Source: Neorhizobium sp. NCHU2750
Lineage (GTDB): Bacteria; Pseudomonadota; Alphaproteobacteria; Rhizobiales; Rhizobiaceae
Assembly (NCBI RefSeq): GCF_003597675.1
Contig: NZ_CP030830.1
Span: 124,001-188,000, forward strand
DNA length: 64,000 bases
Direction: 5' to 3'
Shown here: piece after piece, positions 1-64,000 of the stretch
How positions within the stretch are numbered: the first letter of the stretch is position 1
Layout: every line of letters begins with the position of its first letter
Made by a program: the position numbers and the translations under genes
The notes under the pieces: generated by a model
The model's input: only the letters and a program-made list of their open reading frames with translations
Databases searched by the model: none
Told to the model about the DNA's origin: nothing

Positions 1-299
1 AGGCGGCTGCGTCAGATCGGTTTGTCGGCGGGCCTCCTGTTTCCGAAACGGTCTATGCCTCAAAGCCAGTAAGGCTGACCGATAGCCTCGATGTAACCGT
101 CGAGGTTTCGCTCTGGTATGGAGAGGGAAGCGGAAAACCGCTTGCCGGCGACGTCTCCTTCACGATCGACGGACCGTTCGAGCACCAGTCGCTAGCTGTG
201 GCGGGTGCCACGCTCGAACGGCTGGCCACTTCGCTCGGCGACATGAGGGGCAGTTCGGGCGAGAAGTCTCTCGCCGTCGTGCCTGAGCAATGCCGATAA
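1..299 (+). CDS. 3' end of an unidentified CDS (partial)
   Basis: An open frame enters from the left edge (codons begin at base 3) and ends at TAA 297-299, giving about 98 residues. The codon choice is GC-rich and coding-like. The residues contain a run resembling a beta-rich region (TVEVSLWYGEGSGK) and end in PEQCR. I do not recognise the family and no motif suggests a function. It lies on the same strand as the PepSY gene, 58 bases upstream of it. The 5' end lies outside the window. Confidence 0.5.
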   Translation, partial: AAASDRFVGGPPVSETVYASKPVRLTDSLDVTVEVSLWYGEGSGKPLAGDVSFTIDGPFEHQSLAVAGATLERLATSLGDMRGSSGEKSLAVVPEQCR

Positions 300-357
300 G
301 GAACTTTCGGCCACCGCAATGCATTCCGTCTCCACAAATCCATGGAGACATCCCCCT

Positions 358-621
358 ATGAAGATCACCGCATACGCCGTTTGCCTGTCCATTATCGCGC
401 TCCCGACCTTGGCTTCGGCATCTGACCGTCCCGGTAGGGACTGGATCCAGAAGCCGGAGTTGAAGCAACAGATGCAGGCGGCTGGCTATAGCGCCATCGT
501 CGTCGGGGCGGATGACGGACACTGGGAAGGCGAGGCTGTGAAGGATGGGCGCATCGTCGAATTCCATGCTGACGCCCGCACCGGAAAGATCACCAAGTCC
601 GAGCCTAAAACGGAAGAATAA
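358..621 (+). CDS. PepSY-domain periplasmic protein
   Basis: An 87-residue protein. Residues 1-21 form a signal peptide (MKITAYAVCL, then cleavage near ASAS). The rest fits one small PepSY repeat: a helix with QMQAAGYSAIVV, followed by a strand pattern around GHWEGEAVKDGRIVEFHAD and ending in TGKITK. PepSY domains are usually periplasmic and bind or inhibit partner proteins or sense ligands; the partner is unknown here. An upstream in-frame ATG at 319 would destroy the signal peptide. The ATG at 358 has a GGAGA-like ribosome site 9 bases upstream, so I use it. The gene is followed by the acid phosphatase gene on the same strand. Confidence 0.75.
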   Translation: MKITAYAVCLSIIALPTLASASDRPGRDWIQKPELKQQMQAAGYSAIVVGADDGHWEGEAVKDGRIVEFHADARTGKITKSEPKTEE

Positions 622-727
622 TCGAATTGCCCTCTGGAGCATCGGCCCCCGAGGGCGCTTATAAAATTGACACTGCGGTCTCAGGGTCCCATGAAATCAC
701 GTCGACATCATCGAACGGAGATCATGG

Positions 728-1411
728 ATGAAATTTTCCGCGTGCTATCTTGCCATTCTCGCGGCCTTGGCGACTTCGCCGGCCTTCGCTGACGATACCA
801 GCTTTGGCGGCTCGACCACTGACCAGCTCGCGCACCAGGATCCTATCCACTGGGTGGACGTCGGCCAGATCGAGAAGTCGCTGGAAGGGAAGCCGCCGAT
901 GACGGTCGGCTTCGACATCGACGATACCGTGCTGTTTTCCAGCCCATGCTTCTTTTACGGCCAGCAGAAATATTCGCCGGGCAAGTTCGACTACCTGAAG
1001 AACCAGGCGTTTTGGGATGACATCAACAAGAACTGTGACATCAACTACTCCATCCCGAAGGATGTCGCGGCCAAGCTGATCGCCATGCATACCAAGCGCG
1101 GCGACACGATCTATTTCATCACCGGTCGCACCAAGAGCGAAGGCGAACGGGTCACCGAGACGATCAAGCGTGATTTCAACATGGATAAGATCAATCCGGT
1201 CGTGTTCACCGCTGGCGACGCCACCAAAACCGCCTTCCTCAAAGATAAGGGCGTGAAGATCTACTACGGCGATGCCGATGGCGACATGAAGCAGGCAATC
1301 GAAGTTGGCGCACGGCCGATCCGCGTCTTGCGCGCATCGAACACGACCTATAAGCCGATGCCCAAGAACGGATCCTTCGGCGAGGAAGTGATCGTCGACT
1401 CTGATCACTGA
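728..1411 (+). CDS. aphA: Class B (AphA-type) acid phosphatase
   Basis: A 227-residue HAD-superfamily phosphomonoesterase. It has a signal peptide of about 21 residues ending in SPAFA, so it should act in the periplasm on organic phosphomonoesters such as nucleotides. The class B signature FDIDDTVLFSSP (residues 62-73) carries the nucleophile and acid/base aspartates. YYGDADGDM near residue 180 is the second metal-binding motif, and the length matches the AphA family. An ATG lies at 724 in another frame; the start at 728 follows AACGGAGATC. A TTGACA box at 666-671 could be the -35 of its promoter, but no strong -10 is present. Confidence 0.88.
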   Translation: MKFSACYLAILAALATSPAFADDTSFGGSTTDQLAHQDPIHWVDVGQIEKSLEGKPPMTVGFDIDDTVLFSSPCFFYGQQKYSPGKFDYLKNQAFWDDINKNCDINYSIPKDVAAKLIAMHTKRGDTIYFITGRTKSEGERVTETIKRDFNMDKINPVVFTAGDATKTAFLKDKGVKIYYGDADGDMKQAIEVGARPIRVLRASNTTYKPMPKNGSFGEEVIVDSDH

Positions 1412-1435
1412 CGAATCGCCTTGAAAACCCTGTGG

Positions 1436-1459
1436 GCTGCCCGTCAACTGTCGGGCAGC
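1436..1459 (+). terminator. Hairpin after aphA
   Basis: A perfect 8-bp inverted repeat (GCTGCCCG / CGGGCAGC) with an 8-base loop starts 25 bases after the phosphatase stop codon. Only a short pyrimidine-rich run follows (CTCTCTC), so it is a weak intrinsic terminator or an mRNA 3' stabiliser. Confidence 0.5.
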
Positions 1460-1658
1460 GATCTCTCTCAACGCCAGATATTCCCATGGCATCAGAAATA
1501 CGGAAAAACGTTCATTGCGGTCTCTCCCACTACGATACCATTTATGCATAACACGTCTTGCGCCATCATCTCGGCAGGATGAAGTTGAATGCCACGAATT
1601 GAGCGTAGTACCAGGCTGGCCTTAGTCAACGTAGTAACCGAACAACCCGTATAACGGC

Positions 1659-1999
1659 AGAGGCGTAGCCGAGCGGCACACCAAAGCGGATGCCGTACTT
1701 TGGTCACCGCGCTATTCCGAACTTTCGATCGAGACCGACTTGAAGCTGGGCTTGGTCGAGCGTTGCACGGAGTACCTTTGCCCGCTGAAAAGAGCGATCG
1801 GTCCGCCCCCAGAGATGTCCGATCACGATTTGCTCGTCAAAGCGCTAGAGGTAAATGGACGACTTTCCAGCCATACGAGTTTGAGGAGGATGGTCGTAGG
1901 GAAGAGGCAATTTTTATCCTTGACGCTCAACCAGACACGTATCGATCTCACAGGGATTTCGGTTTTCCTTCTGTCGAAAGATTCAAAGCCAGCTCATAA
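1659..1999 (+). pseudogene. Frameshifted remnant of an unidentified gene
   Basis: Two overlapping frames read like one protein broken by a frameshift near 1860. The first frame (about 1659-1860) gives stretches such as LWSPRYSELSIETDLKLG and MSDHDLLVKALEV. The second (about 1863-1999) gives QPYEFEEDGRREEAIFIL and SHRDFGFPSVERF, then a stop at 1997-1999. Both halves have a natural amino-acid mix, unlike the arginine- and serine-rich shadow frames nearby. No start codon or ribosome site is evident. Its last 52 bases overlap the 3' end of the convergent Fic gene. I do not recognise the family; the call is inference from composition. Confidence 0.4.
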
Positions 2000-3090
2000 G
2001 CCGTGCTGCGGCCGCCGGCCTCGCCTTTGTTCAGGATGCCTTTCGCCAAGAGGTCTGCGATGTCACGCGCGGCTGTGTCCTGAGACGCATTCGTCAATTT
2101 GGCCCACTTGGTCGATGTCAGCTTTCCCTCAAAATTCCCTTCCAGCAACCGGTTGAGAACCTTTGCCTGTCGCGGATTGAGATCAAGAGCGGCATGGCTT
2201 TGCCAGAACTGATTTTTGAGCATGACATTGTCGAGGGTCAACAATGCTGCGCTCACCGCGCTGCCCAGACGATCGAGGAACCACGTCACCCATTGCGTGA
2301 TATCCAGATCCTCATGGCTGGTGATCGCCTGTAAAGCTTCATAATAGCCGGTGCGCGATTTCTCGATGGCTGCGGACATGGAATATAGCCGCTGAGCTCC
2401 CCCACCGCTGCGCGCGAGCGTCATATCTGCGATCGCGCGCGTTATGCGGCCATTCCCGTCCCCGAATGGATGAATGGCCACGAACCAGAGATGGGCGACC
2501 GCTGCTTTGATAAGGGGATCCATCGCTTGCGATCCGTTGAACCAATCAAGGAAGGCCGTCATTTCCTTTTCCAGGCTTTCGGCAGGCGGGGCCACATAAT
2601 GCACCTTCTCATGTCCGAACGCACCAGACACGATTTCCATGCGACCGCCGGAATCGTCGCGCCATTCACCGACGCGAAGCTTATGTCCCCATTCGTTGCG
2701 GCCGGTCGGAAAGAGGGCGGCATGCCACTGGAATAAGCGCTCCGCTGTCAACGGTGTGGAGCAGTTTACGGTGGCATCGAGCGTGATGTGAACAATGCCC
2801 TCGACAGAGCGATTTGGCGTAACGAAGCCCTCAATGTCGATACCGAGCCGCCTTGCCAGAGATGACCTGACCTGTTGTTCGTCCAGTCGCTCTCCTTCGA
2901 TCGCGGACGATTTGACTACGTCATCGGTCAAGGCCTGCAGAAATGTTGCCTCGCGGGTGCGAAAACCGAGGCCCTCGACCCGACCGATCAGGCGGCCTTG
3001 ATCAAGCCGAACTGCCGCAACACTGGCCGCAAGCGGGTCTGACTGCCAATGGAATGATGGCCATTTAGGAGACTGCCAAATATAGGTCAT
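1948..3090 (-). CDS. Fic/Fido enzyme with DUF4172 N-terminus and C-terminal winged helix
   Basis: A 380-residue protein (a TTG two codons upstream is less likely; family members begin MTYIW-like). Residues 1-90 resemble the DUF4172 leader and contain the inhibitory motif SxxxEG (SSAIEG, about residues 61-66), typical of class II Fic proteins. The catalytic Fic motif HPFGDGNGRITR lies at about residues 207-218 with all key residues. Such enzymes usually transfer AMP to a hydroxyl side chain. The last 90 residues look like a winged helix-turn-helix (LTNASQDTAARDIADL), as in Fic proteins thought to repress their own gene. A compound inverted repeat sits directly upstream. It neighbours a large recombinase and hipBA, which suggests a mobile or defensive context. 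Confidence 0.88.
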   Translation of the reverse strand: MTYIWQSPKWPSFHWQSDPLAASVAAVRLDQGRLIGRVEGLGFRTREATFLQALTDDVVKSSAIEGERLDEQQVRSSLARRLGIDIEGFVTPNRSVEGIVHITLDATVNCSTPLTAERLFQWHAALFPTGRNEWGHKLRVGEWRDDSGGRMEIVSGAFGHEKVHYVAPPAESLEKEMTAFLDWFNGSQAMDPLIKAAVAHLWFVAIHPFGDGNGRITRAIADMTLARSGGGAQRLYSMSAAIEKSRTGYYEALQAITSHEDLDITQWVTWFLDRLGSAVSAALLTLDNVMLKNQFWQSHAALDLNPRQAKVLNRLLEGNFEGKLTSTKWAKLTNASQDTAARDIADLLAKGILNKGEAGGRSTAYELALNLSTEGKPKSL

Positions 3091-3108
3091 GCTCAAGATA
3101 AGCCGGTG

Positions 3109-3174
3109 TTGCGGAGAATAGCAAGTCTATTGACCGCAAATATGCGGAGATTAGTACTCGTAATCTCCGCATAT
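3109..3174. promoter_or_regulatory. Compound TGCGG/CCGCA operator upstream of the Fic gene
   Basis: Within 66 bases there are four alternating half-sites: TGCGGAGAATA (3110-3120), CCGCA (3134-3138), TGCGGAGATTA (3143-3153) and TAATCTCCGCA (3161-3171). The last two form a perfect 14-bp inverted repeat (3140-3153 with 3161-3174) around a 7-base spacer. The array ends about 19 bases from the Fic start codon. It is a plausible operator for the winged-helix tail of the Fic protein itself; that assignment is inference. Confidence 0.6.
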
Positions 3175-3500
3175 GGGTACGAGCGACGCGATCCTGAACT
3201 GATCGCAGAGCGGTTTAAACCTCCGATTTGGGTTGACGGCGTTTTCATCACTTCTTCTCGCGACAGCCTTTGATCTGGACATGCCTGACCGAGGTTGGTT
3301 ATCCTCGCGTCGCTCTGGTCCCAGGGATTAAGGGAATCCGCTCCGGCGGATGACAAGCTCGGCCCGGCTTGCTCCCAGGGCTTCATCGACTCGAGCTTTT
3401 CATCCCTCACTACTGTGCGGCAACGGCTCTAGAGCGAAACAACGACTGCGGCTCGGAAGTAGGCCGTGGTTTACATCCGAGCCAAGCATCTCATGCGATT
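3175..3500. other. Non-coding gap between the Fic operator and the recombinase
   Basis: No supported gene is present. An open frame of 105 codons on the minus strand (3093-3410) runs through the palindromic operator, has no family resemblance, and is treated as spurious. The stretch contains several short GC-rich inverted segments but no clear attachment site or tRNA. Confidence 0.4.
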
Positions 3501-5864
3501 TTACGCAGCTTCCCAAACTTGATTGAGAATTTTAGCTGCCAACGCAGCCTTGTCTTGCGGTAGAAAGCGACCGTAGTGCTGTTGCACGACATCGGGCGTA
3601 TCCTGAATGGCGTAGCTCGCCTGCTCGTATGAGCCGGTCTGCTTCAAAATATGCGTCGCAAGAATGTCCCGCAAGTTATGCGGGCCATGCGGCAGCAAGC
3701 CCTTGATTGCACCGCGTCCGGTGTAGGGATTGTATATCCCGTAGCGTTGAATAACCGTCCGCCAAGCTTCGTAGAACGTGGTTGAGTTGTAGGCTGCATC
3801 GATGCTGGTCCTCTTCACGGTTTTTACGAACAGCGTCCCGGGATCCTTTGCACCGCCGAGCAGAACACCTCGATGTCGGCCGATGTAAGCATCCAGATAT
3901 TTGTAGAGATCGAGCAGGTCCGGCAGGATAAGCCGGAACGGCTTTTGTCCGAAGAAAGAGGAGCCGGAGTTTTTAAATGCGACAGATGGGATCAGGACCT
4001 CCCACCCATGGTCGCGATCGCTCCAGCGCAACTCGCCGCATTTCATATCTTCAAGCCGGCGTTCCGATGTTGGATAATGTCCTCGTGGGCAGACACGCAG
4101 TTGACGAAGGTTTTTCTGCCGCAGCCCGAGATGCAGGCCAAGCCTGAGCAGCAGGAACGACCTGACGGCCTCGGCCGCCGGCCGTGGATATCTGTTCTCA
4201 TCCGGCATACGTGCAAGGATCTCGTCTGTGATCTTGCGATATTCCGCCAACGGGCTCTCGGCTTCGAGGACACACATGATCGGCTCGAACGGGTCACGAT
4301 GAACACGCATGACGCGTTGGATTTCCTTAGAGCGATTGGCGGCGTGCCGATGAAGCGCGTCGCAGGCGCCATGCCAGTCGCGAGCTGCGAAGTCGATTTC
4401 TTCCTGTTCGACCAAGCCCGAGATCGGCTTGGCGTTCTGGACCAGTTCCGGGTGCTGCCGTATCCAACCGACATCCGTGCGAGTAAGGGCTTGGGCAACC
4501 ATCAGCATGTCCTCTTCCCATTTGGTGTAGAAGCCACGGCGCTGTTCCCGCCACTGCAGATACCAGTCCCAAACGCCAGGAAAGATCAGCAGACCGAAAC
4601 TCAACTGAGAGAGCGGCACGCCAAAACCCTTTACTGCACCGTTAGGTGAAGCGGCTAGCGCCCCAAACATGAGCCCGAGATGTTCAATCTTCTGAAAGGC
4701 CGTTTCCTTACCCCAAACGCCATTCCGCTGAAATCCAATTGCCGTTAACGTCGAGGTTTTGAAGCGGACAAGATCTGCCATTTCCATGGCAAGCCGCGGA
4801 GGCGCATCGACGACGCCTGACAGCAAATCGGGATCATCACACTCGGCCACGACTTTCTGATTTGCTCCAACCGCAGATGCCAGGGATCTCGGTGACAACG
4901 TGCTTCCGCCATAGGTGACGCCGGGAAAGCGGATTGCATAACGTTGCTTGCTGGCCGCCGCCTGATAGCGACGATATTCTGTCGATCCGGAAATGATCAC
5001 ACGGCGCACCCAATCAAGGACCTCTTCGCGCTTGGTGAAGGGCAGACTGCTGAAATCATCCGGCAGGTGCAATGCAATCCTGCGCCTCTCAGCCGGGCTG
5101 ATCTCACCGAGATTGTGACCATAAAGGGAGCGCGCCTGGTGCGGCAGCTTCTCCTTGAAATATCCCTCTGGCAAACGATAGCGCCGCTCGATCCTACGGA
5201 GGATATCGAAACTTGCAACTGATCTGGGCACTCGCTCGCCCTGAACCCAGGATAACAATGTCTTGTTGTCGAAGGCCTCATTGAGATGAACAACGGCGCG
5301 GTAGAGCTGCCAATATGTGTCGCCGAACCGCCGCATGTGATAAACCAGTGCGTCCTGAAAGCTCGCCGGATCTTCTTTCGCTTCGAATAGTGGTTCTGGG
5401 AACGGACTGATCGGCTTCGGTGCAGGTCCAGGCTGTGTCGACGTAGACCGGACAAAGGAACCGTCGGCCGCTGCGCATTGGGGCTTTCTGGTGGAAGGCG
5501 GGCAAGCGGCCTTCCTCGCGGCCGCCTTTTTTACCTGATATGCCATCGGCTTTGGCGGCCGCCGTTCTTCCGTGGCTGGTGGAGCGCCGAGCCAGCGGAT
5601 GATCGCATCCAGGCCTGGCCGGAGCTGCTTTTTCAGTTCTAGCGTCAACTCGGCTTCGATCCCACAGGCCTGAGCAATCGTCGCCCAGTCGATATGGCCA
5701 TTCAGGAGCGGTGGTGATTTTCGGTAGATGATCAAACTGGCCAGGTAGGGCCGGATATTCTCCAACACCCGCCGGGATGCGATTGGTGCGATACGCAACT
5801 CGCAGAATTCGGATATCTTTCGCTGAAAATGACGTGATGAAATGTCGTTTTTGGTCATGCTCAT
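3501..5864 (-). CDS. Very large tyrosine recombinase / integrase-like protein
   Basis: A 787-residue protein whose C-terminus carries the tyrosine recombinase catalytic set. Arg I lies in LGLRQKNLRQL (about R582), a candidate Lys at 631, HNLRD supplies HxxR (H729/R732), ATHIL follows, and the nucleophile is Tyr764 in QQHYGRF. It is about twice the usual integrase length. The N-terminal 550 residues are unrecognised; they have a basic Pro/Ala-rich linker (about 95-160) and a possible DNA-binding part near 170-240. The start at 5864 follows GAGAGAAACGG; Met3 (5858) is the alternative. Its substrate sites are not visible. It divides the Fic gene from hipBA, consistent with an inserted element. 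Confidence 0.75.
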   Translation of the reverse strand: MSMTKNDISSRHFQRKISEFCELRIAPIASRRVLENIRPYLASLIIYRKSPPLLNGHIDWATIAQACGIEAELTLELKKQLRPGLDAIIRWLGAPPATEERRPPKPMAYQVKKAAARKAACPPSTRKPQCAAADGSFVRSTSTQPGPAPKPISPFPEPLFEAKEDPASFQDALVYHMRRFGDTYWQLYRAVVHLNEAFDNKTLLSWVQGERVPRSVASFDILRRIERRYRLPEGYFKEKLPHQARSLYGHNLGEISPAERRRIALHLPDDFSSLPFTKREEVLDWVRRVIISGSTEYRRYQAAASKQRYAIRFPGVTYGGSTLSPRSLASAVGANQKVVAECDDPDLLSGVVDAPPRLAMEMADLVRFKTSTLTAIGFQRNGVWGKETAFQKIEHLGLMFGALAASPNGAVKGFGVPLSQLSFGLLIFPGVWDWYLQWREQRRGFYTKWEEDMLMVAQALTRTDVGWIRQHPELVQNAKPISGLVEQEEIDFAARDWHGACDALHRHAANRSKEIQRVMRVHRDPFEPIMCVLEAESPLAEYRKITDEILARMPDENRYPRPAAEAVRSFLLLRLGLHLGLRQKNLRQLRVCPRGHYPTSERRLEDMKCGELRWSDRDHGWEVLIPSVAFKNSGSSFFGQKPFRLILPDLLDLYKYLDAYIGRHRGVLLGGAKDPGTLFVKTVKRTSIDAAYNSTTFYEAWRTVIQRYGIYNPYTGRGAIKGLLPHGPHNLRDILATHILKQTGSYEQASYAIQDTPDVVQQHYGRFLPQDKAALAAKILNQVWEAA

Positions 5865-6024
5865 TCCGTTTCTCTCGGCGCCAATGCCGAGGGCGAGCGG
5901 AAATAGGGTGTCGCATTTAATAAAATCATACCTGCCGCTGTGCGGATTAGGACGTCAACTATTGTGGTCGGTGCCTCGCGACAGTGAGCCCTTGGGGGCT
6001 CATTCTGGACTTGGAGATATGTAA

Positions 6025-6095
6025 GCAGATCATTTTGATAGCGAAACGCTTGACAAAAGAGCCGCATACGTCTCCTTTAAGAGAAAATGATCTGC
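6025..6095. promoter_or_regulatory. Inverted-repeat operator/promoter of hipBA
   Basis: A perfect 12-bp inverted repeat, GCAGATCATTTT (6025-6036) and AAAATGATCTGC (6084-6095), flanks 47 bases that include a TTGACA box (6050-6055). The right arm covers the first candidate ATG of hipB (6087). HipB proteins are known to bind inverted repeats in their own promoter; the assignment of this repeat to HipB is inference. Confidence 0.55.
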
Positions 6096-6419
6096 CTGGG
6101 TATCAATGTGAGCGATTTGTCAAAACCTCTGTTGGAAATTGGTAGCCTGTTAAAGGCGGCTCGCAAGGACCTCCAACTCACACAGGAGCAGGTTGCCGAT
6201 ATGGCGGGCATCTCGCGCCCGAGGTATCGCGAAATCGAGGTCGGGAGCGCTGCTGCCCGCGTTACGACATTGATCAACATCACGCGCGCGCTCGGTCTGG
6301 AACTGATGCTCATCCCGAAAGCGATCGCCCCGGCAGTCAATGCTCTCCTAAAGCCTCATGATGACGATGATGATCTGCCAGCCTTTGCTGTCAGCCCGGA
6401 GAGCGACGATCATGACTGA
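6087..6419 (+). CDS. hipB: HipB-like XRE-family antitoxin
   Basis: A protein of 110 residues, or 103 if the in-frame GTG at 6108 is the true start. A Cro/C1-type helix-turn-helix covers about residues 18-75 (LTQEQVADMAGISRPRYREIE), and the tail is acidic (HDDDDDLP). It should bind the hip promoter and neutralise HipA. Its stop codon lies inside the hipA start region (ATGACTGA, 8-base overlap), so the two are translationally coupled. The first ATG sits within the right arm of the upstream inverted repeat, which makes the GTG start plausible. Confidence 0.85.
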   Translation: MICLGINVSDLSKPLLEIGSLLKAARKDLQLTQEQVADMAGISRPRYREIEVGSAAARVTTLINITRALGLELMLIPKAIAPAVNALLKPHDDDDDLPAFAVSPESDDHD

Positions 6420-7665
6420 TGTTCCGGTTCATCCGAAGTCCATTTCGTCTCTCGAGGTATTCCTAAATGATCTGAAAATTGGGACGATCGTCAGGACCCC
6501 TGGCGACTTTAACGCATTCAGCTTCGAGGACAGCTATCGTGCGACTGGCGGGTTCCCTGTGCTCAGCCTGTCTTTTCGTTCAGCCACCGGTGGTCTCCGC
6601 AAAGATCCGAAGCCAGTAGCCAGAGCACTGCCTGCGTTCTTTGCCAATCTTCTGCCGGAAGACAAGCTGCGCGAAGCGATGGAGAAGCACCACGCAGGCA
6701 GTGTCCGGGCCGGAAACGACTTCGATCTCCTTGTCGCGCTTGGTTCGGATCTGCCCGGAGCCGTTCGTGTCGCGCCGAGCGGAGGCGCTGTTGCTTCTGT
6801 CGATGCGCGTTCGCGCCCCAGACCAAAAGCCCGATTTTCTCTGGCAGGTGTCCAGATGAAGCTCTCTGTCATCAAGAACACAGGCAAGGGTGGAGGACTG
6901 ACCATCCCGCTCGGCGACGAGCAGGGTTCGTACATTGCCAAGTTCCCCTCGACATCTTTCCCCGGCGTCTCCGAGAACGAATACGCTCAACTCGCCTTGG
7001 CCGAAGCTATCGGGATGGACGTACCGGAGCGCGAACTTGTCGAACAAGCAGATTTTGAGGGCATTCCGGAAGAATTTTCGACGCTGTCAGATGGCAAAGT
7101 CCTATTGGTCAAGCGGTTCGATCGTGAGGCCAATGGTGAGCGTATCCACATGGAAGATTTCGCCCAGGTATTTGGTATCTATCCTTCCCGAAAATACGAA
7201 GGGGCGGCGTATCATGACATCGCCAGAGCGCTCGCAATCGCGGTCTCAACGGCGACCTCGCTCGAATTCGTACGACGGCTGGCTTTCGCCGTCATGACTG
7301 GTAACGGCGATATGCATCTCAAAAACTGGTCGGTGACCTACGGTGGTGTGGGCGACAAACCTGCGATCGCCCCAGTTTACGACGTACTCTCAACAATCCC
7401 GTATATTCCAGCTGACGCAATGGCACTGTCGCTTGCTGGCGAGCGCTCATTCAAGGCGATGAATGCCCAGAGATGGAAAGCATTCGCCAATCGGGCACAA
7501 TTGCCGGAAGCTGCAGTCCTCAGAGCGGTGACCGAAATTGTGGGCCAGGTCGACAGGTTTTGGTGGTCCTTACCAGAACGGACTTATGTTCCCCAAAAAG
7601 TGCTGGAACGCATCGACGGGCATGTCAAGGCGATGGTGCCAATCCTTGGCACATGCGCCGAGTAG
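6412..7665 (+). CDS. hipA: HipA-family serine/threonine kinase toxin
   Basis: A 417-residue HipA kinase. An N-terminal couple_hipA domain (about 1-110, FANLLPEDKLREAM) precedes the kinase lobe. The lobe has the ATP loop region FSLAGVQMKLSV, the Lys-bearing YIAKFPS strand, and the catalytic loop GNGDMHLKNWSV followed by PVYDVLS. All key residues are present, so an active kinase is expected. Family members phosphorylate glutamyl-tRNA synthetase or other synthetases and cause dormancy. The ATG at 6412 overlaps the hipB stop. The earlier in-frame ATGs (from 6358) lie inside hipB. Confidence 0.9.
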   Translation: MTDVPVHPKSISSLEVFLNDLKIGTIVRTPGDFNAFSFEDSYRATGGFPVLSLSFRSATGGLRKDPKPVARALPAFFANLLPEDKLREAMEKHHAGSVRAGNDFDLLVALGSDLPGAVRVAPSGGAVASVDARSRPRPKARFSLAGVQMKLSVIKNTGKGGGLTIPLGDEQGSYIAKFPSTSFPGVSENEYAQLALAEAIGMDVPERELVEQADFEGIPEEFSTLSDGKVLLVKRFDREANGERIHMEDFAQVFGIYPSRKYEGAAYHDIARALAIAVSTATSLEFVRRLAFAVMTGNGDMHLKNWSVTYGGVGDKPAIAPVYDVLSTIPYIPADAMALSLAGERSFKAMNAQRWKAFANRAQLPEAAVLRAVTEIVGQVDRFWWSLPERTYVPQKVLERIDGHVKAMVPILGTCAE

Positions 7666-7809
7666 GCCGGCTTCGCACCGCTAGAATCGTCCTGCGAGGG
7701 TATCCACCAGAAAATCATGAATAGGTGCCAACTGGGTCGTTGGTTCTGATCCAGTCAGGACCGGATAGGCCCACTATCTCGGTATTCAGCGCCCGTCTAT
7801 GGTGTGCGT
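7666..7809. other. Gap between hipA and nrsF
   Basis: No gene is supported here. On the minus strand a segment near 7720-7765 translates as GPDWIRTNDPVG, a string that recurs in spurious bacterial ORFs and is not taken as coding. Confidence 0.35.
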
Positions 7810-8451
7810 TCACCAACGCAGCAAAGGTCGAGACAAGATCAATCCAGCCAGTCCAGACAGTGCTATGCCTGAACTGTACCAGAGCGCGACGAATGGAAGG
7901 CCATTTTCGATGCAGCCCCACGAGTAAGTCCAGGCACCAAGTGATCCCGCAGCCAGACCCGCGGCAAAGCCTGCCATCGGCAAGTTGGTTGGAGCGCTTC
8001 TCCGCAGGAACACGGTAATCGCGATGAATATCGGCGCGGCGGAAACCAGAATGATGAAAGGGCAGAACCAGGCGGAAATGCCAAAGATCAGCCTTGGGTA
8101 GTCTTCTGCCGGGGATGAATGCAGCTGCCAGAGGCCGAGTGCCACGAGCGCAATATAGATTGCAAACAAAGCAATGCCGAGTCGGCTTGGATTGCCGCCG
8201 GGGCGGGCAACAACCATAAGGGCTGTAATCGCGGCCATGGCCAATGCCAGCGGATAGATTGACTTTACCCAAAACGCAGGCAGATAGATGGCTGTGGCAA
8301 GATCCGGCCGCAGCCCATGCCCGAGAAGGATCACGGCCGCCGACAACAGTATGCCAGGTATCAGCAAGAAAGCGAGCAGCCGCCCGAGCGCTCCAGGCGG
8401 TACCGGCTGCAGATTGCTTGCCAGTCTGTCGATAAGATCATCCGTCTTCAC
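7810..8451 (-). CDS. nrsF: NrsF-type membrane anti-sigma factor (DUF1109)
   Basis: A 213-residue inner-membrane protein with about six hydrophobic segments, matching the DUF1109/NrsF family that sequesters ECF sigma factor SigF. Cysteines at 130 (AWFCPF) and 180 (SWGCIE) correspond closely to the pair at 131 and 181 reported as needed for sensing chromate or cadmium in Caulobacter NrsF. The GTG start overlaps the 3' end of the sigma gene by 14 bases, so the two are co-translated. The ribosome site GAGAGG lies upstream of the GTG. Confidence 0.9.
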   Translation of the reverse strand: MKTDDLIDRLASNLQPVPPGALGRLLAFLLIPGILLSAAVILLGHGLRPDLATAIYLPAFWVKSIYPLALAMAAITALMVVARPGGNPSRLGIALFAIYIALVALGLWQLHSSPAEDYPRLIFGISAWFCPFIILVSAAPIFIAITVFLRRSAPTNLPMAGFAAGLAAGSLGAWTYSWGCIENGLPFVALWYSSGIALSGLAGLILSRPLLRW

Positions 8452-8995
8452 TGCGCGCGCCTCTCAGTTTTGCGGCCATCGCCTGAATGCCTCTAAATAC
8501 GTTAATCTTGACCGCGGCCTCGCTTCGCCCGCTTTTCGTTGCTGTGTCCGAGACGGAATGACCTTCCAGCCGCACCTGCCGTATCATCTCGCCCTGCCAT
8601 GCGGGCAGGCTTGCCAGCAATCGGTTGACGTCCAGGCCGGCAGAGACGGCGTCCTCCCTGTATCCATCAGCTACCTCTTCCAGCATCTCCATTCCGAGGT
8701 GCTGCCTTTCGCCCGATCGGCGATAGTGATCGACCAGCTTGTGGCGAGCGATGGTGAAGAACCAGGCAGTGAAGGGCCGCCCGCGGTCATAGGTGATCCG
8801 GCGCTGATGCAGTGCCAGCAAGGTATCCTGAACCAGATCGTCCACATCTGCAGATGCCGAACGGGCAATCCGCCGACCGTAATAGTTCACGAGAAGGTGC
8901 CTCAGCATGTCGAGCAGGCAGCGGTAAGCGAGCTCGTCCCCATCGAGGGACAAGAGCATCAGGGCTTTAAGCTCGGGCTCGGTCAGTTGCTTCAT
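8438..8995 (-). CDS. sigF: ECF sigma factor, SigF type
   Basis: A 185-residue ECF sigma factor. Region 2 (about 15-85) includes DVDDLVQDTLLALHQ and FTAWFFTIARHKLVDHYRR. Region 4 (about 125-180) has a weaker helix-turn-helix around SVSDTATKSGRSEAAVKINVFRG. It is released from NrsF, encoded downstream with overlap, probably on metal or oxidative stress. An ECF-type promoter matching that of the neighbouring MXKDX gene precedes it, so it should activate itself. The likely targets are the divergent MXKDX/cytochrome b/molybdoenzyme genes. Confidence 0.9.
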   Translation of the reverse strand: MKQLTEPELKALMLLSLDGDELAYRCLLDMLRHLLVNYYGRRIARSASADVDDLVQDTLLALHQRRITYDRGRPFTAWFFTIARHKLVDHYRRSGERQHLGMEMLEEVADGYREDAVSAGLDVNRLLASLPAWQGEMIRQVRLEGHSVSDTATKSGRSEAAVKINVFRGIQAMAAKLRGARSEDG

Positions 8996-9010
8996 GTTTT
9001 CGAAGCCTCA

Positions 9011-9035
9011 TACGCAGACGCGATGAAATCGTTAC
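9011..9035 (-). promoter_or_regulatory. SigF-type promoter of sigF-nrsF
   Basis: Read on the minus strand: GTAACG (9035-9030), a 15-base spacer, then CGTA (9014-9011), 16 bases from the sigF start codon. It resembles the SigF consensus known from Caulobacter (GTAACC, about 16 bases, CGAA) and mirrors the divergent promoter at 9103-9127. Confidence 0.6.
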
Positions 9036-9102
9036 ACGCCGACCGAAATAAAAGCGAGAAAACAGCGACCATCACATGGGCGTGATTATAGTCACGATCT
9101 TT

Positions 9103-9127
9103 GTAACCGATCCCGGCCAGAGGCGAA
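9103..9127 (+). promoter_or_regulatory. SigF-type promoter of the MXKDX gene
   Basis: GTAACC (9103-9108), a 15-base spacer and CGAA (9124-9127) lie about 62 bases before the MXKDX start. The spacer length equals that of the divergent sigF promoter, which supports both. Confidence 0.65.
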
Positions 9128-9188
9128 TGAGCCTTCCGTGACCCTCACCGCACAAGGCGGCGGGCATCTAAAAACTGGGAGAACCATC

Positions 9189-9362
9189 ATGACCACTCGT
9201 CCTTTTGCCAGCGTGGCTGGCGCAATTCTCTTTGGCCTCTGTTTCGCGGTCGGCAGTGCCGGCGCACAGACGAGCACCGACAGCATGAGCAAGCCGGACG
9301 CGATGAAATCGGACACCATGAAGAAGTCCGACATGATGAAAAAGTGCGATGCGATGAAATAA
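9189..9362 (+). CDS. Small exported MXKDX-repeat protein
   Basis: A 57-residue protein with a signal peptide (about 1-26, ending GSAGAQ) and a mature part made of five-residue MxKxD-like repeats rich in Met, Lys and Asp (SKPDAMKSDTMKKSD and on), with one Cys. Such proteins recur beside SigF/NrsF loci. The Met- and Asp-rich tail suggests metal or oxidant scavenging, but no activity is proven. The ATG at 9189 has GGGAGAA upstream; the longer in-frame start at 9138 would bury the signal peptide. It is the first gene after the SigF-type promoter. Confidence 0.8.
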   Translation: MTTRPFASVAGAILFGLCFAVGSAGAQTSTDSMSKPDAMKSDTMKKSDMMKKCDAMK

Positions 9363-9369
9363 GCGGACT

Positions 9370-9402
9370 GCGCCCTCGCCTCTGAAACTTCAGCGAGGGC
9401 GC
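9370..9402 (+). terminator. Strong hairpin between MXKDX gene and cytochrome b gene
   Basis: A perfect 10-bp stem (GCGCCCTCGC / GCGAGGGCGC) with a 13-base loop starts 7 bases after the MXKDX stop. No T-run follows. It could attenuate transcription into the downstream genes or protect the short upstream mRNA. Confidence 0.6.
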
Positions 9403-9441
9403 TCCCGTACAGGACAAAGACTATCCGCACGGAGTGAACTC

Positions 9442-10296
9442 ATGGAAGCACTGAACCACAAGATCAGCGGCAGGCGCGTGCTCATCCGCCGTCACAGCCT
9501 AATGGTGCGCCTGTCGCACTGGCTGAACGTCCTTTGCATGACGGTATTGCTGTTCAGCGGCCTGCAGATCTTCAACGCGCATCCGGCCCTCTACTGGGGG
9601 CAGTATGGCGCCGATAGCGATCCGTCCGTCCTGTCCATGGAGGCGGAAGAGGAGGGGGATGCGATGAGGGGCGTTACCCGGATCGCTGGCCTGTCCTTCA
9701 ATACGACCGGTGTCCTCGGCGTCTCCGACGTGGATGGCGAGGCGACGGCGCGCGGCTTTCCCGCCTGGATCACGCTGCCGAGCTATCAGGATCTTGCGAC
9801 TGGCCGGCGCTGGCACTTCTTCTTCGCCTGGCTTTTCGTCATCAATGGCCTGATCTACATGGCCTATGGTCTCATTGCTCGCCATTTCCGCCGAGACCTT
9901 CTGCCCGCACGGGACGAGCTTTCACTCGGCAATCTCCGCCACGAAATCGTCGACCATGTCCGCCTGCGCTTTCCCAAGGGCGAAAAGGCGCGCAATTACA
10001 ATGCGCTGCAGAAGCTGACATATCTTTTCGTCATCTTTCTGCTCCTGCCGGCGATGATCGGGACCGGTCTCACCATGTCACCCGGCTTCGATGCTTTCGC
10101 GTCCTGGTTGCTCGATGTCTTCGGCGGCCGGCAGTCGGCCCGCACGCTGCATTTCATCACGGCCAGCGCACTCGTCGCCTTCGTGGTCGTGCACGTGGTG
10201 ATGGTCATCGTTTCGGGCCTCTTCAACAATATGCGTTCGATGATTACCGGCCGCTATTCCATCGACATTGAGGATCGCACGGAGGTCCAGCCATGA
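9442..10296 (+). CDS. Cytochrome b/b6-type membrane subunit
   Basis: A 284-residue membrane protein of the prokaryotic cytochrome b561 / thiosulfate-reductase cytochrome b type. Histidines suited to heme b ligation occur in hydrophobic segments: RHSLMVRLSHWLN (about 19-28), RRWHFFFAWLF (near 128), LHFITASALVAFVVVHV (near 235-250). A periplasmic insertion of about 80 residues follows the first helix. It overlaps the next gene by ATGA, so it is expected to pass electrons between the quinone pool and the exported molybdoenzyme, as MsrQ does for MsrP. It is likely controlled from the SigF-type promoter through the preceding hairpin. Confidence 0.85.
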   Translation: MEALNHKISGRRVLIRRHSLMVRLSHWLNVLCMTVLLFSGLQIFNAHPALYWGQYGADSDPSVLSMEAEEEGDAMRGVTRIAGLSFNTTGVLGVSDVDGEATARGFPAWITLPSYQDLATGRRWHFFFAWLFVINGLIYMAYGLIARHFRRDLLPARDELSLGNLRHEIVDHVRLRFPKGEKARNYNALQKLTYLFVIFLLLPAMIGTGLTMSPGFDAFASWLLDVFGGRQSARTLHFITASALVAFVVVHVVMVIVSGLFNNMRSMITGRYSIDIEDRTEVQP

Positions 10297-11069
10297 GTCG
10301 CATCATCACGCGCCGCCGGTTCCTGATCGGTTCGACGCTCACCGCCTCGGCACTCGGCCTCAGCGGCTGCGACGCGCTGGTCGAAAGCCCGAAAGTCCAA
10401 TCGGTTCTGAAGCTGGCCGAGGGGCTGACGATGAAGACGCAGCGCGCCCTGATCGGCGACGACACGTTGGCGCGGGAATATAGCCTGGCAGACATCTCGC
10501 CGACCTTCCGTGCCAACGGCACGAGCATGCCGGACGGGGCGCAATATCAGGATCTGCTCAGCCGGAAGTTTTCGACATGGCAGCTCGAAGTCGGCGGGCT
10601 TGTCGAGCGGCCGACGAAACTGTCGCTCGCGGCGCTGAAGGCAATGCCCGCACGCACTCAGATCACCCGGCATGACTGCGTCGAGGGCTGGAGCGCCATC
10701 GGCCAGTGGACCGGTGTGCCGCTCGGCGCGCTACTCAACCAAGTCGGTCTGAAGCCGGAGGCGCGCTACATCGTTTTCCATTGCGCCGACGAGTACGAAA
10801 AGACGCTCGATGGCAGCGGTTGGTATTATGAAAGCATCGATCTCGTCGATGCATTCCACCCGCAGACCATTCTCGCCCATTCGATGAACGGCCACGATCT
10901 GGAAGTCGCCCATGGCGCGCCGCTCAGGCTGAGGGTCGAGCGGCAGCTCGGTTACAAACAGGCGAAATACCTGATGCGCATTGAAGCGGTTGCCGACCTC
11001 TCCGCCCTCTACGGCGGCAATGGTGGCTTCTGGGAAGACCGCGGCTACGAGTGGTACGCCGGGATCTGA
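10293..11069 (+). CDS. Tat-exported sulfite-oxidase-type molybdoenzyme
   Basis: A 258-residue oxidoreductase with the molybdopterin-binding fold of sulfite oxidase/MsrP. The N-terminus has a twin-arginine signal (TRRRFLIG) followed by LSGC at about residues 24-27, which could be a lipobox, so it may be membrane-anchored in the periplasm. The molybdenum ligand is probably the Cys of RHDCVEGWSAIGQW (about residue 128). The ATGA overlap with the cytochrome b gene implies a two-subunit unit. Its substrate is unknown; oxidised methionine or sulfur compounds are candidates from family knowledge. Confidence 0.87.
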   Translation: MSRIITRRRFLIGSTLTASALGLSGCDALVESPKVQSVLKLAEGLTMKTQRALIGDDTLAREYSLADISPTFRANGTSMPDGAQYQDLLSRKFSTWQLEVGGLVERPTKLSLAALKAMPARTQITRHDCVEGWSAIGQWTGVPLGALLNQVGLKPEARYIVFHCADEYEKTLDGSGWYYESIDLVDAFHPQTILAHSMNGHDLEVAHGAPLRLRVERQLGYKQAKYLMRIEAVADLSALYGGNGGFWEDRGYEWYAGI

Positions 11070-11080
11070 GAGGTCGCGGG

Positions 11081-11099
11081 ACAGGCCTTTTTGGCCTGT
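11081..11099 (+). terminator. Hairpin after the molybdoenzyme gene
   Basis: ACAGGCC and GGCCTGT pair around a five-T loop, 12 bases after the stop codon. The stem is 7 bp and no T-run follows, so it is a modest terminator. Confidence 0.5.
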
Positions 11100-11178
11100 G
11101 CCCTGAGAAAGCCGAGGGAATTCATCCCGTATCCTTCGGTCATTGAGATTTCGGGATATTCAAAAAAAGGAAAAGCAG

Positions 11179-11796
11179 ATGTCCTCTATTTCCAAGACCG
11201 GCCTGTCGTTGCTCGCTGGCGCATTGATTGCGGTCACCTTCGGTTTCTCCGCCCATGCCGCAGATCAGATCCGCGTTCGCGGTACCGTCGAAAGTCTCGA
11301 CGGTTCGACACTGTCGGTGAAGACCCGCGAAGGGACCGATGCCAAGATCATGCTCAAGGACGGCTGGAAGATTTCGAGCGTCGCCAAAGCTTCGGTCAAC
11401 GACATCAAGGAAGGTGATTTCGTCGGTATCGCCTCCCTGCCAACTGCCGATGGCGGCAATGGCGCGCTCGAGGTTCTGATCTTCCCCGCGGCGATGAAGG
11501 GCACCGGTGAAGGAAGTTATGCCTGGGACCTGAAGCCCAACAGCTCGATGACCAACGCCACCGTCGCCAACGCTGTCAAATCTGTCGATGGCCATACCTT
11601 GACCGTCACCTACAAGGGCGGGGAAAAGAAGATTTCGATCCCGGAAGGCACGCCGGTCGTGACCTTCGCCCCGGCCGAGGTGGCAGATCTGAAGAGCGGT
11701 GCAACCGTCTTCATCCCTTCTGAAAAGGCCTCGGACGGCTCGATCTCGACCTCCCGTGTGGTGGTTGGCACGAATGGTGTTGTCCCGCCGATGTGA
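11179..11796 (+). CDS. Exported protein with repeated DUF5666-like beta domains
   Basis: A 205-residue protein with a signal peptide (about 1-28, ending SAHA). The mature part has two copies of an OB-like beta pattern: RVRGTVESLDGSTLSVKTR at about 30-50 and VANAVKSVDGHTLTVTYKG near 130-150. Each is followed by a turn such as DIKEGDFVGIA or DLKSGATVFIP. This layout fits the DUF5666 family, of unknown function. The ATG at 11179 has AAAGGAAAAG upstream. It lies after the hairpin that ends the SigF-linked operon and may be transcribed separately. Confidence 0.7.
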   Translation: MSSISKTGLSLLAGALIAVTFGFSAHAADQIRVRGTVESLDGSTLSVKTREGTDAKIMLKDGWKISSVAKASVNDIKEGDFVGIASLPTADGGNGALEVLIFPAAMKGTGEGSYAWDLKPNSSMTNATVANAVKSVDGHTLTVTYKGGEKKISIPEGTPVVTFAPAEVADLKSGATVFIPSEKASDGSISTSRVVVGTNGVVPPM

Positions 11797-11850
11797 GCGC
11801 AGACGACAACGCGTGCACGTGCCGGCGGTGACGGAGGTCGGCGCGTGCTT

Positions 11851-12378
11851 TCACTGTTCGGGAAATTCCAGTTTGCGCACATCATAGCCGAGTTGGCTTG
11901 CCTTCCTGATCATCACGCTCAGCTTGGTTTTGGATGGCACTGTGCGTGCATAGATCCACAGGTTGGCCATGTCGGGATCCGCACTGATGAACCAGCTTTT
12001 GTCCGGTGATTTGTAGAGAACCCAGTAGTTGAAGGTGATCAACAAAGGATAGCGAACACGCATTTTCGCCCTGTCGCTGTCCAAGTCGAGTATGCGACCC
12101 GTTCCATGGACAGTCTTCAATCGACCCTCCGGATTTCCGACACGGCATCCGTCTTCGACAAGCACTTCATCCGGCGATTTGCCGCGGCGATAGGATGAAT
12201 AGCCGGCAACGCAGCCGTCGGTCAGCCACATTGGCCGACGGCCAATCTCCAGCCATGTCCCGCTGTAATGGTCAGCGCCAACCTTGACCACTTCAGACTC
12301 GGATGCCGCGGTGGTGTGCGGTACAAGTGTTCCGGCACGCCAGAGAACGCCGACGAGGCATTTCCAAAGATGCTTCAT
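11851..12378 (-). CDS. Lipocalin-family exported protein
   Basis: A 175-residue protein. The signal peptide spans about residues 1-25, and the lipocalin motif GTWLEIGRRP follows at about 38-47. Further family features are the GTGRI strand, NYWVLYKSPDKSWFISADPD and a C-terminal helix. Bacterial lipocalins (Blc type) bind fatty acids or lysophospholipids. It ends a minus-strand operon with DUF1295 and a CFA-type methyltransferase, which suggests handling of modified lipids. The ATG at 12378 follows a strong GGAGG site. Confidence 0.82.
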   Translation of the reverse strand: MKHLWKCLVGVLWRAGTLVPHTTAASESEVVKVGADHYSGTWLEIGRRPMWLTDGCVAGYSSYRRGKSPDEVLVEDGCRVGNPEGRLKTVHGTGRILDLDSDRAKMRVRYPLLITFNYWVLYKSPDKSWFISADPDMANLWIYARTVPSKTKLSVMIRKASQLGYDVRKLEFPEQ

Positions 12379-12398
12379 GTTATCCTCCAATGTATTCG

Positions 12399-12950
12399 TT
12401 AGCATTTCTCCCCGGCCGAGTGTTCTGCGCTTGTCGAGACGCCTGCGTATCTTATGGCGATGAGTGCCATCAGGCATGCGACCGCAAAGATGTTGAGGTC
12501 GAGAAGAACGGCAAGATCGGCATCACTCCAGGCGTGGAATGGTGCTCCGCCAGTATGGCGGGATAGTAGCAAGATGGCGAAGACGAGGGCGGCCACACAG
12601 CGTTGAATCCACTTCTCTTCCGTTCGGAAGGAGCCAGCCGCAAGCATGATACAGGCGCCGAAGAACAATTCTGTCCCGGAGCCTTGGCCGAACAATCGTG
12701 TCTCGAACAGGGTGTCGAACGATCCCACGACGGGAAGCGAAATCCGCGCAATGAGCGGCGAGCGGCGTGCCAGAAATGGGATTGCCAGAAAGAATGGAGC
12801 CGCAATCAGCGAGCCAAGTGACGCGACGACGCCATCGCCGGCGAGATACCAGACATAGACGGGGTAAGAAGGCTTGTTGAGACATATGACCCAGGCGATC
12901 GTGACCGTCGCCTGGGTAAGAGGATCAAGAGGCGTCCGCTGCGCGTTCAT
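12399..12950 (-). CDS. Unrecognised multi-pass membrane protein
   Basis: A 183-residue protein with five or six hydrophobic segments (for example TVTIAWVICL, LGSLIAAPFFLAIPF, LFFGACIMLAAG, AALVFAILLL, IFAVACLMALIAI). I cannot assign a family. Its ATG overlaps the TGA of the preceding methyltransferase gene (ATGA) and the lipocalin gene starts 20 bases after it, so it belongs to the same lipid-modification operon. Confidence 0.7.
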   Translation of the reverse strand: MNAQRTPLDPLTQATVTIAWVICLNKPSYPVYVWYLAGDGVVASLGSLIAAPFFLAIPFLARRSPLIARISLPVVGSFDTLFETRLFGQGSGTELFFGACIMLAAGSFRTEEKWIQRCVAALVFAILLLSRHTGGAPFHAWSDADLAVLLDLNIFAVACLMALIAIRYAGVSTSAEHSAGEKC

Positions 12951-13978
12951 GGTTTTGCCGGTTTCAGCAGGTAGTGACCGACACCCCATACGTCTCCGTT
13001 ATCGTGGCCGAAAAGGCCGGCAGTTGCGAGGAAGAAGAGCCGCCAGCGACGTATCCAGAGCGATGCATCCTTGCCGTAAACCTCGGCGAAAATCAGCTGG
13101 ATCCGATCGATTTCGCGATCGAAATTGGCGAGCCAGCCAAGTGCCGTGCGACGATAATGGGTTCCGGACCATCGCCATTCCTTTTCGACCGCGAACAGAT
13201 CACCGAAACGATGAGGCAGATCATGGGCCGGCATGATGCCGCCGGTGAAGAAATGATGGGCGATCCAGTCTGACGGGTCATCGTGATCGAAGCGATAAGA
13301 GCGGTTCTTGTGGGTGAAGACATGCAGGAAAAGCTGGCCTTCCGGCTTAAGCCAGCCGCGGGCACGCTCGAAAAGCTTCCGCCAGTTGGACATGTGCTCG
13401 AACATCTCGATCGAGACGATGCGATCGAAGCGTTGGTCGATCGAAAAATCATTCATGTCGGCTGTTACAACCGACAGGTTGGTAAGTCTGCGCTGATTGG
13501 CCGTCGCCAGAATGAAGGCACGCTGCGAGGAGGAGTTGGAGACGGAGACGACACGCGAGTTCGGGAACAGCGCCGCCAGATAAAGCGACAGCGAGCCCCA
13601 GCCGCAGCCAAGCTCCAGGATGGTCATGCCATCCTCGATCGCGGCATGCCTCACCGTTTCGGAAAGGGCATGAACCTCCGCTTGCTTCAGTGTCGTATTC
13701 TCGTTCGGATAGAGGCAGCAGGAGTATTTTCGGCTCGGCCCCAGAACCCTCGAAAAGAAAGCCGCGGGTACCTCATAATGCTGACGATTGGCCTCATCCG
13801 CATGGACCGCCACTGGATACCGGTTCATGGCATCGACAAACAGGTTCTCCTGAGCCGCAGCTGTCGTGGCGAGGCGGCGCTTGGTGCGGCCACAAAGGAA
13901 GTCGATACCCGCGAGCGTCATGCCATCGCTCAGAGGTGCGCGTTCGGCGGTATTGATAGCGAAGGCCAGCATGTTCAT
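12947..13978 (-). CDS. CFA-synthase-type SAM methyltransferase (divergent paralog)
   Basis: A 343-residue protein of the cyclopropane-fatty-acid synthase/mycolic acid methyltransferase class. It has HYEVPAAFFSRVLGP (about 68-82), the SAM site ILELGCGWGSL (about 127-137) and FDRIVSIEMFEHMSNW (about 195-210). It lacks the usual N-terminal domain and is shorter than the paralog at 14967, so its product may differ from a plain cyclopropane fatty acid. The ATG at 13978 has AAGGAGAG before it; a 91-residue extension upstream is inside the DUF1295 gene. It overlaps both neighbours by ATGA. Confidence 0.87.
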   Translation of the reverse strand: MNMLAFAINTAERAPLSDGMTLAGIDFLCGRTKRRLATTAAAQENLFVDAMNRYPVAVHADEANRQHYEVPAAFFSRVLGPSRKYSCCLYPNENTTLKQAEVHALSETVRHAAIEDGMTILELGCGWGSLSLYLAALFPNSRVVSVSNSSSQRAFILATANQRRLTNLSVVTADMNDFSIDQRFDRIVSIEMFEHMSNWRKLFERARGWLKPEGQLFLHVFTHKNRSYRFDHDDPSDWIAHHFFTGGIMPAHDLPHRFGDLFAVEKEWRWSGTHYRRTALGWLANFDREIDRIQLIFAEVYGKDASLWIRRWRLFFLATAGLFGHDNGDVWGVGHYLLKPAKP

Positions 13979-14781
13979 TTCAACTCTCCTTCTGGATGGG
14001 TTTCTTGCCTTCTGGGGCCGGGGAAAAAAGCATTCACGTGACGCTGCAGGGCGCGGAATTTCTCGCCGCGCGAACGCAACATATGATCTTCGAGGGGCGG
14101 GATGCCGGAGACATGCACGAGCAGCCAGTACATGAGAAGCGGAGCCAATAAGGAGAGCCAGCTTGCAATGGCTGGCGAGACGGCGAGCAAAAACCAGCAA
14201 CACCAGAACATCCACTCGAAGAAGTAGTTCGGATGGCGCGAATACCGCCATAGCCCCGTTTCGCAGACTTCGGTCTTTGCTTGAGGCGTCTTTCGAAAAC
14301 GGCTGAGTTGCAGGTCCGCAATTGCCTCGCCCGCGAGTGCCATAACTGCGATGAAGATGCCGACAAGATCGAGGATGCGAGGGAAGGGCGCTTCGTTCGC
14401 GGTGGCCACATAGACGGCCAGAACAAGGATAAAGGCAGCGAGTGCCTGGATCTGCAGAAAAACGAAGAGCCTCAAGGAAGCGCTTTCACCCCATTCTTCG
14501 ATGAATTTCGCATAACGGGGATCCTCGCCGGCGCCCTTGGTTCGGGATCCGATATGACTACCCAACCTGAGCGCCCAGGCGGCCACGATCACCAGAATTG
14601 CAACGCGCCGGTCGAAATCTCCATGGGCGAAGAGTGCTGCTATTATCCCACCCACACCAACGGCAAATGACCAGATCGTGTCGATCCATCCGCTCAGGCT
14701 GGTCCCGCGCTGGACAGCCCAAGCGATTGCCATGGCCAATGACAGCCATAATGCGATGACGATCAGCAGAAGCATGTCCAT
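13975..14781 (-). CDS. DUF1295 membrane protein (steroid 5-alpha-reductase-like)
   Basis: A 268-residue integral membrane protein of the DUF1295 family. Its C-terminal half carries the isoprenylcysteine methyltransferase/5-alpha-reductase signature GLWRYSRHPNYFFEWMFW (about 195-212). Family members often sit beside CFA-type methyltransferases and are suspected to reduce or modify lipid double bonds. The ATG at 14781 is chosen because GGGAGGAG lies 5 bases upstream; the longer in-frame start (14841) lacks one. It is the first gene of the minus-strand operon and overlaps the methyltransferase start. Confidence 0.85.
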   Translation of the reverse strand: MDMLLLIVIALWLSLAMAIAWAVQRGTSLSGWIDTIWSFAVGVGGIIAALFAHGDFDRRVAILVIVAAWALRLGSHIGSRTKGAGEDPRYAKFIEEWGESASLRLFVFLQIQALAAFILVLAVYVATANEAPFPRILDLVGIFIAVMALAGEAIADLQLSRFRKTPQAKTEVCETGLWRYSRHPNYFFEWMFWCCWFLLAVSPAIASWLSLLAPLLMYWLLVHVSGIPPLEDHMLRSRGEKFRALQRHVNAFFPGPRRQETHPEGELK

Positions 14782-14966
14782 GGGCTCCTCCCAAGGCAAG
14801 GTCTCGATGCCTTCCTCGAGATCTACGGAGAAAAAGCCCATCCAGTTTCGCGCTGATCAAAAAAAACCGAAAATTTGTTCTGATGCACGAAACTAAAAGC
14901 CGGAAGCGCTCGTAGCATCTTGCAGATGGATCGACGCAATCCTCGCAACTGATGGAGGGAGATGGC
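14782..14966. promoter_or_regulatory. Divergent promoter region of the two CFA operons
   Basis: The 185 bases separate two divergent operons. An AT-rich stretch (about 14856-14885, with eight consecutive A) lies near the middle. I found no SigF-type GTAACC and no GGAAC-type stress promoter in it, so the controlling sigma factor is unknown; the SigK-like factor at 19317 is one candidate. Confidence 0.4.
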
Positions 14967-16226
14967 ATGAGTTGGTCAGACGAGGTCACCGGCACGCAGC
15001 TTGATCTTTCGCAGGCGACCGCAGAATTCGGCTGGGCAGGCGCGATGCTTGAGAGGTTTCTGGCGAGCGTGAGCTACGGCCATATCAAGATCGTGCTTCC
15101 TTCCGGCCAAGTCATCAATAAGCAAGGGCTTTACCCCGGTCCCGAGGCGATCATCCTCATTCGAAATTGGCGGATGTTGCGTCGGGTTATCGCTGCAGGC
15201 GATATTGGATTTGCAGAAGGTTTCATCGAGGATGACTGGACAACGCCCGATCTGACGGCAGTCATCCGTTTCGCAGCCAGGAATGGCAAGGCACTGGCGC
15301 CGGCGATCGAGGGCGGTTTTATTATGCGTGCCGTGAACCGCATGAGGCACCTGTTTCGTGCCAATACGAGGCGTGGCAGCCGCAAGAATATCGAAGCCCA
15401 TTATGACCTCGGCAATGACTTCTATGCGCTTTGGCTTGGTCCCTCAATGCTCTATTCTTCAGCGATCTTCGACGAAACGACGCGCACACTCGAAGAAGCG
15501 CAGCACAGAAAACTCGACCGTATCGGCGAGAAACTCGGACTGGTGGGCGGAGAGAGCGTTCTCGAGATCGGCTGCGGCTGGGGCGCACTTGCCAGGTATC
15601 TGGCGAAGGTGAACCGTTCAAAGGTGACGGGTATTACCTTGTCGCCTTCGCAGCTTTCCTGGGCAAACGGCGTTGTCGAACGATCCGGTTTATCAAGCGA
15701 TATCACGCTCCTCCTCCAGGATTATCGCGACACTGATGGGCAGTTCGACCGTATCGTCTCGATCGAAATGTTCGAGGCCGTTGGCGAGGCCTATTGGCCG
15801 AGCTATTTCGATACTTTGAAACGTTGCCTGAAGCCCGGCGGTCGCGCGGTTCTGCAGATCATCTCGATAGAAGAAGAGCGGTTCGGGACATATCGGGGAA
15901 GCACCGATTTTATCCAGCAATATGTGTTCCCCGGCGGTTTCCTGCCATCGGACAATGCCTTGTCGGCATCTGTCGCTCGATCGGGTCTGGCTGTCTGCGA
16001 GATCGAGCATTTCGGGGCTTCATATGCAAGAACGCTGGCGGAATGGCGAATTCGTTTCGGCGAGCACTGGCCACACATCGCCGCACAGGGTTTCGACGAG
16101 CGATTTCGGCGCCTGTGGCTTTATTACCTTTGTTACTGCGAGGCAGGGTTCGAGGAAGGCACGATCAATGTCGGGCTCTACACGATCGAGCATGCACCCG
16201 TGCCGGGACAAGGAGGCCTGTCGTGA
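14967..16226 (+). CDS. cfa: Cyclopropane-fatty-acyl-phospholipid synthase
   Basis: A 419-residue SAM-dependent enzyme that adds a methylene bridge to unsaturated acyl chains in membrane lipids. The N-terminal lipid-binding domain spans about 20-110. NIEAHYDLGNDFYALWLG follows near residue 140, then SAM motif VLEIGCGWGALARYL (about 197-211), FDRIVSIEMFEAVGE, and the C-terminal LYYLCYCEAGF with GLYTIEH. The ATG at 14967 is preceded by GGAGGGAG; ATG 14952 overlaps that site. It heads a five-gene plus-strand operon and overlaps the next gene by GTGA. Confidence 0.92.
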   Translation: MSWSDEVTGTQLDLSQATAEFGWAGAMLERFLASVSYGHIKIVLPSGQVINKQGLYPGPEAIILIRNWRMLRRVIAAGDIGFAEGFIEDDWTTPDLTAVIRFAARNGKALAPAIEGGFIMRAVNRMRHLFRANTRRGSRKNIEAHYDLGNDFYALWLGPSMLYSSAIFDETTRTLEEAQHRKLDRIGEKLGLVGGESVLEIGCGWGALARYLAKVNRSKVTGITLSPSQLSWANGVVERSGLSSDITLLLQDYRDTDGQFDRIVSIEMFEAVGEAYWPSYFDTLKRCLKPGGRAVLQIISIEEERFGTYRGSTDFIQQYVFPGGFLPSDNALSASVARSGLAVCEIEHFGASYARTLAEWRIRFGEHWPHIAAQGFDERFRRLWLYYLCYCEAGFEEGTINVGLYTIEHAPVPGQGGLS

Positions 16227-16594
16227 AAAAACTTAGCGTAGTGATGGTTGGTGCTTGCCTCATATGGGGAACGGCCGCCCATGCCGCCGATATCGATGGC
16301 CAATGGTCCCGAGGTGATGGAAACGCCAGGGTAACGATCGCGCCATGCGGATCTGACATCTGCGCGATCAATACTTGGATCAAACCGGGCACACCGAAGG
16401 AGAAGGAGGGCGACAAGCTGGTGATGAGCATCAAGCCCGATGGTGATGGTCTCTATTCCGGCAGCGCCTTCGATCCCCAGCGCGGCCTAACCTACCGGCT
16501 GACGGTGACGGTCAAGGGAGACAGGATGACGACGAAGGGCTGTATCGTGGCCGGTCTGTTGTGCAAGGGCATCGACTGGACCCGGATAGATTGA
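16223..16594 (+). CDS. DUF2147 exported protein
   Basis: A 123-residue protein starting at GTG with AAGGAGG 8 bases upstream. A signal peptide (about 1-22, ending AHA) precedes the DUF2147 pattern: DGQWSRGDGNARVTIAPCG, then YSGSAFDPQRGLTYRLTV, KGDRMTTKGC and a final W-rich segment. Cys residues at positions typical of the family are present. Function unknown. It overlaps the cfa stop and precedes the DUF2177 gene by 23 bases. Confidence 0.82.
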   Translation: MKKLSVVMVGACLIWGTAAHAADIDGQWSRGDGNARVTIAPCGSDICAINTWIKPGTPKEKEGDKLVMSIKPDGDGLYSGSAFDPQRGLTYRLTVTVKGDRMTTKGCIVAGLLCKGIDWTRID

Positions 16595-16617
16595 CTGTGC
16601 CTTAAGGGGAAATATCG

Positions 16618-17049
16618 ATGAAGAGGTATCTTGTCGCCTATCTGGTAACGTTGATCGCTATGGTTTTGATTGACGCCGTCTGGCTGAGCAGCATGGCCGA
16701 TCGCCTCTACCGCCCCGTGGTGGGCGACATGCTGGCACCGGAATTCAGGCTGGCCCCGGCAATCGCCTTTTATCTGATCTATCCTGCCGGGCTTGTATGT
16801 CTCGCGATCCGGCCGGCGTTTAGGGACGGCGCGTTAAAGGCCGCAGTCCTGTCGGGAGCGGCGTTGGGTTTTGTCGCCTATGCCACCTATGACCTGACCA
16901 ATCAGGCGACATTGATACGCTGGTCGACGACGTTGACGATCGCCGATCTTTGCTGGGGTACGTTTCTGTCGGCCATTGCGAGTTGTGCAGGTTACTGGGC
17001 GGCGGAGCGCTTGTCCGGCGGCTCGGCTTCCGGAGGGAAGGGCCTGTGA
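16618..17049 (+). CDS. DUF2177 membrane protein
   Basis: A 143-residue membrane protein with four helices, matching DUF2177: YLVAYLVTLIAMVLIDAVWL at the start, YRPVVGDML, AIAFYLIYPAGL and a conserved AYATYDLTNQATL segment near residue 95-107. Function unknown; it is commonly linked to cfa and DUF1295 genes. The stop overlaps the GTG of the following hydrolase gene. Confidence 0.85.
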   Translation: MKRYLVAYLVTLIAMVLIDAVWLSSMADRLYRPVVGDMLAPEFRLAPAIAFYLIYPAGLVCLAIRPAFRDGALKAAVLSGAALGFVAYATYDLTNQATLIRWSTTLTIADLCWGTFLSAIASCAGYWAAERLSGGSASGGKGL

Positions 17050-18056
17050 TCGACTTGAGGATCAAGGGGCTGACCAATTTCCTGACGTCTTTGCTGATCT
17101 GGTTCTCGGCAAGTCCAGGACCGGCTGCGGCGCGCGATGCAGGAGCCGATCCTGTACGCATCGATGTCGGCGGATATTCCCTCAACAGCATTCTCGTCGA
17201 AGCAGGGCGCAGAAAGGATCTCCCGCCAATTGTCTTCATCCACGGCGCGAGCACGAGCCTTTATGATCCGATGCTGTCGTTTCGCGAAAAGCTGGACGGC
17301 AGGGCCAGGCTGCTTTTCGTCGATAGACCGGGTCACGGCCAATCGGATGCCGGCGGACCGGAGAATATTCTCCCCGACGGGCAGGCAGATGCGATTTCGG
17401 CGCTGATGGAAAAGCGCGGCATCGGCAGCGCAATCATTGTCGGGCATTCGTTCGGTGGCGCCATCGCTGCGGCATTGGCGATCCGGCATCCTGACAAGGT
17501 GCGCGGTCTCGTTTTTCTTTCCCCGGCCGTTTATCCGTGGTCCAGCGGTGTCGCGTGGTATTACGATGCCGCGAGTGCTCCGGTAGCCGGGGCGCTGTTC
17601 AGCGCAATCGTCGTTCCGCCCTTGGGGCTTCTGGCCATCAACCGCGCCACCCGCGCTGTCTTTTCCCCGAACCAGCCACCTGCCGGTTACGTCCAAAAGA
17701 CGAAGGCGCTGCAGGCTATTCGCCCCGACGCCTTTCGGCATAATGCGAAGGAAATCGCAGCTCTCAGCGATTGGGCCAAGGTCGCCAGCAGGCATTATCG
17801 ACAGATCAAGGCACCGACGATCATCATAACCGGCGACACTGACAAGATCGTCTCGCCAGACATCCATGCCCGGCACCTGGCGCGAGATATTCCAGGCTCC
17901 AGACTGATCATGGTGCATAATCTCGGACACAAATCGGACTATATTGCCAGCGATCTGGCGGTTGCCGCGATCGAGCGCATTGCAAGCCACAGTGTCGATC
18001 TTTCCGCCGCCGCTCGCAAAGTCGAGAGCAGGATCGCGGATGACCGAGGTGATTAG
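17046..18056 (+). CDS. Alpha/beta hydrolase, membrane-anchored or exported
   Basis: A 336-residue hydrolase starting at a GTG that overlaps the previous stop (GTGA). A hydrophobic segment near residues 8-30 ends in PAAARDAG, so it is exported or anchored. The fold motifs are FIHGAST (oxyanion), DRPGHGQSD, nucleophile elbow GHSFGGA (about 137-143), the acid in ITGDTDKIV (near 262), and His in NLGHKSDY (near 294). Operon context with cfa points to a lipid or ester substrate; none is proven. Confidence 0.85.
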   Translation: MIDLRIKGLTNFLTSLLIWFSASPGPAAARDAGADPVRIDVGGYSLNSILVEAGRRKDLPPIVFIHGASTSLYDPMLSFREKLDGRARLLFVDRPGHGQSDAGGPENILPDGQADAISALMEKRGIGSAIIVGHSFGGAIAAALAIRHPDKVRGLVFLSPAVYPWSSGVAWYYDAASAPVAGALFSAIVVPPLGLLAINRATRAVFSPNQPPAGYVQKTKALQAIRPDAFRHNAKEIAALSDWAKVASRHYRQIKAPTIIITGDTDKIVSPDIHARHLARDIPGSRLIMVHNLGHKSDYIASDLAVAAIERIASHSVDLSAAARKVESRIADDRGD

Positions 18057-18477
18057 AGCCCGGCGCCAGCGAACGATCACCGGGCTATCTATCGTTTATG
18101 CTATCGCCGGGATATTGCATCTCGCACTGCCGCGGCCCTTTCTCGCGATCACACCCGGATGGGTTCCCCATCCGGGACAAGTCATATTCGTGACGGGACT
18201 TTGCGAGATTGCGGGCGCTATCGGTCTCTGGACGCCGCGCCTCAACCGGCTCGCCGGGGTGGCGCTCGCTCTTTATGCATTCTGCGTTTTCCCGGCCAAT
18301 ATCAAGCACGCGCTGGACAGTTTGCAAACCGGCGATCCGTCGGTCTGGGAGGGGGCCTATCACCTGGTTCGTCTACCGCTCCAGCCCGTTATCATCTGGG
18401 CAGCTCTGTTCGCGGGAGGGGTGGTGAGGTGGCCCGTCAGATCAGGGCGTGCAGGTGACGATCGAGAGGCCCAATAG
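18040..18477 (+). CDS. DoxX-like membrane protein
   Basis: A 145-residue membrane protein with four helices and DoxX-like features: a first helix with IAGILHLALPRPF, then TGLCEIAGAIGLWTPRLNRLAGVALALY and a PANIKHAL segment. Its ATG lies 17 bases inside the hydrolase gene. It closes the cfa operon and converges on the RskA-like gene. Role unknown; DoxX proteins are often tied to redox or membrane stress. Confidence 0.78.
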   Translation: MTEVIRARRQRTITGLSIVYAIAGILHLALPRPFLAITPGWVPHPGQVIFVTGLCEIAGAIGLWTPRLNRLAGVALALYAFCVFPANIKHALDSLQTGDPSVWEGAYHLVRLPLQPVIIWAALFAGGVVRWPVRSGRAGDDREAQ

Positions 18478-18589
18478 CTTCTGCGCCGACGCCGTCCGGT
18501 TTGAACTTCTGCCAAGCGGTTCTCTCCATGACCCGCATGATCTCGAAGGCCGGCCGATCCGGGGCCGGCTTTCATCAGCTTCAAGCATT

Positions 18590-19315
18590 CTATCGCGCCA
18601 GCCTTGCAAATCCCTTGGCAAGGATCGGCCCGGTCGGACGTCCGGTTGGCGAGCCTCCGGCCTGTTCCATCGTTATCTCGTAAAGCTGCGCGTCCCGAGG
18701 TTCCGGCAGTGTCGATCCGCTCAGCTTGGCCGAATGGGCCTTCTCTAGGAGGCCGAGTGACATCGGCCCCATCTGACGCGAAGGCAGCGTCCAGACCTGC
18801 ATCGTCTTGTCTGCAGGCACATCGAAATCGGCGAGAAGCCTGATGCTGGCCGTGTCATTGCCGAAATCCTCGATCACCGCCTGAATGTCTCCGGATTCGT
18901 TCAGAAGCACCGCCACCACCAGTGGTTCCACTGATCGCGTGACGCTCCACACCAGCCCGACAGCGAGGACCAGCGATGCGGCAATCGCCGAAATCGCAGT
19001 CCTTCGCCAGCCGTAGCCAGCATTGTTGTTTGCGGCCATCGGGATTCTTGGTGAAACCGAAGCGATTGAAGGCGCCTCCGTCGCCTTCTGTTGCGGCAGG
19101 CGCGCCTCGATGTCTCGCCAGAGTGTTGGTGATACCGCAGCCGGATAGACACTGGTGTCGAGCGGCAGAAATCGTTCCCGTGCCTCCGCGACGGCGGTCG
19201 CCAGCGCGGCATTGCTGTCGATCTCATTTTCCACCTCGGCCACATCTGCTTCGTTGAGCAAGCCAAGCACATATTCGTCTGCGATATGGGAAAAATTTTC
19301 GGGATTGAGCGTCAT
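18590..19315 (-). CDS. RskA/ChrR-like anti-sigma factor
   Basis: A 241-residue single-pass membrane protein. An N-terminal sigma-binding segment (about 1-95; ADEYVLGLLNEADVAEVE) is followed by one transmembrane helix (about 108-128, ISAIAASLVLAVGLVWSV) and an RskA-type periplasmic domain (about 130-241; KTMQVWTLPSRQMGPMSLGLL, then ITMEQAGGSPTGRPTGPI). It should hold the sigma factor encoded just upstream at the membrane until a periplasmic signal. The sigma stop and this ATG are one base apart. Confidence 0.88.
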   Translation of the reverse strand: MTLNPENFSHIADEYVLGLLNEADVAEVENEIDSNAALATAVAEARERFLPLDTSVYPAAVSPTLWRDIEARLPQQKATEAPSIASVSPRIPMAANNNAGYGWRRTAISAIAASLVLAVGLVWSVTRSVEPLVVAVLLNESGDIQAVIEDFGNDTASIRLLADFDVPADKTMQVWTLPSRQMGPMSLGLLEKAHSAKLSGSTLPEPRDAQLYEITMEQAGGSPTGRPTGPILAKGFARLAR

Positions 19316-19316
19316 G

Positions 19317-19868
19317 TCATGTCATGCAATCCCGCAGTGTCAGGAGCCCGCGTCGGATCCATGACTTCACGGTGCCGAGTGGGAGTCTCAGCCGCCCGGC
19401 GATCTCGCCATGGGTGTAGCCGCCGACATAGGCCATCAATATGCCGCGCCGCCTGGTCTCTTCGAGACGCCCCAGGCATTCCTTCAGCCGGCTGTTGTGG
19501 TCGAGCCGGTGCCATGCTGCCATGATCTGTTCCAGTTGTTCGGCGTCCTGCAGGCTTTCCATTTGATCTTCGGTGATCAGGTCTTTCCGGCCTGTGTCTC
19601 TGAGCATGTTGAGCGCGCGGTTGCGCACGATTGCGTAGATCCAGCCACGCGCCGATCCGCGCTCCGGCCTGTATTGGTGCGCATGGGTCCAGATGCGGAT
19701 GAAAGCCTCCTGTACCACCTCTTCGGCCAGCTCCCGCCGCTTGACGATCCGCTGCGCGACCGCCACCAGTCTGCCGGCCTCCGCATCGAATATGTCATGC
19801 AGTCCGTTGCGCTCGCCCTTGGCGCAGGCGCCAAGCGCTGTCTCGAAATCCGTCGATTGGTCTGTCAC
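19317..19868 (-). CDS. ECF sigma factor, SigK type
   Basis: A 183-residue ECF sigma factor. Region 2 has RELAEEVVQEAFIRIWTHA and SARGWIYAIVRNRALNMLRD. Region 4 has ILMAYVGGYTHGEIAGRLRLPLGTVKSWIRRGL. The start is the GTG at 19868 or TTG at 19871; no ATG is in frame nearby. A perfect palindrome sits 26 bases upstream. It is paired with the RskA-like gene and is divergent from the DUF4394 gene, a frequent neighbour, so that gene is a probable target. Confidence 0.88.
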   Translation of the reverse strand: MTDQSTDFETALGACAKGERNGLHDIFDAEAGRLVAVAQRIVKRRELAEEVVQEAFIRIWTHAHQYRPERGSARGWIYAIVRNRALNMLRDTGRKDLITEDQMESLQDAEQLEQIMAAWHRLDHNSRLKECLGRLEETRRRGILMAYVGGYTHGEIAGRLRLPLGTVKSWIRRGLLTLRDCMT

Positions 19869-19893
19869 CAAGGCCAGGCCGTCCTCTCTCCCC

Positions 19894-19919
19894 GAATATT
19901 CGCACAGTTGCGAATATTC
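19894..19919. promoter_or_regulatory. Perfect 11-bp palindrome upstream of the SigK-type gene
   Basis: GAATATTCGCA and TGCGAATATTC pair perfectly around CAGT. Each arm also contains the self-complementary GAATATTC. It lies where transcription of the sigma gene should start, so an operator for an unknown regulator is more likely than a terminator. Confidence 0.55.
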
Positions 19920-20020
19920 ACTCTATGCTGTTTTAGCGGCGGACATGCGCTCGTCCAGTGTTTCAGGTTTCCCGCGGCCCTCGTGAGACTGCATATGGAA
20001 GACACGCCGGGCGCGGAAAT

Positions 20021-20057
20021 GGATGCAGGACTATAAATATTTTCAGGGACTGCATCC
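20021..20057. repeat. Inverted repeat in the DUF4394 leader
   Basis: GGATGCAG (20021-20028) and CTGCATCC (20050-20057) are perfect 8-bp arms around a 21-base AT-rich loop containing CTATAAATATTTT. It lies about 98 bases before the DUF4394 start and may be an operator or leader hairpin. Confidence 0.35.
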
Positions 20058-20154
20058 AAGGCGGCTTTGCCATGTGTCTGTATATCGAGAGCGCTGAAAA
20101 GGTCATGTGCCGCGCCGCTCTCGATCATGCTGGAAACATAACGGGAGAGACATC

Positions 20155-20943
20155 ATGAATATCGTTCGCATCGCACTTGTCGCATCCACCATGCTTACCG
20201 CCTCCGCTGCCGTTGCAACGGCCGCCCCGGTCCTCGGGTTGACCGGCGACAAGACCCTGGTCATGTTCGATACCGCAAAGCCTGCCGTGACCAAGACCAT
20301 GGACGTCACCGGTGTCGATAAGCTTGTCGGTATCGATTTTCGCCCCGGCAACAAGACCGTCATCGGCGTGACCCCCGATCACAGGATCGTCTCGATCAAT
20401 CTCGAAACCGGGGCTGCCACTGAAGTCGCAAAGATGGACAAGATGCTGACCATGACCGAAGCCCCGGTCGTGGTCGATTTCAACCCGATGGCAGATCGCC
20501 TGCGCTTCATGACCGGCACGACAAACCACCGTGTCCAGCCCGATACCGGTGCCGTCACGGTCGATGGTGTTCTGGCTTTTGAAGAGGGTGACATGCACAA
20601 GGGCGAAACCCCGAACATCGTCGCGGCTTCCTACACCAATTCGATTGGCAAGCCGGAAAAGACGGCGATGTACAATATCGATGCCTCCATCGGTGCGTTG
20701 ATCCAGCAGACCAAGCCGAATGACGGCACTCTGAAGGCTATCGGCAAGCTCGGCATCAAGCAAATGCCGGCGACATATGCCTTCGACATCTACGGAGAGG
20801 ACGGCGGCAAGAACACGGCCTATCTGGTCGCAAACAAGACGCTCTATACCGTCAATCTTGAGATCGGTGCGGCCACCGAAATCGGCCCGGTCACTGGCAT
20901 TAAAGATGAGGTGCGTGATATCGCCATCGTTCCGGTGATGTAG
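20155..20943 (+). CDS. DUF4394 exported protein
   Basis: A 262-residue exported protein with a signal peptide (about 1-23, ending AVATAA). The mature chain is beta-propeller-like with repeated blades: VGIDFRPGNKTVIGVTPDH, VDFNPMADRLRFMTGTTN, and near the end DEVRDIAIVPVM. VDFNPMADRLR is typical of DUF4394. Molecular role unknown. The ATG at 20155 is preceded by GGGAGAG; the longer frame start at 20107 would hide the signal peptide. It is divergent from the SigK/RskA-type pair. Confidence 0.83.
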   Translation: MNIVRIALVASTMLTASAAVATAAPVLGLTGDKTLVMFDTAKPAVTKTMDVTGVDKLVGIDFRPGNKTVIGVTPDHRIVSINLETGAATEVAKMDKMLTMTEAPVVVDFNPMADRLRFMTGTTNHRVQPDTGAVTVDGVLAFEEGDMHKGETPNIVAASYTNSIGKPEKTAMYNIDASIGALIQQTKPNDGTLKAIGKLGIKQMPATYAFDIYGEDGGKNTAYLVANKTLYTVNLEIGAATEIGPVTGIKDEVRDIAIVPVM

Positions 20944-20950
20944 GTTGCTT

Positions 20951-20990
20951 TGCGTGAGCCGGATTAAGTTACAGCCTTCCGGCTCACGCA
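20951..20990 (+). terminator. Terminator hairpin after the DUF4394 gene
   Basis: A perfect 12-bp stem (TGCGTGAGCCGG / CCGGCTCACGCA) around a 16-base loop begins 8 bases after the stop codon. No long T-run follows. Confidence 0.6.
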
Positions 20991-21059
20991 TTCTGAAAGA
21001 TATGGGTACTGAGTTCTGAGCTGCCACGGTGAGTGGATGCGCCAGTGCCGCTCGGGCGG

Positions 21060-21227
21060 CGTCTCGAACGGCATCAACCAGATCGCCGTGATCCCGAGAC
21101 CGACGAGGTAATCCAGCCACCGCTGAAGGTCCTAGAAATCACCCCCTCCGTCGCCATTGGAATCCATGAAGGTCTCGACCGAGAGGCAATAGACAACGGC
21201 GTTCTTGTACCAGAGATCATTGATCAC
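21060..21227 (-). pseudogene. treS: Relic of trehalose synthase (TreS) N-terminus with in-frame stop
   Basis: Read from a GTG at 21227 on the minus strand, the frame gives [20 protein letters not shown] and NGDGGGDF, then TAG (21134-21132), then DLQRWLDYLVGLGITAIWL and MPFETPP. This is the start of the GH13 domain of trehalose synthase/maltokinase proteins (WYKNAVVY and LGITAIWLMPF are hallmarks). After about 55 residues the similarity ends. The rest of a 500-1100 residue enzyme is missing. It is therefore a decayed fragment, not a gene. Confidence 0.8.
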
Positions 21228-21321
21228 AGTCCGGCTTCTCGTTTGCTGGCTTTGTCACTTTTGCCGGGCTTGTTGCGTGCGGCAAAACGTTGCCGATTTC
21301 GACGCTGCGGGCCTCCGACCT

Positions 21322-23619
21322 TCATTCCTTTCCCGCGTTGGATGCCGTAATCTCGGTTTCGACGAACAGGCACGAGCGGTCTGCGGTATTTGCCAGCGTG
21401 TCCGCTACCTCGCCGTAGGACAAAGTCTCGCTGGTGCGGCGGCTGACGCCGAGAACTATGAGATTATACCGACCCGAGCGCGCCTGCCGCAAAATGGCAA
21501 GTTCGGGAGAGGCGCCCTTCTGGACAATCTTCTCCGGCTTGAGATCGTAGTAATCCGCGATCGCGTCGATCTTGCGGAACACCTCGTCGCGGTAGTTGCC
21601 TTGGTCGCTGACGCGTGGCGCCGCCGAGGCCTGCTGCGGTTCCTCGATCAGGATGATGGCGCATTCCGCGCCCGCAGCCTTGGAGATGGCGATGCCGAAT
21701 TCTGCTGCGCGGATCGAACGTTCGGTGCCGCTGACGGGGATGAGTATCTTGAAGCCGTTGCTCTCCGTCGGGAGGTGATCGCGCGCGGACGCCAGGATGG
21801 ATGTGCCGGAGAAGGAGGACGTTATCTTCAGGAGGGCATCACTGAACGAACCGTTGCCGTTGGTGGATGGCTCGATGCCGGCAAGCAGCAGATCGTGGCC
21901 GGCATCCGACAATTCGCCGAGTGCAGCCTCGATCTCCCCGTCTTTGTCGAACCGCGTGACATGCGCCTCGGCGGGCTTCTCGTCGCCCTCGGCGGCAACG
22001 CCCCTGGCATGTCGCTTGACGAGGTCCTCGATGCTGTCGTCTTCGACGCCAGTCCTGTCTTCGATCAGCTCCTGTCCCTTGCCGGTTTCCATTCGCCCCA
22101 CGGTGTCGAGCACCGTGACCGGCATGCGCCGGCTTGAGGCGAGTAGACCTGCGACCCAGCCGGCAAGCCGGCTGCTGGCCGAACCATCCACCGCCAGCGC
22201 GATACGTTCGAAACGGGCAACGAAACTGTCTTCCTCGAAAGCTTCGCGCTCAAGCCGACCTTTTTCCTCTTCTCGAAGCGGAAGCCGTGCCAGTGCCCAT
22301 CGCAATGTCGGCGGCATCGCCATCGTCGTGATGATCGCCATCGCAACGATGACGGAGAAGAGCTGCTGGTTGAGCACGCCGACGGAAAGGCCGATCGTCG
22401 CAACGATCACTTCCGTGGACCCGCGGGCATTCATCCCGCATCCGAGCGCAAGTGCTTCCGGCGTGGTATAGCCGCCGAAGCGGGCGGCGGCAAAAGCGCC
22501 GCCGAATTTGCCGAGTGAGGCAATCAGCACCACACCCAGCGTGAGAAGCGCAATGGCGGGACTGGCGAGCACTGTCAGGTCGGTCTGCAGCCCGGTCAGG
22601 CCGAAGAAGACCGGCATGAATAATGCCGTCGTCAACGCCCGCAACTGCGTGTCGATCTGGCGTGTCAGAATGGGGGATTCACCGACAAGAATACCGGCAA
22701 TGAAGGCGCCGAGCACGGTGTGGACGCCGATCGCATCGGTAATCATCGCCATCGCGCCCATGATGGCGATGATGGCACTCAGGACAGGGAGTTCGCTGCG
22801 GAAGCGGTCATTCGTCCAACGGATGATCTCGAAGACGATGCGTCGGCCGATAGTGAAGCTGAATGCCATGAAGGCGAGAGTGCCGAGGACGCTCTTGGCC
22901 AGGGTGAAGAGGTCCACCGTGCCCGTCTTGGCGAGGCCGAAGGTCACTGCGATGATGACCCAGCCGACCGTGTCGTCGATGATCGCAGATGCGACAATCA
23001 GCTGGCCGACATTGCGCCGCATGAAATTCATTTCCCGCACGACCGAAGCGACGATCTTGACCGACGAGATCGACAGGGCAGTGCCGAGAAAGAGTGCTGT
23101 GACGAGGCGCTTGTCCGGCTCTGGAAGCAGACTGTCGGGAAGAAGCTCACCCAGTGCGAACCCGAGTGCGAAGGGCACGACGATACCTGTCAGGGAAACG
23201 CCGGAGGCAGACTTCCGCAATTTCCTGGCAAGGCCGAGATCGGTTTCCATTCCCGCCAGCAACAACAGAAACAGGATGCCGAGCTGACCGACCGCATCGG
23301 TCATGCTTTTCTGGGCCTCGCCAGAAGGGAATAGCATTTTCTGGAAATCAGGGAAGATCAGCCCGAGAACCGAGGGGCCGAGAAGGATGCCGCCGATGAT
23401 CTGGCCCATGATAGACGGCTGCCCCAGCCGCACCATCAACTCGCCGAACAGGCGCCCTGCAACGACCAGCAGCACGACCTGAAGGAGGAATAGGGCTTCA
23501 GAGGGCGCCGCAGCTTTCTCGCTGCCTGCGGCGAAGGCCAAGGAAGAGACCAGCAACGTGCCCACAAAAGCCGTCGCTGCAAATGAAATGCGAGAAAATC
23601 GGGGGGAATGATATGGCAA
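21322..23619 (-). CDS. CPA2-family cation:proton antiporter with Usp-like tail
   Basis: A 765-residue protein. A signal-like first segment (about 1-30) is followed by a 12-13 helix Na+(K+)/H+ exchanger domain (about 40-440) with LGQPSIMGQIIGGILLGPS, the DD pair in SAIIDDTVGWV, GVHTVLGAFIAGILVG and NARGSTEVIVATIGL. After residue 470 the soluble tail holds two universal-stress-protein-like parts; the second (about 620-760) contains FKILIPVSGTERSIRAAEF and LIVLGVSRR. It probably exports or balances monovalent cations and senses nucleotides through the tail. A perfect EcfG-type promoter lies 33 bases before its start. Confidence 0.88.
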   Translation of the reverse strand: MPYHSPRFSRISFAATAFVGTLLVSSLAFAAGSEKAAAPSEALFLLQVVLLVVAGRLFGELMVRLGQPSIMGQIIGGILLGPSVLGLIFPDFQKMLFPSGEAQKSMTDAVGQLGILFLLLLAGMETDLGLARKLRKSASGVSLTGIVVPFALGFALGELLPDSLLPEPDKRLVTALFLGTALSISSVKIVASVVREMNFMRRNVGQLIVASAIIDDTVGWVIIAVTFGLAKTGTVDLFTLAKSVLGTLAFMAFSFTIGRRIVFEIIRWTNDRFRSELPVLSAIIAIMGAMAMITDAIGVHTVLGAFIAGILVGESPILTRQIDTQLRALTTALFMPVFFGLTGLQTDLTVLASPAIALLTLGVVLIASLGKFGGAFAAARFGGYTTPEALALGCGMNARGSTEVIVATIGLSVGVLNQQLFSVIVAMAIITTMAMPPTLRWALARLPLREEEKGRLEREAFEEDSFVARFERIALAVDGSASSRLAGWVAGLLASSRRMPVTVLDTVGRMETGKGQELIEDRTGVEDDSIEDLVKRHARGVAAEGDEKPAEAHVTRFDKDGEIEAALGELSDAGHDLLLAGIEPSTNGNGSFSDALLKITSSFSGTSILASARDHLPTESNGFKILIPVSGTERSIRAAEFGIAISKAAGAECAIILIEEPQQASAAPRVSDQGNYRDEVFRKIDAIADYYDLKPEKIVQKGASPELAILRQARSGRYNLIVLGVSRRTSETLSYGEVADTLANTADRSCLFVETEITASNAGKE

Positions 23620-23651
23620 GTGCTTTTCACAAATCGGGTCAGGACCTTGTG

Positions 23652-23676
23652 AACGCGTAGTGATCGGCGAGGTTCC
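23652..23676 (-). promoter_or_regulatory. EcfG-type general stress promoter of the antiporter gene
   Basis: On the minus strand, GGAAC (23676-23672), 16 bases, then CGTT (23655-23652). This equals the known alphaproteobacterial EcfG consensus exactly and lies 33 bases before the antiporter start codon. Confidence 0.8.
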
Positions 23677-23729
23677 ATTGTCGCCGATCAGGACCAGCCG
23701 GCTGTCCGGCCGGCCGGGCGATCGGCGTA

Positions 23730-24161
23730 TCAGCCGAAGGTGACGTTGAGGCTGATCGGCACTGCCGACAGCGCCTTGGATACGGGGCAGCCTGCCTTTG
23801 CCTTTTCGGCGATTTCCTTGAATTTGGCTTCGTCCGCGCCGGGCACGGAGCCGCTGAGGCTCAATTCGATCCCGGTTATGGCAAAACCTCCATCGACTTT
23901 TTCCAACGAGACGACCGCCTTCGTGTCAAGACTGTCCGCAGTCAGCCCGGCCTCACCGAGCATCATCGACAGCGCCATCGTGAAGCACGCGGCATGGGCC
24001 GCGCCGATCAGTTCTTCCGGATTGGTGCCTGGCTTGCCCTCGAAACGGGTATTGAAGCCGTAGGGCTGAGCCTTCAAGGCGCCGCTTTCAGTCGAGATCT
24101 CGCCCTTGCCGTCCTTCAGCCCACCGACCCAATGCGCGGAACCGTTTTTCTGGATCTTCAT
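23730..24161 (-). CDS. osmC: OsmC/Ohr-family peroxiredoxin
   Basis: A 143-residue OsmC-type protein that reduces organic hydroperoxides. The two reactive cysteines are present: HAACFTMALSMML (about residue 59) and KAGCPVSKALS (about 124). Residues ELIGAAHAACF and the strand TRFEGKPGTNPEEL match the family. The ATG at 24161 follows GGAGG; a long in-frame extension upstream has no support. A GGAAC-type stress promoter lies about 40-65 bases upstream, so it is probably induced by general stress. Confidence 0.92.
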   Translation of the reverse strand: MKIQKNGSAHWVGGLKDGKGEISTESGALKAQPYGFNTRFEGKPGTNPEELIGAAHAACFTMALSMMLGEAGLTADSLDTKAVVSLEKVDGGFAITGIELSLSGSVPGADEAKFKEIAEKAKAGCPVSKALSAVPISLNVTFG

Positions 24162-24198
24162 CTCGTATCCTCCGTGATCTGTTTGCTGGTTGCGTTCT

Positions 24199-24226
24199 GG
24201 AACAGCGACGAAGACTGAAAGGTTCC
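24199..24226. promoter_or_regulatory. Back-to-back EcfG-type promoter elements
   Basis: Plus strand: GGAAC (24199-24203), 17 bases, GGTT (24221-24224). Minus strand: GGAAC (24226-24222), 17 bases, TGTT (24204-24201). The same 28 bases can thus serve osmC on one side and, at a distance, the paoABC genes on the other. The -10 elements are one base off the CGTT form. Confidence 0.5.
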
Positions 24227-24232
24227 GTGCCT

Positions 24233-24281
24233 GCCGCAGCGCAATGAGGCCGCCGCACGAGGAGGCCGCAGCGCAATGAGG
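24233..24281 (+). repeat. 17-bp direct repeat
   Basis: GCCGCAGCGCAATGAGG occurs at 24233-24249 and again at 24265-24281, 32 bases apart, in the osmC-paoA gap. It may be a slipped duplication or a regulator site. Confidence 0.55.
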
Positions 24282-24448
24282 ATGGCGTGGAACCCGGAGC
24301 GGGTCTCGCGGTTTAAGGTTGTGGGCGTTGCCAACGACTGACCGGACGAGGGTCCCTGCAGGCATCGGCGACGCTGTGTCTTTCGTCGCGGCGCTAGCCA
24401 CAATGTCCGCGCTTGAAAAATCCACACATTGAACCGGATGGAACCCTG

Positions 24449-25087
24449 ATGCTGGATCTCTCCCCACTCGAAATCTCCCGCCGCGATCTCCTTGTGTCTT
24501 CGGTAGCGACGGCAGCCGTCGTCAGCGTCCACGGCGATGCATCGGCGGCACAGACTGCAGGAAGCGATATGAATTACACATCGGACGTCTCCCTTACCGT
24601 CAACGGAAAGTCGCAAAGCCTGCACATCGACAACCGGACAACCCTCCTCGATGCACTGCGTGAACATCTGCATCTCACCGGCACGAAGAAGGGATGTGAC
24701 CATGGCCAGTGCGGTGCCTGCACGGTGATTGTCGACGGTCGCCGGATCAATTCTTGTCTGACGCTTGCCGTCATGCACGAGGGTGACGAGGTGACAACCA
24801 TCGAGGGCCTTGGCCAGCCCGGTAACCTGCATCCCATGCAGGCTGCCTTCGTCCGGCATGATGGCTTCCAGTGCGGTTATTGCACGCCCGGCCAGATCTG
24901 TTCCTCCATCGCAGTGCTGCAGGAGATCAAGGCAGGCATTCCCAGCCATGTGACCAAGAACCTTGCGGACAAGGTGCCGTTGACCGAACAGGAAATCCGC
25001 GAGCGCATGAGCGGCAATATCTGTCGGTGCGGCGCCTATTCCAACATTGTCGAGGCAATCGCCGAGATCGGGGGGATCAAGGCATGA
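24449..25087 (+). CDS. paoA: PaoA-type 2Fe-2S subunit of periplasmic aldehyde oxidoreductase
   Basis: A 212-residue iron-sulfur subunit. A twin-arginine signal (SRRDLLVSS, about residues 10-18) exports the folded complex. The plant-type 2Fe-2S cluster site is [12 protein letters not shown] and the second 2Fe-2S site is CGYCTPGQ with ICRCGAY near the C-terminus, as in the xanthine oxidase family. It passes electrons from the molybdenum subunit. ATG 24449 has GGATGGA upstream; TTG 24413 is an alternative. The stop overlaps the paoB start by ATGA. Confidence 0.9.
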
Positions 25088-26034
25088 GAGCGTTCACCTT
25101 CGAAAAGGCCGCCTCGGTCGAAGCTGCGGCACATGCAGTCATCGCAAATCCGAACGCCAAGTTCATCGCCGGCGGCACCAATCTCTTGGATCTGATGAAG
25201 CTCGAGATCGAAACGCCGACCCATCTGATCGATGTGAACGGCCTCTCGCTGGATACGATCGAAGCGACGCCGGAGGGTGGGCTGAAGATAGGCGCGCTTG
25301 TCCGCAATACGGATCTCGCCGCACATGAAGTCGTCAGGCGCGATTACGGCGTCCTGTCGCGGGCGCTTGTGGCCGGCGCTTCCGGCCAATTGCGCAACAA
25401 GGCGACGACGGCCGGCAATCTGCTGCAGCGGACCCGCTGTCCCTATTTTTATGACACGGCGCAACCCTGCAACAAGCGTCAGCCGGGGAGCGGCTGTTCT
25501 GCAATCGGCGGGATCACGCGCCAGCTCGGCGTCATCGGTACGAGCAAGGCCTGTATCGCTACCCATCCCAGCGATATGGCCGTGGCCATGCGGGCGCTGG
25601 ACGCGGAGATCGAGACGGTGAATGCGGCCGGCAAGGGCCGGACGATCCCGATCGCGGAGTTTCATCGTCTGCCGGAAGAGACGCCGCATATCGAAACGGT
25701 GCTCGAACAGGGCGAGATTATTACGGCCGTCACCCTTCCTCCGCCCGTGCGCGGCAAGCACATCTACCGGAAGGTCAGGGATCGGGCATCCTATGCCTTT
25801 GCGCTCGTCTCCGTGGCAGCGATAGTTGGAGAGGACGGCAAGGGCCGTGTCGCGCTTGGCGGCGTTGCCCCCAAGCCATGGCGCATTGAGGCGGCAGACG
25901 CCGCATTGCCGAAAGGCGCGCGAGAAACTGCCTCAGCCCTGATGGCAGGCGCCAAACCCACAGACGACAATCACTTCAAGATCGCGCTTGTCGAGCGGAC
26001 GCTTGCCGCGGTGCTGGAAGAGGCGAGGGGATAA
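25084..26034 (+). CDS. paoB: PaoB-type FAD subunit of periplasmic aldehyde oxidoreductase
   Basis: A 316-residue FAD-binding subunit of the xanthine dehydrogenase family. The FAD motif [15 protein letters not shown] lies near residues 27-41, and [21 protein letters not shown] follows. Cysteines in [22 protein letters not shown] supply the extra 4Fe-4S cluster known from E. coli PaoB. It overlaps paoA by ATGA and precedes paoC by 3 bases, so the three are one unit. Confidence 0.92.
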
Positions 26035-26037
26035 GTC

Positions 26038-28242
26038 ATGAAATTCGAGACACCTGCAGGCATCAATCCGATCGACCAGATGAAGGTTGTCGGCCAGCCT
26101 ATCCACCGCATCGATGGCGAACTGAAGACCACCGGTCGCGCAATGTATGCCTATGAATGGCACGATCCCGACATAGGCTATGCCTATGGCTATCCTCTCG
26201 GTGCGACGATTGCGAAGGGCCGCATCCTTTCCATCGATACGAACGACGCCAAGGCCGCGCCCGGCGTCGTGGCAGTGGTCACGGCACTCGACATCGGCAA
26301 GCTCAAGCGCGGCTCGAAGAATGTCGCCAACCTGTTCGCCGGCGATCAGGTGCAGCATTATCATCAGGCCATCGGCATCGTCGTGGCAGAGACCTTCGAG
26401 GCTGCACGGGCCGCCGCGGCTCTGGTCAAGGTGGAATACGAGGTCGGCGCAGGCGCGTTCGATCTCGCGAGCGCAAAATCGACGGCAACAAAGCCCGAAG
26501 CGCAGGCCGGTTCGGAGCCGGATACGTCGGTCGGCGATTTCGACGGCGCGTTCCGGCAGGCGGCGGTAACGCTCGATGCCGTCTACACGACGCCTGACCA
26601 GGCACATTCGATGATGGAACCGTTCGCCTCGATCGCAGCCTGGAATGGTGACGAGCTGACGGTCTGGACATCCAGCCAGATGATCGACTGGTGGCGCGAG
26701 GATCTTGCCACGACGCTCGGCATGGATAAGCAGAAGATCCACCTGATGTCCCCCTTCATCGGCGGCGGTTTTGGTGGCAAGCTTTTCCTGCGGGCAGATA
26801 CGGTCCTTGCGGCCTTCGCGGCCAAGGCGGCAAGGCGACCGGTCAAGGTGGCGCTGCCGCGGCCATTTTTGGTCAATAACAGCACGCATCGACCGGCAAC
26901 GATCCAGCGCATCCGCATCGGGGCCGGGCGCGATGGAAAGATCACCGCGATCGGCCACGAAAGCTGGTCGGGCAATCTTCCCGGTGGCGATCTGGAAACG
27001 GCGGTGATGCAGACGCGGCTGCTCTATGCCGGGGCCAACCGGATGACCGCCATGCGGCTGGCGGAGCTCGATCTGCCGGAGGGCAATGCCATGCGCGCGC
27101 CCGGGGAAGCACCAGGCCTGATGGCGCTGGAAATCGCCATGGACGAGATGGCGGAAAAGCTTGGCATGGATCCGATCGCGTTTCGCGCCCTCAACGACAC
27201 GCAGGTCGATCCGGAGCACCCGAAACGCCCGTTCTCTCACCGCAACCTCATCGGTTGCATGCAGCTCGGTGCAGAAAAATTCGGCTGGAACAAACGCGGC
27301 AAGCCGGGGTCACGGAGGGAAGGCGGACTATTGATCGGTCTCGGCATGGCAGCGGCGTTCCGCAACAATCTCGTCCTGCCCTCTGGCGCTCGCGTCAGGC
27401 TTGACGACAAGGGCGACATCACGGTCGAGACCGACATGACGGATATCGGCACGGGCAGCTACACGATCATCGCCCAGACGGCAGCCGAGATGATGGGCGT
27501 CGCGATCGACAGGGTGGGCGTTCATCTGGGTGATTCCCGCTTTCCCGTCTCGGCCGGGTCCGGCGGCCAATTCGGTGCCAATTCGTCCACGTCGGGCGTC
27601 TATGCCGCCTGCGTCAAACTGCGGGAAGCGGTGATCAGGAAGCTCGGCTTCAATTCAGGGGACGTCGTCTTTGAAGACGGCCACGTCCGATCCGGCAACA
27701 GATCGGTTCCCTTGGCACAGGCCGCCGGGGCGGAGGGCCTTGTCGGAGAGGACACGATGGAATGGGGTGATCTCACCACGACGCACCAGCAGTCCACGTT
27801 CGGCGCACATTTCGTGGAGGTGGGCGTCGATGTGGCGACGGGCGAGACGCGGCTGCGGCGCATGCTGGCGGTCTGCGCTGCGGGTCGTATTCTCAATCCG
27901 ATCACGGCCCGCAGTCAGGTGATTGGAGCGATGACGATGGGCGCTGGTCTCGCGCTGTCTGAAGAACTTGCCGTCGACAGGCGGCGAGGCTTCTTCGTCA
28001 ATCACGATCTGGCGGGATACGAGGTCGCCGTCCATGCCGACATACCGCATCAGGACGTGATCTTCCTCGACGAGACAGACCCGATGTCATCGCCGATGAA
28101 GGCCAAGGGCATCGGTGAACTCGGCCTGTGTGGCGTCTCCGCCGCGATCGCCAATGCGATTCACAACGCCACGGGCATTCGTGTCAGGGATTATCCAATG
28201 ACACTGGACAAGCTGATCGATCGGTTGCCGGATGTTGCGTAA
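26038..28242 (+). CDS. paoC: PaoC-type molybdenum subunit of periplasmic aldehyde oxidoreductase
   Basis: A 734-residue molybdopterin subunit that oxidises aldehydes (often aromatic) to acids. Family motifs include SPFIGGGFGGKLFLRAD (about 240-256), EGNAMRAPGEAPGL (about 350), GQFGANSSTSGVYAAC and the catalytic Glu in KGIGELGLCG near residue 693. Maturation needs molybdenum cytosine dinucleotide and a PaoD/XdhC-type chaperone; none is encoded in the window. It is the last gene of the operon. Confidence 0.93.
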   Translation: MKFETPAGINPIDQMKVVGQPIHRIDGELKTTGRAMYAYEWHDPDIGYAYGYPLGATIAKGRILSIDTNDAKAAPGVVAVVTALDIGKLKRGSKNVANLFAGDQVQHYHQAIGIVVAETFEAARAAAALVKVEYEVGAGAFDLASAKSTATKPEAQAGSEPDTSVGDFDGAFRQAAVTLDAVYTTPDQAHSMMEPFASIAAWNGDELTVWTSSQMIDWWREDLATTLGMDKQKIHLMSPFIGGGFGGKLFLRADTVLAAFAAKAARRPVKVALPRPFLVNNSTHRPATIQRIRIGAGRDGKITAIGHESWSGNLPGGDLETAVMQTRLLYAGANRMTAMRLAELDLPEGNAMRAPGEAPGLMALEIAMDEMAEKLGMDPIAFRALNDTQVDPEHPKRPFSHRNLIGCMQLGAEKFGWNKRGKPGSRREGGLLIGLGMAAAFRNNLVLPSGARVRLDDKGDITVETDMTDIGTGSYTIIAQTAAEMMGVAIDRVGVHLGDSRFPVSAGSGGQFGANSSTSGVYAACVKLREAVIRKLGFNSGDVVFEDGHVRSGNRSVPLAQAAGAEGLVGEDTMEWGDLTTTHQQSTFGAHFVEVGVDVATGETRLRRMLAVCAAGRILNPITARSQVIGAMTMGAGLALSEELAVDRRRGFFVNHDLAGYEVAVHADIPHQDVIFLDETDPMSSPMKAKGIGELGLCGVSAAIANAIHNATGIRVRDYPMTLDKLIDRLPDVA

Positions 28243-28351
28243 CGGTGGCTTTAGGGAGTGGTGGATAGTCAGTTTGCCCAGTCCGGCCGGTCAAGTGACG
28301 CCCTCGCCTGGCAGATCGGAAACAGTTCCATGTCCCCGCGCCTTGGCGAGC

Positions 28352-28685
28352 TTATTCCCCAATCTCGACGTGGCGCAGCGCGCAAAGCAACGGGCCACCG
28401 ATCTCGCCGTCTGCCCCGAACATTTCGCGCTGTACACCGATGGCGATCGGCATGGCGATGCGCAGGCTGGCGAGGCCGGATGAGGTGATTTCCACCCTCT
28501 TTGCGGTGGCGGGTTCGCGGCATGGAACCCTTGTAATCATCGCCTTTGCCTCAAGGGCCTTTAGCATCAGCGATATCTGCCACTTTTTGCATGTCGGCGC
28601 CATGGGCGATCTCGGCCTGGGTTGGCTGCGACCCGTCCTGTGTGAGACATGCGACCATCGCCAGCGTCGTGAGTCTATGGCTCGC
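28352..28685 (-). pseudogene. Decayed MarR-family regulator
   Basis: On the minus strand one frame gives LTTLAMVACLTQDG and QPTQAEIAHGADMQKVADIA (about 28685-28555). The next frame continues with LMLKALEAKAMITRVP, TAKRVEITSSGLASLRIAMP and VQREMFGADGEIGG to a stop at 28352. Joined, this is the winged helix and C-terminal helix of a MarR regulator, interrupted by a frameshift near 28560 and lacking its N-terminal part. It may once have controlled paoABC or the adjacent operon. The remaining bases of the 28243-28948 gap hold no other supported gene. Confidence 0.7.
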
Positions 28686-28948
28686 TGGTAGCGGTGCATC
28701 ACCCGCCACAGGAAGAAGCAGACCGCATTCTCGGGCGCTCCCAGGGACACCTCGCGAAAAAAGCAGCGTAATCTGACGCGGATCATCGACCATCACGCCG
28801 GGATGCGGTGACCGATGCGCTGCGCGACTTCTATTCGGCGCAGATCGGTTGATCGGGGGAACAAGCCGGGCTTCCACGCTCTCCGGGCTTGGAAGCGACG
28901 CCTACGCATCCGAACCCATCCTTGCTCGCGTGAAAGGGACCCTTGTTT

Positions 28949-30226
28949 TCACGTTTTGTGGGCGTTTATGGTGGCCGCCGCCGGATGCATGCTATCGATC
29001 CCGCGTCTCTTGTCGATCCAGCGCATGACCGGCGTCACGGAGATACCGTGCACGACGATGGAAACCAGGATGATCAGAAACACAGTCGCCCACACGGTTG
29101 AAATTCCCTCGAAGGAGGCCGCTCCAGAAGCATAGGCAAGATAGTAGATCGAGCCTATGCCGCGAATGCCGAAGACACAGACGATCAGTTTTTCTGAGGC
29201 CGGGCGGTTGCAGCCAAGAAGCCCGATCCATCCGGTCAGGGGCCGGACTACGGCAATCACCAGAAACGCCACCGCAGCAATCCGCCAGTCAATATTCGAG
29301 AGCAACGTACCTTCCGCCAGGATGGAGCCGAAGCAGACCAGCAGGACCATTGTGCCCAGCCGTTCGATCTGCTCACCGAAGTCGTGCAGCTGACCATGAA
29401 AGTCGCTCTCTCGCTCGACACTGCGCAGCGTCAGGGCTGTGACAAATACGGCCACGAAACCGTAGCCGTGGACAAGTTCTGTCGCTCCGAAGGAACCGCA
29501 GGTGAAGCCCAAGGCGGCCAGCCCGTCGCCCGTCTTCGCGATCCGGCCTGTCTCCGGCACCTTGAAGGTCAGATAACCGAGAAGCTTCCCGGCAATCCAT
29601 CCAACCAGAACCCCCGTCGCAAGCTTCCAGACGACGTCGAGCGCGAGCCAGTGGCCGATCCACCCCGAAACAGATCCCTGGCCGGCAAGCGCGATGGCTG
29701 CCATGACGAACGGGAACGACAGCCCGTCGTTGAGGCCGGCCTCCGACGTCAGTGCAAAACGGATGTCGTCTTCCTCTCCAGTCTTGGGTGGCCCCACCTG
29801 CACGTCGGCAGCCAGGACAGGATCGGTCGGCGCAAGCGCCGCGCCCAACAGCAGTGAAGACGCTACGCCCAGGCCGAGAAGCCCCCAACCCAGAACTGCG
29901 ATGGCGGCGATGGAAAGCGGCATCGCTATGCCGAGCAGCCGCCAGGTTGTCATCCAACGCCGCCAGCCCAGAGGCCGATCGATCTTCAGCCCGGCGCCCA
30001 TCAAGGCGACGATGACGACGAACTCGGAGAGATGTTCCGTAACAGTCGCGTCTTGCAGCGGGTTCATATAGGGCAGGGGCGTAAACGGGGACAACGCGAG
30101 ACCAATGCCGATTGCCACACAGCAGATCGGCAAGGAGAGCGGCATCCGCCGCAAGGCCAGCGGAAGCCATGTCGTCAGCAGGACGACGACGCCGAAGATG
30201 AAAAGCGTGACGACGTAAGTGTTCAC
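28949..30226 (-). CDS. NhaP/CPA1-type cation:proton antiporter
   Basis: A 425-residue membrane protein with about 12-13 helices, starting at a GTG that overlaps the preceding stop (GTGA). Family features are SEFVVIVALMGAGLKIDRP, LGAALAPTDPVLAADVQVG (the conserved TDP), SEAGLNDGLSFPFV (the ND motif) and FGIRGIGSIYYLAYA. It exchanges Na+ or K+ for protons. It is the last gene of an operon with a catalase-like and an FdhF-like protein. Confidence 0.9.
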   Translation of the reverse strand: MNTYVVTLFIFGVVVLLTTWLPLALRRMPLSLPICCVAIGIGLALSPFTPLPYMNPLQDATVTEHLSEFVVIVALMGAGLKIDRPLGWRRWMTTWRLLGIAMPLSIAAIAVLGWGLLGLGVASSLLLGAALAPTDPVLAADVQVGPPKTGEEDDIRFALTSEAGLNDGLSFPFVMAAIALAGQGSVSGWIGHWLALDVVWKLATGVLVGWIAGKLLGYLTFKVPETGRIAKTGDGLAALGFTCGSFGATELVHGYGFVAVFVTALTLRSVERESDFHGQLHDFGEQIERLGTMVLLVCFGSILAEGTLLSNIDWRIAAVAFLVIAVVRPLTGWIGLLGCNRPASEKLIVCVFGIRGIGSIYYLAYASGAASFEGISTVWATVFLIILVSIVVHGISVTPVMRWIDKRRGIDSMHPAAATINAHKT

Positions 30227-32532
30227 CCAGGTCTTCTTTCCACTATGCGTCCCGCTTCGATCCGAACAGGAATAGCCTTGGAAGCCGGCGTCTTCGACAA
30301 TTCGTCGTGGTGGTCGATCGCATTCAGAACATTACATTCTGGATAGTAGGCGGCGATCGTGCCGCTTGGAAGATTGTGCGTCCTCACTTTGAGGCCACCA
30401 AGTTCCCGGCGCCTGCCGTCTTCGAAGTCGGCGACCAGTGTGACGCTCTCACCGTCAGTCAGGCCTGCTGCCTTGATGTCATGCTCGCACATCAGCACCA
30501 CGTCGCGGGTGCCTTCGATGCCACGGAAGCGATCGGAATAACCGTAGATCGTCGTATTGAACTGGTCGTTCGAGCGGATCGTCACGAGCCGGAAGCGACC
30601 GCTGGCATCCGCAAAGGAGAGGGCGTTGAGCTGAGCCGGCGTCGTGAAAACTGCCTTCTTCTGCGGCGTCTTCCATACCCGTTCATGCGCCGCGTTGCCA
30701 CGGTAAAAGCCGCCCGGCTGAAACATGCGCGCATTGTAGTCCTTGAAATCTTTCGGATAGCTGTATTCGATCAGGTCCCGGACGAGGCCGTAATCCCCGG
30801 TCCATTCGTCCCATTTCAGCTTCGGATGGGCAGCAATCGTCGCTTTGGCGATCCCGGCGACGATGGCCAGTTCACTCTTCAGCGCCTTCGATGCCGGCGT
30901 GCGTTTTCCGACACTTCCACTGATATGCGAAAAGCTGTCCTCCGTGGTGACGGACTGGTTTCCGCTTGCCTGGTTATCGATTTCGGTGCGTGACAGGCAG
31001 GGTAGGATATAGGCGGTCTTTGCCGGAAAAAGATGGCTGCGGTTAAGCTTGGTGGACACCATCACAGCAAGCTCCTGTTCAGCCCAGACCCGTTCCATCT
31101 CGTTCTGGTCGGGCACAGCCCGGACAAGGTTGCCGCCGAGGCTGATGAACGCCTTTATAGATCCATCCATCAATCCCTTGACGGCATCAACGATGGGCGT
31201 GCCGTCCTTGGTCGGCGGATCGAAGTCAAACAGTTCCTTCAGCTTGTCCATCGGAATGAGCTTGGTCTTTTCCGCGATGCCGACGGTACGCTGCCCCTGG
31301 ACGTTGGAATGGCCGCGTACCGGACAGCAGCCCGCTCCCTCGCGACCGATGTTTCCGCGCAGCATGAGGAGGTTCACGACCATTGCGACGTTGAGCGCGC
31401 CTTGGCTGTGCTGCGTCAGGCCCATCCCGTAGACGCCAATGACGTTCTTTGCGCGAATATAGATATCCCCCGCTGCTCGAAGGTCTGCTTCCTTCAGGCC
31501 ACTCTCACGCTCGATCTCAAACCAGCCCGTCGACCGGACCAGGTCGATGAACTGATCAAAACCGGTCGTATGTTCCTCAATGAACGCAATGTCGAGAACG
31601 CGGTCGCGCCCCTCGGCGACAGCCTGATCGTCAGCCTCAATCACATGCTTGCAGATGCCGAGGATCGCCGCGATGTCGCCGCCGGCCTGAACCTGATGGT
31701 ACTGATCGGAGATCTGGGTCTCGCGGCCGGTCAGCATGTCGATGGGGCTCTGCGGATTGACGAAGGAGATGAGGCCCTGCTCAAGGATCGGATTGAAGGT
31801 CACAATCCGCGCTCCGCGCTTCTTCGCCTCCTGCAAGGGGTGGAGGAAACGGGGGCTGTTTGAGCCGGGGTTCTGGCCGAAAAAGAAGAAAGCATCCGCC
31901 TTTTCGAGGTCGTCCCAGACCACGGTTCCGACGGGGGAGCCAATCACCTTCATGAGACCCACCGATGTCGTTTCGTGACACATGTTCGAACTCTGCGGCA
32001 GGTTGTTGTTGCCATAGAGCCGCGCAAGCAAGGCGTAGAGATAGGACGCTTCAAGACCGGCATGGCCGGAGGAGTAAAAGACAACGCTCTCCTTCTCCAG
32101 TCTGTTCAGGACTTTGGCGATGCCTTGGAAAGCCTCATCCCAGGTGACTTCGACATAGCGGTCCGTGCCGGCATCGTAGCGCATCGGATGTGTCAGACGG
32201 CCAGTCAGTTCCAAGTCTTGGTCCTTCCATCCGCGCAATTCCGACACCGTGTGATTGTGCCAGAAGTCCGGTGTGCAGCGATGCGAGGTCAGTTCCCACA
32301 GCGTCGCCTTCGCGCCGTTCTCACAGAACTCGAACGGATGGTAGTTCACCGGCTTGGGCCAGGCGCAGGAGACGCACATGAAGCCGCGCGGCTTGTTCTG
32401 ACGGGCAAGCGTCTCGATAGCAGCCGCCGTTGGCCAGCTTTCGCCGTATATGCGGGCTATCCCCTTAAGAGATCCCCATCCGCCGGACGGACCTTCGGCT
32501 TCAGGATTTTTGATAGTGTCGGCCATGACCAT
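30223..32532 (-). CDS. FdhF/YdeP-family molybdopterin oxidoreductase
   Basis: A 769-residue oxidoreductase of the YdeP class. A short N-terminal Cys motif (CVSCAWP, about 52-58) is followed by the molybdopterin domains: YSSGHAGLEASYLYALLARLYG, SSNMCHETTSVGL with a probable Mo-ligand Cys, FFFGQNPGSNSPR and the C-terminal dinucleotide-binding domain (LVTIRSNDQFNTTIYGYSD). Substrate unknown; YdeP is linked to acid resistance in E. coli. The ATG at 32532 has AAAGGAT 8 bases upstream; ATG 32526 is the alternative. It lies 66 bases after the catalase gene and overlaps the antiporter gene. Confidence 0.87.
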   Translation of the reverse strand: MVMADTIKNPEAEGPSGGWGSLKGIARIYGESWPTAAAIETLARQNKPRGFMCVSCAWPKPVNYHPFEFCENGAKATLWELTSHRCTPDFWHNHTVSELRGWKDQDLELTGRLTHPMRYDAGTDRYVEVTWDEAFQGIAKVLNRLEKESVVFYSSGHAGLEASYLYALLARLYGNNNLPQSSNMCHETTSVGLMKVIGSPVGTVVWDDLEKADAFFFFGQNPGSNSPRFLHPLQEAKKRGARIVTFNPILEQGLISFVNPQSPIDMLTGRETQISDQYHQVQAGGDIAAILGICKHVIEADDQAVAEGRDRVLDIAFIEEHTTGFDQFIDLVRSTGWFEIERESGLKEADLRAAGDIYIRAKNVIGVYGMGLTQHSQGALNVAMVVNLLMLRGNIGREGAGCCPVRGHSNVQGQRTVGIAEKTKLIPMDKLKELFDFDPPTKDGTPIVDAVKGLMDGSIKAFISLGGNLVRAVPDQNEMERVWAEQELAVMVSTKLNRSHLFPAKTAYILPCLSRTEIDNQASGNQSVTTEDSFSHISGSVGKRTPASKALKSELAIVAGIAKATIAAHPKLKWDEWTGDYGLVRDLIEYSYPKDFKDYNARMFQPGGFYRGNAAHERVWKTPQKKAVFTTPAQLNALSFADASGRFRLVTIRSNDQFNTTIYGYSDRFRGIEGTRDVVLMCEHDIKAAGLTDGESVTLVADFEDGRRRELGGLKVRTHNLPSGTIAAYYPECNVLNAIDHHDELSKTPASKAIPVRIEAGRIVERRPG

Positions 32533-32598
32533 GATCCTTTGAGGAGTTCGCGTGAATAAGGAAAGGCGCCGCTCATCAAGCGGCACCGTGGTCAGGCA

Positions 32599-33675
32599 TC
32601 AGGAAGTCGGCTCGTGGATTGGACAGCGATTGAAGCTTGCCCTAAACTTGGCCGAATGCGCATAGGTCGCCTTGCAGGCGCGGTTGATGTTGCCGAGCGG
32701 CTCATGCGCGGCAAGTCCGGTCCAGATACTGAAACGCATCGCCTCATCGACTTTCTGCACGTTTGCGTCAGACCAGCTATCCTGTGGCTCTGCACGCAAT
32801 GTGGCGACCGCCATGAAGGGCGCGTCATTCTCGTCCCACTGGGTTGTGGGATCTTCGATCGGCTGCTTTTCAAGATCGCGACAGAGCTGAACGCAGAATT
32901 CCCATTCACCGGCAAGATGCTGCATCTCTGCCTGCACCGCGTCGCGAATGGCGTCCGGCTGATCCTTCGTATCGATCTGCTTGCCGGTCAATGCGGTGAG
33001 ATCCCGATTGACAGGTCGGAGGCTGAACTTGGCGATATAATCGCCGTACCGGAATGGAGTGACGGTATAATAGGTCTGACCAAGCGGATCACCATCGGGC
33101 GCGCCGCCCAGAGACTGCACCGTCGGGCTGGATAGGCCGACAGTTTCGAGCGCGGTATTGATCCCTTGAAGCGCGTCGGACAAGACTTCCTTCGTACCTT
33201 CCATTCGGTCCGTCGTTTTGGCCAGCATCTTCAAGCTGCCGAGGAATTTCTTCGTGTTTTTAGCCTGGAAAACCGGGCTGTTGACCATGACGAAGTCCTG
33301 CGTCGATCCTTCCGCGTCGGGCAGTCGCCCGCCAGGGATATCGACCACCTTGAGCGCGAGGCCGCGCGGCAACGAGATGGCGTCGGGAAGAATGTCACCG
33401 GCATTTGTCGAGATGCGCATATAGGTTTTGTAGGTGCCTGGACGGGCGAACAGCCCCTGGGCAAGCTCGGGTGGCAGATCATCTTTGACCGTCATCGTCG
33501 CTTCCAAAATGCCGTGCGCCTTCGCGTGCACCGACCGCACCGCGTGCCCGTAGTCCTCGGCAGTCTTGTCGAGAATGATGTCGAAGGTCTCGTTCAGCTC
33601 GGCGATGGTCTTTTGTTCGTCTTCTTCCACGCTTTCGACCTCTGGCGTGTAGGGGACTGGCGGTTTGATCGGCAT
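32599..33675 (-). CDS. SrpA-like catalase-family heme protein
   Basis: A 358-residue protein of the catalase-related family that lacks the full catalase length. It has the distal-side pattern SVHAKAHGILEATMTV (about 48-63), FARPGTYKTYMRISTN and LALKVVDIPG, as in srpA-type proteins. No signal peptide is seen. It may have peroxidase or weak catalase activity. It heads the catalase/FdhF/NhaP operon. A GGAAC box lies upstream but its -10 is poor. Confidence 0.85.
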   Translation of the reverse strand: MPIKPPVPYTPEVESVEEDEQKTIAELNETFDIILDKTAEDYGHAVRSVHAKAHGILEATMTVKDDLPPELAQGLFARPGTYKTYMRISTNAGDILPDAISLPRGLALKVVDIPGGRLPDAEGSTQDFVMVNSPVFQAKNTKKFLGSLKMLAKTTDRMEGTKEVLSDALQGINTALETVGLSSPTVQSLGGAPDGDPLGQTYYTVTPFRYGDYIAKFSLRPVNRDLTALTGKQIDTKDQPDAIRDAVQAEMQHLAGEWEFCVQLCRDLEKQPIEDPTTQWDENDAPFMAVATLRAEPQDSWSDANVQKVDEAMRFSIWTGLAAHEPLGNINRACKATYAHSAKFRASFNRCPIHEPTS

Positions 33676-34031
33676 GAGAACTCCTTGCTAGCGGGAGATA
33701 GCCAAAGCGTTAAAAGACGTAGAAGTTCCTGCAAGCGATGCCTGGTCACGCGATAGTTTTCACCCGGCCGCGAGAGGACGTGGCCAGTGGCATGAGACCA
33801 TGCAAGGGAAAGCCTCGAACAGCCAAAACCAGTCAGGGTGGCAAACGGCGGGCTGAGACCCGACCGATGTAAAGGAAACAGGTCAGCTGGCTTTGGACGG
33901 CGGTGGTGCGTCGTCGAGTCATTTGTCTCGACTTTCTATATCACCGGTGGTTCAGGCCCTTCGGCGATGGATGACCGTAACCAGGCATGAGTTCCTATAA
34001 TGCGATGTTCCGGCGTCTCTCGGGTCGAAGA
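33676..34031. other. Gap upstream of the catalase operon
   Basis: No gene is supported in these 356 bases. Seen: GGAAC on the minus strand (33729-33725) with a poor -10 (GCTT after 16 bases), and a 6-bp inverted repeat GTCGAG/CTCGAC (about 33915-33934). The catalase promoter should lie here. Confidence 0.4.
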
Positions 34032-34370
34032 TCATGGCTGAGACTTGGTGCCGTCGGACCCATTAGATGGATTGGCGCCGCTCGGCAGTTGTCCAGGTTT
34101 GACAATGCGTGAATTGCCGGTGTCTGGTGCCGGCTCGATGATATCGCCGTCGCCCACCGGCGGGGCCTTGAGCTCGCCATTGCATTTATCAAGCTTATCC
34201 GAAAGGTCTGGCATCTTCTCAGCTTTCCGGTTTGCTTCGGACGATGAAGGTGGTCGCGCGGTGCAGTCGCTCTGTGCTGGCGTCTGAGCCGCAGCAGGTA
34301 ACTGGGCCAAGACGCTCACCAGTGACGTTGCTGCCAAGACGGCAATCCACGTTTTGGTTTTGTTTGTCAT
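34032..34370 (-). CDS. Small exported protein of unknown function
   Basis: A 112-residue protein with a clear signal peptide (about 1-28, ending PAAAQ). The mature part is hydrophilic and Pro/Asp/Ser-rich, with two Cys (SDCTARP and DKCNGEL) that may pair, and DGDIIEPAPDTGNSRIVKPG. I do not recognise a characterised family. The ATG at 34370 follows GAGGAGAG. A GGAAC-N16-GGTT stress promoter lies 20-45 bases upstream. Confidence 0.75.
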   Translation of the reverse strand: MTNKTKTWIAVLAATSLVSVLAQLPAAAQTPAQSDCTARPPSSSEANRKAEKMPDLSDKLDKCNGELKAPPVGDGDIIEPAPDTGNSRIVKPGQLPSGANPSNGSDGTKSQP

Positions 34371-34390
34371 CAGGCTCTCCTCTACGAAAC

Positions 34391-34415
34391 AACCCAATTG
34401 AGCCTGTGTCGTTCC
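34391..34415 (-). promoter_or_regulatory. EcfG-type promoter of the small exported protein
   Basis: Minus strand: GGAAC (34415-34411), 16 bases, GGTT (34394-34391), 20 bases before the ATG at 34370. One base off the CGTT form; the same variant occurs at 36386. Confidence 0.65.
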
Positions 34416-34508
34416 CTAATGTCCGAAACCATAGAAATGCGGATCGAAATGGCGTTCAAAGTGCCCCCAATCATATGAATACTGGCCCCATAGTGTTCGA
34501 TCATGGTT

Positions 34509-34533
34509 GGAACGTACCCTCCCAGGGATCGTT
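34509..34533 (+). promoter_or_regulatory. EcfG-type promoter of the flavin reductase gene
   Basis: GGAAC (34509-34513), 16 bases, CGTT (34530-34533): exact consensus. Transcription should start near 34540, almost at the ATG (34543). Confidence 0.75.
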
Positions 34534-34542
34534 TGCACCGCT

Positions 34543-35094
34543 ATGAACAGCCCGAAGAAAGATTTTCCCGTCAGCCAAGCCAGGCGTTTCCTCGAGCCTG
34601 GGCCGGTAGTCCTTATCTCATCGCGATGGAATGGACGGGACAATATCATGACGCTGGGCTGGTATACGATCCTTGAGTTCACACCTTCGCTTTGGGGTGC
34701 AATGATTTCTTCGGGAAATTGCAGCTACGAAATGATCCGACGCAGTGGCCAATGTATCGTCAACCTTCCCACGGTAGACCAGATCGACACCGTTTCGCGG
34801 ATCGGCAATTCTTCGGGCGATGAAATAGACAAATTCGACGAATATGATCTGACAAAGGCTCGGGCTGATTATGTCGACGCGCCCACAATTGCAGAATGCC
34901 ATGCGAGTTTCGAATGCCGGCTTTATGACGACACCCTGGTTGCCAGCCGTAATTTTTTCATCTTCGAGATCGTGAAAGCTCGGGTAGCCGAGAGACCGGT
35001 GCATCCGAAGACCTTGCACTATATCGGTGGTGGCGCTTTTATCACCGCGGGCAATGTGACCAGTCGAAAAGCCTTATTTACCAAAGTCACATGA
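34543..35094 (+). CDS. Flavin reductase-like (FMN-binding split barrel) protein
   Basis: A 183-residue protein of the DIM6/NTAB flavin reductase family, which bind FMN and usually serve as NAD(P)H:flavin oxidoreductases. Supporting strands are PGPVVLISSRWNGRDNIMTLGWYTIL (positions 20-45), GNCSYEMIRRSGQCIVNLP and FECRLYDDTLVASRNFFIFEIVKA. No Shine-Dalgarno site precedes the ATG, and the stress promoter places the mRNA start only a few bases away. The message may be leaderless. Confidence 0.85.
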   Translation: MNSPKKDFPVSQARRFLEPGPVVLISSRWNGRDNIMTLGWYTILEFTPSLWGAMISSGNCSYEMIRRSGQCIVNLPTVDQIDTVSRIGNSSGDEIDKFDEYDLTKARADYVDAPTIAECHASFECRLYDDTLVASRNFFIFEIVKARVAERPVHPKTLHYIGGGAFITAGNVTSRKALFTKVT

Positions 35095-35668
35095 TACCTT
35101 CGCCCAAAGCCAGCCAACAAGCTGATCATCCACAATGCCAGATGACAGCAAGCCTCTCGTATCTAAAGACCGGGTGGCCCATACAGCTTCAAACTGCGTC
35201 TGGCACTCCTAGAGCCTGGCATTTCGGATCGATTTATCATCCGGGCATTCTCTAGGGGAGCCCCGGATGAGGTAGCTGTGAAGTATCAGCTCTCCGAAAA
35301 AATCGCGAAAATCACATTCCCGATTGTCGAGATATTTCCCGGACGGTTCATACGGGAGTCCGAAGACCTGATGGCTTATTTTGCCATGGAGCAGCGAAAG
35401 GAGTTTCCGAACTGCACACGTTGACGGCCTATGTTGATGGGCCGTTCAAAAAAGCTGATGCAGGTATCCAGAATACGACTACGATAACAAATGCCCTATA
35501 TTCGGTTTGCGGCCCGGGCCAATCACTGCCGCTGTCTTCATCCATCGCCACATACGCCTTCGCACTCCGACGGCATAGCTTGCATACCGCCGGCTTTCGC
35601 GATGGAAAATGACCCAGCCGTATTTGCCGGCATCGTAACGTCAGCTCGCTGCCCTACCCACCAGTTGC
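35095..35668. other. Gap with at most one tiny ORF
   Basis: This stretch of 574 bases holds no recognised gene. One short frame with a ribosome site (35278-35424) is listed separately. Other frames are short and low in coding character. Confidence 0.35.
35278..35424 (+). CDS. Possible 48-residue small protein
   Basis: A GTG with GATGAGG 6 bases upstream opens a frame of 48 codons. The product begins VKYQLSEKIAKITFPIVE and ends in KEFPNCTR. Composition is protein-like (hydrophobic/charged mix, no arginine excess), but there is no recognised family and it may be a fragment of a larger lost gene. Confidence 0.3.
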   Translation: MKYQLSEKIAKITFPIVEIFPGRFIRESEDLMAYFAMEQRKEFPNCTR

Positions 35669-35791
35669 TCAGACCCTTTCCGGCATTATCAGAAGCCAGA
35701 AGGCGGCAATCGCAATCATGACAGATATGGCACCCATGACCACAAGAGCGCTTCGGCCGTATCCGCGCTTTGACGGTAGGTCATCTGTCAT
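35669..35791 (-). CDS. 40-residue single-pass membrane protein
   Basis: ATG 35791 to TGA 35669. A basic N-terminus (TDDLPSKRGYGRS) is followed by one hydrophobic helix (ALVVMGAISVMIAIAAFWLL) and a short tail MPERV. It starts two bases after the stop of the 56-residue gene and shares its layout and a GRS(A/V)L motif before the helix, so the two look like tandem paralogs. No function is known. Confidence 0.6.
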   Translation of the reverse strand: MTDDLPSKRGYGRSALVVMGAISVMIAIAAFWLLIMPERV

Positions 35792-35793
35792 GA

Positions 35794-35964
35794 CTATGCA
35801 CTGGCGCTGGTCGCATAGACCGCGATGCCGATCCATACACAGGCAGCCATCGTAGCCAGTATAGCGATAACGATCAGCACCGATCGGCCGAACACCGCCT
35901 TCTGCCGCTGCTGCGGTAACGGCTCAGTGTGGTTTTGAATACCGGGTTCGTCTTCAACTCGCAT
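35794..35964 (-). CDS. 56-residue single-pass membrane protein
   Basis: ATG 35964 with GGAGG 5 bases upstream. A hydrophilic N-terminus (MRVEDEPGIQNHTEPLPQQ) and a basic stretch (RQKAVFGRS) precede one transmembrane helix (VLIVIAILATMAACVWIGIA). It is the first of two adjacent small membrane-protein genes and lies just after the terminator of the Ser/Gly-rich gene. Function unknown. Confidence 0.7.
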   Translation of the reverse strand: MRVEDEPGIQNHTEPLPQQRQKAVFGRSVLIVIAILATMAACVWIGIAVYATSASA

Positions 35965-35986
35965 CGAGACCTCCAATTCTACCGCC

Positions 35987-36017
35987 AAAAAAAGAAAGCC
36001 TGGAAACAATTCCAGGC
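35987..36017 (-). terminator. Rho-independent terminator of the Ser/Gly-rich gene
   Basis: On the minus strand GCCTGGAA, loop TTGT and TTCCAGGC form a perfect 8-bp stem followed by TTTCTTTTTTT. It starts 17 bases after the stop codon at 36034. Confidence 0.85.
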
Positions 36018-36033
36018 CATCCATGATGTCGGG

Positions 36034-36351
36034 TTAGCAGCTGCCCGAGCTTGTGGTTCCGGTAGCGGAACCGGCGGCAGAATTATCGGCACCCGTCGAA
36101 CTCTGGCCGCAGGGGCGGTTGGCTTGGCCGCCGTCTCCACCGCCCTGACTGGTCGTGCCAGAAGATCCGGAGGTTCCAGAATTGCCGGAATTGCTCGAAT
36201 TGCCCGACGTGCTGCCGGAAGAGTCGCCTGCGCTATTTCCTGAGCCCGAGCTGCTATCGCCGCCAGAGCCGGAAGAGCCGCCAGAGTTTTGAGCAAACGC
36301 GGACGTCGCGAGGCCCAGAGACAGCACTGCGACGGTGAGCATTTTCTTCAT
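36034..36351 (-). CDS. Exported Ser/Gly-rich low-complexity protein
   Basis: A 105-residue protein. After a signal peptide (about 1-20, ending SAFAQ) the chain is almost wholly Ser, Gly, Asn, Asp and Thr (repeats such as GGSSGSGGDSSSG and NSGNSGTSGSSG), with two Cys near the C-terminus. It is probably disordered, in the periplasm or outside the cell. The ATG at 36351 has GGAGGAAT upstream. A GGAAC-N16-GGTT stress promoter precedes it and a strong terminator follows. Confidence 0.75.
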   Translation of the reverse strand: MKKMLTVAVLSLGLATSAFAQNSGGSSGSGGDSSSGSGNSAGDSSGSTSGNSSNSGNSGTSGSSGTTSQGGGDGGQANRPCGQSSTGADNSAAGSATGTTSSGSC

Positions 36352-36385
36352 TGGATATTCCTCCACTTGGCCACACCCAGTACCA

Positions 36386-36410
36386 AACCAGTCGCGCCCG
36401 GCTAAGTTCC
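36386..36410 (-). promoter_or_regulatory. EcfG-type promoter of the Ser/Gly-rich gene
   Basis: Minus strand: GGAAC (36410-36406), 16 bases, GGTT (36389-36386), 35 bases before the start codon. Confidence 0.65.
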
Positions 36411-36601
36411 TTGACGCCACTGACAATCCGGTCTTCACCGTCGGATTTGCGTTACGGACGCCGCGCGCTTTTGGATACGCACTTCTGCCAGCCTGGCCTT
36501 GTCGGACGTGCCGCCCATTGGTCATCTCTTGGTGTGGTAGGTCATGAAGGTAGGAGAAGGGCGTCGGGGTATTCGTTCTGCGAGTGTTTTCGATGAGCCG
36601 A

Positions 36602-37936
36602 TCATTCAGCCGGCACCATCTCCTCTCGCCGCCCATCTCTGATTTGCAGGGTCGCCATGAGCGTACCGACCCCGGCGATGATCAACATGATGCACACGCC
36701 GCTCGAACCAATGGTGTCGATCAGCCACGCGGCAACGACTGGGGTTGCAGCCGCGCCGACGATCCAGCTCAGATCCGCCGAAATGGCCGCACCGGTGTAT
36801 CGATCCCGGCGGGTAAACTGACGGGCGACCAGGCGCGGGTTCTGGCCATAGGTCAGGCCAAGCAACGCAAAGCCGGTGATGATGAATGCACCGGTACCAA
36901 TGCCGTCGCTCTGAAGAAAGACCAGGCTGAGCAGCGCGAAGACGACAGTGGCGGCGCCACCTGTTCTGACGACACGCAACGCCCCGACATGCTTACTCAG
37001 ATAGGCACCGGCAAAGATCGATATTATGCCGACCGCAACGCCGATGATCTCATAGACAAAGGTGGTGCCGATGGCGGCGCTATCTCTCGCGACCGCACGG
37101 CCGAGCGGGTAAAATGTGATGAGGACGAGAGTTGCGATACCTGCGAAGGGAACAATCGCTCCGATCCAGACCGCCCCCCATTTGTCGATCCGAGTGATTG
37201 GCTTCGGATCAAGCTGGAAATCTTTCGTCGCCTCGACAAACTCGGAACTGGCAACGATACGCAGGCGCGCGAACAAAGCGACGACATTGATCGCGAAGGC
37301 TACATACATCGGATAGCGCCACCCGAACGCGAGAAAGTCTTCTGTCGACAGAGAGCTGTGGATATAGGTGAAAATGAGAAGCGCAAGGCCGAAGCCGATC
37401 GGCGCACCAAGCTGCGGTATCGTCGTGTACCAGCTTCGCTCCGAGGGTTTGGCATTGGCGGCGGCAACCGAGGTCAATCCGTCGAAAGCACCCCCAAGCG
37501 CGAAACCCTGCAACGCCCGAAAAGCAATCAAAAGGATGACCGCCGCCGTTCCGATCGAAGCATATCCCGGAATAAAAGCCGTACCAGCCGTCGACGCCCC
37601 GAGCAGCAACAAGGCGACAGTCAGCTTCGACCCGCGTCCGTAACGTCGCTGGATGCCGAGAAACAGCGCCGAGCCCAGCGGTCTCGTCAGATAGCCGATA
37701 GCGAATACGAGAAGCGAGTAGGTAAGACCGGCGGTCGGATCGCTGGCAAATGAGAAGATAAGTGCCGGGAAAACCAGGATCGATGCGATCCCGTAGGTGA
37801 AGAAGTCGAAGAACTCGGACGCTTTACCGATCACCATCCCCAGCGCAACGCTTTCGGCCTTCGGCTCATGATCGCTATACATGGCCTGTACGGTCTGTTC
37901 TTGTGGCGTGGAAGACGGATTTGATCCGGCTGACAT
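36602..37936 (-). CDS. MFS transporter of the metabolite:H+ symporter type
   Basis: A 444-residue, 12-helix major facilitator. The start of the fold (GMVIGKASEFFDFFTYGIAS), the loop IGYLTRPLGSALFLGIQRRYGRG and the RALQGFALGGAFDG segment match the MHS family, which takes up organic acids, betaines and related solutes. The ATG at 37936 is chosen because the longer frame start adds 77 hydrophilic, shadow-like residues. It is divergent from the Gfo/Idh/MocA gene. Substrate unknown. Confidence 0.87.
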   Translation of the reverse strand: MSAGSNPSSTPQEQTVQAMYSDHEPKAESVALGMVIGKASEFFDFFTYGIASILVFPALIFSFASDPTAGLTYSLLVFAIGYLTRPLGSALFLGIQRRYGRGSKLTVALLLLGASTAGTAFIPGYASIGTAAVILLIAFRALQGFALGGAFDGLTSVAAANAKPSERSWYTTIPQLGAPIGFGLALLIFTYIHSSLSTEDFLAFGWRYPMYVAFAINVVALFARLRIVASSEFVEATKDFQLDPKPITRIDKWGAVWIGAIVPFAGIATLVLITFYPLGRAVARDSAAIGTTFVYEIIGVAVGIISIFAGAYLSKHVGALRVVRTGGAATVVFALLSLVFLQSDGIGTGAFIITGFALLGLTYGQNPRLVARQFTRRDRYTGAAISADLSWIVGAAATPVVAAWLIDTIGSSGVCIMLIIAGVGTLMATLQIRDGRREEMVPAE

Positions 37937-37974
37937 GGCGAGCCTCGTGGGTCTGTTGCGGGGATTATGGCCAG

Positions 37975-37999
37975 AACTCGTGACGTGCCGAACCGTTCC
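37975..37999 (-). promoter_or_regulatory. Possible EcfG-type promoter of the MFS gene
   Basis: Minus strand: GGAAC (37999-37995), 16 bases, AGTT (37978-37975), 38 bases before the start codon. The -10 departs from CGTT by one base. Confidence 0.4.
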
Positions 38000-38165
38000 G
38001 CGATGCAGCATCTCTCCAGCCAAGTGGAAACGGCGGTTCAGCGCTGCAGCATTTTGTCGCTTCGTGAGGGGAACTGTTCGCTGCCGGCACTCATTTGGGC
38101 TCTGGTCGCCGTAAGCATTTAGGCTGCGTCCAGATCGATAACCCGAAAATGGAATTGCCACCACC

Positions 38166-39281
38166 ATGACATCAGATGCAAAGAAAATTCGTTATGCCGT
38201 CGTCGGCGGCGGTCAGATCGCTCAGCAGGCATTCATGCCCGGCATAGGCCAGACGAGTAATTCCGAACTCGCCGCACTTGTCACTGGCGACCCCGTGAAG
38301 GCAGATAAGCTTGCAAAGCGGTACGGCATCAAGCCGTGGACTTACGAAAAATACGGCGAGCTGCTGAAGTCCGGGGAAATCGACGCCGTTTACGTGGCGA
38401 CCCCGAACGCCCATCACACCAATCACGTCATCACAGCACTCGGCGCGGGCATCCACGTCCTTCTCGAAAAGCCGATGACCTCCAGCGTCGAGGATGCCGA
38501 GAAGGTTCTTAAGGCCCAGAAGGCGAGCAGTGCAAAATTGATGATCGCCTACAGGCTCCACCAGGAGCCGGGCACGGTCGAGATGTTCACGCGTGCCCGC
38601 AAGGGTGACTTTGGCGAGCTTCGCGCGTTCTCGTCGACCTTCACCCAGAATGTCGCCGAGGAGAACTCCCGTGGCCATAATGGTTATTGGGGCGGTCCCG
38701 TTCCGGACATGGGGACTTATCCGTTGAACGCCGCCCGCAACCTATTTGGCGGAGAACCGGTCTTAGTCCATGCCGTCGGGACGAAGGCGTCCGATCGGGG
38801 CTTCGACTTCCATGACACGGTCGCGGTCACCCTACGCTTTCCCGGCGAAAAGACGGCCCAGTTCACCGTCAGCTATGCGGCGGCTACGGCTGAGAACTTC
38901 ACGCTCGTCGGCACCAAGGCGACGATCCATGCGACGCCGTGCTTCATGTTCGGCCCAAAGCTCGGCATCACCTATGTCGAGAAAAGCGCAGATGGTGAGA
39001 AGACGCATAGCTTTAATCCTGTCGACCAGTTCGCCAACGAGACCCAGTATTTCTCCGACTGCATCCTGAACGACCGCGATCCTGAAGCCGACGGCGAGGA
39101 AGGCCTGATGGACATGCGTGTCCTTGCAGCCGTGGAAAGGTCGCTCGATACGGGCGAGACGGTCATCCTTCCGCCTGCTGAGCGGACGCGGCAGGTATCT
39201 TCCGACCAAGCGCTGGAGCTGCCGCCTGCGAAAGAGCCATCGGAAAAAGCGATGATCAGCATCGTTCCCCAGTCAAAGTGA
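38166..39281 (+). CDS. Gfo/Idh/MocA-family oxidoreductase
   Basis: A 371-residue NAD(P)-dependent dehydrogenase resembling glucose-fructose oxidoreductase. The Rossmann motif VVGGGQIAQQAF lies at about 12-23. DAVYVATPNAHH and the signature LLEKPMTSS (about 100-108) are followed by the substrate domain with PVPDMGTYPLNAARNLFG (about 180-197). No signal peptide is present, so it is cytoplasmic. It probably acts on a sugar or cyclitol. The divergent MFS gene may supply the substrate. Confidence 0.88.
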   Translation: MTSDAKKIRYAVVGGGQIAQQAFMPGIGQTSNSELAALVTGDPVKADKLAKRYGIKPWTYEKYGELLKSGEIDAVYVATPNAHHTNHVITALGAGIHVLLEKPMTSSVEDAEKVLKAQKASSAKLMIAYRLHQEPGTVEMFTRARKGDFGELRAFSSTFTQNVAEENSRGHNGYWGGPVPDMGTYPLNAARNLFGGEPVLVHAVGTKASDRGFDFHDTVAVTLRFPGEKTAQFTVSYAAATAENFTLVGTKATIHATPCFMFGPKLGITYVEKSADGEKTHSFNPVDQFANETQYFSDCILNDRDPEADGEEGLMDMRVLAAVERSLDTGETVILPPAERTRQVSSDQALELPPAKEPSEKAMISIVPQSK

Positions 39282-39599
39282 CCAACATTCGCCCAGCCGC
39301 CACACCTTCGGCGATCGGGAATCTCGCGAGGTGCAGCCCGGACAGTCATGCACTCAAATGGTAACAACTATCCGTGAACGCCCCCTAATCGACTGCGGAT
39401 TCTGCACCGAATTTTGACCTTTCCTTGCCGACGCCGACTTCATAGAGGAAAATTATCGAATGAAATCAATTCCGACGTGATGTCGAGCGGCAGCAGTTGC
39501 AACATCCTGTTTCTGAACTGAAGTTTTTGTGAGGCTTGTCGGCGGCGGTAACGCCTCTAGCTCGTTGATTACCCCTTCGGTTCGAGAGAAATCTGCAGA
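39282..39599. other. Gap upstream of the five-gene glycosyltransferase operon
   Basis: No gene is supported. The promoter of the 39600-44774 operon should lie here; TTGACC occurs at 39414-39419 without a good -10 at 17 bases. No GGAAC stress element is present. Confidence 0.35.
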
Positions 39600-41513
39600 A
39601 TGACCAGCCAGCACACTTTCGCGCAGCATGAGCGCGCTCATTCGATCGATAGGGGTGATGTACCTGAAGGCGGTGTTGCCCGACATTCGGGGATGCCTGT
39701 GGCATGGCGTCGACGGCTGGTGATGGCTTTAAACGTGGTGACGATCATTGCCTTGGATGTCGTCGTCTATCTCGTCCTGTCGCCCGCAAGCGTGTTCGAG
39801 CCTGACGCGATCATTATGGCGGGCTTCCTACTCGCTTCACCTTGGACCGTGCTTGGTTTTTGGAATGCCGTTATCGGCCTGATCCTCCTACATGGGGCAG
39901 CCAACCCGGCCAGGAGCATTTATCCTTACTACAAGGAAGGGGCGGACATGCAGCCTGAGGCGCTGTCGTCACAAACAGCGCTCACGGTCTTTCTGAGAAA
40001 TGAAGACCCTCAGCCGGTGTTTGAACGCCTCGGCGCCGTATGGGAAAGTCTTCGCTCGACAGGGCTGGACGACCACTTCAGGCTGTTTTTCCTCAGCGAT
40101 ACCTCCGACGTCCATATGGCGGAAGCTGAGGAATGGGCTTTCCTGCGCCTTGTCGACGCCATCGAGGCTGAAGGCGGCCATCGCCCGGTTTATAGGCGCC
40201 GAGCATCGAACGTGGGCTACAAGGCCGGCAACATTGAAGATTTTCTGAGGCAATACGGCCAGGACTATGATTTCTTCCTGCCGCTTGATTCTGACAGCGT
40301 CATGGCTGGGGATGTGATCGTGAAGTTGGCAGCCGCCATGGAGACGCATCCTGAGATCGGTATTCTCCAGAGTCTTGTGGTGGGCATGCCTGCGACGAGT
40401 GGGTTTGCTCGCATGTTTCAGTTCGGTATGCGGCACGGCATGCGATCCTTCACTATGGGATCAACCTGGTGGACAGCGGATTGTGGCGCCTATTGGGGAC
40501 ACAATGCCCTAATCCGAACCGCCGCTTTTCTGGCACATTGCCGGCTTCCCGTGCTGCCGGGGCGTTCACCGCTCGGTGGGCACATCTTGAGCCACGATCA
40601 GCTCGAGGCGGCGTTTATGCGCCGGGGCGGCTACGAAGTCAGGGTTCTTCCGATCGAAACCCGCAGTTTCGAAGCCAACCCGCCGACGCTGATCGAATTT
40701 GCACGACGCGATCTGCGCTGGTGCCAAGGCAATATGCAATACTGGCGGTTCCTGTTCGCACCAGGCCTAAAGCTCGTCAGCCGCTTCCAGATATTGCAGG
40801 CCATCCTGATGTATCTGGCACCACCGGCATGGATTGCCATGACCTTTGCGGCCACCTGGAAGGGAGTGACCACGGGCTTCACGCCAGCCTATGTCGAGCT
40901 CGGTTTCTGGCTGTTTATCACGGTCTTCCTCCTTTCGATTTCGCCGAAGATCGCAGGTGTCCTCGATGTGGTGTTCACGCGGGGAGCGATACGCCGTTAC
41001 GGTGGCCCGCTGCGCTTTGGCCTGTCCACCGTGATCGAGCTCGTCACCTCAATGCTGATGGCACCGATTATCGCAGTCTCCGTGTCGATATTCCTTCTCG
41101 GCTTGGTGTTCGGCCGATCGGTAACGTGGAGCGGGCAAAACCGAGACCAGCTTGGCGTGTCATTTCCAACGGTGATCAAGGCAATGGCAGTGCAGACCAT
41201 CATTGGCGCGACGCTCGCGGTAGTCGTCTTTGAGGCTGGAGGTCCCGTTGCGACGCTGTGGGCACTGCCCTTTACCGGAGGCCTATGTGCCGCCATTCCC
41301 TTTACGATGGTCACCGCTTCGCGCTGGTTCGGCCGATGGAGCACGCGCCTCGGACTGTTTGCCATCCCGGAAGAAAGCCATATGCCGCGCGTTCTGAGCC
41401 GGATCTTGCCAGAGGAGGCGCGCCGTTGGCGCAGGCTGCAAAACCGGGGCGGACCAACATCTGGCCGAGCTTGGCCGCGCGCATCCATTGAGCAGACTGA
41501 GGGAGGACGGTAG
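39600..41513 (+). CDS. OpgH/MdoH-like membrane glucosyltransferase
   Basis: A 637-residue GT2 glycosyltransferase. Helices near 35-110 precede the catalytic domain (about 120-350) with FLPLDSDSVMAGD (DxD-like), an HILSHDQLEAAFMRRGGY segment (general base region) and RRDLRWCQGN (the QxxRW-type motif). Further helices fill 390-580. E. coli OpgH (about 850 residues) makes the glucan backbone of periplasmic glucans, but no OpgG partner is seen here. The gene is the first of an operon; the next starts 2 bases after its stop. In this context its product could be a glycoconjugate rather than an osmoregulated glucan. Confidence 0.85.
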   Translation: MTSQHTFAQHERAHSIDRGDVPEGGVARHSGMPVAWRRRLVMALNVVTIIALDVVVYLVLSPASVFEPDAIIMAGFLLASPWTVLGFWNAVIGLILLHGAANPARSIYPYYKEGADMQPEALSSQTALTVFLRNEDPQPVFERLGAVWESLRSTGLDDHFRLFFLSDTSDVHMAEAEEWAFLRLVDAIEAEGGHRPVYRRRASNVGYKAGNIEDFLRQYGQDYDFFLPLDSDSVMAGDVIVKLAAAMETHPEIGILQSLVVGMPATSGFARMFQFGMRHGMRSFTMGSTWWTADCGAYWGHNALIRTAAFLAHCRLPVLPGRSPLGGHILSHDQLEAAFMRRGGYEVRVLPIETRSFEANPPTLIEFARRDLRWCQGNMQYWRFLFAPGLKLVSRFQILQAILMYLAPPAWIAMTFAATWKGVTTGFTPAYVELGFWLFITVFLLSISPKIAGVLDVVFTRGAIRRYGGPLRFGLSTVIELVTSMLMAPIIAVSVSIFLLGLVFGRSVTWSGQNRDQLGVSFPTVIKAMAVQTIIGATLAVVVFEAGGPVATLWALPFTGGLCAAIPFTMVTASRWFGRWSTRLGLFAIPEESHMPRVLSRILPEEARRWRRLQNRGGPTSGRAWPRASIEQTEGGR

Positions 41514-41515
41514 AC

Positions 41516-42487
41516 ATGGCCCGCGCTCTCTGGCTGACCGATAAGCGGCAAGCGCAGTTGCGAGAGGAGCCTCTTGGGGCGCTTGCTGCCAATGAAGTGC
41601 TCATCGAAGCTCGTTTCAGCGCCATCAGCCGTGGTACCGAGGCGCTGGTCGCCAACGGCGCCGTGCCGGTGAGCGAGTACGAGCGCATGCGTGCACCGCT
41701 CCAATCCGGTGCCTTTCCGTTCCCGGTCAAGTACGGTTATGCCACTGTTGGAAAAATTACGGCTGGCGCAACAGACAGAGTTGGTGAAACGGTCTTTTGC
41801 CTGCATCCGCATCAGGATGTTTTCCATGCCCCAGTGGAAATGGCTATCGCCGTGCCGCCTTCTATCGAGCCGGCGCGTGCGGTGTTGGCGGCGAATATGG
41901 AGACCGCGCTGAATGGCGTATGGGATGCGGGCATTTCCCCTGGAGACAGGGTGACCATTGTCGGAGCGGGCCTGATTGGCTTGCTGATCGCTTTCCTCGC
42001 CGCGGCGATACCCGCAACGCGGGTATCTCTCGTCGATCTTAACCCGTCACGCAGAGATCTGGCAGAGACATTCGGTTGCGATTTCAGGACGCCTGACGAG
42101 ATCGAAGAGCTCGCCGGCGATGCCGACATTGTGTTTCATACTTCCGCAAGTGCGGAGGGCTTGGCGACTGCCATCTCGCTCGCAGCCTTCGAGGCCCGGA
42201 TCGTCGAGATGTCCTGGTATGGCTCTCGAAGCGTCGAGATCCCCCTTGGCGGATCCTTCCATAGCCAGCGCCTTTCCATAGTCGCTTCGCAAGTCGGTCA
42301 CGTCTCGGTTTCTCGCCGCGCGCGTTGGCCGCTGTCCCGGCGGCTGGAGACCGCGCTCGCGCTTTTGGATGACGACCGACTTGATCTTCTCGTTTCGGGA
42401 GAGACCGCCTTTGAAGACATGGCAGGTGCCTATTGCGGCATCCTTGCCGACCCCGCCACTCTCTGCCACCGCATCCGCTACCGATAA
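41516..42487 (+). CDS. MDR-superfamily dehydrogenase without obvious zinc ligands
   Basis: A 323-residue medium-chain dehydrogenase. The N-terminal GroES-like domain has FSAISRGTEALVANG where zinc alcohol dehydrogenases carry their catalytic Cys; the Cys is absent. The Rossmann motif VTIVGAGLIGLLIAF lies near 145-159, followed by the acidic end VSLVDLNPSR. This resembles the BchC-like MDR branch. It probably oxidises or reduces a hydroxyl/keto group with NAD(P). It is the second gene of the operon; the pterin-fold gene starts 15 bases later. Confidence 0.83.
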   Translation: MARALWLTDKRQAQLREEPLGALAANEVLIEARFSAISRGTEALVANGAVPVSEYERMRAPLQSGAFPFPVKYGYATVGKITAGATDRVGETVFCLHPHQDVFHAPVEMAIAVPPSIEPARAVLAANMETALNGVWDAGISPGDRVTIVGAGLIGLLIAFLAAAIPATRVSLVDLNPSRRDLAETFGCDFRTPDEIEELAGDADIVFHTSASAEGLATAISLAAFEARIVEMSWYGSRSVEIPLGGSFHSQRLSIVASQVGHVSVSRRARWPLSRRLETALALLDDDRLDLLVSGETAFEDMAGAYCGILADPATLCHRIRYR

Positions 42488-42502
42488 TTTGAAAGGACAT
42501 CC

Positions 42503-42901
42503 ATGTTTGCCGTCGAGGTTCGAGATCACATGATGATCGCCCACAGCCTGCCGCGCCCGGTATTCGGTCCGGCACAGGCCATGCACGGCGCGACCTTTGT
42601 CGTCGATGCAGCCTTCATGACCGAAGATCTGGATGAGGATGGTCTCGGCGTCGATATCGGGCTTGCCACGACGGTTCTCGCGGAAACGGTCAAGCCGCTG
42701 AATTACCAGAATCTCGACGAGCTTGAAGATTTTCGCGGGAGGGTGACCACGACCGAGGTGCTGGCAAAGCATATCTTCGATGAATTGCGCCGCCGTATCA
42801 AGCAAGGCGGTCTCGGCTTCGGTGGGGCACGTATCAAGCGTTTGAGGATCACGCTTCATGAAAGCCATGTCGCTCGCGCCTGGTATGAGAGCGAGGTCTA
42901 A
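42503..42901 (+). CDS. 6-pyruvoyl-tetrahydropterin-synthase-like protein (divergent active site)
   Basis: A 132-residue T-fold protein of the PTPS/QueD family. Recognisable are IAHSLP (first zinc His), VDIGLATTVL, PLNYQNLDEL, TTEVLAKHIFDEL and the final ITLHESHVARAWYE (conserved Glu). The usual CxxxHGH block reads AQAMHGATF: the catalytic Cys and one zinc His are missing. It may bind a pterin or related substrate but perform another reaction. Ribosome site GAAAGGAC precedes the ATG. It sits between dehydrogenase and glycosyltransferase genes. Confidence 0.8.
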   Translation: MFAVEVRDHMMIAHSLPRPVFGPAQAMHGATFVVDAAFMTEDLDEDGLGVDIGLATTVLAETVKPLNYQNLDELEDFRGRVTTTEVLAKHIFDELRRRIKQGGLGFGGARIKRLRITLHESHVARAWYESEV

Positions 42902-42903
42902 GC

Positions 42904-43971
42904 GTGTCAGCAGACGATCGCCAACTGACATTCGCCATCCCCGGCGACATCGAGACCCCAAGCGGTGGCTATGGTTATGATCGACGAGTAATGAGGGAGC
43001 TCCTAGCTCTCGGTTGGACGGTCGACCACATGGTGTTGCCGGGAGCTTTCCCCCATCCCGCTGCGCGGGATATTCACGACGTTGCGGCCAGGTTCTCGGC
43101 AATCGGCGATGACAGCCTTGTCCTTGTCGACGGTCTTGCCTTTGGGGCAATGCCGCAGGTCGCAACCGCCGAAGCCGCGCGATTAAGGTTGGTGGCGCTC
43201 GTGCATCATCCGCTGGCCCTCGAAACAGGCTTGACCGACGATCTGCGTCTAGGCCTGAAAAATAGTGAAAAAGACGCCCTTAAGGCGACTCGCGGTGTAA
43301 TCGTGACAAGCTCTGCCACCGCTCACACGTTGACAGGGGAATTCGGGGTGAATCCTGAGACGATTCTTGTAGCTGTTCCGGGCACTGATCGTCCCGTGCG
43401 AATACCTGCAGAGCGCGAGGACCGATCGGTGCAGTCACCTCTGATCCTTGCTGTAGGTTCGCTGACACAACGAAAGGATCACGCAACACTTATCTCCGCC
43501 CTGCAGATGGTGGCCGATCGACCGTGGCAATGCAGAATTGTCGGCAGTGCGACCATGAGCCCAGAAACAGCCCACGCATTGAGGCGACAAGTCGCCGCGT
43601 ACGGCCTCAGCGATCGCATTGCTTTGACGGGCGCGGTCAACGACGTTGCTATTGAATTCGGACGGGCCAACATCTTCGCGCTCGCGAGCCGCTATGAGGG
43701 CTACGGGATGGTCTTCGCAGAGGCGATGTCGCATGGTTTGCCGATCGTTGCATGCCGGGGCGGTGCCGTTGCGGATGTGGTTCCCCAAACGGCTGGTATG
43801 CTTGTCGATCCTGGTGACGTTGCAGCTTTTGCCCAAGCACTGGCGTCTCTGCTCGATAATCCCGAGAGACGACGCAAGTTCGCGGCCGGATCACTACAGG
43901 CGAGCCGCTCGCTTCCTGATTGGTCATTACAGGCCCGTGCTATTTCAGACTTTTTGGATACGATCATATGA
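42904..43971 (+). CDS. GT4-family glycosyltransferase
   Basis: A 355-residue GT-B glycosyltransferase starting at GTG. The N-terminal domain has SGGYGYDRRVMREL. The C-terminal nucleotide-sugar domain has ILAVGSLTQRKDHATLISAL (about 180-199) and the E-x7-E motif in SRYEGYGMVFAEAMSHG (about 260-276). No signal peptide is present, so it is cytoplasmic. It may glycosylate the product of the preceding enzymes. The stop overlaps the methyltransferase start by ATGA. Confidence 0.88.
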   Translation: MSADDRQLTFAIPGDIETPSGGYGYDRRVMRELLALGWTVDHMVLPGAFPHPAARDIHDVAARFSAIGDDSLVLVDGLAFGAMPQVATAEAARLRLVALVHHPLALETGLTDDLRLGLKNSEKDALKATRGVIVTSSATAHTLTGEFGVNPETILVAVPGTDRPVRIPAEREDRSVQSPLILAVGSLTQRKDHATLISALQMVADRPWQCRIVGSATMSPETAHALRRQVAAYGLSDRIALTGAVNDVAIEFGRANIFALASRYEGYGMVFAEAMSHGLPIVACRGGAVADVVPQTAGMLVDPGDVAAFAQALASLLDNPERRRKFAAGSLQASRSLPDWSLQARAISDFLDTII

Positions 43972-44774
43972 CCGGCTTTCAGTCCCGCTGGCTCGATTTG
44001 CGCGAGCCTGTCGATAACAGCGCACGTCATGCAGGTCTTCGCAGGCTTGCAGTCGACTTCGTGGCTGAGAATGGCCCTGAAGCGCGGATCGTCGATCTGG
44101 GGTGTGGCACCGGTTCGACTTTCCGGGCCCTCTCACCCGAGGCATCGGGCTGGCGGTGGCAACTCGTAGATAACGATCCACGCCTGCTGGACGAGGCGCG
44201 GTCACGCCATGGGGCGAACGATCATCTAGAATTCGTCAGTCTGGATCTGACGAATATCTCAAACGATCTGTTTGCTGGTACGACGCTTGTGACGGCCTCG
44301 GCTTTGTTTGACCTCGTGTCTCTTGAGCTGGTCGAGACATTGGCGTTCTGCTTGAAAGCGCAGAGGGCAAGCCTCTATGCGGCGCTCAACTATAATGGCA
44401 GTTGCACCTGGAGCCAACAACACGAGGCTGACGGTGTCGTGGTCGCGGCGTTCAACGATCATCAGCGTAACGACAAGGGCATGGGCCCCGCGCTTGGGCG
44501 GGATAGTGGCCCAGCCCTGAAGCAGGTCTTCGAGAAAGCTGGCTTCAGGGTGCTCGTCGGTGAAAGCTCGTGGCGGTTCGGACCTGAGCATGGCGAGCTT
44601 CACCGTCAGTTCATTGAGGGCATGGCACATGCCGCTGGCGAAATGCGAAGCCTCGATCCGCTTCTGCTAGACGATTGGCGCCAGCACCGGCTCGCACGTA
44701 CCAACAGTTCATCTTGCGAAGTAGGCCATTGGGACGTCTTGGCATTTGCGTCTTCCATGGCGACAACTGGTTGA
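43968..44774 (+). CDS. Class I SAM-dependent methyltransferase
   Basis: A 268-residue methyltransferase. SAM motif I is RIVDLGCGTGSTFRAL (about 44-59) and motif II includes WQLVDNDPRLLDEA. The C-terminal part (FEKAGFRVLVGESSWRFG) is typical of small-molecule methyltransferases. It is the last gene of the five-gene operon and overlaps the GT4 gene. The acceptor is unknown; a pterin or glycoside is an inference from context. Confidence 0.85.
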   Translation: MTGFQSRWLDLREPVDNSARHAGLRRLAVDFVAENGPEARIVDLGCGTGSTFRALSPEASGWRWQLVDNDPRLLDEARSRHGANDHLEFVSLDLTNISNDLFAGTTLVTASALFDLVSLELVETLAFCLKAQRASLYAALNYNGSCTWSQQHEADGVVVAAFNDHQRNDKGMGPALGRDSGPALKQVFEKAGFRVLVGESSWRFGPEHGELHRQFIEGMAHAAGEMRSLDPLLLDDWRQHRLARTNSSSCEVGHWDVLAFASSMATTG

Positions 44775-45038
44775 AGTACGACAACATGATCGTGGCGGGT
44801 TTCATGAACCGCCTGTCAAGGAGGCTCTTACTCCCACGCAGCGCTATGGGAGAGCGAGACCGAGGGGTCAAGACCGAACTACAGTCGATAGTCATGATAG
44901 GCGTCTATATCTGCGCTGGCATTTCGCTCCGACTTCATTGCCGAAAGATCTTGCAGAGCCAGGCCTGCGCCATAAATCTGGCAGCGACACAACGGGAACA
45001 AATTGCAGTCACGCAATGGAAATGTAGAGCGGGTACCG

Positions 45039-46856
45039 ATGCGGAGCGAAACGGGGAAGACTTTCAAAGGGACGGACGAGATCTCTCGGCTTGTCGAGAG
45101 CGGAGACTGGGACGATTCCATCCTCGGCCCGCCGTCGTCATGGCCTCTCTGTCTGAGATCCGCCGTCGATATCATGCTTCCCGCGATGGCCCAGATCGTA
45201 ATGTTCTGGGGCCCCGATCTGGTTGCGCTCTACAATGAGCCCTACGCTCCGACGATCGGCCAACGACATCCCAGGGCGTTCGGCCGTCCGGCGCGCGAGA
45301 ATTGGCCCGAGCTCTGGGATGATCTCGAGCCGCTTCTGCGCCGGGTAATGGAGACCGGCGAGACGCTGGCGGCAAAGGATCGTCCCTTCTACATCGAGCG
45401 GCACGGCTACCCGGAGACCGTCTATTTCGACATTTCGTACTCAGCCATTCGCGATGAGTATGGAGCAGTCCGCGGCGTCTTTTGCATCGTCAACGAAACG
45501 ACCGACCGTGTCCGAGCCGATCAGGCACTGCAGGCCAGCGAGGAGCGGCTTCGGGCAGTCATATCCCAGTCGGCTGCCGGCATTGGTCAGGGCAGCCTTC
45601 AAGGCGAGATCATGCACGTTAATCGACGGTTCTGTGAGATCGTCGGCTATGAAGAGGGAGAACTTCTCGGGAAAAACATCGCCGACATTACCTATGCCGG
45701 TGACATGCCCGAGCAAACCCGCCTGTTCAGCCGGCTGGCCGCGACCGGCGAAAGCTTCGATATGGAGAAGCGCTACGTCCGGAAGGACGGTGGCCTCATC
45801 TGGGTGAACAATACGGTTTCCGCGCTGCGCGATGACCAAGGGCGAATCCATCAGGTTGCCGTCATCTCGGTCGACATCAGTGAGCGCAAGAAAGCTCAGG
45901 AAGCCGAGCGCCGCCTGGCTTCTATCATTGCATCCTCTAACGATGCGATCCTTGCCATCGACCTGGACATGACGATCACGGCCTGGAACGGAGGCGCTAA
46001 GCGGCTCTATGGATACACGGCCGAGGAGATTGTCGGTCAGTCTGTCTTGATGCTGGTGCCGAAAGACAGGGTCGATGAAGAGCCGGCTTTGCTCGAGCAG
46101 GTCAAAGCTGGCTTGGTGATTGAGGCCTATGAGACCAAGCGCCGCCACAAGGACGGCCATCTGGTCGACGTTCTATTGAGCGTCTCACCCATTCATGACA
46201 CCGCCGGCAAAGTTGTCGGGGCCTCGAAAATCGCTCATGATATTTCCGCGAAAATGGAAGCTGACCGGCTTCAGGCGGTGCTGATCGGCGAGTTGCATCA
46301 CCGGGTCAAGAACGTATTCGCGACGGTGATCGCCATTGCGCGTCAGACTTTCGCGAAGGCGACCGATACACAGGACGCGGTCGCCGCGTTCGAGGCGCGC
46401 CTCTCGGCAATGGCCCACGCTCACGATCTGCTTGCGGAAGGTGACTGGCAGAGCGCGGACCTCGCTGCGGTGGTGGAGCAGGCCGCTGCCCCTTACCCGC
46501 CAGAGCGATTTACGATCTCCGGTCCATCGGTTCTTCTGCCGCAAAAGGCTGTTGCAACATTCTCGCTCGCCCTCCATGAACTTGGAACGAACGCGGCCAA
46601 ATATGGCGCGCTGTCCGTCCCAACGGGACGGGTGTCGATCATCTGGACCTATGACCCTGAAACCTCGGCTCTCAGTCTCCGGTGGCAGGAGAGCCACGGG
46701 CCGAAAGTGGATATCCCGACCAAGAAGGGCTTCGGATCGCGACTCGTCGAGCGCTTACTAGCGGCGGAGCTTAACGGGGCATCGACCATCATCTACGACC
46801 CTGCCGGGGTCATCTGCGAGATCGAGGCATTGCTCCCGCCGCATGGCAGAGCATAA
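45039..46856 (+). CDS. Multi-PAS HWE-family histidine kinase
   Basis: A 605-residue cytoplasmic sensor kinase. An N-terminal PAS-like region (about 15-160, with WPLCLRSAVDIMLPA) is followed by two PAS domains (about 165-285 and 290-410). The HWE H-box is LIGELHHRVKNVFATVIAIA (near 420-440), and the ATPase lobe has ALHELGTNAAKYGAL and KGFGSRLVERLL. HWE kinases commonly feed the PhyR-NepR-EcfG stress pathway. The ATG at 45039 is preferred; TTG 45003 is in frame upstream. No partner regulator is adjacent. Confidence 0.9.
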   Translation: MRSETGKTFKGTDEISRLVESGDWDDSILGPPSSWPLCLRSAVDIMLPAMAQIVMFWGPDLVALYNEPYAPTIGQRHPRAFGRPARENWPELWDDLEPLLRRVMETGETLAAKDRPFYIERHGYPETVYFDISYSAIRDEYGAVRGVFCIVNETTDRVRADQALQASEERLRAVISQSAAGIGQGSLQGEIMHVNRRFCEIVGYEEGELLGKNIADITYAGDMPEQTRLFSRLAATGESFDMEKRYVRKDGGLIWVNNTVSALRDDQGRIHQVAVISVDISERKKAQEAERRLASIIASSNDAILAIDLDMTITAWNGGAKRLYGYTAEEIVGQSVLMLVPKDRVDEEPALLEQVKAGLVIEAYETKRRHKDGHLVDVLLSVSPIHDTAGKVVGASKIAHDISAKMEADRLQAVLIGELHHRVKNVFATVIAIARQTFAKATDTQDAVAAFEARLSAMAHAHDLLAEGDWQSADLAAVVEQAAAPYPPERFTISGPSVLLPQKAVATFSLALHELGTNAAKYGALSVPTGRVSIIWTYDPETSALSLRWQESHGPKVDIPTKKGFGSRLVERLLAAELNGASTIIYDPAGVICEIEALLPPHGRA

Positions 46857-46917
46857 CCAGCAGGAACGAATTCTACCGCCATGACTTCTGTCGTGACGTA
46901 ACGCAATCAGGACCGCT

Positions 46918-48045
46918 ATGCAGGAAAAGGATCAAAATCGACACGACGCGCGCAACGCGGGTGATCGCCTGGTCGCCGGACATGTGAGTGAAGATCCATT
47001 CGCGGCGGCGTTCAAAGCCACGCGCATGCCGATGATCGTCACGGATCCCAGCCAGCCCGATAATCCGATCATTTTTTGCAATGAGGCATTCCGGAAACTG
47101 ACCGGCTACAGTGATGACGAAGTGATCGGCCGGAATTGTCGCTTTCTGCAGGGGCCGGAGACGGACCGGGACACCGTCGCTAAAATTCGCGACAACATTG
47201 CCGCCGGCCAGGATGTGGCAGTGGATATTCTGAACTACCGCAAGGACGGCAGCACGTTCTGGAACGCCGTCTTTATCAGCCCCGTGCGGGACGAAGCGGA
47301 TAAGATCATCTATTTCTTTGCCTCCCAGCTTGATTTCACGACAGTCAAAAGCCGGGAAGCGGATCTCGCAGCGGCTCGACATCAGGCCGAGGCAGAGGTG
47401 GCAAAGCATACCGCCAACCTTCGCGCGGCGCTGGATGCGCGTACACTGCTCGTCCACGAGGTTGATCATCGGGTGAAGAACAACCTGCTGACCATGGCCT
47501 CGATCGTTAAAATGCAAGCGCGCGTCACCAAAGACGATCGGCAGAGGCATACACTGATGTCGGTCCTCAATCGCATCGAAGCGCTCAGCACGGTGCAACG
47601 CAAGCTGTTCACGCTCGATGACGTCTCCAAATTCGACATGTCGGAATTCACCCGAGAGCTGGTGACGGATCTGGTGGATGCCACCGGCCGCAAGGACATC
47701 CGGTTGTCTCTGGATCTCTCCCCGCTTCTCGTACCGGCCGTGAAGGCAACGCCGCTGTCCCTGATCGTCAACGAGCTTGTCGGGGATGCCGTCCGGCGTG
47801 GTTTGAGCGATGGCGGCGGCGATATCCATGTTGTCGTTCGGCGCCTGAACGGTCATTTCCTGATCCGTGTCGAAGACACGTCGGAACCAGTCGAGCCGGA
47901 CAGCGAGAGCGCTGAGCTCGGCAAAATGTTGCTGGAAGCATCGGCCTTGCAGTTGGGCGCTGAAATCGAACGGAAACAGGACGGTCGAAAGACCGTCGTC
48001 GATGTGGTGCTGCTCGTTGGCGACCACCAGGAGAATGCGCATTGA
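46918..48045 (+). CDS. LOV-domain blue-light histidine kinase
   Basis: A 375-residue photoreceptor kinase. The LOV domain (about 27-140) has the flavin-adduct motif GRNCRFLQG with Cys74, plus [10 protein letters not shown] and [14 protein letters not shown], so it should form a light-driven FMN-cysteinyl adduct. A coiled linker (about 145-175) leads to a HisKA_2 kinase with H-box [19 protein letters not shown] (His184) and an ATPase lobe with [11 protein letters not shown]. It overlaps the response regulator gene by TTGA. Similar LOV kinases in Rhizobium, Brucella and Caulobacter affect stress responses, adhesion and exopolysaccharide. Confidence 0.92.
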
Positions 48046-48467
48046 AAGTCATGATTGTCGAAGATGAAATGCTGCTTGCCATGGAGCTTGAGAGCGAAGT
48101 GGAAATGGCAGGCCATCAGGTGACAGGTCTTGCCATGAGCAGCACTCAGGCACGCGAACAAATCGATGCCTCGAAGCCCGACTTCGCGTTCGTCGATATC
48201 CACCTGATGGACGGTCCGACCGGAATCGACGTGGGGCGCGAGCTTGCGGCTGCCGGTATCCCCTATGTCTTCGTCAGCGGAAATATCAAACGGATACCGC
48301 AAGATTTTGCCGGCGCGCTTGGAGCAATCGAAAAGCCCTATACGATGAACGGCATGAAGAATGCCCTCGCCTATATGTCGGCGATTATTGGAGGTGAAGA
48401 AAGCGGCGCGCCGCCAGCGAGCCTGGTCCTGGCGGAGGATGCGAACGCAGGAAAGCGCTTCGGCTAA
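48042..48467 (+). CDS. Single-domain response regulator, partner of the LOV kinase
   Basis: A 141-residue receiver: acidic pair VEDEML, phospho-acceptor Asp52 in [14 protein letters not shown], Ser in YVFVSGN and Lys in AIEKPY. There is no output domain, as in Caulobacter LovR. The TTG start overlaps the kinase stop and has GGAGAA upstream; ATG 48051 is the alternative. It may act as a phosphate sink or pass phosphate to another protein. Confidence 0.88.
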
Positions 48468-48515
48468 TGCTTGGAGGAGCATTTGCCAGAGGCGGATAAC
48501 ACGTGGGAGGAAATA

Positions 48516-48725
48516 ATGAGCCAAAATCAGAACATTCTGAAAGAGGTCAAGCCAAAGCTTCTGGCTCTGGTTGATGAGCTCGTCGCCAGGGGTGCCGAGC
48601 GGTCTGCGGTTATTTATATGATCGAGCAAGAATCTGCCCAGCTGCGTGACGGGTTGGACAATCGATCCGATCATCAGGTTGAGGAGCCCTCAAACGATTG
48701 GCCGGCGGCAGGCAGATCCCAGTAG
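48516..48725 (+). CDS. Small helical protein downstream of the LOV pair
   Basis: A 69-residue protein starting at ATG 48516 with GGGAGGA 6 bases upstream. It is predicted helical (LKEVKPKLLALVDELVARG, then IYMIEQESAQLRDGL) with a hydrophilic tail. The family is not recognised. It lies 48 bases after the response regulator stop and is likely co-transcribed. Confidence 0.65.
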   Translation: MSQNQNILKEVKPKLLALVDELVARGAERSAVIYMIEQESAQLRDGLDNRSDHQVEEPSNDWPAAGRSQ

Positions 48726-48766
48726 ATCTTGCCTGCCATTCGATTTTGGCGGTTTGGTCCGGGCGA

Positions 48767-50794
48767 TCAGACCCGGGCCAATGTTTTTCGCGCTGCGCGC
48801 ACCACGGCGTCTGTCGTGATGTCGAACTTGGCGTAGACGTCGCCGATTTTGCCCGATGCGCCGAACTCATGCATGCCGACGAATTCGCCATCGAGACCAA
48901 GATAGCGATCCCAGGAATCGCGGACAGCCGCTTCGACTGCCACACGCGCGCGGGTTTCGCCAAGCACCTGGCGCTGATAACCGGCATCTTGCCGTTCGAA
49001 CACGAGACGGCACGGCATCGACACGACAGCTGTTGGAATCCCGTCTTTCTGCAGGGCATCCCGCGCCCCGACCGCCAAGTGAAGCTCCGAGCCTGTTGCC
49101 AAAATCGTCAGCTGCCGCTCACCGCCCTCCGCCTCGAGCAAGACGTAACCACCTTTCGCCGATTGGTTTTCCGAGGAAGAGTCCCGGCGGAGGAGCGGCA
49201 TAGGCTGGCGAGAGAGGGCGAGCAGCGCTGCCTCACGCGGGGTATCGAGGATCGTCTCCCAGCACTCTGCAGTCTCGATCGGATCTCCTGGTCGGTAGAC
49301 GGCCAGCCGCGGAATTGCCCTGAGCGCGCTGAGATGCTCGATCGGCTGGTGGGTCGGACCATCCTCACCAAGTCCGATGGAATCGTGGGTCATGACGAAA
49401 ATCGAACGGATTTCCATCATCGCAGCCAAGCGGATCGAAGGACGGCAGTAGTCGGAAAATGTCAGGAATGTACCGCCATATGGGATAATGCCACCATGTA
49501 GCGCCAGACCATTCATGGCGGCCGCCATGACATGCTCACGGACGCCGTAATGAATATACGAACCCTCGAAATTCCCGGGCCTGATTTCAACCTGGTTTTT
49601 CGCCTTGGTGTTGTTCGATGGCGTGAGATCTGCCGATCCGCCAAGAAGTTCAGGGATCGCGTCGAATAGATGGTTTAACACGATGCCGCTGGCCTGTCGG
49701 GTCGCCAGATCCTTCTCGGATGCGAGAAGCTCGGTCTTGGCTGCGCCGATCGCCGATTTCCAGTTCTGAGGCAGCTCGCCTTTCATCCGCCGCTCGAAGT
49801 CGCGGTTTCCGCTTCCCTCAACCCTGCTTGCCCAGGCCCCGCGCTCTGTGCCACCCTTTCCGCCGATCTTCCGCCATGCTTCGAGCAGGTCCTTCGGAAT
49901 CTCGAAAGGCGGAGACGTCCAGCCTAGGATTTCCCGGGCTCCGGCGATCTCGTCTTCGCCGGGCGCATCACTATGGGCTTTCTGCGTGCCCGCCTTGGTC
50001 GGGAATCCGAACCCGATGACCGTTTTGCACGCGATCAGCGATGGGCGGTCTGTCACCTTCTGGGCTTCGATAATGGCTGCCCGAATGGCGTCGGTATCAT
50101 GACCGTCGATCTCCTGGACATGCCATCTGGCTGCCCGGAAGCGAGCAGGCTGATCGTCGGACTCGGCGAGGCTTGTCGCGCCATCGATCGAAATCGAGTT
50201 GTCGTCCCAGAATGCGATGAGCTTACCGAGCTTCAGGTGGCCTGCCAGCGAAATGGCCTCGTGGCTGATGCCTTCCATGAGGCAACCGTCACCTAGAAAG
50301 ACATAGGTGTGGTGATCCACCAGCTCATCGCCGAAAGAAGCGTTCAGGATCCGTTCGCCGAGCGCCAGGCCGACCGAATTCGCGATGCCCTGGCCAAGTG
50401 GCCCGGTCGTCGTCTCGATACCGGTCGCATGATGATATTCCGGATGGCCAGCGGTGCGGCTGTCAATCTGGCGGAAGCGCTTGATCTCCTCGATCGTCAT
50501 ATCCTGATAGCCGGTCAGGTAGAGCAGGCTGTAAAGCAGCATCGACCCATGGCCGTTGGAGATGAGAAAGCGATCCCGGTCGAACCAATGCGGATCGGCG
50601 GCGTCAAACTTCAGGAAATCGGAAAACAGCACCGTTGCGATATCGGCCATGCCCATAGGCATGCCGGGGTGACCGCTTTTGGCCGCCTGAACCGCATCCA
50701 TCGACAGGAACCGGATGCAATCGGCCATATCGCGCAAATGTTGATCTTTGGGTGTGGGGACGGTTTTGCGGGTCTGGTCAGCGATGTCGGACAT
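48767..50794 (-). CDS. tkt: Transketolase
   Basis: A 675-residue thiamine-diphosphate enzyme of the pentose phosphate and Calvin pathways. Features in order: SGHPGMPMGMADIA (about 40-53), the ThDP motif GDGCLMEGISHEAISLAGHL (about 160-179) ending in NSIS, FRQIDSRTAGHPE, the pyrimidine domain with YGGTFLTFSDYCRPS, DSIGLGEDGPTHQPIEHL and the C-terminal domain. The ATG at 50794 follows GAGGAG. A perfect EcfG-type promoter lies about 90 bases upstream, so this copy is likely a stress-induced one giving NADPH and pentose flux. Confidence 0.95.
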   Translation of the reverse strand: MSDIADQTRKTVPTPKDQHLRDMADCIRFLSMDAVQAAKSGHPGMPMGMADIATVLFSDFLKFDAADPHWFDRDRFLISNGHGSMLLYSLLYLTGYQDMTIEEIKRFRQIDSRTAGHPEYHHATGIETTTGPLGQGIANSVGLALGERILNASFGDELVDHHTYVFLGDGCLMEGISHEAISLAGHLKLGKLIAFWDDNSISIDGATSLAESDDQPARFRAARWHVQEIDGHDTDAIRAAIIEAQKVTDRPSLIACKTVIGFGFPTKAGTQKAHSDAPGEDEIAGAREILGWTSPPFEIPKDLLEAWRKIGGKGGTERGAWASRVEGSGNRDFERRMKGELPQNWKSAIGAAKTELLASEKDLATRQASGIVLNHLFDAIPELLGGSADLTPSNNTKAKNQVEIRPGNFEGSYIHYGVREHVMAAAMNGLALHGGIIPYGGTFLTFSDYCRPSIRLAAMMEIRSIFVMTHDSIGLGEDGPTHQPIEHLSALRAIPRLAVYRPGDPIETAECWETILDTPREAALLALSRQPMPLLRRDSSSENQSAKGGYVLLEAEGGERQLTILATGSELHLAVGARDALQKDGIPTAVVSMPCRLVFERQDAGYQRQVLGETRARVAVEAAVRDSWDRYLGLDGEFVGMHEFGASGKIGDVYAKFDITTDAVVRAARKTLARV

Positions 50795-50882
50795 GATCAC
50801 TCCTCTTACGTGCCTTACCCCGCGTGCGAGCCGCGGGTTAAAGGCATCTTTCTTGGAAGGGTTTTGTCGGTACGTGTTTGAA

Positions 50883-50907
50883 AACGACAGGATAAGCGGC
50901 AAGTTCC
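50883..50907 (-). promoter_or_regulatory. EcfG-type promoter of tkt
   Basis: Minus strand: GGAAC (50907-50903), 16 bases, CGTT (50886-50883): exact consensus, 89 bases before the tkt start codon. Confidence 0.8.
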
Positions 50908-50962
50908 TTGGCCAATAACGCTCACCCGTGCATCACCTTGCAGCCGGCGCTGTTGCTCTATG

Positions 50963-51670
50963 TCAGGTGACGGTTGTGCGATGTTCAAAGCTTTTGACGT
51001 CATGATGAGCGCGAATGGCAGTCACGAGCTCGGTCGACGTGGGCTTGCCTGCATTCGTCTTCCAGCGCAGTTCGAACAGGACTTCTTCGTGATGCGTATC
51101 GATCGGACGAATAGCGATAAAACAGGCCTCGGCGCCGGGTGGCAGTGACGAAGCAATGTCTGGGAGCTTGTCGCCCGCCGGGACCTTTATACCGACCGAT
51201 CCCTTCTGCTCGCTGGATAACCAGAGACCGAACGCCTTCAGTGGAGAAAGCGTGACAAAGGCGATCGCCGAGGCGATAGTGCCGATGATCAGCTGCCCAC
51301 CACCGAAGCACAGGCCAATGGCCGTCATCAGCCAGAGCGTGGCTGCAGTCGTCACGCCCGTCGCGACATCGCCACGCCTCAGAATGGCCCCGCCGCCGAT
51401 GAAGCCGACACCGGTCAAAATGCCGAGCGGCAGTCTCAGAGCGTCCATCGACCCATTCGCCGCCTGACTCGTCGACAGGAGCAGATTGGCCTGAAGCATC
51501 GAGATACACGCCGCTAATCCGACTAATACTGTGGTCCTGAGGCCTGCTGCATGACCGCCGCGTTCCCGGTTGATGCCGATAAGGACGCCGGCAACCAAAG
51601 TGGCGGCGATCCGCAAGCCAAGATCCGGCCAAGTGGGTATGATCGGCATCAGCTCGTCGAAGAACATCAT
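50963..51670 (-). CDS. MgtC/SapB-family membrane protein
   Basis: A 235-residue protein. The MgtC domain (about 15-145) has four or five helices with LVAGVLIGINRERGGHAAGLRT, LTGVGFIGGGAILRRG and VTTAATLWLMTAIGL. A soluble C-terminal domain follows. MgtC proteins support growth under low Mg2+ and acid stress and modulate ATP synthase or transport. The gene lies upstream of the tkt promoter on the same strand, and its stop (50963) is 56 bases from that promoter. Confidence 0.9.
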   Translation of the reverse strand: MMFFDELMPIIPTWPDLGLRIAATLVAGVLIGINRERGGHAAGLRTTVLVGLAACISMLQANLLLSTSQAANGSMDALRLPLGILTGVGFIGGGAILRRGDVATGVTTAATLWLMTAIGLCFGGGQLIIGTIASAIAFVTLSPLKAFGLWLSSEQKGSVGIKVPAGDKLPDIASSLPPGAEACFIAIRPIDTHHEEVLFELRWKTNAGKPTSTELVTAIRAHHDVKSFEHRTTVT

Positions 51671-51736
51671 CGTTACCGTCGTTCGGGCGGTGTCTGTCCA
51701 AATCGGCGTGGACGTGTATCAGCGCCGGCTGCTATG

Positions 51737-52051
51737 TCAGTGATGCGCATGGTGCTCGTGGCGCTTGCGCGTTGCAGCAGCCTTCTTTGCCGAGGCGGAT
51801 CGCTCTTCCTTCGTTCGCGCAGCAGAAGCCTGGCCTCCTTTGCGGCCCCCTCTTTCCGAAGAGGCATGGTTTTCGGCATGACCGCGACCGGAACCGAACT
51901 TGTTGCCACCACCGCTCTCCTTGTTCACGGTCGCCCAAGCGCGACGTTCGGCCTCTTTTTCCGGGACACCGCGATCCTCATAGCCTTCCTCGATGTGTTC
52001 GGCTTTTCGTTTTTGCTTGTCGGTGTAAGCGGACTTATCGCCACGGGGCAT
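51737..52051 (-). CDS. Small basic 'plasmid stabilization' protein
   Basis: A 104-residue highly charged protein: MPRGDKSAYTDKQKRKAEHI, then KEAERRAWATVNKESGGGNK and a Lys/His-rich tail (KKAAATRKRHEHHAHH). This family is widespread in Rhizobiales and annotated as plasmid stabilization or Ku-like accessory protein; its function is not established. The ATG at 52051 is chosen because the upstream extension is unlike the family. A GGAAC-N16-AGTT promoter lies 35-59 bases upstream. Confidence 0.85.
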   Translation of the reverse strand: MPRGDKSAYTDKQKRKAEHIEEGYEDRGVPEKEAERRAWATVNKESGGGNKFGSGRGHAENHASSERGGRKGGQASAARTKEERSASAKKAAATRKRHEHHAHH

Positions 52052-52085
52052 GAGGACATCTCCCAAGTTCATCAGACGCAAGAAA

Positions 52086-52110
52086 AACTTTGAAGGCCTG
52101 ATGAAGTTCC
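52086..52110 (-). promoter_or_regulatory. EcfG-type promoter of the basic small protein
   Basis: Minus strand: GGAAC (52110-52106), 16 bases, AGTTTTT (from 52089). The -10 differs from CGTT by one base but has the usual T-run. Confidence 0.6.
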
Positions 52111-52216
52111 GCGATGCAGAGTGAGCAAGTAGGATTGATCCTTGGCGCAACAAAAGGATGCCCTAATTTAGTTGGTCCGCGGAGGAATTCGGTAGCCAAA
52201 ATCAGGAGGAGATCTA

Positions 52217-52465
52217 ATGAGTAAAGAGGAAATCAGCAGACAGGCCTATGCACGATGGGAGGCAGAGGGCCGGCCGGATGGCCAGCATGAGCGTCACTGG
52301 CGTGAAGCTGAGGAAGCGACGCGATCAACTGGGATGCCGCAGACTTGGTCTTCCGATCACGCTGGCGGGGTGTCTCCAAAAACAAAGGTCTCGAAAAGAA
52401 ATCCGGCAAAGCCCGCCCGCACCGCAGCAAAATCGAAGCCCGGCGATCAAGCGACCGCTGCATAG
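52217..52465 (+). CDS. DUF2934 small protein
   Basis: An 82-residue protein. The N-terminal half matches DUF2934 (ISRQAYARWEAEGRPDG then HWREAEE). The tail is rich in Lys, Ala and Pro and probably disordered. The ATG has AGGAGGAG upstream. DUF2934 proteins are common in alphaproteobacterial stress loci; their role is unknown. It is divergent from the basic small protein gene. Confidence 0.82.
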   Translation: MSKEEISRQAYARWEAEGRPDGQHERHWREAEEATRSTGMPQTWSSDHAGGVSPKTKVSKRNPAKPARTAAKSKPGDQATAA

Positions 52466-52547
52466 CCGCAACGAAATCCTGAGCCATCCACCCGAAAGAG
52501 ACATGTCGGGCGGATGCTAATACGGTGTAGCGGACGACGATCTATCG

Positions 52548-52754
52548 TTATCTTTCGTCCGTGCCGCTGGTCTCGGTGGGATCATAGTTCAGATCAAAGT
52601 CTTTCTCTTTTTTCTCGCCGGGCGGGGTGCGGTTGACCGTCGCGTCCTCGGATCCGGTCACGACGGTTGGCTTGGCACTATGAACGCCAGTGGCCTTCCG
52701 GTCCGCTTGTGACGGCGCGTACTGGCCCTTTGCATCATCTTCTGGCTTGCCCAT
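52548..52754 (-). CDS. Small hydrophilic protein downstream of the SDR
   Basis: A 68-residue protein, charged and disordered-looking (GKPEDDAKGQYAPSQADRK, then PPGEKKEKDFDLNYDPTE). The family is not recognised beyond similar short rhizobial proteins. ATG 52754 has GAGGAAG upstream and lies 26 bases after the SDR stop, so the two probably form an operon under a stress promoter. Confidence 0.7.
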   Translation of the reverse strand: MGKPEDDAKGQYAPSQADRKATGVHSAKPTVVTGSEDATVNRTPPGEKKEKDFDLNYDPTETSGTDER

Positions 52755-52780
52755 CGCTTCCTCCTTGTTCGACTAGGTGA

Positions 52781-53638
52781 TCAGAGAATTGGTTTGCCGC
52801 CCGTGACGGCAATAGTTGCGCCCGAGACGTAGCTCGACAGCGGATCGGCGAGCATCACATAGGATGTTGCGAGCTCCGCCGGCTGACCCGGCCTCTGCAT
52901 CGGGACCTGCTTGCCGAAATTCTTCACGTTTTCATCCGGCATGGTCGACGGAATGAGCGGCGTCCAGATCGGACCCGGCGCGACAGCGTTCGCGCGGATG
53001 CCCTTGTCGGCCAGCATCTGCGCAAGGCCTGCGGTAAAATTCTGGATCGCGCCCTTGGTGGTCGCATAAGCGAGCAGGTGAGGGCTTGGGCTATCTGCAT
53101 TGATCGAGGCGGTGTTGATGATCGCACTGCCTGGTTTCATATGGGGAACCGCTGCCTTCGTCAGGTAGAACATCGCGTGGATGTTCGTCCGGAACGTCAG
53201 CTCCCATTCCTCATCGCTGATATCGCCGATCTCGGAGAAGCTCGCCTGGTGTGCGGCATTGTTGACGAGGATATCGATCCCTCCGAGCTGCGAGACGGCG
53301 CTATCGATGATTTCCTTGCAGTGCGGCGCGTACTGGATATCACCCGGTACCAGGATCGCCTTGCGCCCAGCCTTCTCGACCCAGGCTTTGGTCTCCTCGG
53401 CATCTTCGTCCTCGTCGAGATAGGATATCAGGACATCGGCGCCTTCACGCGCATAGGCGATGGCAACGGCGCGACCAATCCCGCTATCGCCACCGGTAAT
53501 GACCGCCTTCTTGCCGGCAAGCCGCCCTGACCCTTTGTAGGTTTCTTCTCCGTGATCCGGGAGCGGCGACATCGCACGTGTCGAGCCTGGCATAGGCTGA
53601 CGCGGCGTGTCGAACGGGGGTGTCGGATAGGTCGTCAT
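52781..53638 (-). CDS. SDR-family oxidoreductase (YghA-like)
   Basis: A 285-residue short-chain dehydrogenase. A long N-terminal extension (about 1-38) precedes the Rossmann domain with ITGGDSGIGRAVAIAYARE (TGxxxGIG), the NNAA motif in DILVNNAAHQ, catalytic Ser near INTASINAD and YATTKGA (YxxxK). The form with MPGSTRAMSPLPDHGE at the N-terminus is common in stress-induced SDRs; substrates are unknown. The ATG at 53638 follows AGGAAGG. A GGAAC-N17-GGTT promoter lies upstream. Confidence 0.9.
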   Translation of the reverse strand: MTTYPTPPFDTPRQPMPGSTRAMSPLPDHGEETYKGSGRLAGKKAVITGGDSGIGRAVAIAYAREGADVLISYLDEDEDAEETKAWVEKAGRKAILVPGDIQYAPHCKEIIDSAVSQLGGIDILVNNAAHQASFSEIGDISDEEWELTFRTNIHAMFYLTKAAVPHMKPGSAIINTASINADSPSPHLLAYATTKGAIQNFTAGLAQMLADKGIRANAVAPGPIWTPLIPSTMPDENVKNFGKQVPMQRPGQPAELATSYVMLADPLSSYVSGATIAVTGGKPIL

Positions 53639-53752
53639 CGCTTTTCCTTCCTGGAAGCGGTTTCCAATCATTACCGGCCATCAGCGCTCTCATCCTGCGG
53701 GTGAAATGCCGTGGAGCGCAGTCGGTTCGCAGGCCGGTTTCACAAACTGGAA

Positions 53753-53778
53753 AACCGACGGCGCAAACGGAATGTTCC
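53753..53778 (-). promoter_or_regulatory. EcfG-type promoter of the SDR operon
   Basis: Minus strand: GGAAC (53778-53774), 17 bases, GGTTTT (from 53756). It lies about 115 bases before the SDR start. Confidence 0.55.
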
Positions 53779-53867
53779 AGGCGTCTCCAAAGAGGCCGTG
53801 ACATCAGCAGGAAGCGTCCTAAATTATCGGGCCGAGACGTGTTTTTGGACAGCGAGCGGAGGAGCCG

Positions 53868-54218
53868 GTGACATCACGCATCCTGATCGTCGACGACGAG
53901 CCTCTGATCGCGCTGACCGCGGTCGATATGGTGGAGGCGCTGGGTTACGAGGCAATCGAAGCCCATTCGGGAGCTGAGGCCCTCGAAATCCTCGGCCAAG
54001 GACAGAAGATCGACCTGTTGATCACAGACCATTCGATGCCCGGGATGTCAGGTGCCGCGCTGGTGCGTGAGGCACGACTGATCAAACCCGAACTCGCCGT
54101 CATGGTCTCCACGGGCTATGCGGAATTGCCAGAAGGGTTTGAGGAAGGGACACAGTTCCTCAGCAAGCCTTACTCCGAGTTTGATCTGTCTGCGAAAATC
54201 GAAGCGGCTATCCGGTAG
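53868..54218 (+). CDS. Single-domain response regulator
   Basis: A 116-residue receiver starting at GTG with GGAGGAG upstream. It has VDDEPL, phospho-acceptor Asp54 in LLITDHSMPG, VSTGY and the Lys of FLSKPY. No output domain. No kinase gene is adjacent; the HWE kinases in the window are possible partners. The gene is divergent from the SDR. Confidence 0.88.
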   Translation: MTSRILIVDDEPLIALTAVDMVEALGYEAIEAHSGAEALEILGQGQKIDLLITDHSMPGMSGAALVREARLIKPELAVMVSTGYAELPEGFEEGTQFLSKPYSEFDLSAKIEAAIR

Positions 54219-54327
54219 ATCCAGCACGAACACTGCATGAACGATGTGCTGGATCACAGCATGCATCTGATAGATGTCGGCAATATCGTCTATTGTCGTA
54301 AACGCAGGATGCCGCTACCGTTCCAGC

Positions 54328-54522
54328 ATGCGTGGACGACTGCCAGCCAATGTTATCCTCAGGCCTGCCGATTTGGCGATGCTCGAACGCGTTTTTGCCC
54401 AGGTTATACCGGAACATGATACCCACCCCGATGAGTTGGCCATGTTGCTGGTTCGGCTGTTCCAGGACGGCATTACGGATGAGCAAGAACTGCTGACCGC
54501 AGCCGAAAAATGGTTTCGGTGA
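54328..54522 (+). CDS. Small helical protein, unrecognised
   Basis: A 64-residue product if it starts at ATG 54328; a longer frame opens at 54274. The core is ILRPADLAMLERVFAQVI, then PDELAMLLVRLFQDGITDE and EQELLTAAEKWFR, an amphipathic helical pattern with natural composition. No Shine-Dalgarno site is clear. Similar short proteins occur in rhizobia, function unknown. Confidence 0.6.
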   Translation: MRGRLPANVILRPADLAMLERVFAQVIPEHDTHPDELAMLLVRLFQDGITDEQELLTAAEKWFR

Positions 54523-54610
54523 TTTTCTGCCCGTCGGTGAGCGATAAAGAGCGCTGTGTCTGCGCTGCTTAGCAGCGAGGGCTGGGCGACGAAAAAGATG
54601 TTGCAAGCCG

Positions 54611-54850
54611 CTACAAAAAGACCGAGATGCCTTCGGTGTTGACGACATAAATGAACTCGTCCAATGCTTCTTGATCGGAAGAGAACGTTTCATTCCAGTC
54701 TGTCAGCTGGTCTTCCAAACTCGTCACTTCCATCCGCCAAGCGACGCTTTCTAAACGGCGGAAGATTTCCACGATGACCGTAGTGCCGTTCTCAGTGTAG
54801 CGACCGGAGAGCTGTGAGCGTTCAGGCGAGGGTCTGTATGTCGGGTCCAT
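54611..54850 (-). CDS. Small acidic protein, unrecognised
   Basis: A 79-residue product from ATG 54850, with a possible longer start at 54958. It contains SGRYTENGTTVIVEIFRR, VAWRMEVTSLEDQLTDW and FIYVVNTEGISVFL, a mixed alpha/beta composition. Ribosome site weak. Family not recognised. Confidence 0.55.
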   Translation of the reverse strand: MDPTYRPSPERSQLSGRYTENGTTVIVEIFRRLESVAWRMEVTSLEDQLTDWNETFSSDQEALDEFIYVVNTEGISVFL

Positions 54851-55057
54851 GGGGGTGTTCTGATTGATGGATGAGCGGGGATTATTGTGAGTATTCCAGA
54901 GGGTTGCAAGCTCGGCGCGCGCATTATGATACCGATCCCGAGCACCAGACATGCTCAAATGCTGACAAATCTAATCGGCCGCCCGCTCAAGGGCGACAGC
55001 AATCAAAGAACCATTCGTGGCAATGAGACGAGGGAAGCGGGTGATACCCCGTTTCAA

Positions 55058-55186
55058 CTAAAGGTATGCTTCTCTCAGAAGCCACCACAACGGCAGGGCG
55101 CTCACAACGACAGCCGCAACCAATGCCAGAGAAAGTTTTATCATACTTGTCCGGTGGGCTTTGATTGGATCCCATTGATAGACCAC
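55058..55186 (-). CDS. 42-residue single-pass membrane protein
   Basis: GTG 55186 with AAGGAG 7 bases upstream. A hydrophilic basic start (VYQWDPIKAHRTSM) leads into one helix (IKLSLALVAAVVVSALPLWW) and ends LLREAYL. An ATG 14 codons in (55144) has no ribosome site. It resembles the small membrane proteins at 35669-35964 in layout, not sequence. Confidence 0.55.
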   Translation of the reverse strand: MVYQWDPIKAHRTSMIKLSLALVAAVVVSALPLWWLLREAYL

Positions 55187-55514
55187 GAGATGCTCCTTCC
55201 AGTTGTAGGCAGGAAAACACGGCCATCTCGAAGAGTCGAGCGACGGACGGGCAACAGTGGCGGTAAATGCGACTTCGCCGCGACCAACGAAACAATCCAC
55301 GAGCTTAGGAATTATTTTAGAAGTTTTGCACAGACGTTCTCGAGATGCGTGTCGGCTGGTTCATAATTCTCCAGCTTACTTTCGTCTTTCATTGAATGCG
55401 CCGGAGTCCGCGCTATTTAAAAGTCTCTATCGGGCGGGTGCCGGACGCCCGCATGTTCATCGGGATCAGGACTGTCGATTGGAAGCTCATAGTAAGACGC
55501 TGTCGCCTGCGCCA

Positions 55515-56915
55515 ATGCAGCAGGTCGTCGCCGAATTCGACTGGTCGAAGACATCCCTCGGTGCAATGGAGAACTGGCCGATATCCCTGAAGACCATTGT
55601 CGATATGGCCCTCGCTTCCAGCTTCCCGCAGGCGGTGATCTGGGGACCAGATCTGATCACCATCCACAATGATGCCTTCCTGCCTATCCTTGGTGAAAAG
55701 CCGCTCGCGATCGGTCGGTCATTCGCAGATATCTGGTCGGAGGCCTGGGAGCAGATCGGGCCGATCGCGACGGAAGCGTACCAGGGAAGGCCGACCTTCA
55801 TCGAGGACTTCCCGCTCGTCATCAATCGCCATGGCTATGATGAGCAGGCCTATTTTACATTCTGCTACAGCCCCTTGCGCGATGATCAGGGCAATATCGC
55901 CGGCATGATCGATACCGTGGTCGAGACAACCGACACGGTCTTAGGTGCCGAACGTTTGCGACAGAGCGAAACGCGTTTCCGGGCATTCACCACGGCGACC
56001 AGCGACGTCATCTATCAGATGAGCGCCGATTGGAAGGAAATGCGACGGCTCGATGGCCGCAGCTTTTTGGCCAATACCCATGAGCCAAGCGTGCAGTGGC
56101 AGGATGCCTATCTTCTCTCAGAAGACGTCCCATCAATCCAGGCTGCGATCGATCGGGCGATTTCCGAGAAAGATGTGTTCGAGTTCGAGCACCGCGTCCG
56201 GCAGGCCGATGGCCAGATCGGTTGGACATTATCCCGCGCTGTCCCTGTTCTGGACGAGCAGGGGGCCATCATTGAATGGTTTGGCGCCGCGACCGACATC
56301 ACCGAGCGGAAGCGGGCCGAGCAGCAGCAGAGCGTGATCAATCGCGAAATGGGCCATCGGCTCAAGAACACGCTTGCGATGGTTCAGGCGATCGCCAAAC
56401 AGACGCTCAAGCCGGTGAAAGAGCGTGAGCCGGTCGAGGCGCTCGAAAAGCGCGTGCAGGCGCTGAGCTCCGCCCACGACATTCTGTTCGATCAATATTG
56501 GCATACGGCGCCGATCGGGTCACTGATCGCTGCGACGCTGCAGCGCCTCGTGCCGAGCGAACGGCTCCATGCCAGCGGTCCAGATATCGCAATCGGGCCG
56601 AAGGGCGCGCTATCGCTTTCGCTCGTCCTGCACGAGCTGGCCACCAACGCGCTCAAGTACGGAGCCCTGTCCAATGACGTTGGAGGGATCGACCTGACAT
56701 GGAGCGTGGTTGGCGGCAATGATGGCGAGATATTCAAGCTGAGATGGGAGGAAAGTGGAGGCCCTCTAGTCCAGCCTCCGTCGGGAAGCGGTTTTGGCTC
56801 CAAACTCATTCGCATGGGCCTGATTGGAACCGGCGGGGTGACCGTGAGTTATGAGCCGGCAGGGTTCAGGGCCGAAATGACGGCCGGCCTTCACCAGATA
56901 CAACATACGGAATGA
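55515..56915 (+). CDS. HWE-family histidine kinase
   Basis: A 466-residue kinase from ATG 55515; the frame stays open to 55257, so the start is uncertain. A PAS-like sensor region (about 1-130; LGAMENWPISLKTIVDMALA, VINRHGYDEQAYFTF) and a PAS domain (about 145-270) precede the HWE H-box REMGHRLKNTLAMVQAIAKQ and the ATPase lobe LHELATNALKYGALS with GFGSKLIRMGL. The response regulator gene begins 3 bases after its stop. It likely signals to that regulator or to PhyR. Confidence 0.88.
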   Translation: MQQVVAEFDWSKTSLGAMENWPISLKTIVDMALASSFPQAVIWGPDLITIHNDAFLPILGEKPLAIGRSFADIWSEAWEQIGPIATEAYQGRPTFIEDFPLVINRHGYDEQAYFTFCYSPLRDDQGNIAGMIDTVVETTDTVLGAERLRQSETRFRAFTTATSDVIYQMSADWKEMRRLDGRSFLANTHEPSVQWQDAYLLSEDVPSIQAAIDRAISEKDVFEFEHRVRQADGQIGWTLSRAVPVLDEQGAIIEWFGAATDITERKRAEQQQSVINREMGHRLKNTLAMVQAIAKQTLKPVKEREPVEALEKRVQALSSAHDILFDQYWHTAPIGSLIAATLQRLVPSERLHASGPDIAIGPKGALSLSLVLHELATNALKYGALSNDVGGIDLTWSVVGGNDGEIFKLRWEESGGPLVQPPSGSGFGSKLIRMGLIGTGGVTVSYEPAGFRAEMTAGLHQIQHTE

Positions 56916-56918
56916 TGG

Positions 56919-57299
56919 ATGGGGCAGTTGAACCAGCCAAATGGGAGGGCTGTCCTTGTCGTCGAGGACGAACCGCTCTTGCGCATGATGGCCATGGATA
57001 TGGTCGAGGATGCCGGCTTCGAACCCGTCGAGGCGCGCGATGCCGACGAAGCAATCGCGTTGCTGGAAGCCAGAACCGACATCACCATCGTGTTCACCGA
57101 CGTCGATATGCCCGGCTCGATGGACGGCCTGAAATTGGCGGCCGCAATACGCGACCGCTGGCCGCCAATCGAAATTGTGATCACATCCGGGCATTTCAGG
57201 CTGGACGATAGCGCAATCCCGGCCAGAACGGTGTTCTTCCCAAAGCCGTATGATCATCAGGAAGTGGTGGCAACGCTCCGCTGGATGGCCGGTGTCTGA
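56919..57299 (+). CDS. Single-domain response regulator, partner of the HWE kinase
   Basis: A 126-residue receiver: VVEDEPLL, phospho-acceptor Asp61 in VFTDVDMPGSMDG, ITSGH and Lys in FFPKPYD. No output domain. Tight spacing to the kinase gene implies a pair. It belongs to the common rhizobial HWE-linked receiver group. Confidence 0.88.
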   Translation: MGQLNQPNGRAVLVVEDEPLLRMMAMDMVEDAGFEPVEARDADEAIALLEARTDITIVFTDVDMPGSMDGLKLAAAIRDRWPPIEIVITSGHFRLDDSAIPARTVFFPKPYDHQEVVATLRWMAGV

Positions 57300-57440
57300 G
57301 TACAGCCAGTTCCATTCAATGCCTGAGCGACATGGTTGACCTCATGTGATCAAATTAACGTCAGATCTCAATCGTTCGGCCCGAGCTTGAATTCCAGCTC
57401 GTGTCCACCACATGGCTTTGCGCCGTGAAGGAATACCGAA

Positions 57441-57701
57441 ATGCCATCCTTTTTCGAAACCACGTTCGGCCCGGTCGAACTGGAAATCATCGACATCGCC
57501 TTGAAATTCTGGAGAAGCCGACACGGGTTCTCCAAGGATGATCCCGACACGGTAATCGCTGCCGAAATCTGCCTCAACCTTTTCCGTGAAGGCCACAACA
57601 CGCTACCGGCTCTGCTTCAGGCCATGGACGCCCACAAAGCGTTAGCCGACATTGCTGCGGCTCATGACCTGACCGAGATTCGCAGGCTTGCGACCGGGTA
57701 A
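57441..57701 (+). CDS. Small protein, unrecognised
   Basis: An 86-residue protein starting at ATG 57441 with AAGGAAT upstream. It contains VELEIIDIALKFWRSRHG and TVIAAEICLNLFREGHNTLP, then LLQAMDAHKALADIAAAHD, a helical and natural pattern. Similar short proteins occur in rhizobia; function unknown. Confidence 0.7.
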   Translation: MPSFFETTFGPVELEIIDIALKFWRSRHGFSKDDPDTVIAAEICLNLFREGHNTLPALLQAMDAHKALADIAAAHDLTEIRRLATG

Positions 57702-57837
57702 TGAGACGTCGACCACGCTTTGAACTGGCTCGATCATCGGCTCCTCGATATGGGGTTTCGAGAAGATTCAGCCTCCGCCGGTCAGAAATCAGCTGGATCT
57801 TCGAGATGGTTACAGACGGCGATAATCTTGATCTGTT

Positions 57838-57863
57838 GGAACCGTTCTCGCTCACCGCAGGTT
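57838..57863 (+). promoter_or_regulatory. EcfG-type promoter of the frameshifted gene
   Basis: GGAAC (57838-57842), 17 bases, GGTT (57860-57863), 50 bases before the ATG at 57914. Confidence 0.5.
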
Positions 57864-57913
57864 AGCGGTCCACGTTCTCTGTGAACGCAACGCTAGCGAC
57901 AGTACACCAGGAC

Positions 57914-58362
57914 ATGACTCAGGAACTTGACCCGACCAGCGACGCCGCGCGGACAAGCGAAGATGCTGATGCAAATCGCGAAACGCTTGTGAAAAATGCC
58001 GACGCTGCTCTGCATCGGGTCGATCACTGTGGCGAGCAGACCTTCCGATCATCGTCCGATGTCCCTGACCTCGTAGAGGTCAGGGAGTTCTCACGCAGTT
58101 CGAACGGCGATACCTGGTCGATCGGGAAGGATCGTCAGGGCTCGATGATGGTGCTCCACCGTGGAAACTTGCCATCCGCGGCCATCAGACGGTGAAGCCA
58201 GTCAGCGCTTTCCTCAATACCGGCCCCAGAGGTCCCCAGCATGATGCTCTGGTCGTGACGCTGAGGAACACCGAAGACCGTGGAGACGTCGAGCGAACTG
58301 GGGTAATGAGCAGCCTATTGACTGAACTGGGATTAATTTCGCCTGACACCCGGAGAGGATAG
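57914..58362 (+). pseudogene. Small stress-type gene broken by a frameshift
   Basis: Frame one (ATG 57914) yields VREFSRSSNGDTWSIGKDRQ and VLHRGNLPS, then a premature stop at 58193-58195. In the next frame, from 58180, the sequence continues GHQTVKPVSAFLNTGPRGPQ, then LLTELGLISPDTRRG, to TAG 58360-58362. Together they match a short rhizobial protein family with RSSNGDRW and VLHR(G/A)N.PSGG motifs. One indel near 58178-58182 explains the break. A stress-type promoter remains in front. A sequencing error is the alternative. Confidence 0.65.
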
Positions 58363-58442
58363 CCTAGCGGTCAATCGGATGGCGGTCGTTGAAGCTTATC
58401 GGTTAAGCGATACAGACATGGAAACGTTGTCTGACATCGGTG

Positions 58443-58652
58443 TCAGTCGTCGCTGATCAGTTTCTCGCAACCCATCGCGGCCATCCTCCGCAACCGGGCG
58501 AAGGTAATCCCGGCGCCATGCTTACGAACAAGGACTTTGCGCTCCAGTTCGTCTGAGCGCTTGCACAACCGGCATTCCACCGCAATGACAGGCACCCTCA
58601 CCTGCCGGAGCGTCGTGGTCAGATCAAGTGTGTGGGGTGGATCGCGTTTCAA
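58443..58652 (-). CDS. Small Cys-motif protein
   Basis: A 69-residue product from TTG 58652, or 50 residues from GTG 58595, which has GGTGAGG next to it. It contains VECRLCKRSDELERKVLVRK and TFARLRRMAAMGCEKL, a CxxC pair plus a third Cys, resembling short rhizobial zinc-ribbon-like proteins. Function unknown. The start codon is unresolved. Confidence 0.55.
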   Translation of the reverse strand: MKRDPPHTLDLTTTLRQVRVPVIAVECRLCKRSDELERKVLVRKHGAGITFARLRRMAAMGCEKLISDD

Positions 58653-58845
58653 CGGGCAACGTCGCCATCTGTATTGTGCCCTATCAGGTCGTCGAAATTT
58701 TCTTGCAACCCTGATTAAACGAATGGGCGCTTGCCCATCTTTCTCGGAAAAATCCTCAGTTGACGCGACGGAAACGGCGGTGGCTGCCGTGTAACGGATA
58801 TGCCCGGTCGTAAGAGTGTCGGGCTATGCGAAAGTGAGGATACCC

Positions 58846-59106
58846 ATGAAGAAGTTTATTTCGTTGGCCCTGGCGGGTCTCGCAGTCTCTGCTGCCGTCT
58901 CTGTTGCGCCGGCTGAGGCGCGCCAGGGATGTGGTGTCGGTTTCCATCGCGGCCCGGCCGGATACTGCCGCCCGAACCGTCCTGCTGTCGTCGTCCGACC
59001 CGGTCTTCCCAGGGTCGGTATCTTTTACGCCGGGCGCGGTTACTGGGATGGTCATCGCTACTGGGCGCATCGCTATTGGCACCAAGGCGGCTGGCGCTAT
59101 CGCTGA
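58846..59106 (+). CDS. Small exported Gly/Arg/Tyr-rich protein
   Basis: An 86-residue protein with a signal peptide (about 1-25, ending PAEA). The mature part has GCGVGFHRGPAGYCRPN, a motif recurrent in small exported proteins of Rhizobiales, and a tail rich in aromatic and His residues (YWDGHRYWAHRYWHQGGW). The ATG has GTGAGGAT upstream. Function unknown; a metal-binding or envelope role is a guess. Confidence 0.78.
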   Translation: MKKFISLALAGLAVSAAVSVAPAEARQGCGVGFHRGPAGYCRPNRPAVVVRPGLPRVGIFYAGRGYWDGHRYWAHRYWHQGGWRYR

Positions 59107-59178
59107 GCATACTGCCATCACATCTGCTGTCTGGTCTCATGGCCGGACAGCAAGAGGATCACGACTGAGGAAATTTCG

Positions 59179-59595
59179 ATGATGAAGCGATTGAACCTTA
59201 TCCGCGTTGCCGGGTTGAGGACTGGATCTGCCGCGGCCCTTCTGCTCATCGCAGGCCACGGGGCCCTGGCGGCAGACGGTAATGGATCGAAGGAAGTGAC
59301 CCGTGCGCAGTTCGAAACCCGTCAGCAAGCGGTTTTCTTCAAGGCTGACAAGGACAACAATCATCTCGTCAGCCGGGACGAATTTATTGCGGCGCGGCCG
59401 GCCGGAGACCCCACCAAGCTGGGGAAACGTTTCGACCGCATGGACGCAAATCACGATGGATCCGTTGATGCCGGGGAACTTACGGCGATGCTCGACCGTC
59501 GGTTCAAGCGGCTCGATAAAGACGGGAATGGCGTGCTGTCCGTTAGCGAGCGTGCGGCTGGACGAAAGCAGGTCGACAAACCGACAGACGGTTGA
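59179..59595 (+). CDS. Exported EF-hand calcium-binding protein
   Basis: A 138-residue protein with a signal peptide (about 1-32, ending ALAAD) and three EF-hand loops: DKDNNHLVSRDEF (about 56-68), DANHDGSVDAGEL (about 91-103) and DKDGNGVLSVSER (about 114-126). It should bind Ca2+ in the periplasm. It overlaps the start of the ECF sigma gene (TTGA), so it belongs to the same operon as the sigma factor and the metal sensor. Confidence 0.85.
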   Translation: MMKRLNLIRVAGLRTGSAAALLLIAGHGALAADGNGSKEVTRAQFETRQQAVFFKADKDNNHLVSRDEFIAARPAGDPTKLGKRFDRMDANHDGSVDAGELTAMLDRRFKRLDKDGNGVLSVSERAAGRKQVDKPTDG

Positions 59596-60179
59596 AACAA
59601 CGTATCGTCCGAAAGCGGTCGCCTTTGCGTGATATCGATCCGGACCTTGACTTGATGGGGCGCATCGCAGCTGGAGATGCCGGCGCGGTGCGCCAACTGG
59701 TCTCAACCTCAACCCCGCGAATATGGTTGCTCGCGTGCCGTGTACTGCATGATCAGGCGGCGGCAGAGGACATCGTACAGGAGACGTTGATCCGCGCGGT
59801 CCGCACGGCGCCGAAATGGAAAGCAGGAAGCGCGAGGCTTGATACATGGCTCCACACGGTGGCGCTCAATTTGTGCCGCGACACGTTGCGGCGACGAAAG
59901 GAAGTTGCCATGCCGGAGCTTCCCGAACGGGCAGATCCGGCCTCCGGAGCGGAGGCATCGCTGATCGACGCCGAGCGTTCTGCTCAGGTAGCAGTTGCGA
60001 TTCAGGGCCTGCCTGATCGTCAAAGAGAGGCGATTATCCTCGTGCATTACCAAGGGCTTTCATCCAATGAGGCAGCGACCATCCTCGAGGTCAGCATCGA
60101 AGCGCTGGAATCGCTTCTCTCGCGTGGTCGCAGACATTTGAAACAGCAATTTTCAAAGCAGGAGCATGACGATGCATGA
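59592..60179 (+). CDS. ECF sigma factor (RpoE/CnrH-like)
   Basis: A 195-residue ECF sigma factor from TTG 59592 (overlapping the EF-hand stop) or 174 residues from ATG 59655. Region 2 has DQAAAEDIVQETLIRAVR and LDTWLHTVALNLCRDTLRR. Region 4 has LPDRQREAIILVHYQGLSSN, then EAATILEVSIEALESLLSRGR. It is followed, with overlap, by a small inner-membrane protein and a CnrX-like sensor, a layout like the cobalt/nickel CnrYXH system. Confidence 0.87.
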   Translation: MKQRIVRKRSPLRDIDPDLDLMGRIAAGDAGAVRQLVSTSTPRIWLLACRVLHDQAAAEDIVQETLIRAVRTAPKWKAGSARLDTWLHTVALNLCRDTLRRRKEVAMPELPERADPASGAEASLIDAERSAQVAVAIQGLPDRQREAIILVHYQGLSSNEAATILEVSIEALESLLSRGRRHLKQQFSKQEHDDA

Positions 60180-60573
60180 CGGCCTCGATATTGAACGCTT
60201 CCGCGATCTCGCCGAATGCTATGGTGCCAATATCGATTGCTGGCCGCAGGAGATCAGGCGGCCGGCCGCCCGACTTATCGCCCGCCTGCCTGAAGCCCGC
60301 GATATTATCGCTGGGGAGAAGGCGCTCGATATCACGTTATCCGCGTGGTCGGTCCCCGCGATTCCTCACGACCTTGAAAGGCAGATGAGCAGGATCGCGA
60401 CCGCGTCCGGGCAGCAGTTCATACGCAAAATGAAAATCTGGTGGGCAAGCATCGGAATAGCGGCCGCCCTGTCCGGTGTCACCACCGGAGCGATGGCGAC
60501 CGTGCTGTTCTCGCAAGCACCCCAATCTTACAGCAGCACGGTTTTCGGCGATGTCGATGATGGGGACAACTGA
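60166..60573 (+). CDS. Single-pass membrane protein, probable anti-sigma factor
   Basis: A 135-residue protein whose ATG lies 14 bases inside the sigma gene (ATG 60172 is the alternative). A cytoplasmic part of about 90 residues (LDIERFRDLAECYGANIDCW) is followed by one transmembrane helix (IWWASIGIAAALSGVTTGAM, about 90-110) and a short periplasmic tail. Size, topology and position suit a sigma-binding anti-sigma factor, but the sequence family is not recognised. Confidence 0.7.
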   Translation: MTMHDGLDIERFRDLAECYGANIDCWPQEIRRPAARLIARLPEARDIIAGEKALDITLSAWSVPAIPHDLERQMSRIATASGQQFIRKMKIWWASIGIAAALSGVTTGAMATVLFSQAPQSYSSTVFGDVDDGDN

Positions 60574-60576
60574 TAC

Positions 60577-61023
60577 ATGAACAAACCTGGTCTCGCACTC
60601 ACTGTCTCGATCATCGTCAACCTGTTCTTGATTGGAGCCATCGTCGGAAACCTGTCATGGCAACGGTTCGGGCACCGCATGATCGCTGCCGGATCGCTCC
60701 GTGTCGCGGGTGCTGAACTGCCCGCGGAGGACGGAAAGGCGTTCCGCTCGGCGATCCGGGAGGCTCGGACAGGGCTTGCGGAGACGATCAAGAAGAGCCG
60801 AGAGGCCAAGGCCCGGGCTGCCGACTTTCTTAAGGCGCCACAGGTTGATGGGGCGGCCGTGCTCGACGCTTTACAGGAGGCGCGGGCTGCCGATTTTTCC
60901 GTGCGGGAGGGTATCGAGAAGCGGGCTGTCGCGTTCGCCATTGGCCTTCCGGCGGACGATCGCGCGCGACTGGCCGACGCGATCAATGATCGGCTCCAGC
61001 GAGCGATGGAAAGGTCGCAGTAA
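60577..61023 (+). CDS. CnrX/CpxP-like periplasmic metal sensor
   Basis: A 148-residue membrane-anchored protein. One N-terminal helix (about 7-26, LTVSIIVNLFLIGAIVGNL) is followed by a helical hairpin domain (AFRSAIREARTGLAETIKK, ADFLKAPQVDGAAVLDALQ, ADDRARLADAINDRLQRA), as in the heavy-metal-resistance/CnrX family. Metal-binding His/Met residues are few, so the ligand may differ. It is 3 bases after the preceding gene and should control the sigma factor through it. Confidence 0.8.
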   Translation: MNKPGLALTVSIIVNLFLIGAIVGNLSWQRFGHRMIAAGSLRVAGAELPAEDGKAFRSAIREARTGLAETIKKSREAKARAADFLKAPQVDGAAVLDALQEARAADFSVREGIEKRAVAFAIGLPADDRARLADAINDRLQRAMERSQ

Positions 61024-61294
61024 ACCGGCCAAATCCGGCTCGGCTGAAGGGACCACACTATGGACGGCACTTCGGAATTTGATCACAGTCGAAAACGACG
61101 ATGCCGAATAAAACAGCCTTTATCTTGATCCGCTCTTTTAATCCCGAGAGAGTTGTTTTCTCGTGTCATCCGCGAAGTGCCGCGTTCCAACAGCAGTTAG
61201 GGTCGTGTTATTTCAGAGGCTTGCCCGTAGTCTCGTGGTGAAACGCCGCGGTCGACAGTTCGGATCTGTTCAAGAGCGGGATGTCGCCTGTCAC

Positions 61295-62314
61295 TTAGAC
61301 AGGAGCCGAAGTCGATTCACGGACAATGAGTGAATAGTCGATCTCATAATGGTTGGGCACCCTGTGCCCATCCAATCTGGCAAGCAGATATTCTCCGGCG
61401 CCGCGCCATGTGACATCGGTCGGCACATGCAAAGTGGTGAGGGCAGGTCTCAGGTGGCGGCTCCAGTCCAAGTCGTCAAAGCCAACGACGGAAAGATCTT
61501 TCGGCAGTTGCATGCCTCGCCGTTCGGCTTCCAGCATAACGCCATAGGCAAGCACGTCGTTGCCACAGGCGATTGCGGTCGGAGTGGTCTTCCCTGTGAG
61601 AAGTTGGCGAGCGGCCTCGCGCGCATCATCCAGAGTGTAGCGCACCTCGATATGCCATTCGCCCGGGACGTCTAAACCGTTTTCCGCCAAGGCGCGCCGA
61701 AAGCCACGGATACGGGCGCTGGCCCGGTCGTTGTTTCGCTGGAGCGCGCTGACGATGCCGATTTTCTTATGACCGAGCGAGATCAGGTGCATCATCGCCC
61801 GGTGGGCGGCCGCCTCGTTGTCGACGCCGATGCTCGCCGCCGCTCCATTCGGGTTGTAGACGCCGACATTGATCGAGGGCATGTCGCGCGCGACGAGCAG
61901 GTCCCTCAAAACCTGATGATGACAGTCGCCACGCAGGATCAGTCCGTCTATGCCGCGGCCGATAAGGTTGCGCGCCTGCTCCAGCTCCACATCTATGTCG
62001 TATTCGTTGGTGGCGAGGATCAGCATGTAGCCGCGCGAAGACAGGAATTTCTGCAGCGCCTCTATGCCGCGTGCGAACATGGCATTGTCGATGGTCGGGA
62101 TGATGGCGCCGATCGTGCGCGTACGGTTGCTGGAAAGCGCCCGCGCCATGCCATGCGGCACATAACCCGTCTCTTCGACGATAGATTGGATGCGCAGTCG
62201 CAGCTCTTCGCTGACGCTTTGCGGATTATTGAGCGCGCGCGAAACGGTTGCAGTGGAAACCCCTGCCAGCCGCGCGATGGCTCTTATCCCGGTCTTCTCT
62301 TTTTCAGCGCTCAT
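61295..62314 (-). CDS. LacI-family repressor of the adjacent sugar transporter
   Basis: A 339-residue regulator. The helix-turn-helix is TGIRAIARLAGVSTATVSRALN (about 8-29) with the hinge VPHGMARALSSNRTRTIG. The effector domain (60-339) resembles periplasmic sugar-binding proteins. ATG 62314 is chosen; the frame opens further upstream but through its operator. Palindromes TGTAACGTTACA at its own leader and TGTAACCGGTTACA at the transporter promoter suggest control of both. Confidence 0.9.
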   Translation of the reverse strand: MSAEKEKTGIRAIARLAGVSTATVSRALNNPQSVSEELRLRIQSIVEETGYVPHGMARALSSNRTRTIGAIIPTIDNAMFARGIEALQKFLSSRGYMLILATNEYDIDVELEQARNLIGRGIDGLILRGDCHHQVLRDLLVARDMPSINVGVYNPNGAAASIGVDNEAAAHRAMMHLISLGHKKIGIVSALQRNNDRASARIRGFRRALAENGLDVPGEWHIEVRYTLDDAREAARQLLTGKTTPTAIACGNDVLAYGVMLEAERRGMQLPKDLSVVGFDDLDWSRHLRPALTTLHVPTDVTWRGAGEYLLARLDGHRVPNHYEIDYSLIVRESTSAPV

Positions 62315-62327
62315 CCGTGCACTCGTC

Positions 62328-62339
62328 TGTAACGTTACA
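62328..62339. promoter_or_regulatory. LacI-type operator in the repressor leader
   Basis: TGTAACGTTACA, a perfect 12-bp palindrome 14 bases before the repressor ATG; the half-site matches the operator at 62444. Confidence 0.7.
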
Positions 62340-62418
62340 TAGCTTAGCAATGCTTTCCGCGCGGCTGTCAAACGAATAATACGCCGCAATGCAACCAGAA
62401 TTTATATATTTGATGCGG

Positions 62419-62459
62419 TTGACAGGGTCGAAATAGAGGGTCTATGTAACCGGTTACAT
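62419..62459 (+). promoter_or_regulatory. Promoter and LacI-type operator of the sugar transporter
   Basis: TTGACA (62419-62424), a 17-base spacer and CTATGT (62442-62447) form a good housekeeping promoter. The perfect 16-bp palindrome ATGTAACCGGTTACAT (62444-62459) overlaps the -10, so repressor binding would block it. The substrate-binding gene starts 85 bases downstream. Confidence 0.75.
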
Positions 62460-62543
62460 GATCTAAGCTTGGGAGAAGCAAGGTTGTGTCGCTCGAGGAG
62501 GAGCGCTGGAACACCGCCTTTGGGCGGCCAAGTGGAGGAAAGC

Positions 62544-63836
62544 ATGCCAAAAATCTCCGCAGCCCGTATTCTGATTGCATCCTGCGTGCTTGCCGGCGCC
62601 ACCAGCCCTGCATTTGCGTTCGACTGGAAGGCGCATGACGGCGAAACGGTTTCGTTTCTCGCCAACAACAATCCCTGGTCCCAGGCCGTGCTCTCCTACA
62701 AGGACGAGTTCACCAAACTGACCGGCATCGAGCTGAAGGTCGATTCCTATCAGGAACAGCAGATGCGCCAGCGTCTGGTGACCGTGATGAATTCTAAGAG
62801 CGACGAAGTCGACGTCTTCATGACGCTGGCATCGCGCGAAGGCGAGCAGTTTGCCGCTGCCGGATGGTATGCCGACCTTACGGCCTCCGCACAGAAAGAT
62901 GTCTCGCCTGACTATGATTTCGCCGGCATCAGTCCGGCGCTGGTCAAGGCTGCCACCTTCGGCGGCAAGCTGACCAGCATTCCGCTCAATCTCGAAGGCC
63001 CGCTGCTTTATTACCGCACCGATATCTTCGAAAAGTGCAAGATTGCCAAGCCGACGTCGCTCGCCGATGTACAGGCGGCGGCCAAGACGCTGAAAGAGTG
63101 CGACAGCAGCATCACGCCCTTTACATCGCGTGGCCTGAAGGCGGCGATCGCCTATACGTTCAGCAATGTCCTGCATAACATGGGTGGCAAGTATATTGTC
63201 GACGGCAAGTCGGCCCTGTGCTCGCCGGCCAGCCAGAAGGCGATCGGCTATTACGGTGAGCTGCTCAAGGATTATGGCCCGCCCGGCTCGTCGAATTACA
63301 GCTTTTACCAGATCTCGGCGCTCTATCGTGCCGGCCGCGCGGCGATGGCGTTCGAATCCTCGAACGAGCTGCGCACCATCATGGAAGGCGGCGAACGTCT
63401 GAAGGATACGGATGTGATCCCGCTGCCGGCGGGTGACGCGGGCAGCGTGCCGACGGCGATCGGCTGGGGCCTGTCGGTCTCCGCCAACAGCGCCCACAAG
63501 GATGCCGCCTGGTATTTCGTGCAATGGGCATCCAGCCCGGAAATGCAGAAGCGTCTTGCCATCCAGGGTGTTGCCGCGCCGCGTGCCTCGGTCGCCGATG
63601 ATCCGGAATACAAGAAGTGGATTTCCGAGGCGCCGGTGCGCGCCAGCTGGCAGTCGGCGCTTGGCGAGCTTGCAACGAAGGGGTCTTCCGAAGTCGGTTA
63701 CCCGATCATCGCCAACCCGGAATCGCGTGATTACATCGGCCAGGCCGTGCAGGATATTCTCCTCGGCCAGAAACCGGTCGCCGAGGCCTGCGCCGCGGCA
63801 GACAGCGCGCTCGATGGGCTGATCGCCCGCAAATAA
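62544..63836 (+). CDS. Sugar ABC transporter substrate-binding protein
   Basis: A 430-residue periplasmic binding protein (SBP family 1). The signal peptide (about 1-25) ends in SPAFA. The mature fold has TVSFLANNNPWSQAVLSYKD near the start, SIPLNLEGPLLYYRTDIFEK near 150 and the hinge regions around IGWGLSVSANSAHKDAAWYF. The closest group takes up sugars, sugar alcohols or glycerol phosphate; the ligand is not decided by sequence. ATG 62544 follows GGAGG. It is the first gene of the LacI-controlled transporter operon. Confidence 0.92.
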   Translation: MPKISAARILIASCVLAGATSPAFAFDWKAHDGETVSFLANNNPWSQAVLSYKDEFTKLTGIELKVDSYQEQQMRQRLVTVMNSKSDEVDVFMTLASREGEQFAAAGWYADLTASAQKDVSPDYDFAGISPALVKAATFGGKLTSIPLNLEGPLLYYRTDIFEKCKIAKPTSLADVQAAAKTLKECDSSITPFTSRGLKAAIAYTFSNVLHNMGGKYIVDGKSALCSPASQKAIGYYGELLKDYGPPGSSNYSFYQISALYRAGRAAMAFESSNELRTIMEGGERLKDTDVIPLPAGDAGSVPTAIGWGLSVSANSAHKDAAWYFVQWASSPEMQKRLAIQGVAAPRASVADDPEYKKWISEAPVRASWQSALGELATKGSSEVGYPIIANPESRDYIGQAVQDILLGQKPVAEACAAADSALDGLIARK

Positions 63837-63872
63837 TCCGGTCTGATTTTCGACCGATACCAAACTTAAGTC

Positions 63873-63895
63873 GCGACCCCGATCGTCGGGGTCGC
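63873..63895 (+). terminator. Hairpin between binding-protein and permease genes
   Basis: A perfect 10-bp stem (GCGACCCCGA / TCGGGGTCGC) with loop TCG and no T-run. Such hairpins usually protect the abundant binding-protein mRNA and lower permease expression. Confidence 0.7.
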
Positions 63896-63937
63896 CAGTC
63901 CCCAGATCCTGCCCCGATACCGATTGGAGAGCCCTCC

Positions 63938-64000
63938 ATGAAACCAGGCTTGAACGACAGCCAGGGACGGCAGCTTGCTGCCTTGTCCGCACCGGCGGTG
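63938..64000 (+). CDS. Start of an ABC transporter permease gene (partial)
   Basis: ATG 63938 with TTGGAGAG upstream opens a frame to the window edge (21 codons; MKPGLNDSQGRQLAALSAPA). The basic, short N-terminus and the position after the binding-protein gene suggest the first permease, but no membrane segment is inside the window. Confidence 0.6.
   Translation, partial: MKPGLNDSQGRQLAALSAPAV

Follow-up and report, generated by a model that had tools for sequence, protein, structure and literature searches.

An OpgH-type version of a widespread SCO6650-type gene cluster in Neorhizobium sp. NCHU2750, a candidate source of a pterin-like envelope molecule

Results

A five-gene locus built on a conserved four-gene core

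The window analysed here is a stretch of 64,000 nucleotides, in which five intact open reading frames (39600..44774) encode an OpgH-like membrane glucosyltransferase, a dehydrogenase, a PTPS-like T-fold protein, a glycosyltransferase and a methyltransferase (Table 1). The successive gaps are 2, 15, 2 and -4 bp, exactly as given in the preliminary description. The mechanical open reading frame of the methyltransferase begins at a TTG (position 43920); we chose the ATG that yields an ATGA overlap with the GT4 stop codon. A sigma-70 consensus scan of the 318-bp upstream region returned no site on the + strand. Two flanking genes were considered as members of the unit and rejected, as their places are not conserved: a GFO/MocA oxidoreductase (38166-39281), with matches of 25-40% identity in only 4 of 80 loci, and an HWE kinase (45003-46856), with such matches in only 3 of 80. 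None of 12 sought families was found in the stretches adjacent to the window (19.9 and 20 kb).

Table 1. Features of the locus, in window coordinates.
Feature	Position	Strand	Details
Upstream intergenic region	39282..39599	+	318 bp; presumed operon promoter site
opgH-like membrane glucosyltransferase (GT2)	39600..41513	+	637 aa; MdoH/OpgH family match
MDR dehydrogenase/reductase	41516..42487	+	323 aa; ADH_zinc_N (PF00107) 37.8 bits
PTPS-like T-fold protein, SCO6650 subfamily	42503..42901	+	132 aa; PTPS 76.6 bits
Family 4 glycosyltransferase (GT4)	42904..43971	+	355 aa, GTG start; Glyco_trans_1_4 106.7 bits
Class I SAM-dependent methyltransferase	43968..44774	+	268 aa; Methyltransf_25 31.7 bits

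The gene order dehydrogenase-PTPS-GT4-methyltransferase, on one strand, is found in 80/80 of the nearest loci (the best 80 of 334 confirmed stretches), and the four-gene core in 37 of 40 order-diverse loci (40 of 54 PTPS places, taken with their flanks), in 20/20 class/phylum loci (20 genomes out of the search matches) and on a Streptomyces plasmid. A gene counted as present when tblastn at 1e-10 matched 40% or more of a query inside the stretch, whose length was about 20 kb at most and in some cases less, so that genes lying further away are missed in these counts. Co-occurrence of the core genes is far above chance. The preliminary description, which had proposed that failure to co-occur in other genomes would refute the unit, is thus borne out on the association of the genes; its view that five genes act together has to be amended, since the unit consists of the four core genes, joined in most loci by either of two membrane modules (OpgH or a CDP-alcohol phosphotransferase). 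Other genes recur near the core in the order-diverse loci, including cytochrome b561 (22/40), GTP cyclohydrolase II (GCHII; 18/40) and a RibD_C reductase (25/40), none of which is in the window. We found no description of this cluster in the open-licence literature and no characterised pathway with the same gene set, in line with the earlier remark that none was known.

Two membrane modules

Of the 80 nearest loci (best 80 of 334), 16 carry OpgH, as do 31 of the 40 order-diverse loci, and in those 31 it is divergent from the core and outside its operon. Methylosinus trichosporium OB3b is among the bacteria with an OpgH-type cluster. Among 140 related loci, 53 have OpgH, 71 have the CDP-alcohol phosphotransferase, often with flippase-like and sulfatase-fold proteins, 16 have neither and none has both. 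Because the two never share a locus, they look like alternative membrane modules. A tree of the core, built from 93 rows (the window, 4 plasmid and 20 class/phylum loci, 29 from the nearest set of 80 and 39 from the order-diverse set of 40), shows that the exclusion rests on at least five switches, and an independent-pair, tree-aware test of OpgH against the CDP-alcohol phosphotransferase was not significant (median p 0.5).

The OpgH-like protein passes two of nine OpgH models (both from NCBIfam: 512.7 against a cut-off of 419, and 484.6 against 328) and is under the cut-off in the other seven, the top-scoring of which gives 698 bits against 884. The OpgH catalytic residues D230/D232, H332-D333 and R370-R373-W374 are intact and are invariant in both the cluster and the opgG-linked groups, and no solved structure was matched by sequence at 1e-3. 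A search of the whole genome for MdoG (OpgG) gave 0 matches, so that the absence of an OpgG partner, previously noted for the locus, holds genome-wide. The tree splits the cluster OpgH proteins (51 rows, 46 different) from 16 other rows with 100/100 support; 20 opgG loci were sampled for it, of which 15 gave an OpgH row, and a length filter dropped 1 of 68 rows. Because it has its own clade and the genome has no OpgG, the cluster OpgH is set apart from the usual glucan enzyme, in a lineage tied to this cluster type.

The PTPS-like protein and its neighbors

By sequence and by fold match to PDB 3d7j, the PTPS-like protein belongs to the subfamily of SCO6650 from S. coelicolor (56-57% identity, profile match 1e-46), the fold of which has been known since the release of 3d7j in 2008. 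It falls below the curated cut-offs for QueD (35.3 vs 89.25 bits) and 6PTHBS (25.5 vs 125.5 bits), and a genuine queD is found elsewhere in this genome. PTPS and QueD proteins have three zinc-binding His residues, a catalytic Cys, an Asp-His pair, and a Thr-Glu and a further Glu that anchor the ring. We compared these positions in 176 distinct PTPS-like sequences from 219 loci, mostly alphaproteobacterial. In 176/176, H14 and H28 are retained and the third zinc His is replaced by Ala30; likewise in all 176, the catalytic Cys is absent between positions 18 and 28, the Asp-His pair at 67-68 is absent (N67-Y68 in the window protein), and the ring-anchoring T84, E85 and E120 are retained. The SCO6650 protein is itself said to lack both zinc and PTPS activity. 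The structural neighbors of the PTPS-like protein include FolB aldolase, FolX epimerase and uricase, T-fold enzymes that catalyse without metal.

For the MDR dehydrogenase the closest curated model is BchC, at 53.9 bits far below the cut-off of 291.25; the PF00107 match covers its nucleotide-binding domain, and the sequence reads as having no Cys at the usual catalytic-zinc place. GT4 matches UDP-glucose:tetrahydrobiopterin glucosyltransferase weakly (2.6e-4), against 2.5e-18 for its best match. For the dehydrogenase, GT4 and methyltransferase alike, substrate hints were sought in the closest solved relatives, which proved too general; the substrates of the latter two are not deducible from sequence.

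GTP-opening genes and precursor supply

Of 41 genomes with a RibD_C reductase of the deaminase-less type, 40 also have the PTPS-like gene (Fisher 2e-29; thresholds were chosen after viewing the score lists, for RibD_C in the gap between 175 and 91 bits), and neither of the two RibD_C proteins scanned matched a deaminase domain. The core also co-occurs genome-wide with a dedicated GCHII, which was called by hand from long matches or those of at least 200 bits, excluding G023 and G185 (169-171 bits, last half only); seven genomes have a long GCHII without the PTPS-like gene. A search of this genome for dedicated GCHII and RibD_C found neither, and both are also absent from 6 of the 11 nearest OpgH-type relatives. 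Since both are missing in 8 of the 53 PTPS genomes of the order set, this genome and seven more, these steps are not strictly needed.

In the RibBA of this strain the GCHII half lacks the zinc cysteines, so that even a housekeeping supply of precursor is no more than a supposition. In six relatives that lack GCHII and RibD_C, the five genes have median dN/dS values of 0.06-0.16, indicating purifying selection; the estimate covers those six, the window itself being too distant at silent sites. A Tyr-to-Met change in Streptomyces GCHII reportedly marks a formyl-retaining product. This idea was dropped because the Tyr is retained in 87 of 88 GCHII frames. In 72 of the 88 frames the motif YLDQEGR replaces YLRQEGR.

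Discussion

With moderate confidence, we read the five genes as the OpgH-type edition of a widespread SCO6650-type cluster that makes a GTP-derived, pterin-like, glycosylated and methylated envelope molecule. The enzyme set had earlier been said to suit a glycosylated, methylated pterin-like small molecule, and we retain that suggestion, with "pterin-like" as a probable reading of the sequences. We infer the product, its substrates, the step order and the envelope location as follows. A dedicated GCHII would open GTP to give formylamino and then diamino pyrimidine nucleotides (AFRPP, DARoPP), with help, in certain lineages, from a formamidase of the creatininase family. The RibD_C protein would then reduce the opened intermediate; with no deaminase, the 2-amino group would be retained, and the ring of the product would remain a pterin or a 2-amino-4-oxo pyrimidine. 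Lacking the zinc triad, the PTPS-like protein may hold this ring through its conserved Glu and Thr residues and perform a metal-free step, which could be ring closure, rearrangement or an aldol-type cleavage. The MDR enzyme would fix how far the side chain is oxidised or reduced, while GT4 would glycosylate the molecule and the SAM enzyme would methylate it. At the inner membrane the OpgH paralogue, using UDP-glucose, would finish or export the molecule, a task that in other lineages would fall to the CDP-alcohol phosphotransferase and the flippase-like protein that often accompanies it. As dedicated GCHII and RibD_C are missing here, general metabolism, by way of riboflavin or folate synthesis, would have to supply the precursor.

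GCHII and a RibD_C reductase constitute the opening steps of the fungal and archaeal order of riboflavin synthesis. The product might be ribityl-diaminopyrimidine or flavin-like rather than a pterin, with RibD_C first reducing the ribosyl chain and the PTPS-like protein only binding a 2-amino-4-oxo pyrimidine. The match to that opening and the lack of a deaminase domain in the two scanned RibD_C proteins make this a possibility to be kept in view, if a minority one; neither lumazine nor riboflavin synthase is among the recurrent neighbor families annotated (a subset), and RibD_C, which has the DHFR fold, could equally reduce a dihydropterin. A different explanation, which we consider unlikely, makes the PTPS-like protein a non-catalytic subunit that senses or binds pterin and controls the glycosyltransferases, so that glycan or glycolipid synthesis is gated by cellular pterin. 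Loss of the zinc ligand, Cys and Asp-His in 176/176 sequences that keep the ring-anchoring residues is consistent with sensing, as is the dispensability of GCHII and RibD_C in some genomes, and regulators with a bound pterin are known from related bacteria (PruR-DcpA; PMC13259868). The strong genome-wide link with GCHII and RibD_C, however, favors synthesis of a ring over sensing of an existing one, and the zinc-free T-fold enzymes among the structural neighbors are real catalysts.

Ordinary synthesis of osmoregulated periplasmic glucan, with the other four genes only decorating or adjoining OpgH, accords with the two models passed and the intact catalytic residues, but it is very improbable given a genome without OpgG, the separate clade of the cluster OpgH and the many loci where the CDP-alcohol phosphotransferase replaces OpgH beside the core. 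That the window copy is a functionless, decaying remnant of a pathway whose GTP-opening genes have gone would explain their absence from the genome; we give this hardly any credence, as the five reading frames are intact and relatives with equal loss are under purifying selection.

The reading of the cluster as the source of a pterin-like envelope molecule can be extended, with considerable doubt, to a proposal that bacteria of two or more phyla produce a glycoside of pterin or diaminopyrimidine, either glucosylated by a dedicated OpgH or tied to phospholipid by the CDP-alcohol phosphotransferase and flipped outward, which would place a redox-active ring at the membrane. The recurrent cytochrome b561 would fit electron exchange with such a molecule. 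The cluster places a protein family with a structure dating from 2008 in a genetic context and suggests a precursor that can be tested for it, and it shows an OpgH paralogue that has parted from OpgG and now stands in partnership with pterin-type enzymes. Since the two membrane modules are apparently interchangeable, exchanging them would be a direct functional test. The route of pterins into the periplasm is called an unknown mechanism in a passage of PMC13259868, and a membrane-bound or periplasmic pterin product would bear on how they reach it.

Comparison with known systems

With PTPS and QueD (COG0720 PTPS-I, II, III) the window protein shares the T-fold and the ring-anchoring Glu and Thr, whereas the zinc triad, catalytic Cys and Asp-His are present only in PTPS/QueD. 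The OpgGH periplasmic glucan system shares the OpgH family and its catalytic residues, but here OpgG is absent from the genome, OpgH falls in a separate clade, and it is linked to pterin-type genes. Archaeal-type GTP opening by GCHIII/ArfB and the rhizobial BrbF (PMC9478397) resembles some loci in which a creatininase-family protein and a GTP cyclohydrolase adjoin the core; the window has no such enzymes, and elsewhere they occur only in some cases. The pepteridine cluster of Photorhabdus likewise has dedicated pteridine genes, including a PTPS homologue, but its route runs through GTP cyclohydrolase I, with acyl transfer of an NRPS-like kind (PMC5384830), and neither "glycosyl" nor "methyltransferase" appears as a term in the main text of that paper. 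In cyanobacteria and Chlorobium, pteridine glycosyltransferases glycosylate a pterin (PMC5683033), and the tetrahydrobiopterin glucosyltransferase is only a weak match to the window GT4. SCO6650 shares the PTPS-like subfamily, and a Streptomyces fungicidicus plasmid carries, in a locus without OpgH, the same core together with GCHII, creatininase and the CDP-alcohol phosphotransferase.

Gene content and conservation of the operon

The preliminary description claimed five reading frames (opgH-like, MDR dehydrogenase (ADH), PTPS-like, GT4 and methyltransferase (MT)) separated by 2, 15, 2 and −4 bp; both frames and spacing were confirmed on the window sequence, and domain scans concur with its enzyme labels. 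Because the window belongs to a 380-kb contig of a 6.35-Mb, 7-contig genome, the operon may be plasmid-borne. The PTPS-like protein scores above the broad Pfam model and below the curated QueD and 6PTHBS cut-offs; a separate queD lies elsewhere in the genome, flanked by frames read by eye as queC and queE.

Genome contigs were searched with a PTPS-alignment profile, and in the best 80 of 334 loci ADH, PTPS, GT4, and MT were found in identical order and strand in 80/80. An order-wide sample of 40 loci, taken from 54 PTPS places, contained ADH in 39, PTPS in 40, GT4 in 39, MT in 37, all four in 37, and OpgH in 31; in one locus of this set (L135) the dehydrogenase lies ~6 kb away. Class and phylum searches recovered the complete four-gene core in 20/20 loci. 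Beyond the Pseudomonadota, one stretch of a Streptomyces fungicidicus plasmid encodes a CDP-alcohol phosphotransferase (CDP-OH-PT), ADH, PTPS, GT4, MT, creatininase, and GTP cyclohydrolase II (GCHII). The distribution of the PTPS-like gene is patchy (order 53/199, family 25/121, class 36/289, and phylum 19/299 genomes). One genome already possessing a SCO6650-type PTPS has a second (L122, G167:C8), with the remaining core genes absent from the 20-kb stretch.

The HWE kinase downstream of the operon does not recur with it in the compared loci. Between this kinase and a frame resembling a response regulator lies a frame containing GRNCRFLQ, a LOV-type flavin-binding core stretch.

Locations of the operon and of individual frames
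Feature	Location	Strand
Five-gene operon	window 39600-44774	+
HWE kinase	window 45003-46856	
GRNCRFLQ frame	window 46918-48045	
Response regulator-like frame	window 48042-48467	
GCHII frame of a related locus	L003:5704-6819	
Membrane protein labeled "sulfatase"	L057:3800-5461	
RibBA of the window's genome (L133)	G000:C1:531942-532319	

Two apparently alternative membrane modules

The place of OpgH can be taken by CDP-OH-PT, which is frequently accompanied by a flippase-like membrane protein and by one with a sulfatase annotation. Among 140 loci, none had both modules, 53 had OpgH alone, 71 CDP-OH-PT alone, and 16 neither. Fisher tests of non-overlap gave 4e-6 for 60 diverse loci; for the 80 nearest loci, close relatives of one another, the value was 2e-13. 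A core tree built by a quick method (93 rows) requires at least five module switches, and the window's OpgH clade (17 rows) is nested in a group of 35 that also contains 16 CDP-OH-PT rows. Since an independent-pair test on this tree fell short of significance, mutual exclusion is suggestive, not proven. The two modules may perform an equivalent membrane-bound finishing step.

A split with 100/100 support divides the cluster OpgH proteins (51 rows, 46 different) from 16 rows linked to opgG, and the two groups have catalytic residues in common. A whole-genome search found no OpgG in the window's genome. OpgG is present in 41/53 PTPS genomes of the order sample; of the other 12, ten had their loci compared, nine carrying cluster OpgH and one the CDP-OH-PT module.

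The ~550-aa "sulfatase" membrane protein of L057 and relatives, so labeled in a named record, has no Pfam or NCBIfam match and is present in 60/60 CDP-OH-PT loci among the best 80 of 334. In the OpgH-type loci L116, L124, L128, L148, and L153, genes of families D16 (secreted esterase-like) and D11 (ThDP enzyme-like) adjoin OpgH, as does D20 (CoA-transferase-like) in all of these except L148; these names were assigned by eye.

Companion genes and predicted chemistry

Recurrent neighbors include a PRK08815-kind GCHII, a RibD-type reductase (RibD_C), cytochrome b561, and an FkbM methyltransferase. At a threshold of at least 150 bits, with a query derived from one of the PTPS-positive genomes, RibD_C of the cluster family was detected in 41/199 order genomes, 40 of them with PTPS; the sole exception is 56% complete. 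Long GCHII occurs in 35/199 order genomes (28 PTPS-positive, 7 PTPS-negative). Both genes are found in 23 of the 53 PTPS genomes, at least one in 45, and neither in 8, the window's genome included.

Across 88 GCHII frames of related loci (for example L003:5704-6819), a set that also counts one poor match and the L133 housekeeping RibBA, YLDQEGR replaces the usual YLRQEGR in 72 and the zinc motif is retained in 84. The replacement could possibly signify a changed product.

From this directly observed gene content we infer the chemistry, with a GTP-derived, pterin-like, glycosylated, methylated envelope molecule as the proposed product. The two RibD_C neighbors scanned lack a deaminase domain and the PTPS-like protein has ring-anchoring residues; these sequence features agree in pointing to a ring that would retain its 2-amino-4-oxo half.

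The operon without GCHII and RibD_C

Genome searches found neither dedicated gene in the window's genome, and no further GCHII homolog at 1e-3 with the query used. In its RibBA, the GCHII half lacks both the zinc-cysteine motif and the EGRG motif. Of the 11 nearest OpgH-type genomes, four have both genes next to the operon, one has RibD_C alone, distant from the operon, and six have neither anywhere. Median dN/dS in those six (15 pairs per gene; top single value 0.27) is 0.15 for opgH, 0.12 for adh, 0.06 for ptps, 0.16 for gt4, and 0.16 for mt. In these six genomes the five genes are thus under purifying selection, and therefore seem to function without GCHII and RibD_C.

Comparison with known systems

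The individual parts of the cluster are known families, and SCO6650 is a protein of solved structure with no known function. The open-licence papers searched yielded no description of the linked pathway, the OpgH clade, or the module exchange. A gap in GTP opening related to the one suggested by this genome's RibBA is described for Sinorhizobium meliloti in PMC9478397, where the GTP-opening enzyme is given as still unknown. According to the same paper, BrbF, a creatininase family member, deformylates the pyrimidine nucleotide intermediate AFRPP to DARoPP, so that a DARoPP source besides GCHII exists in the order.
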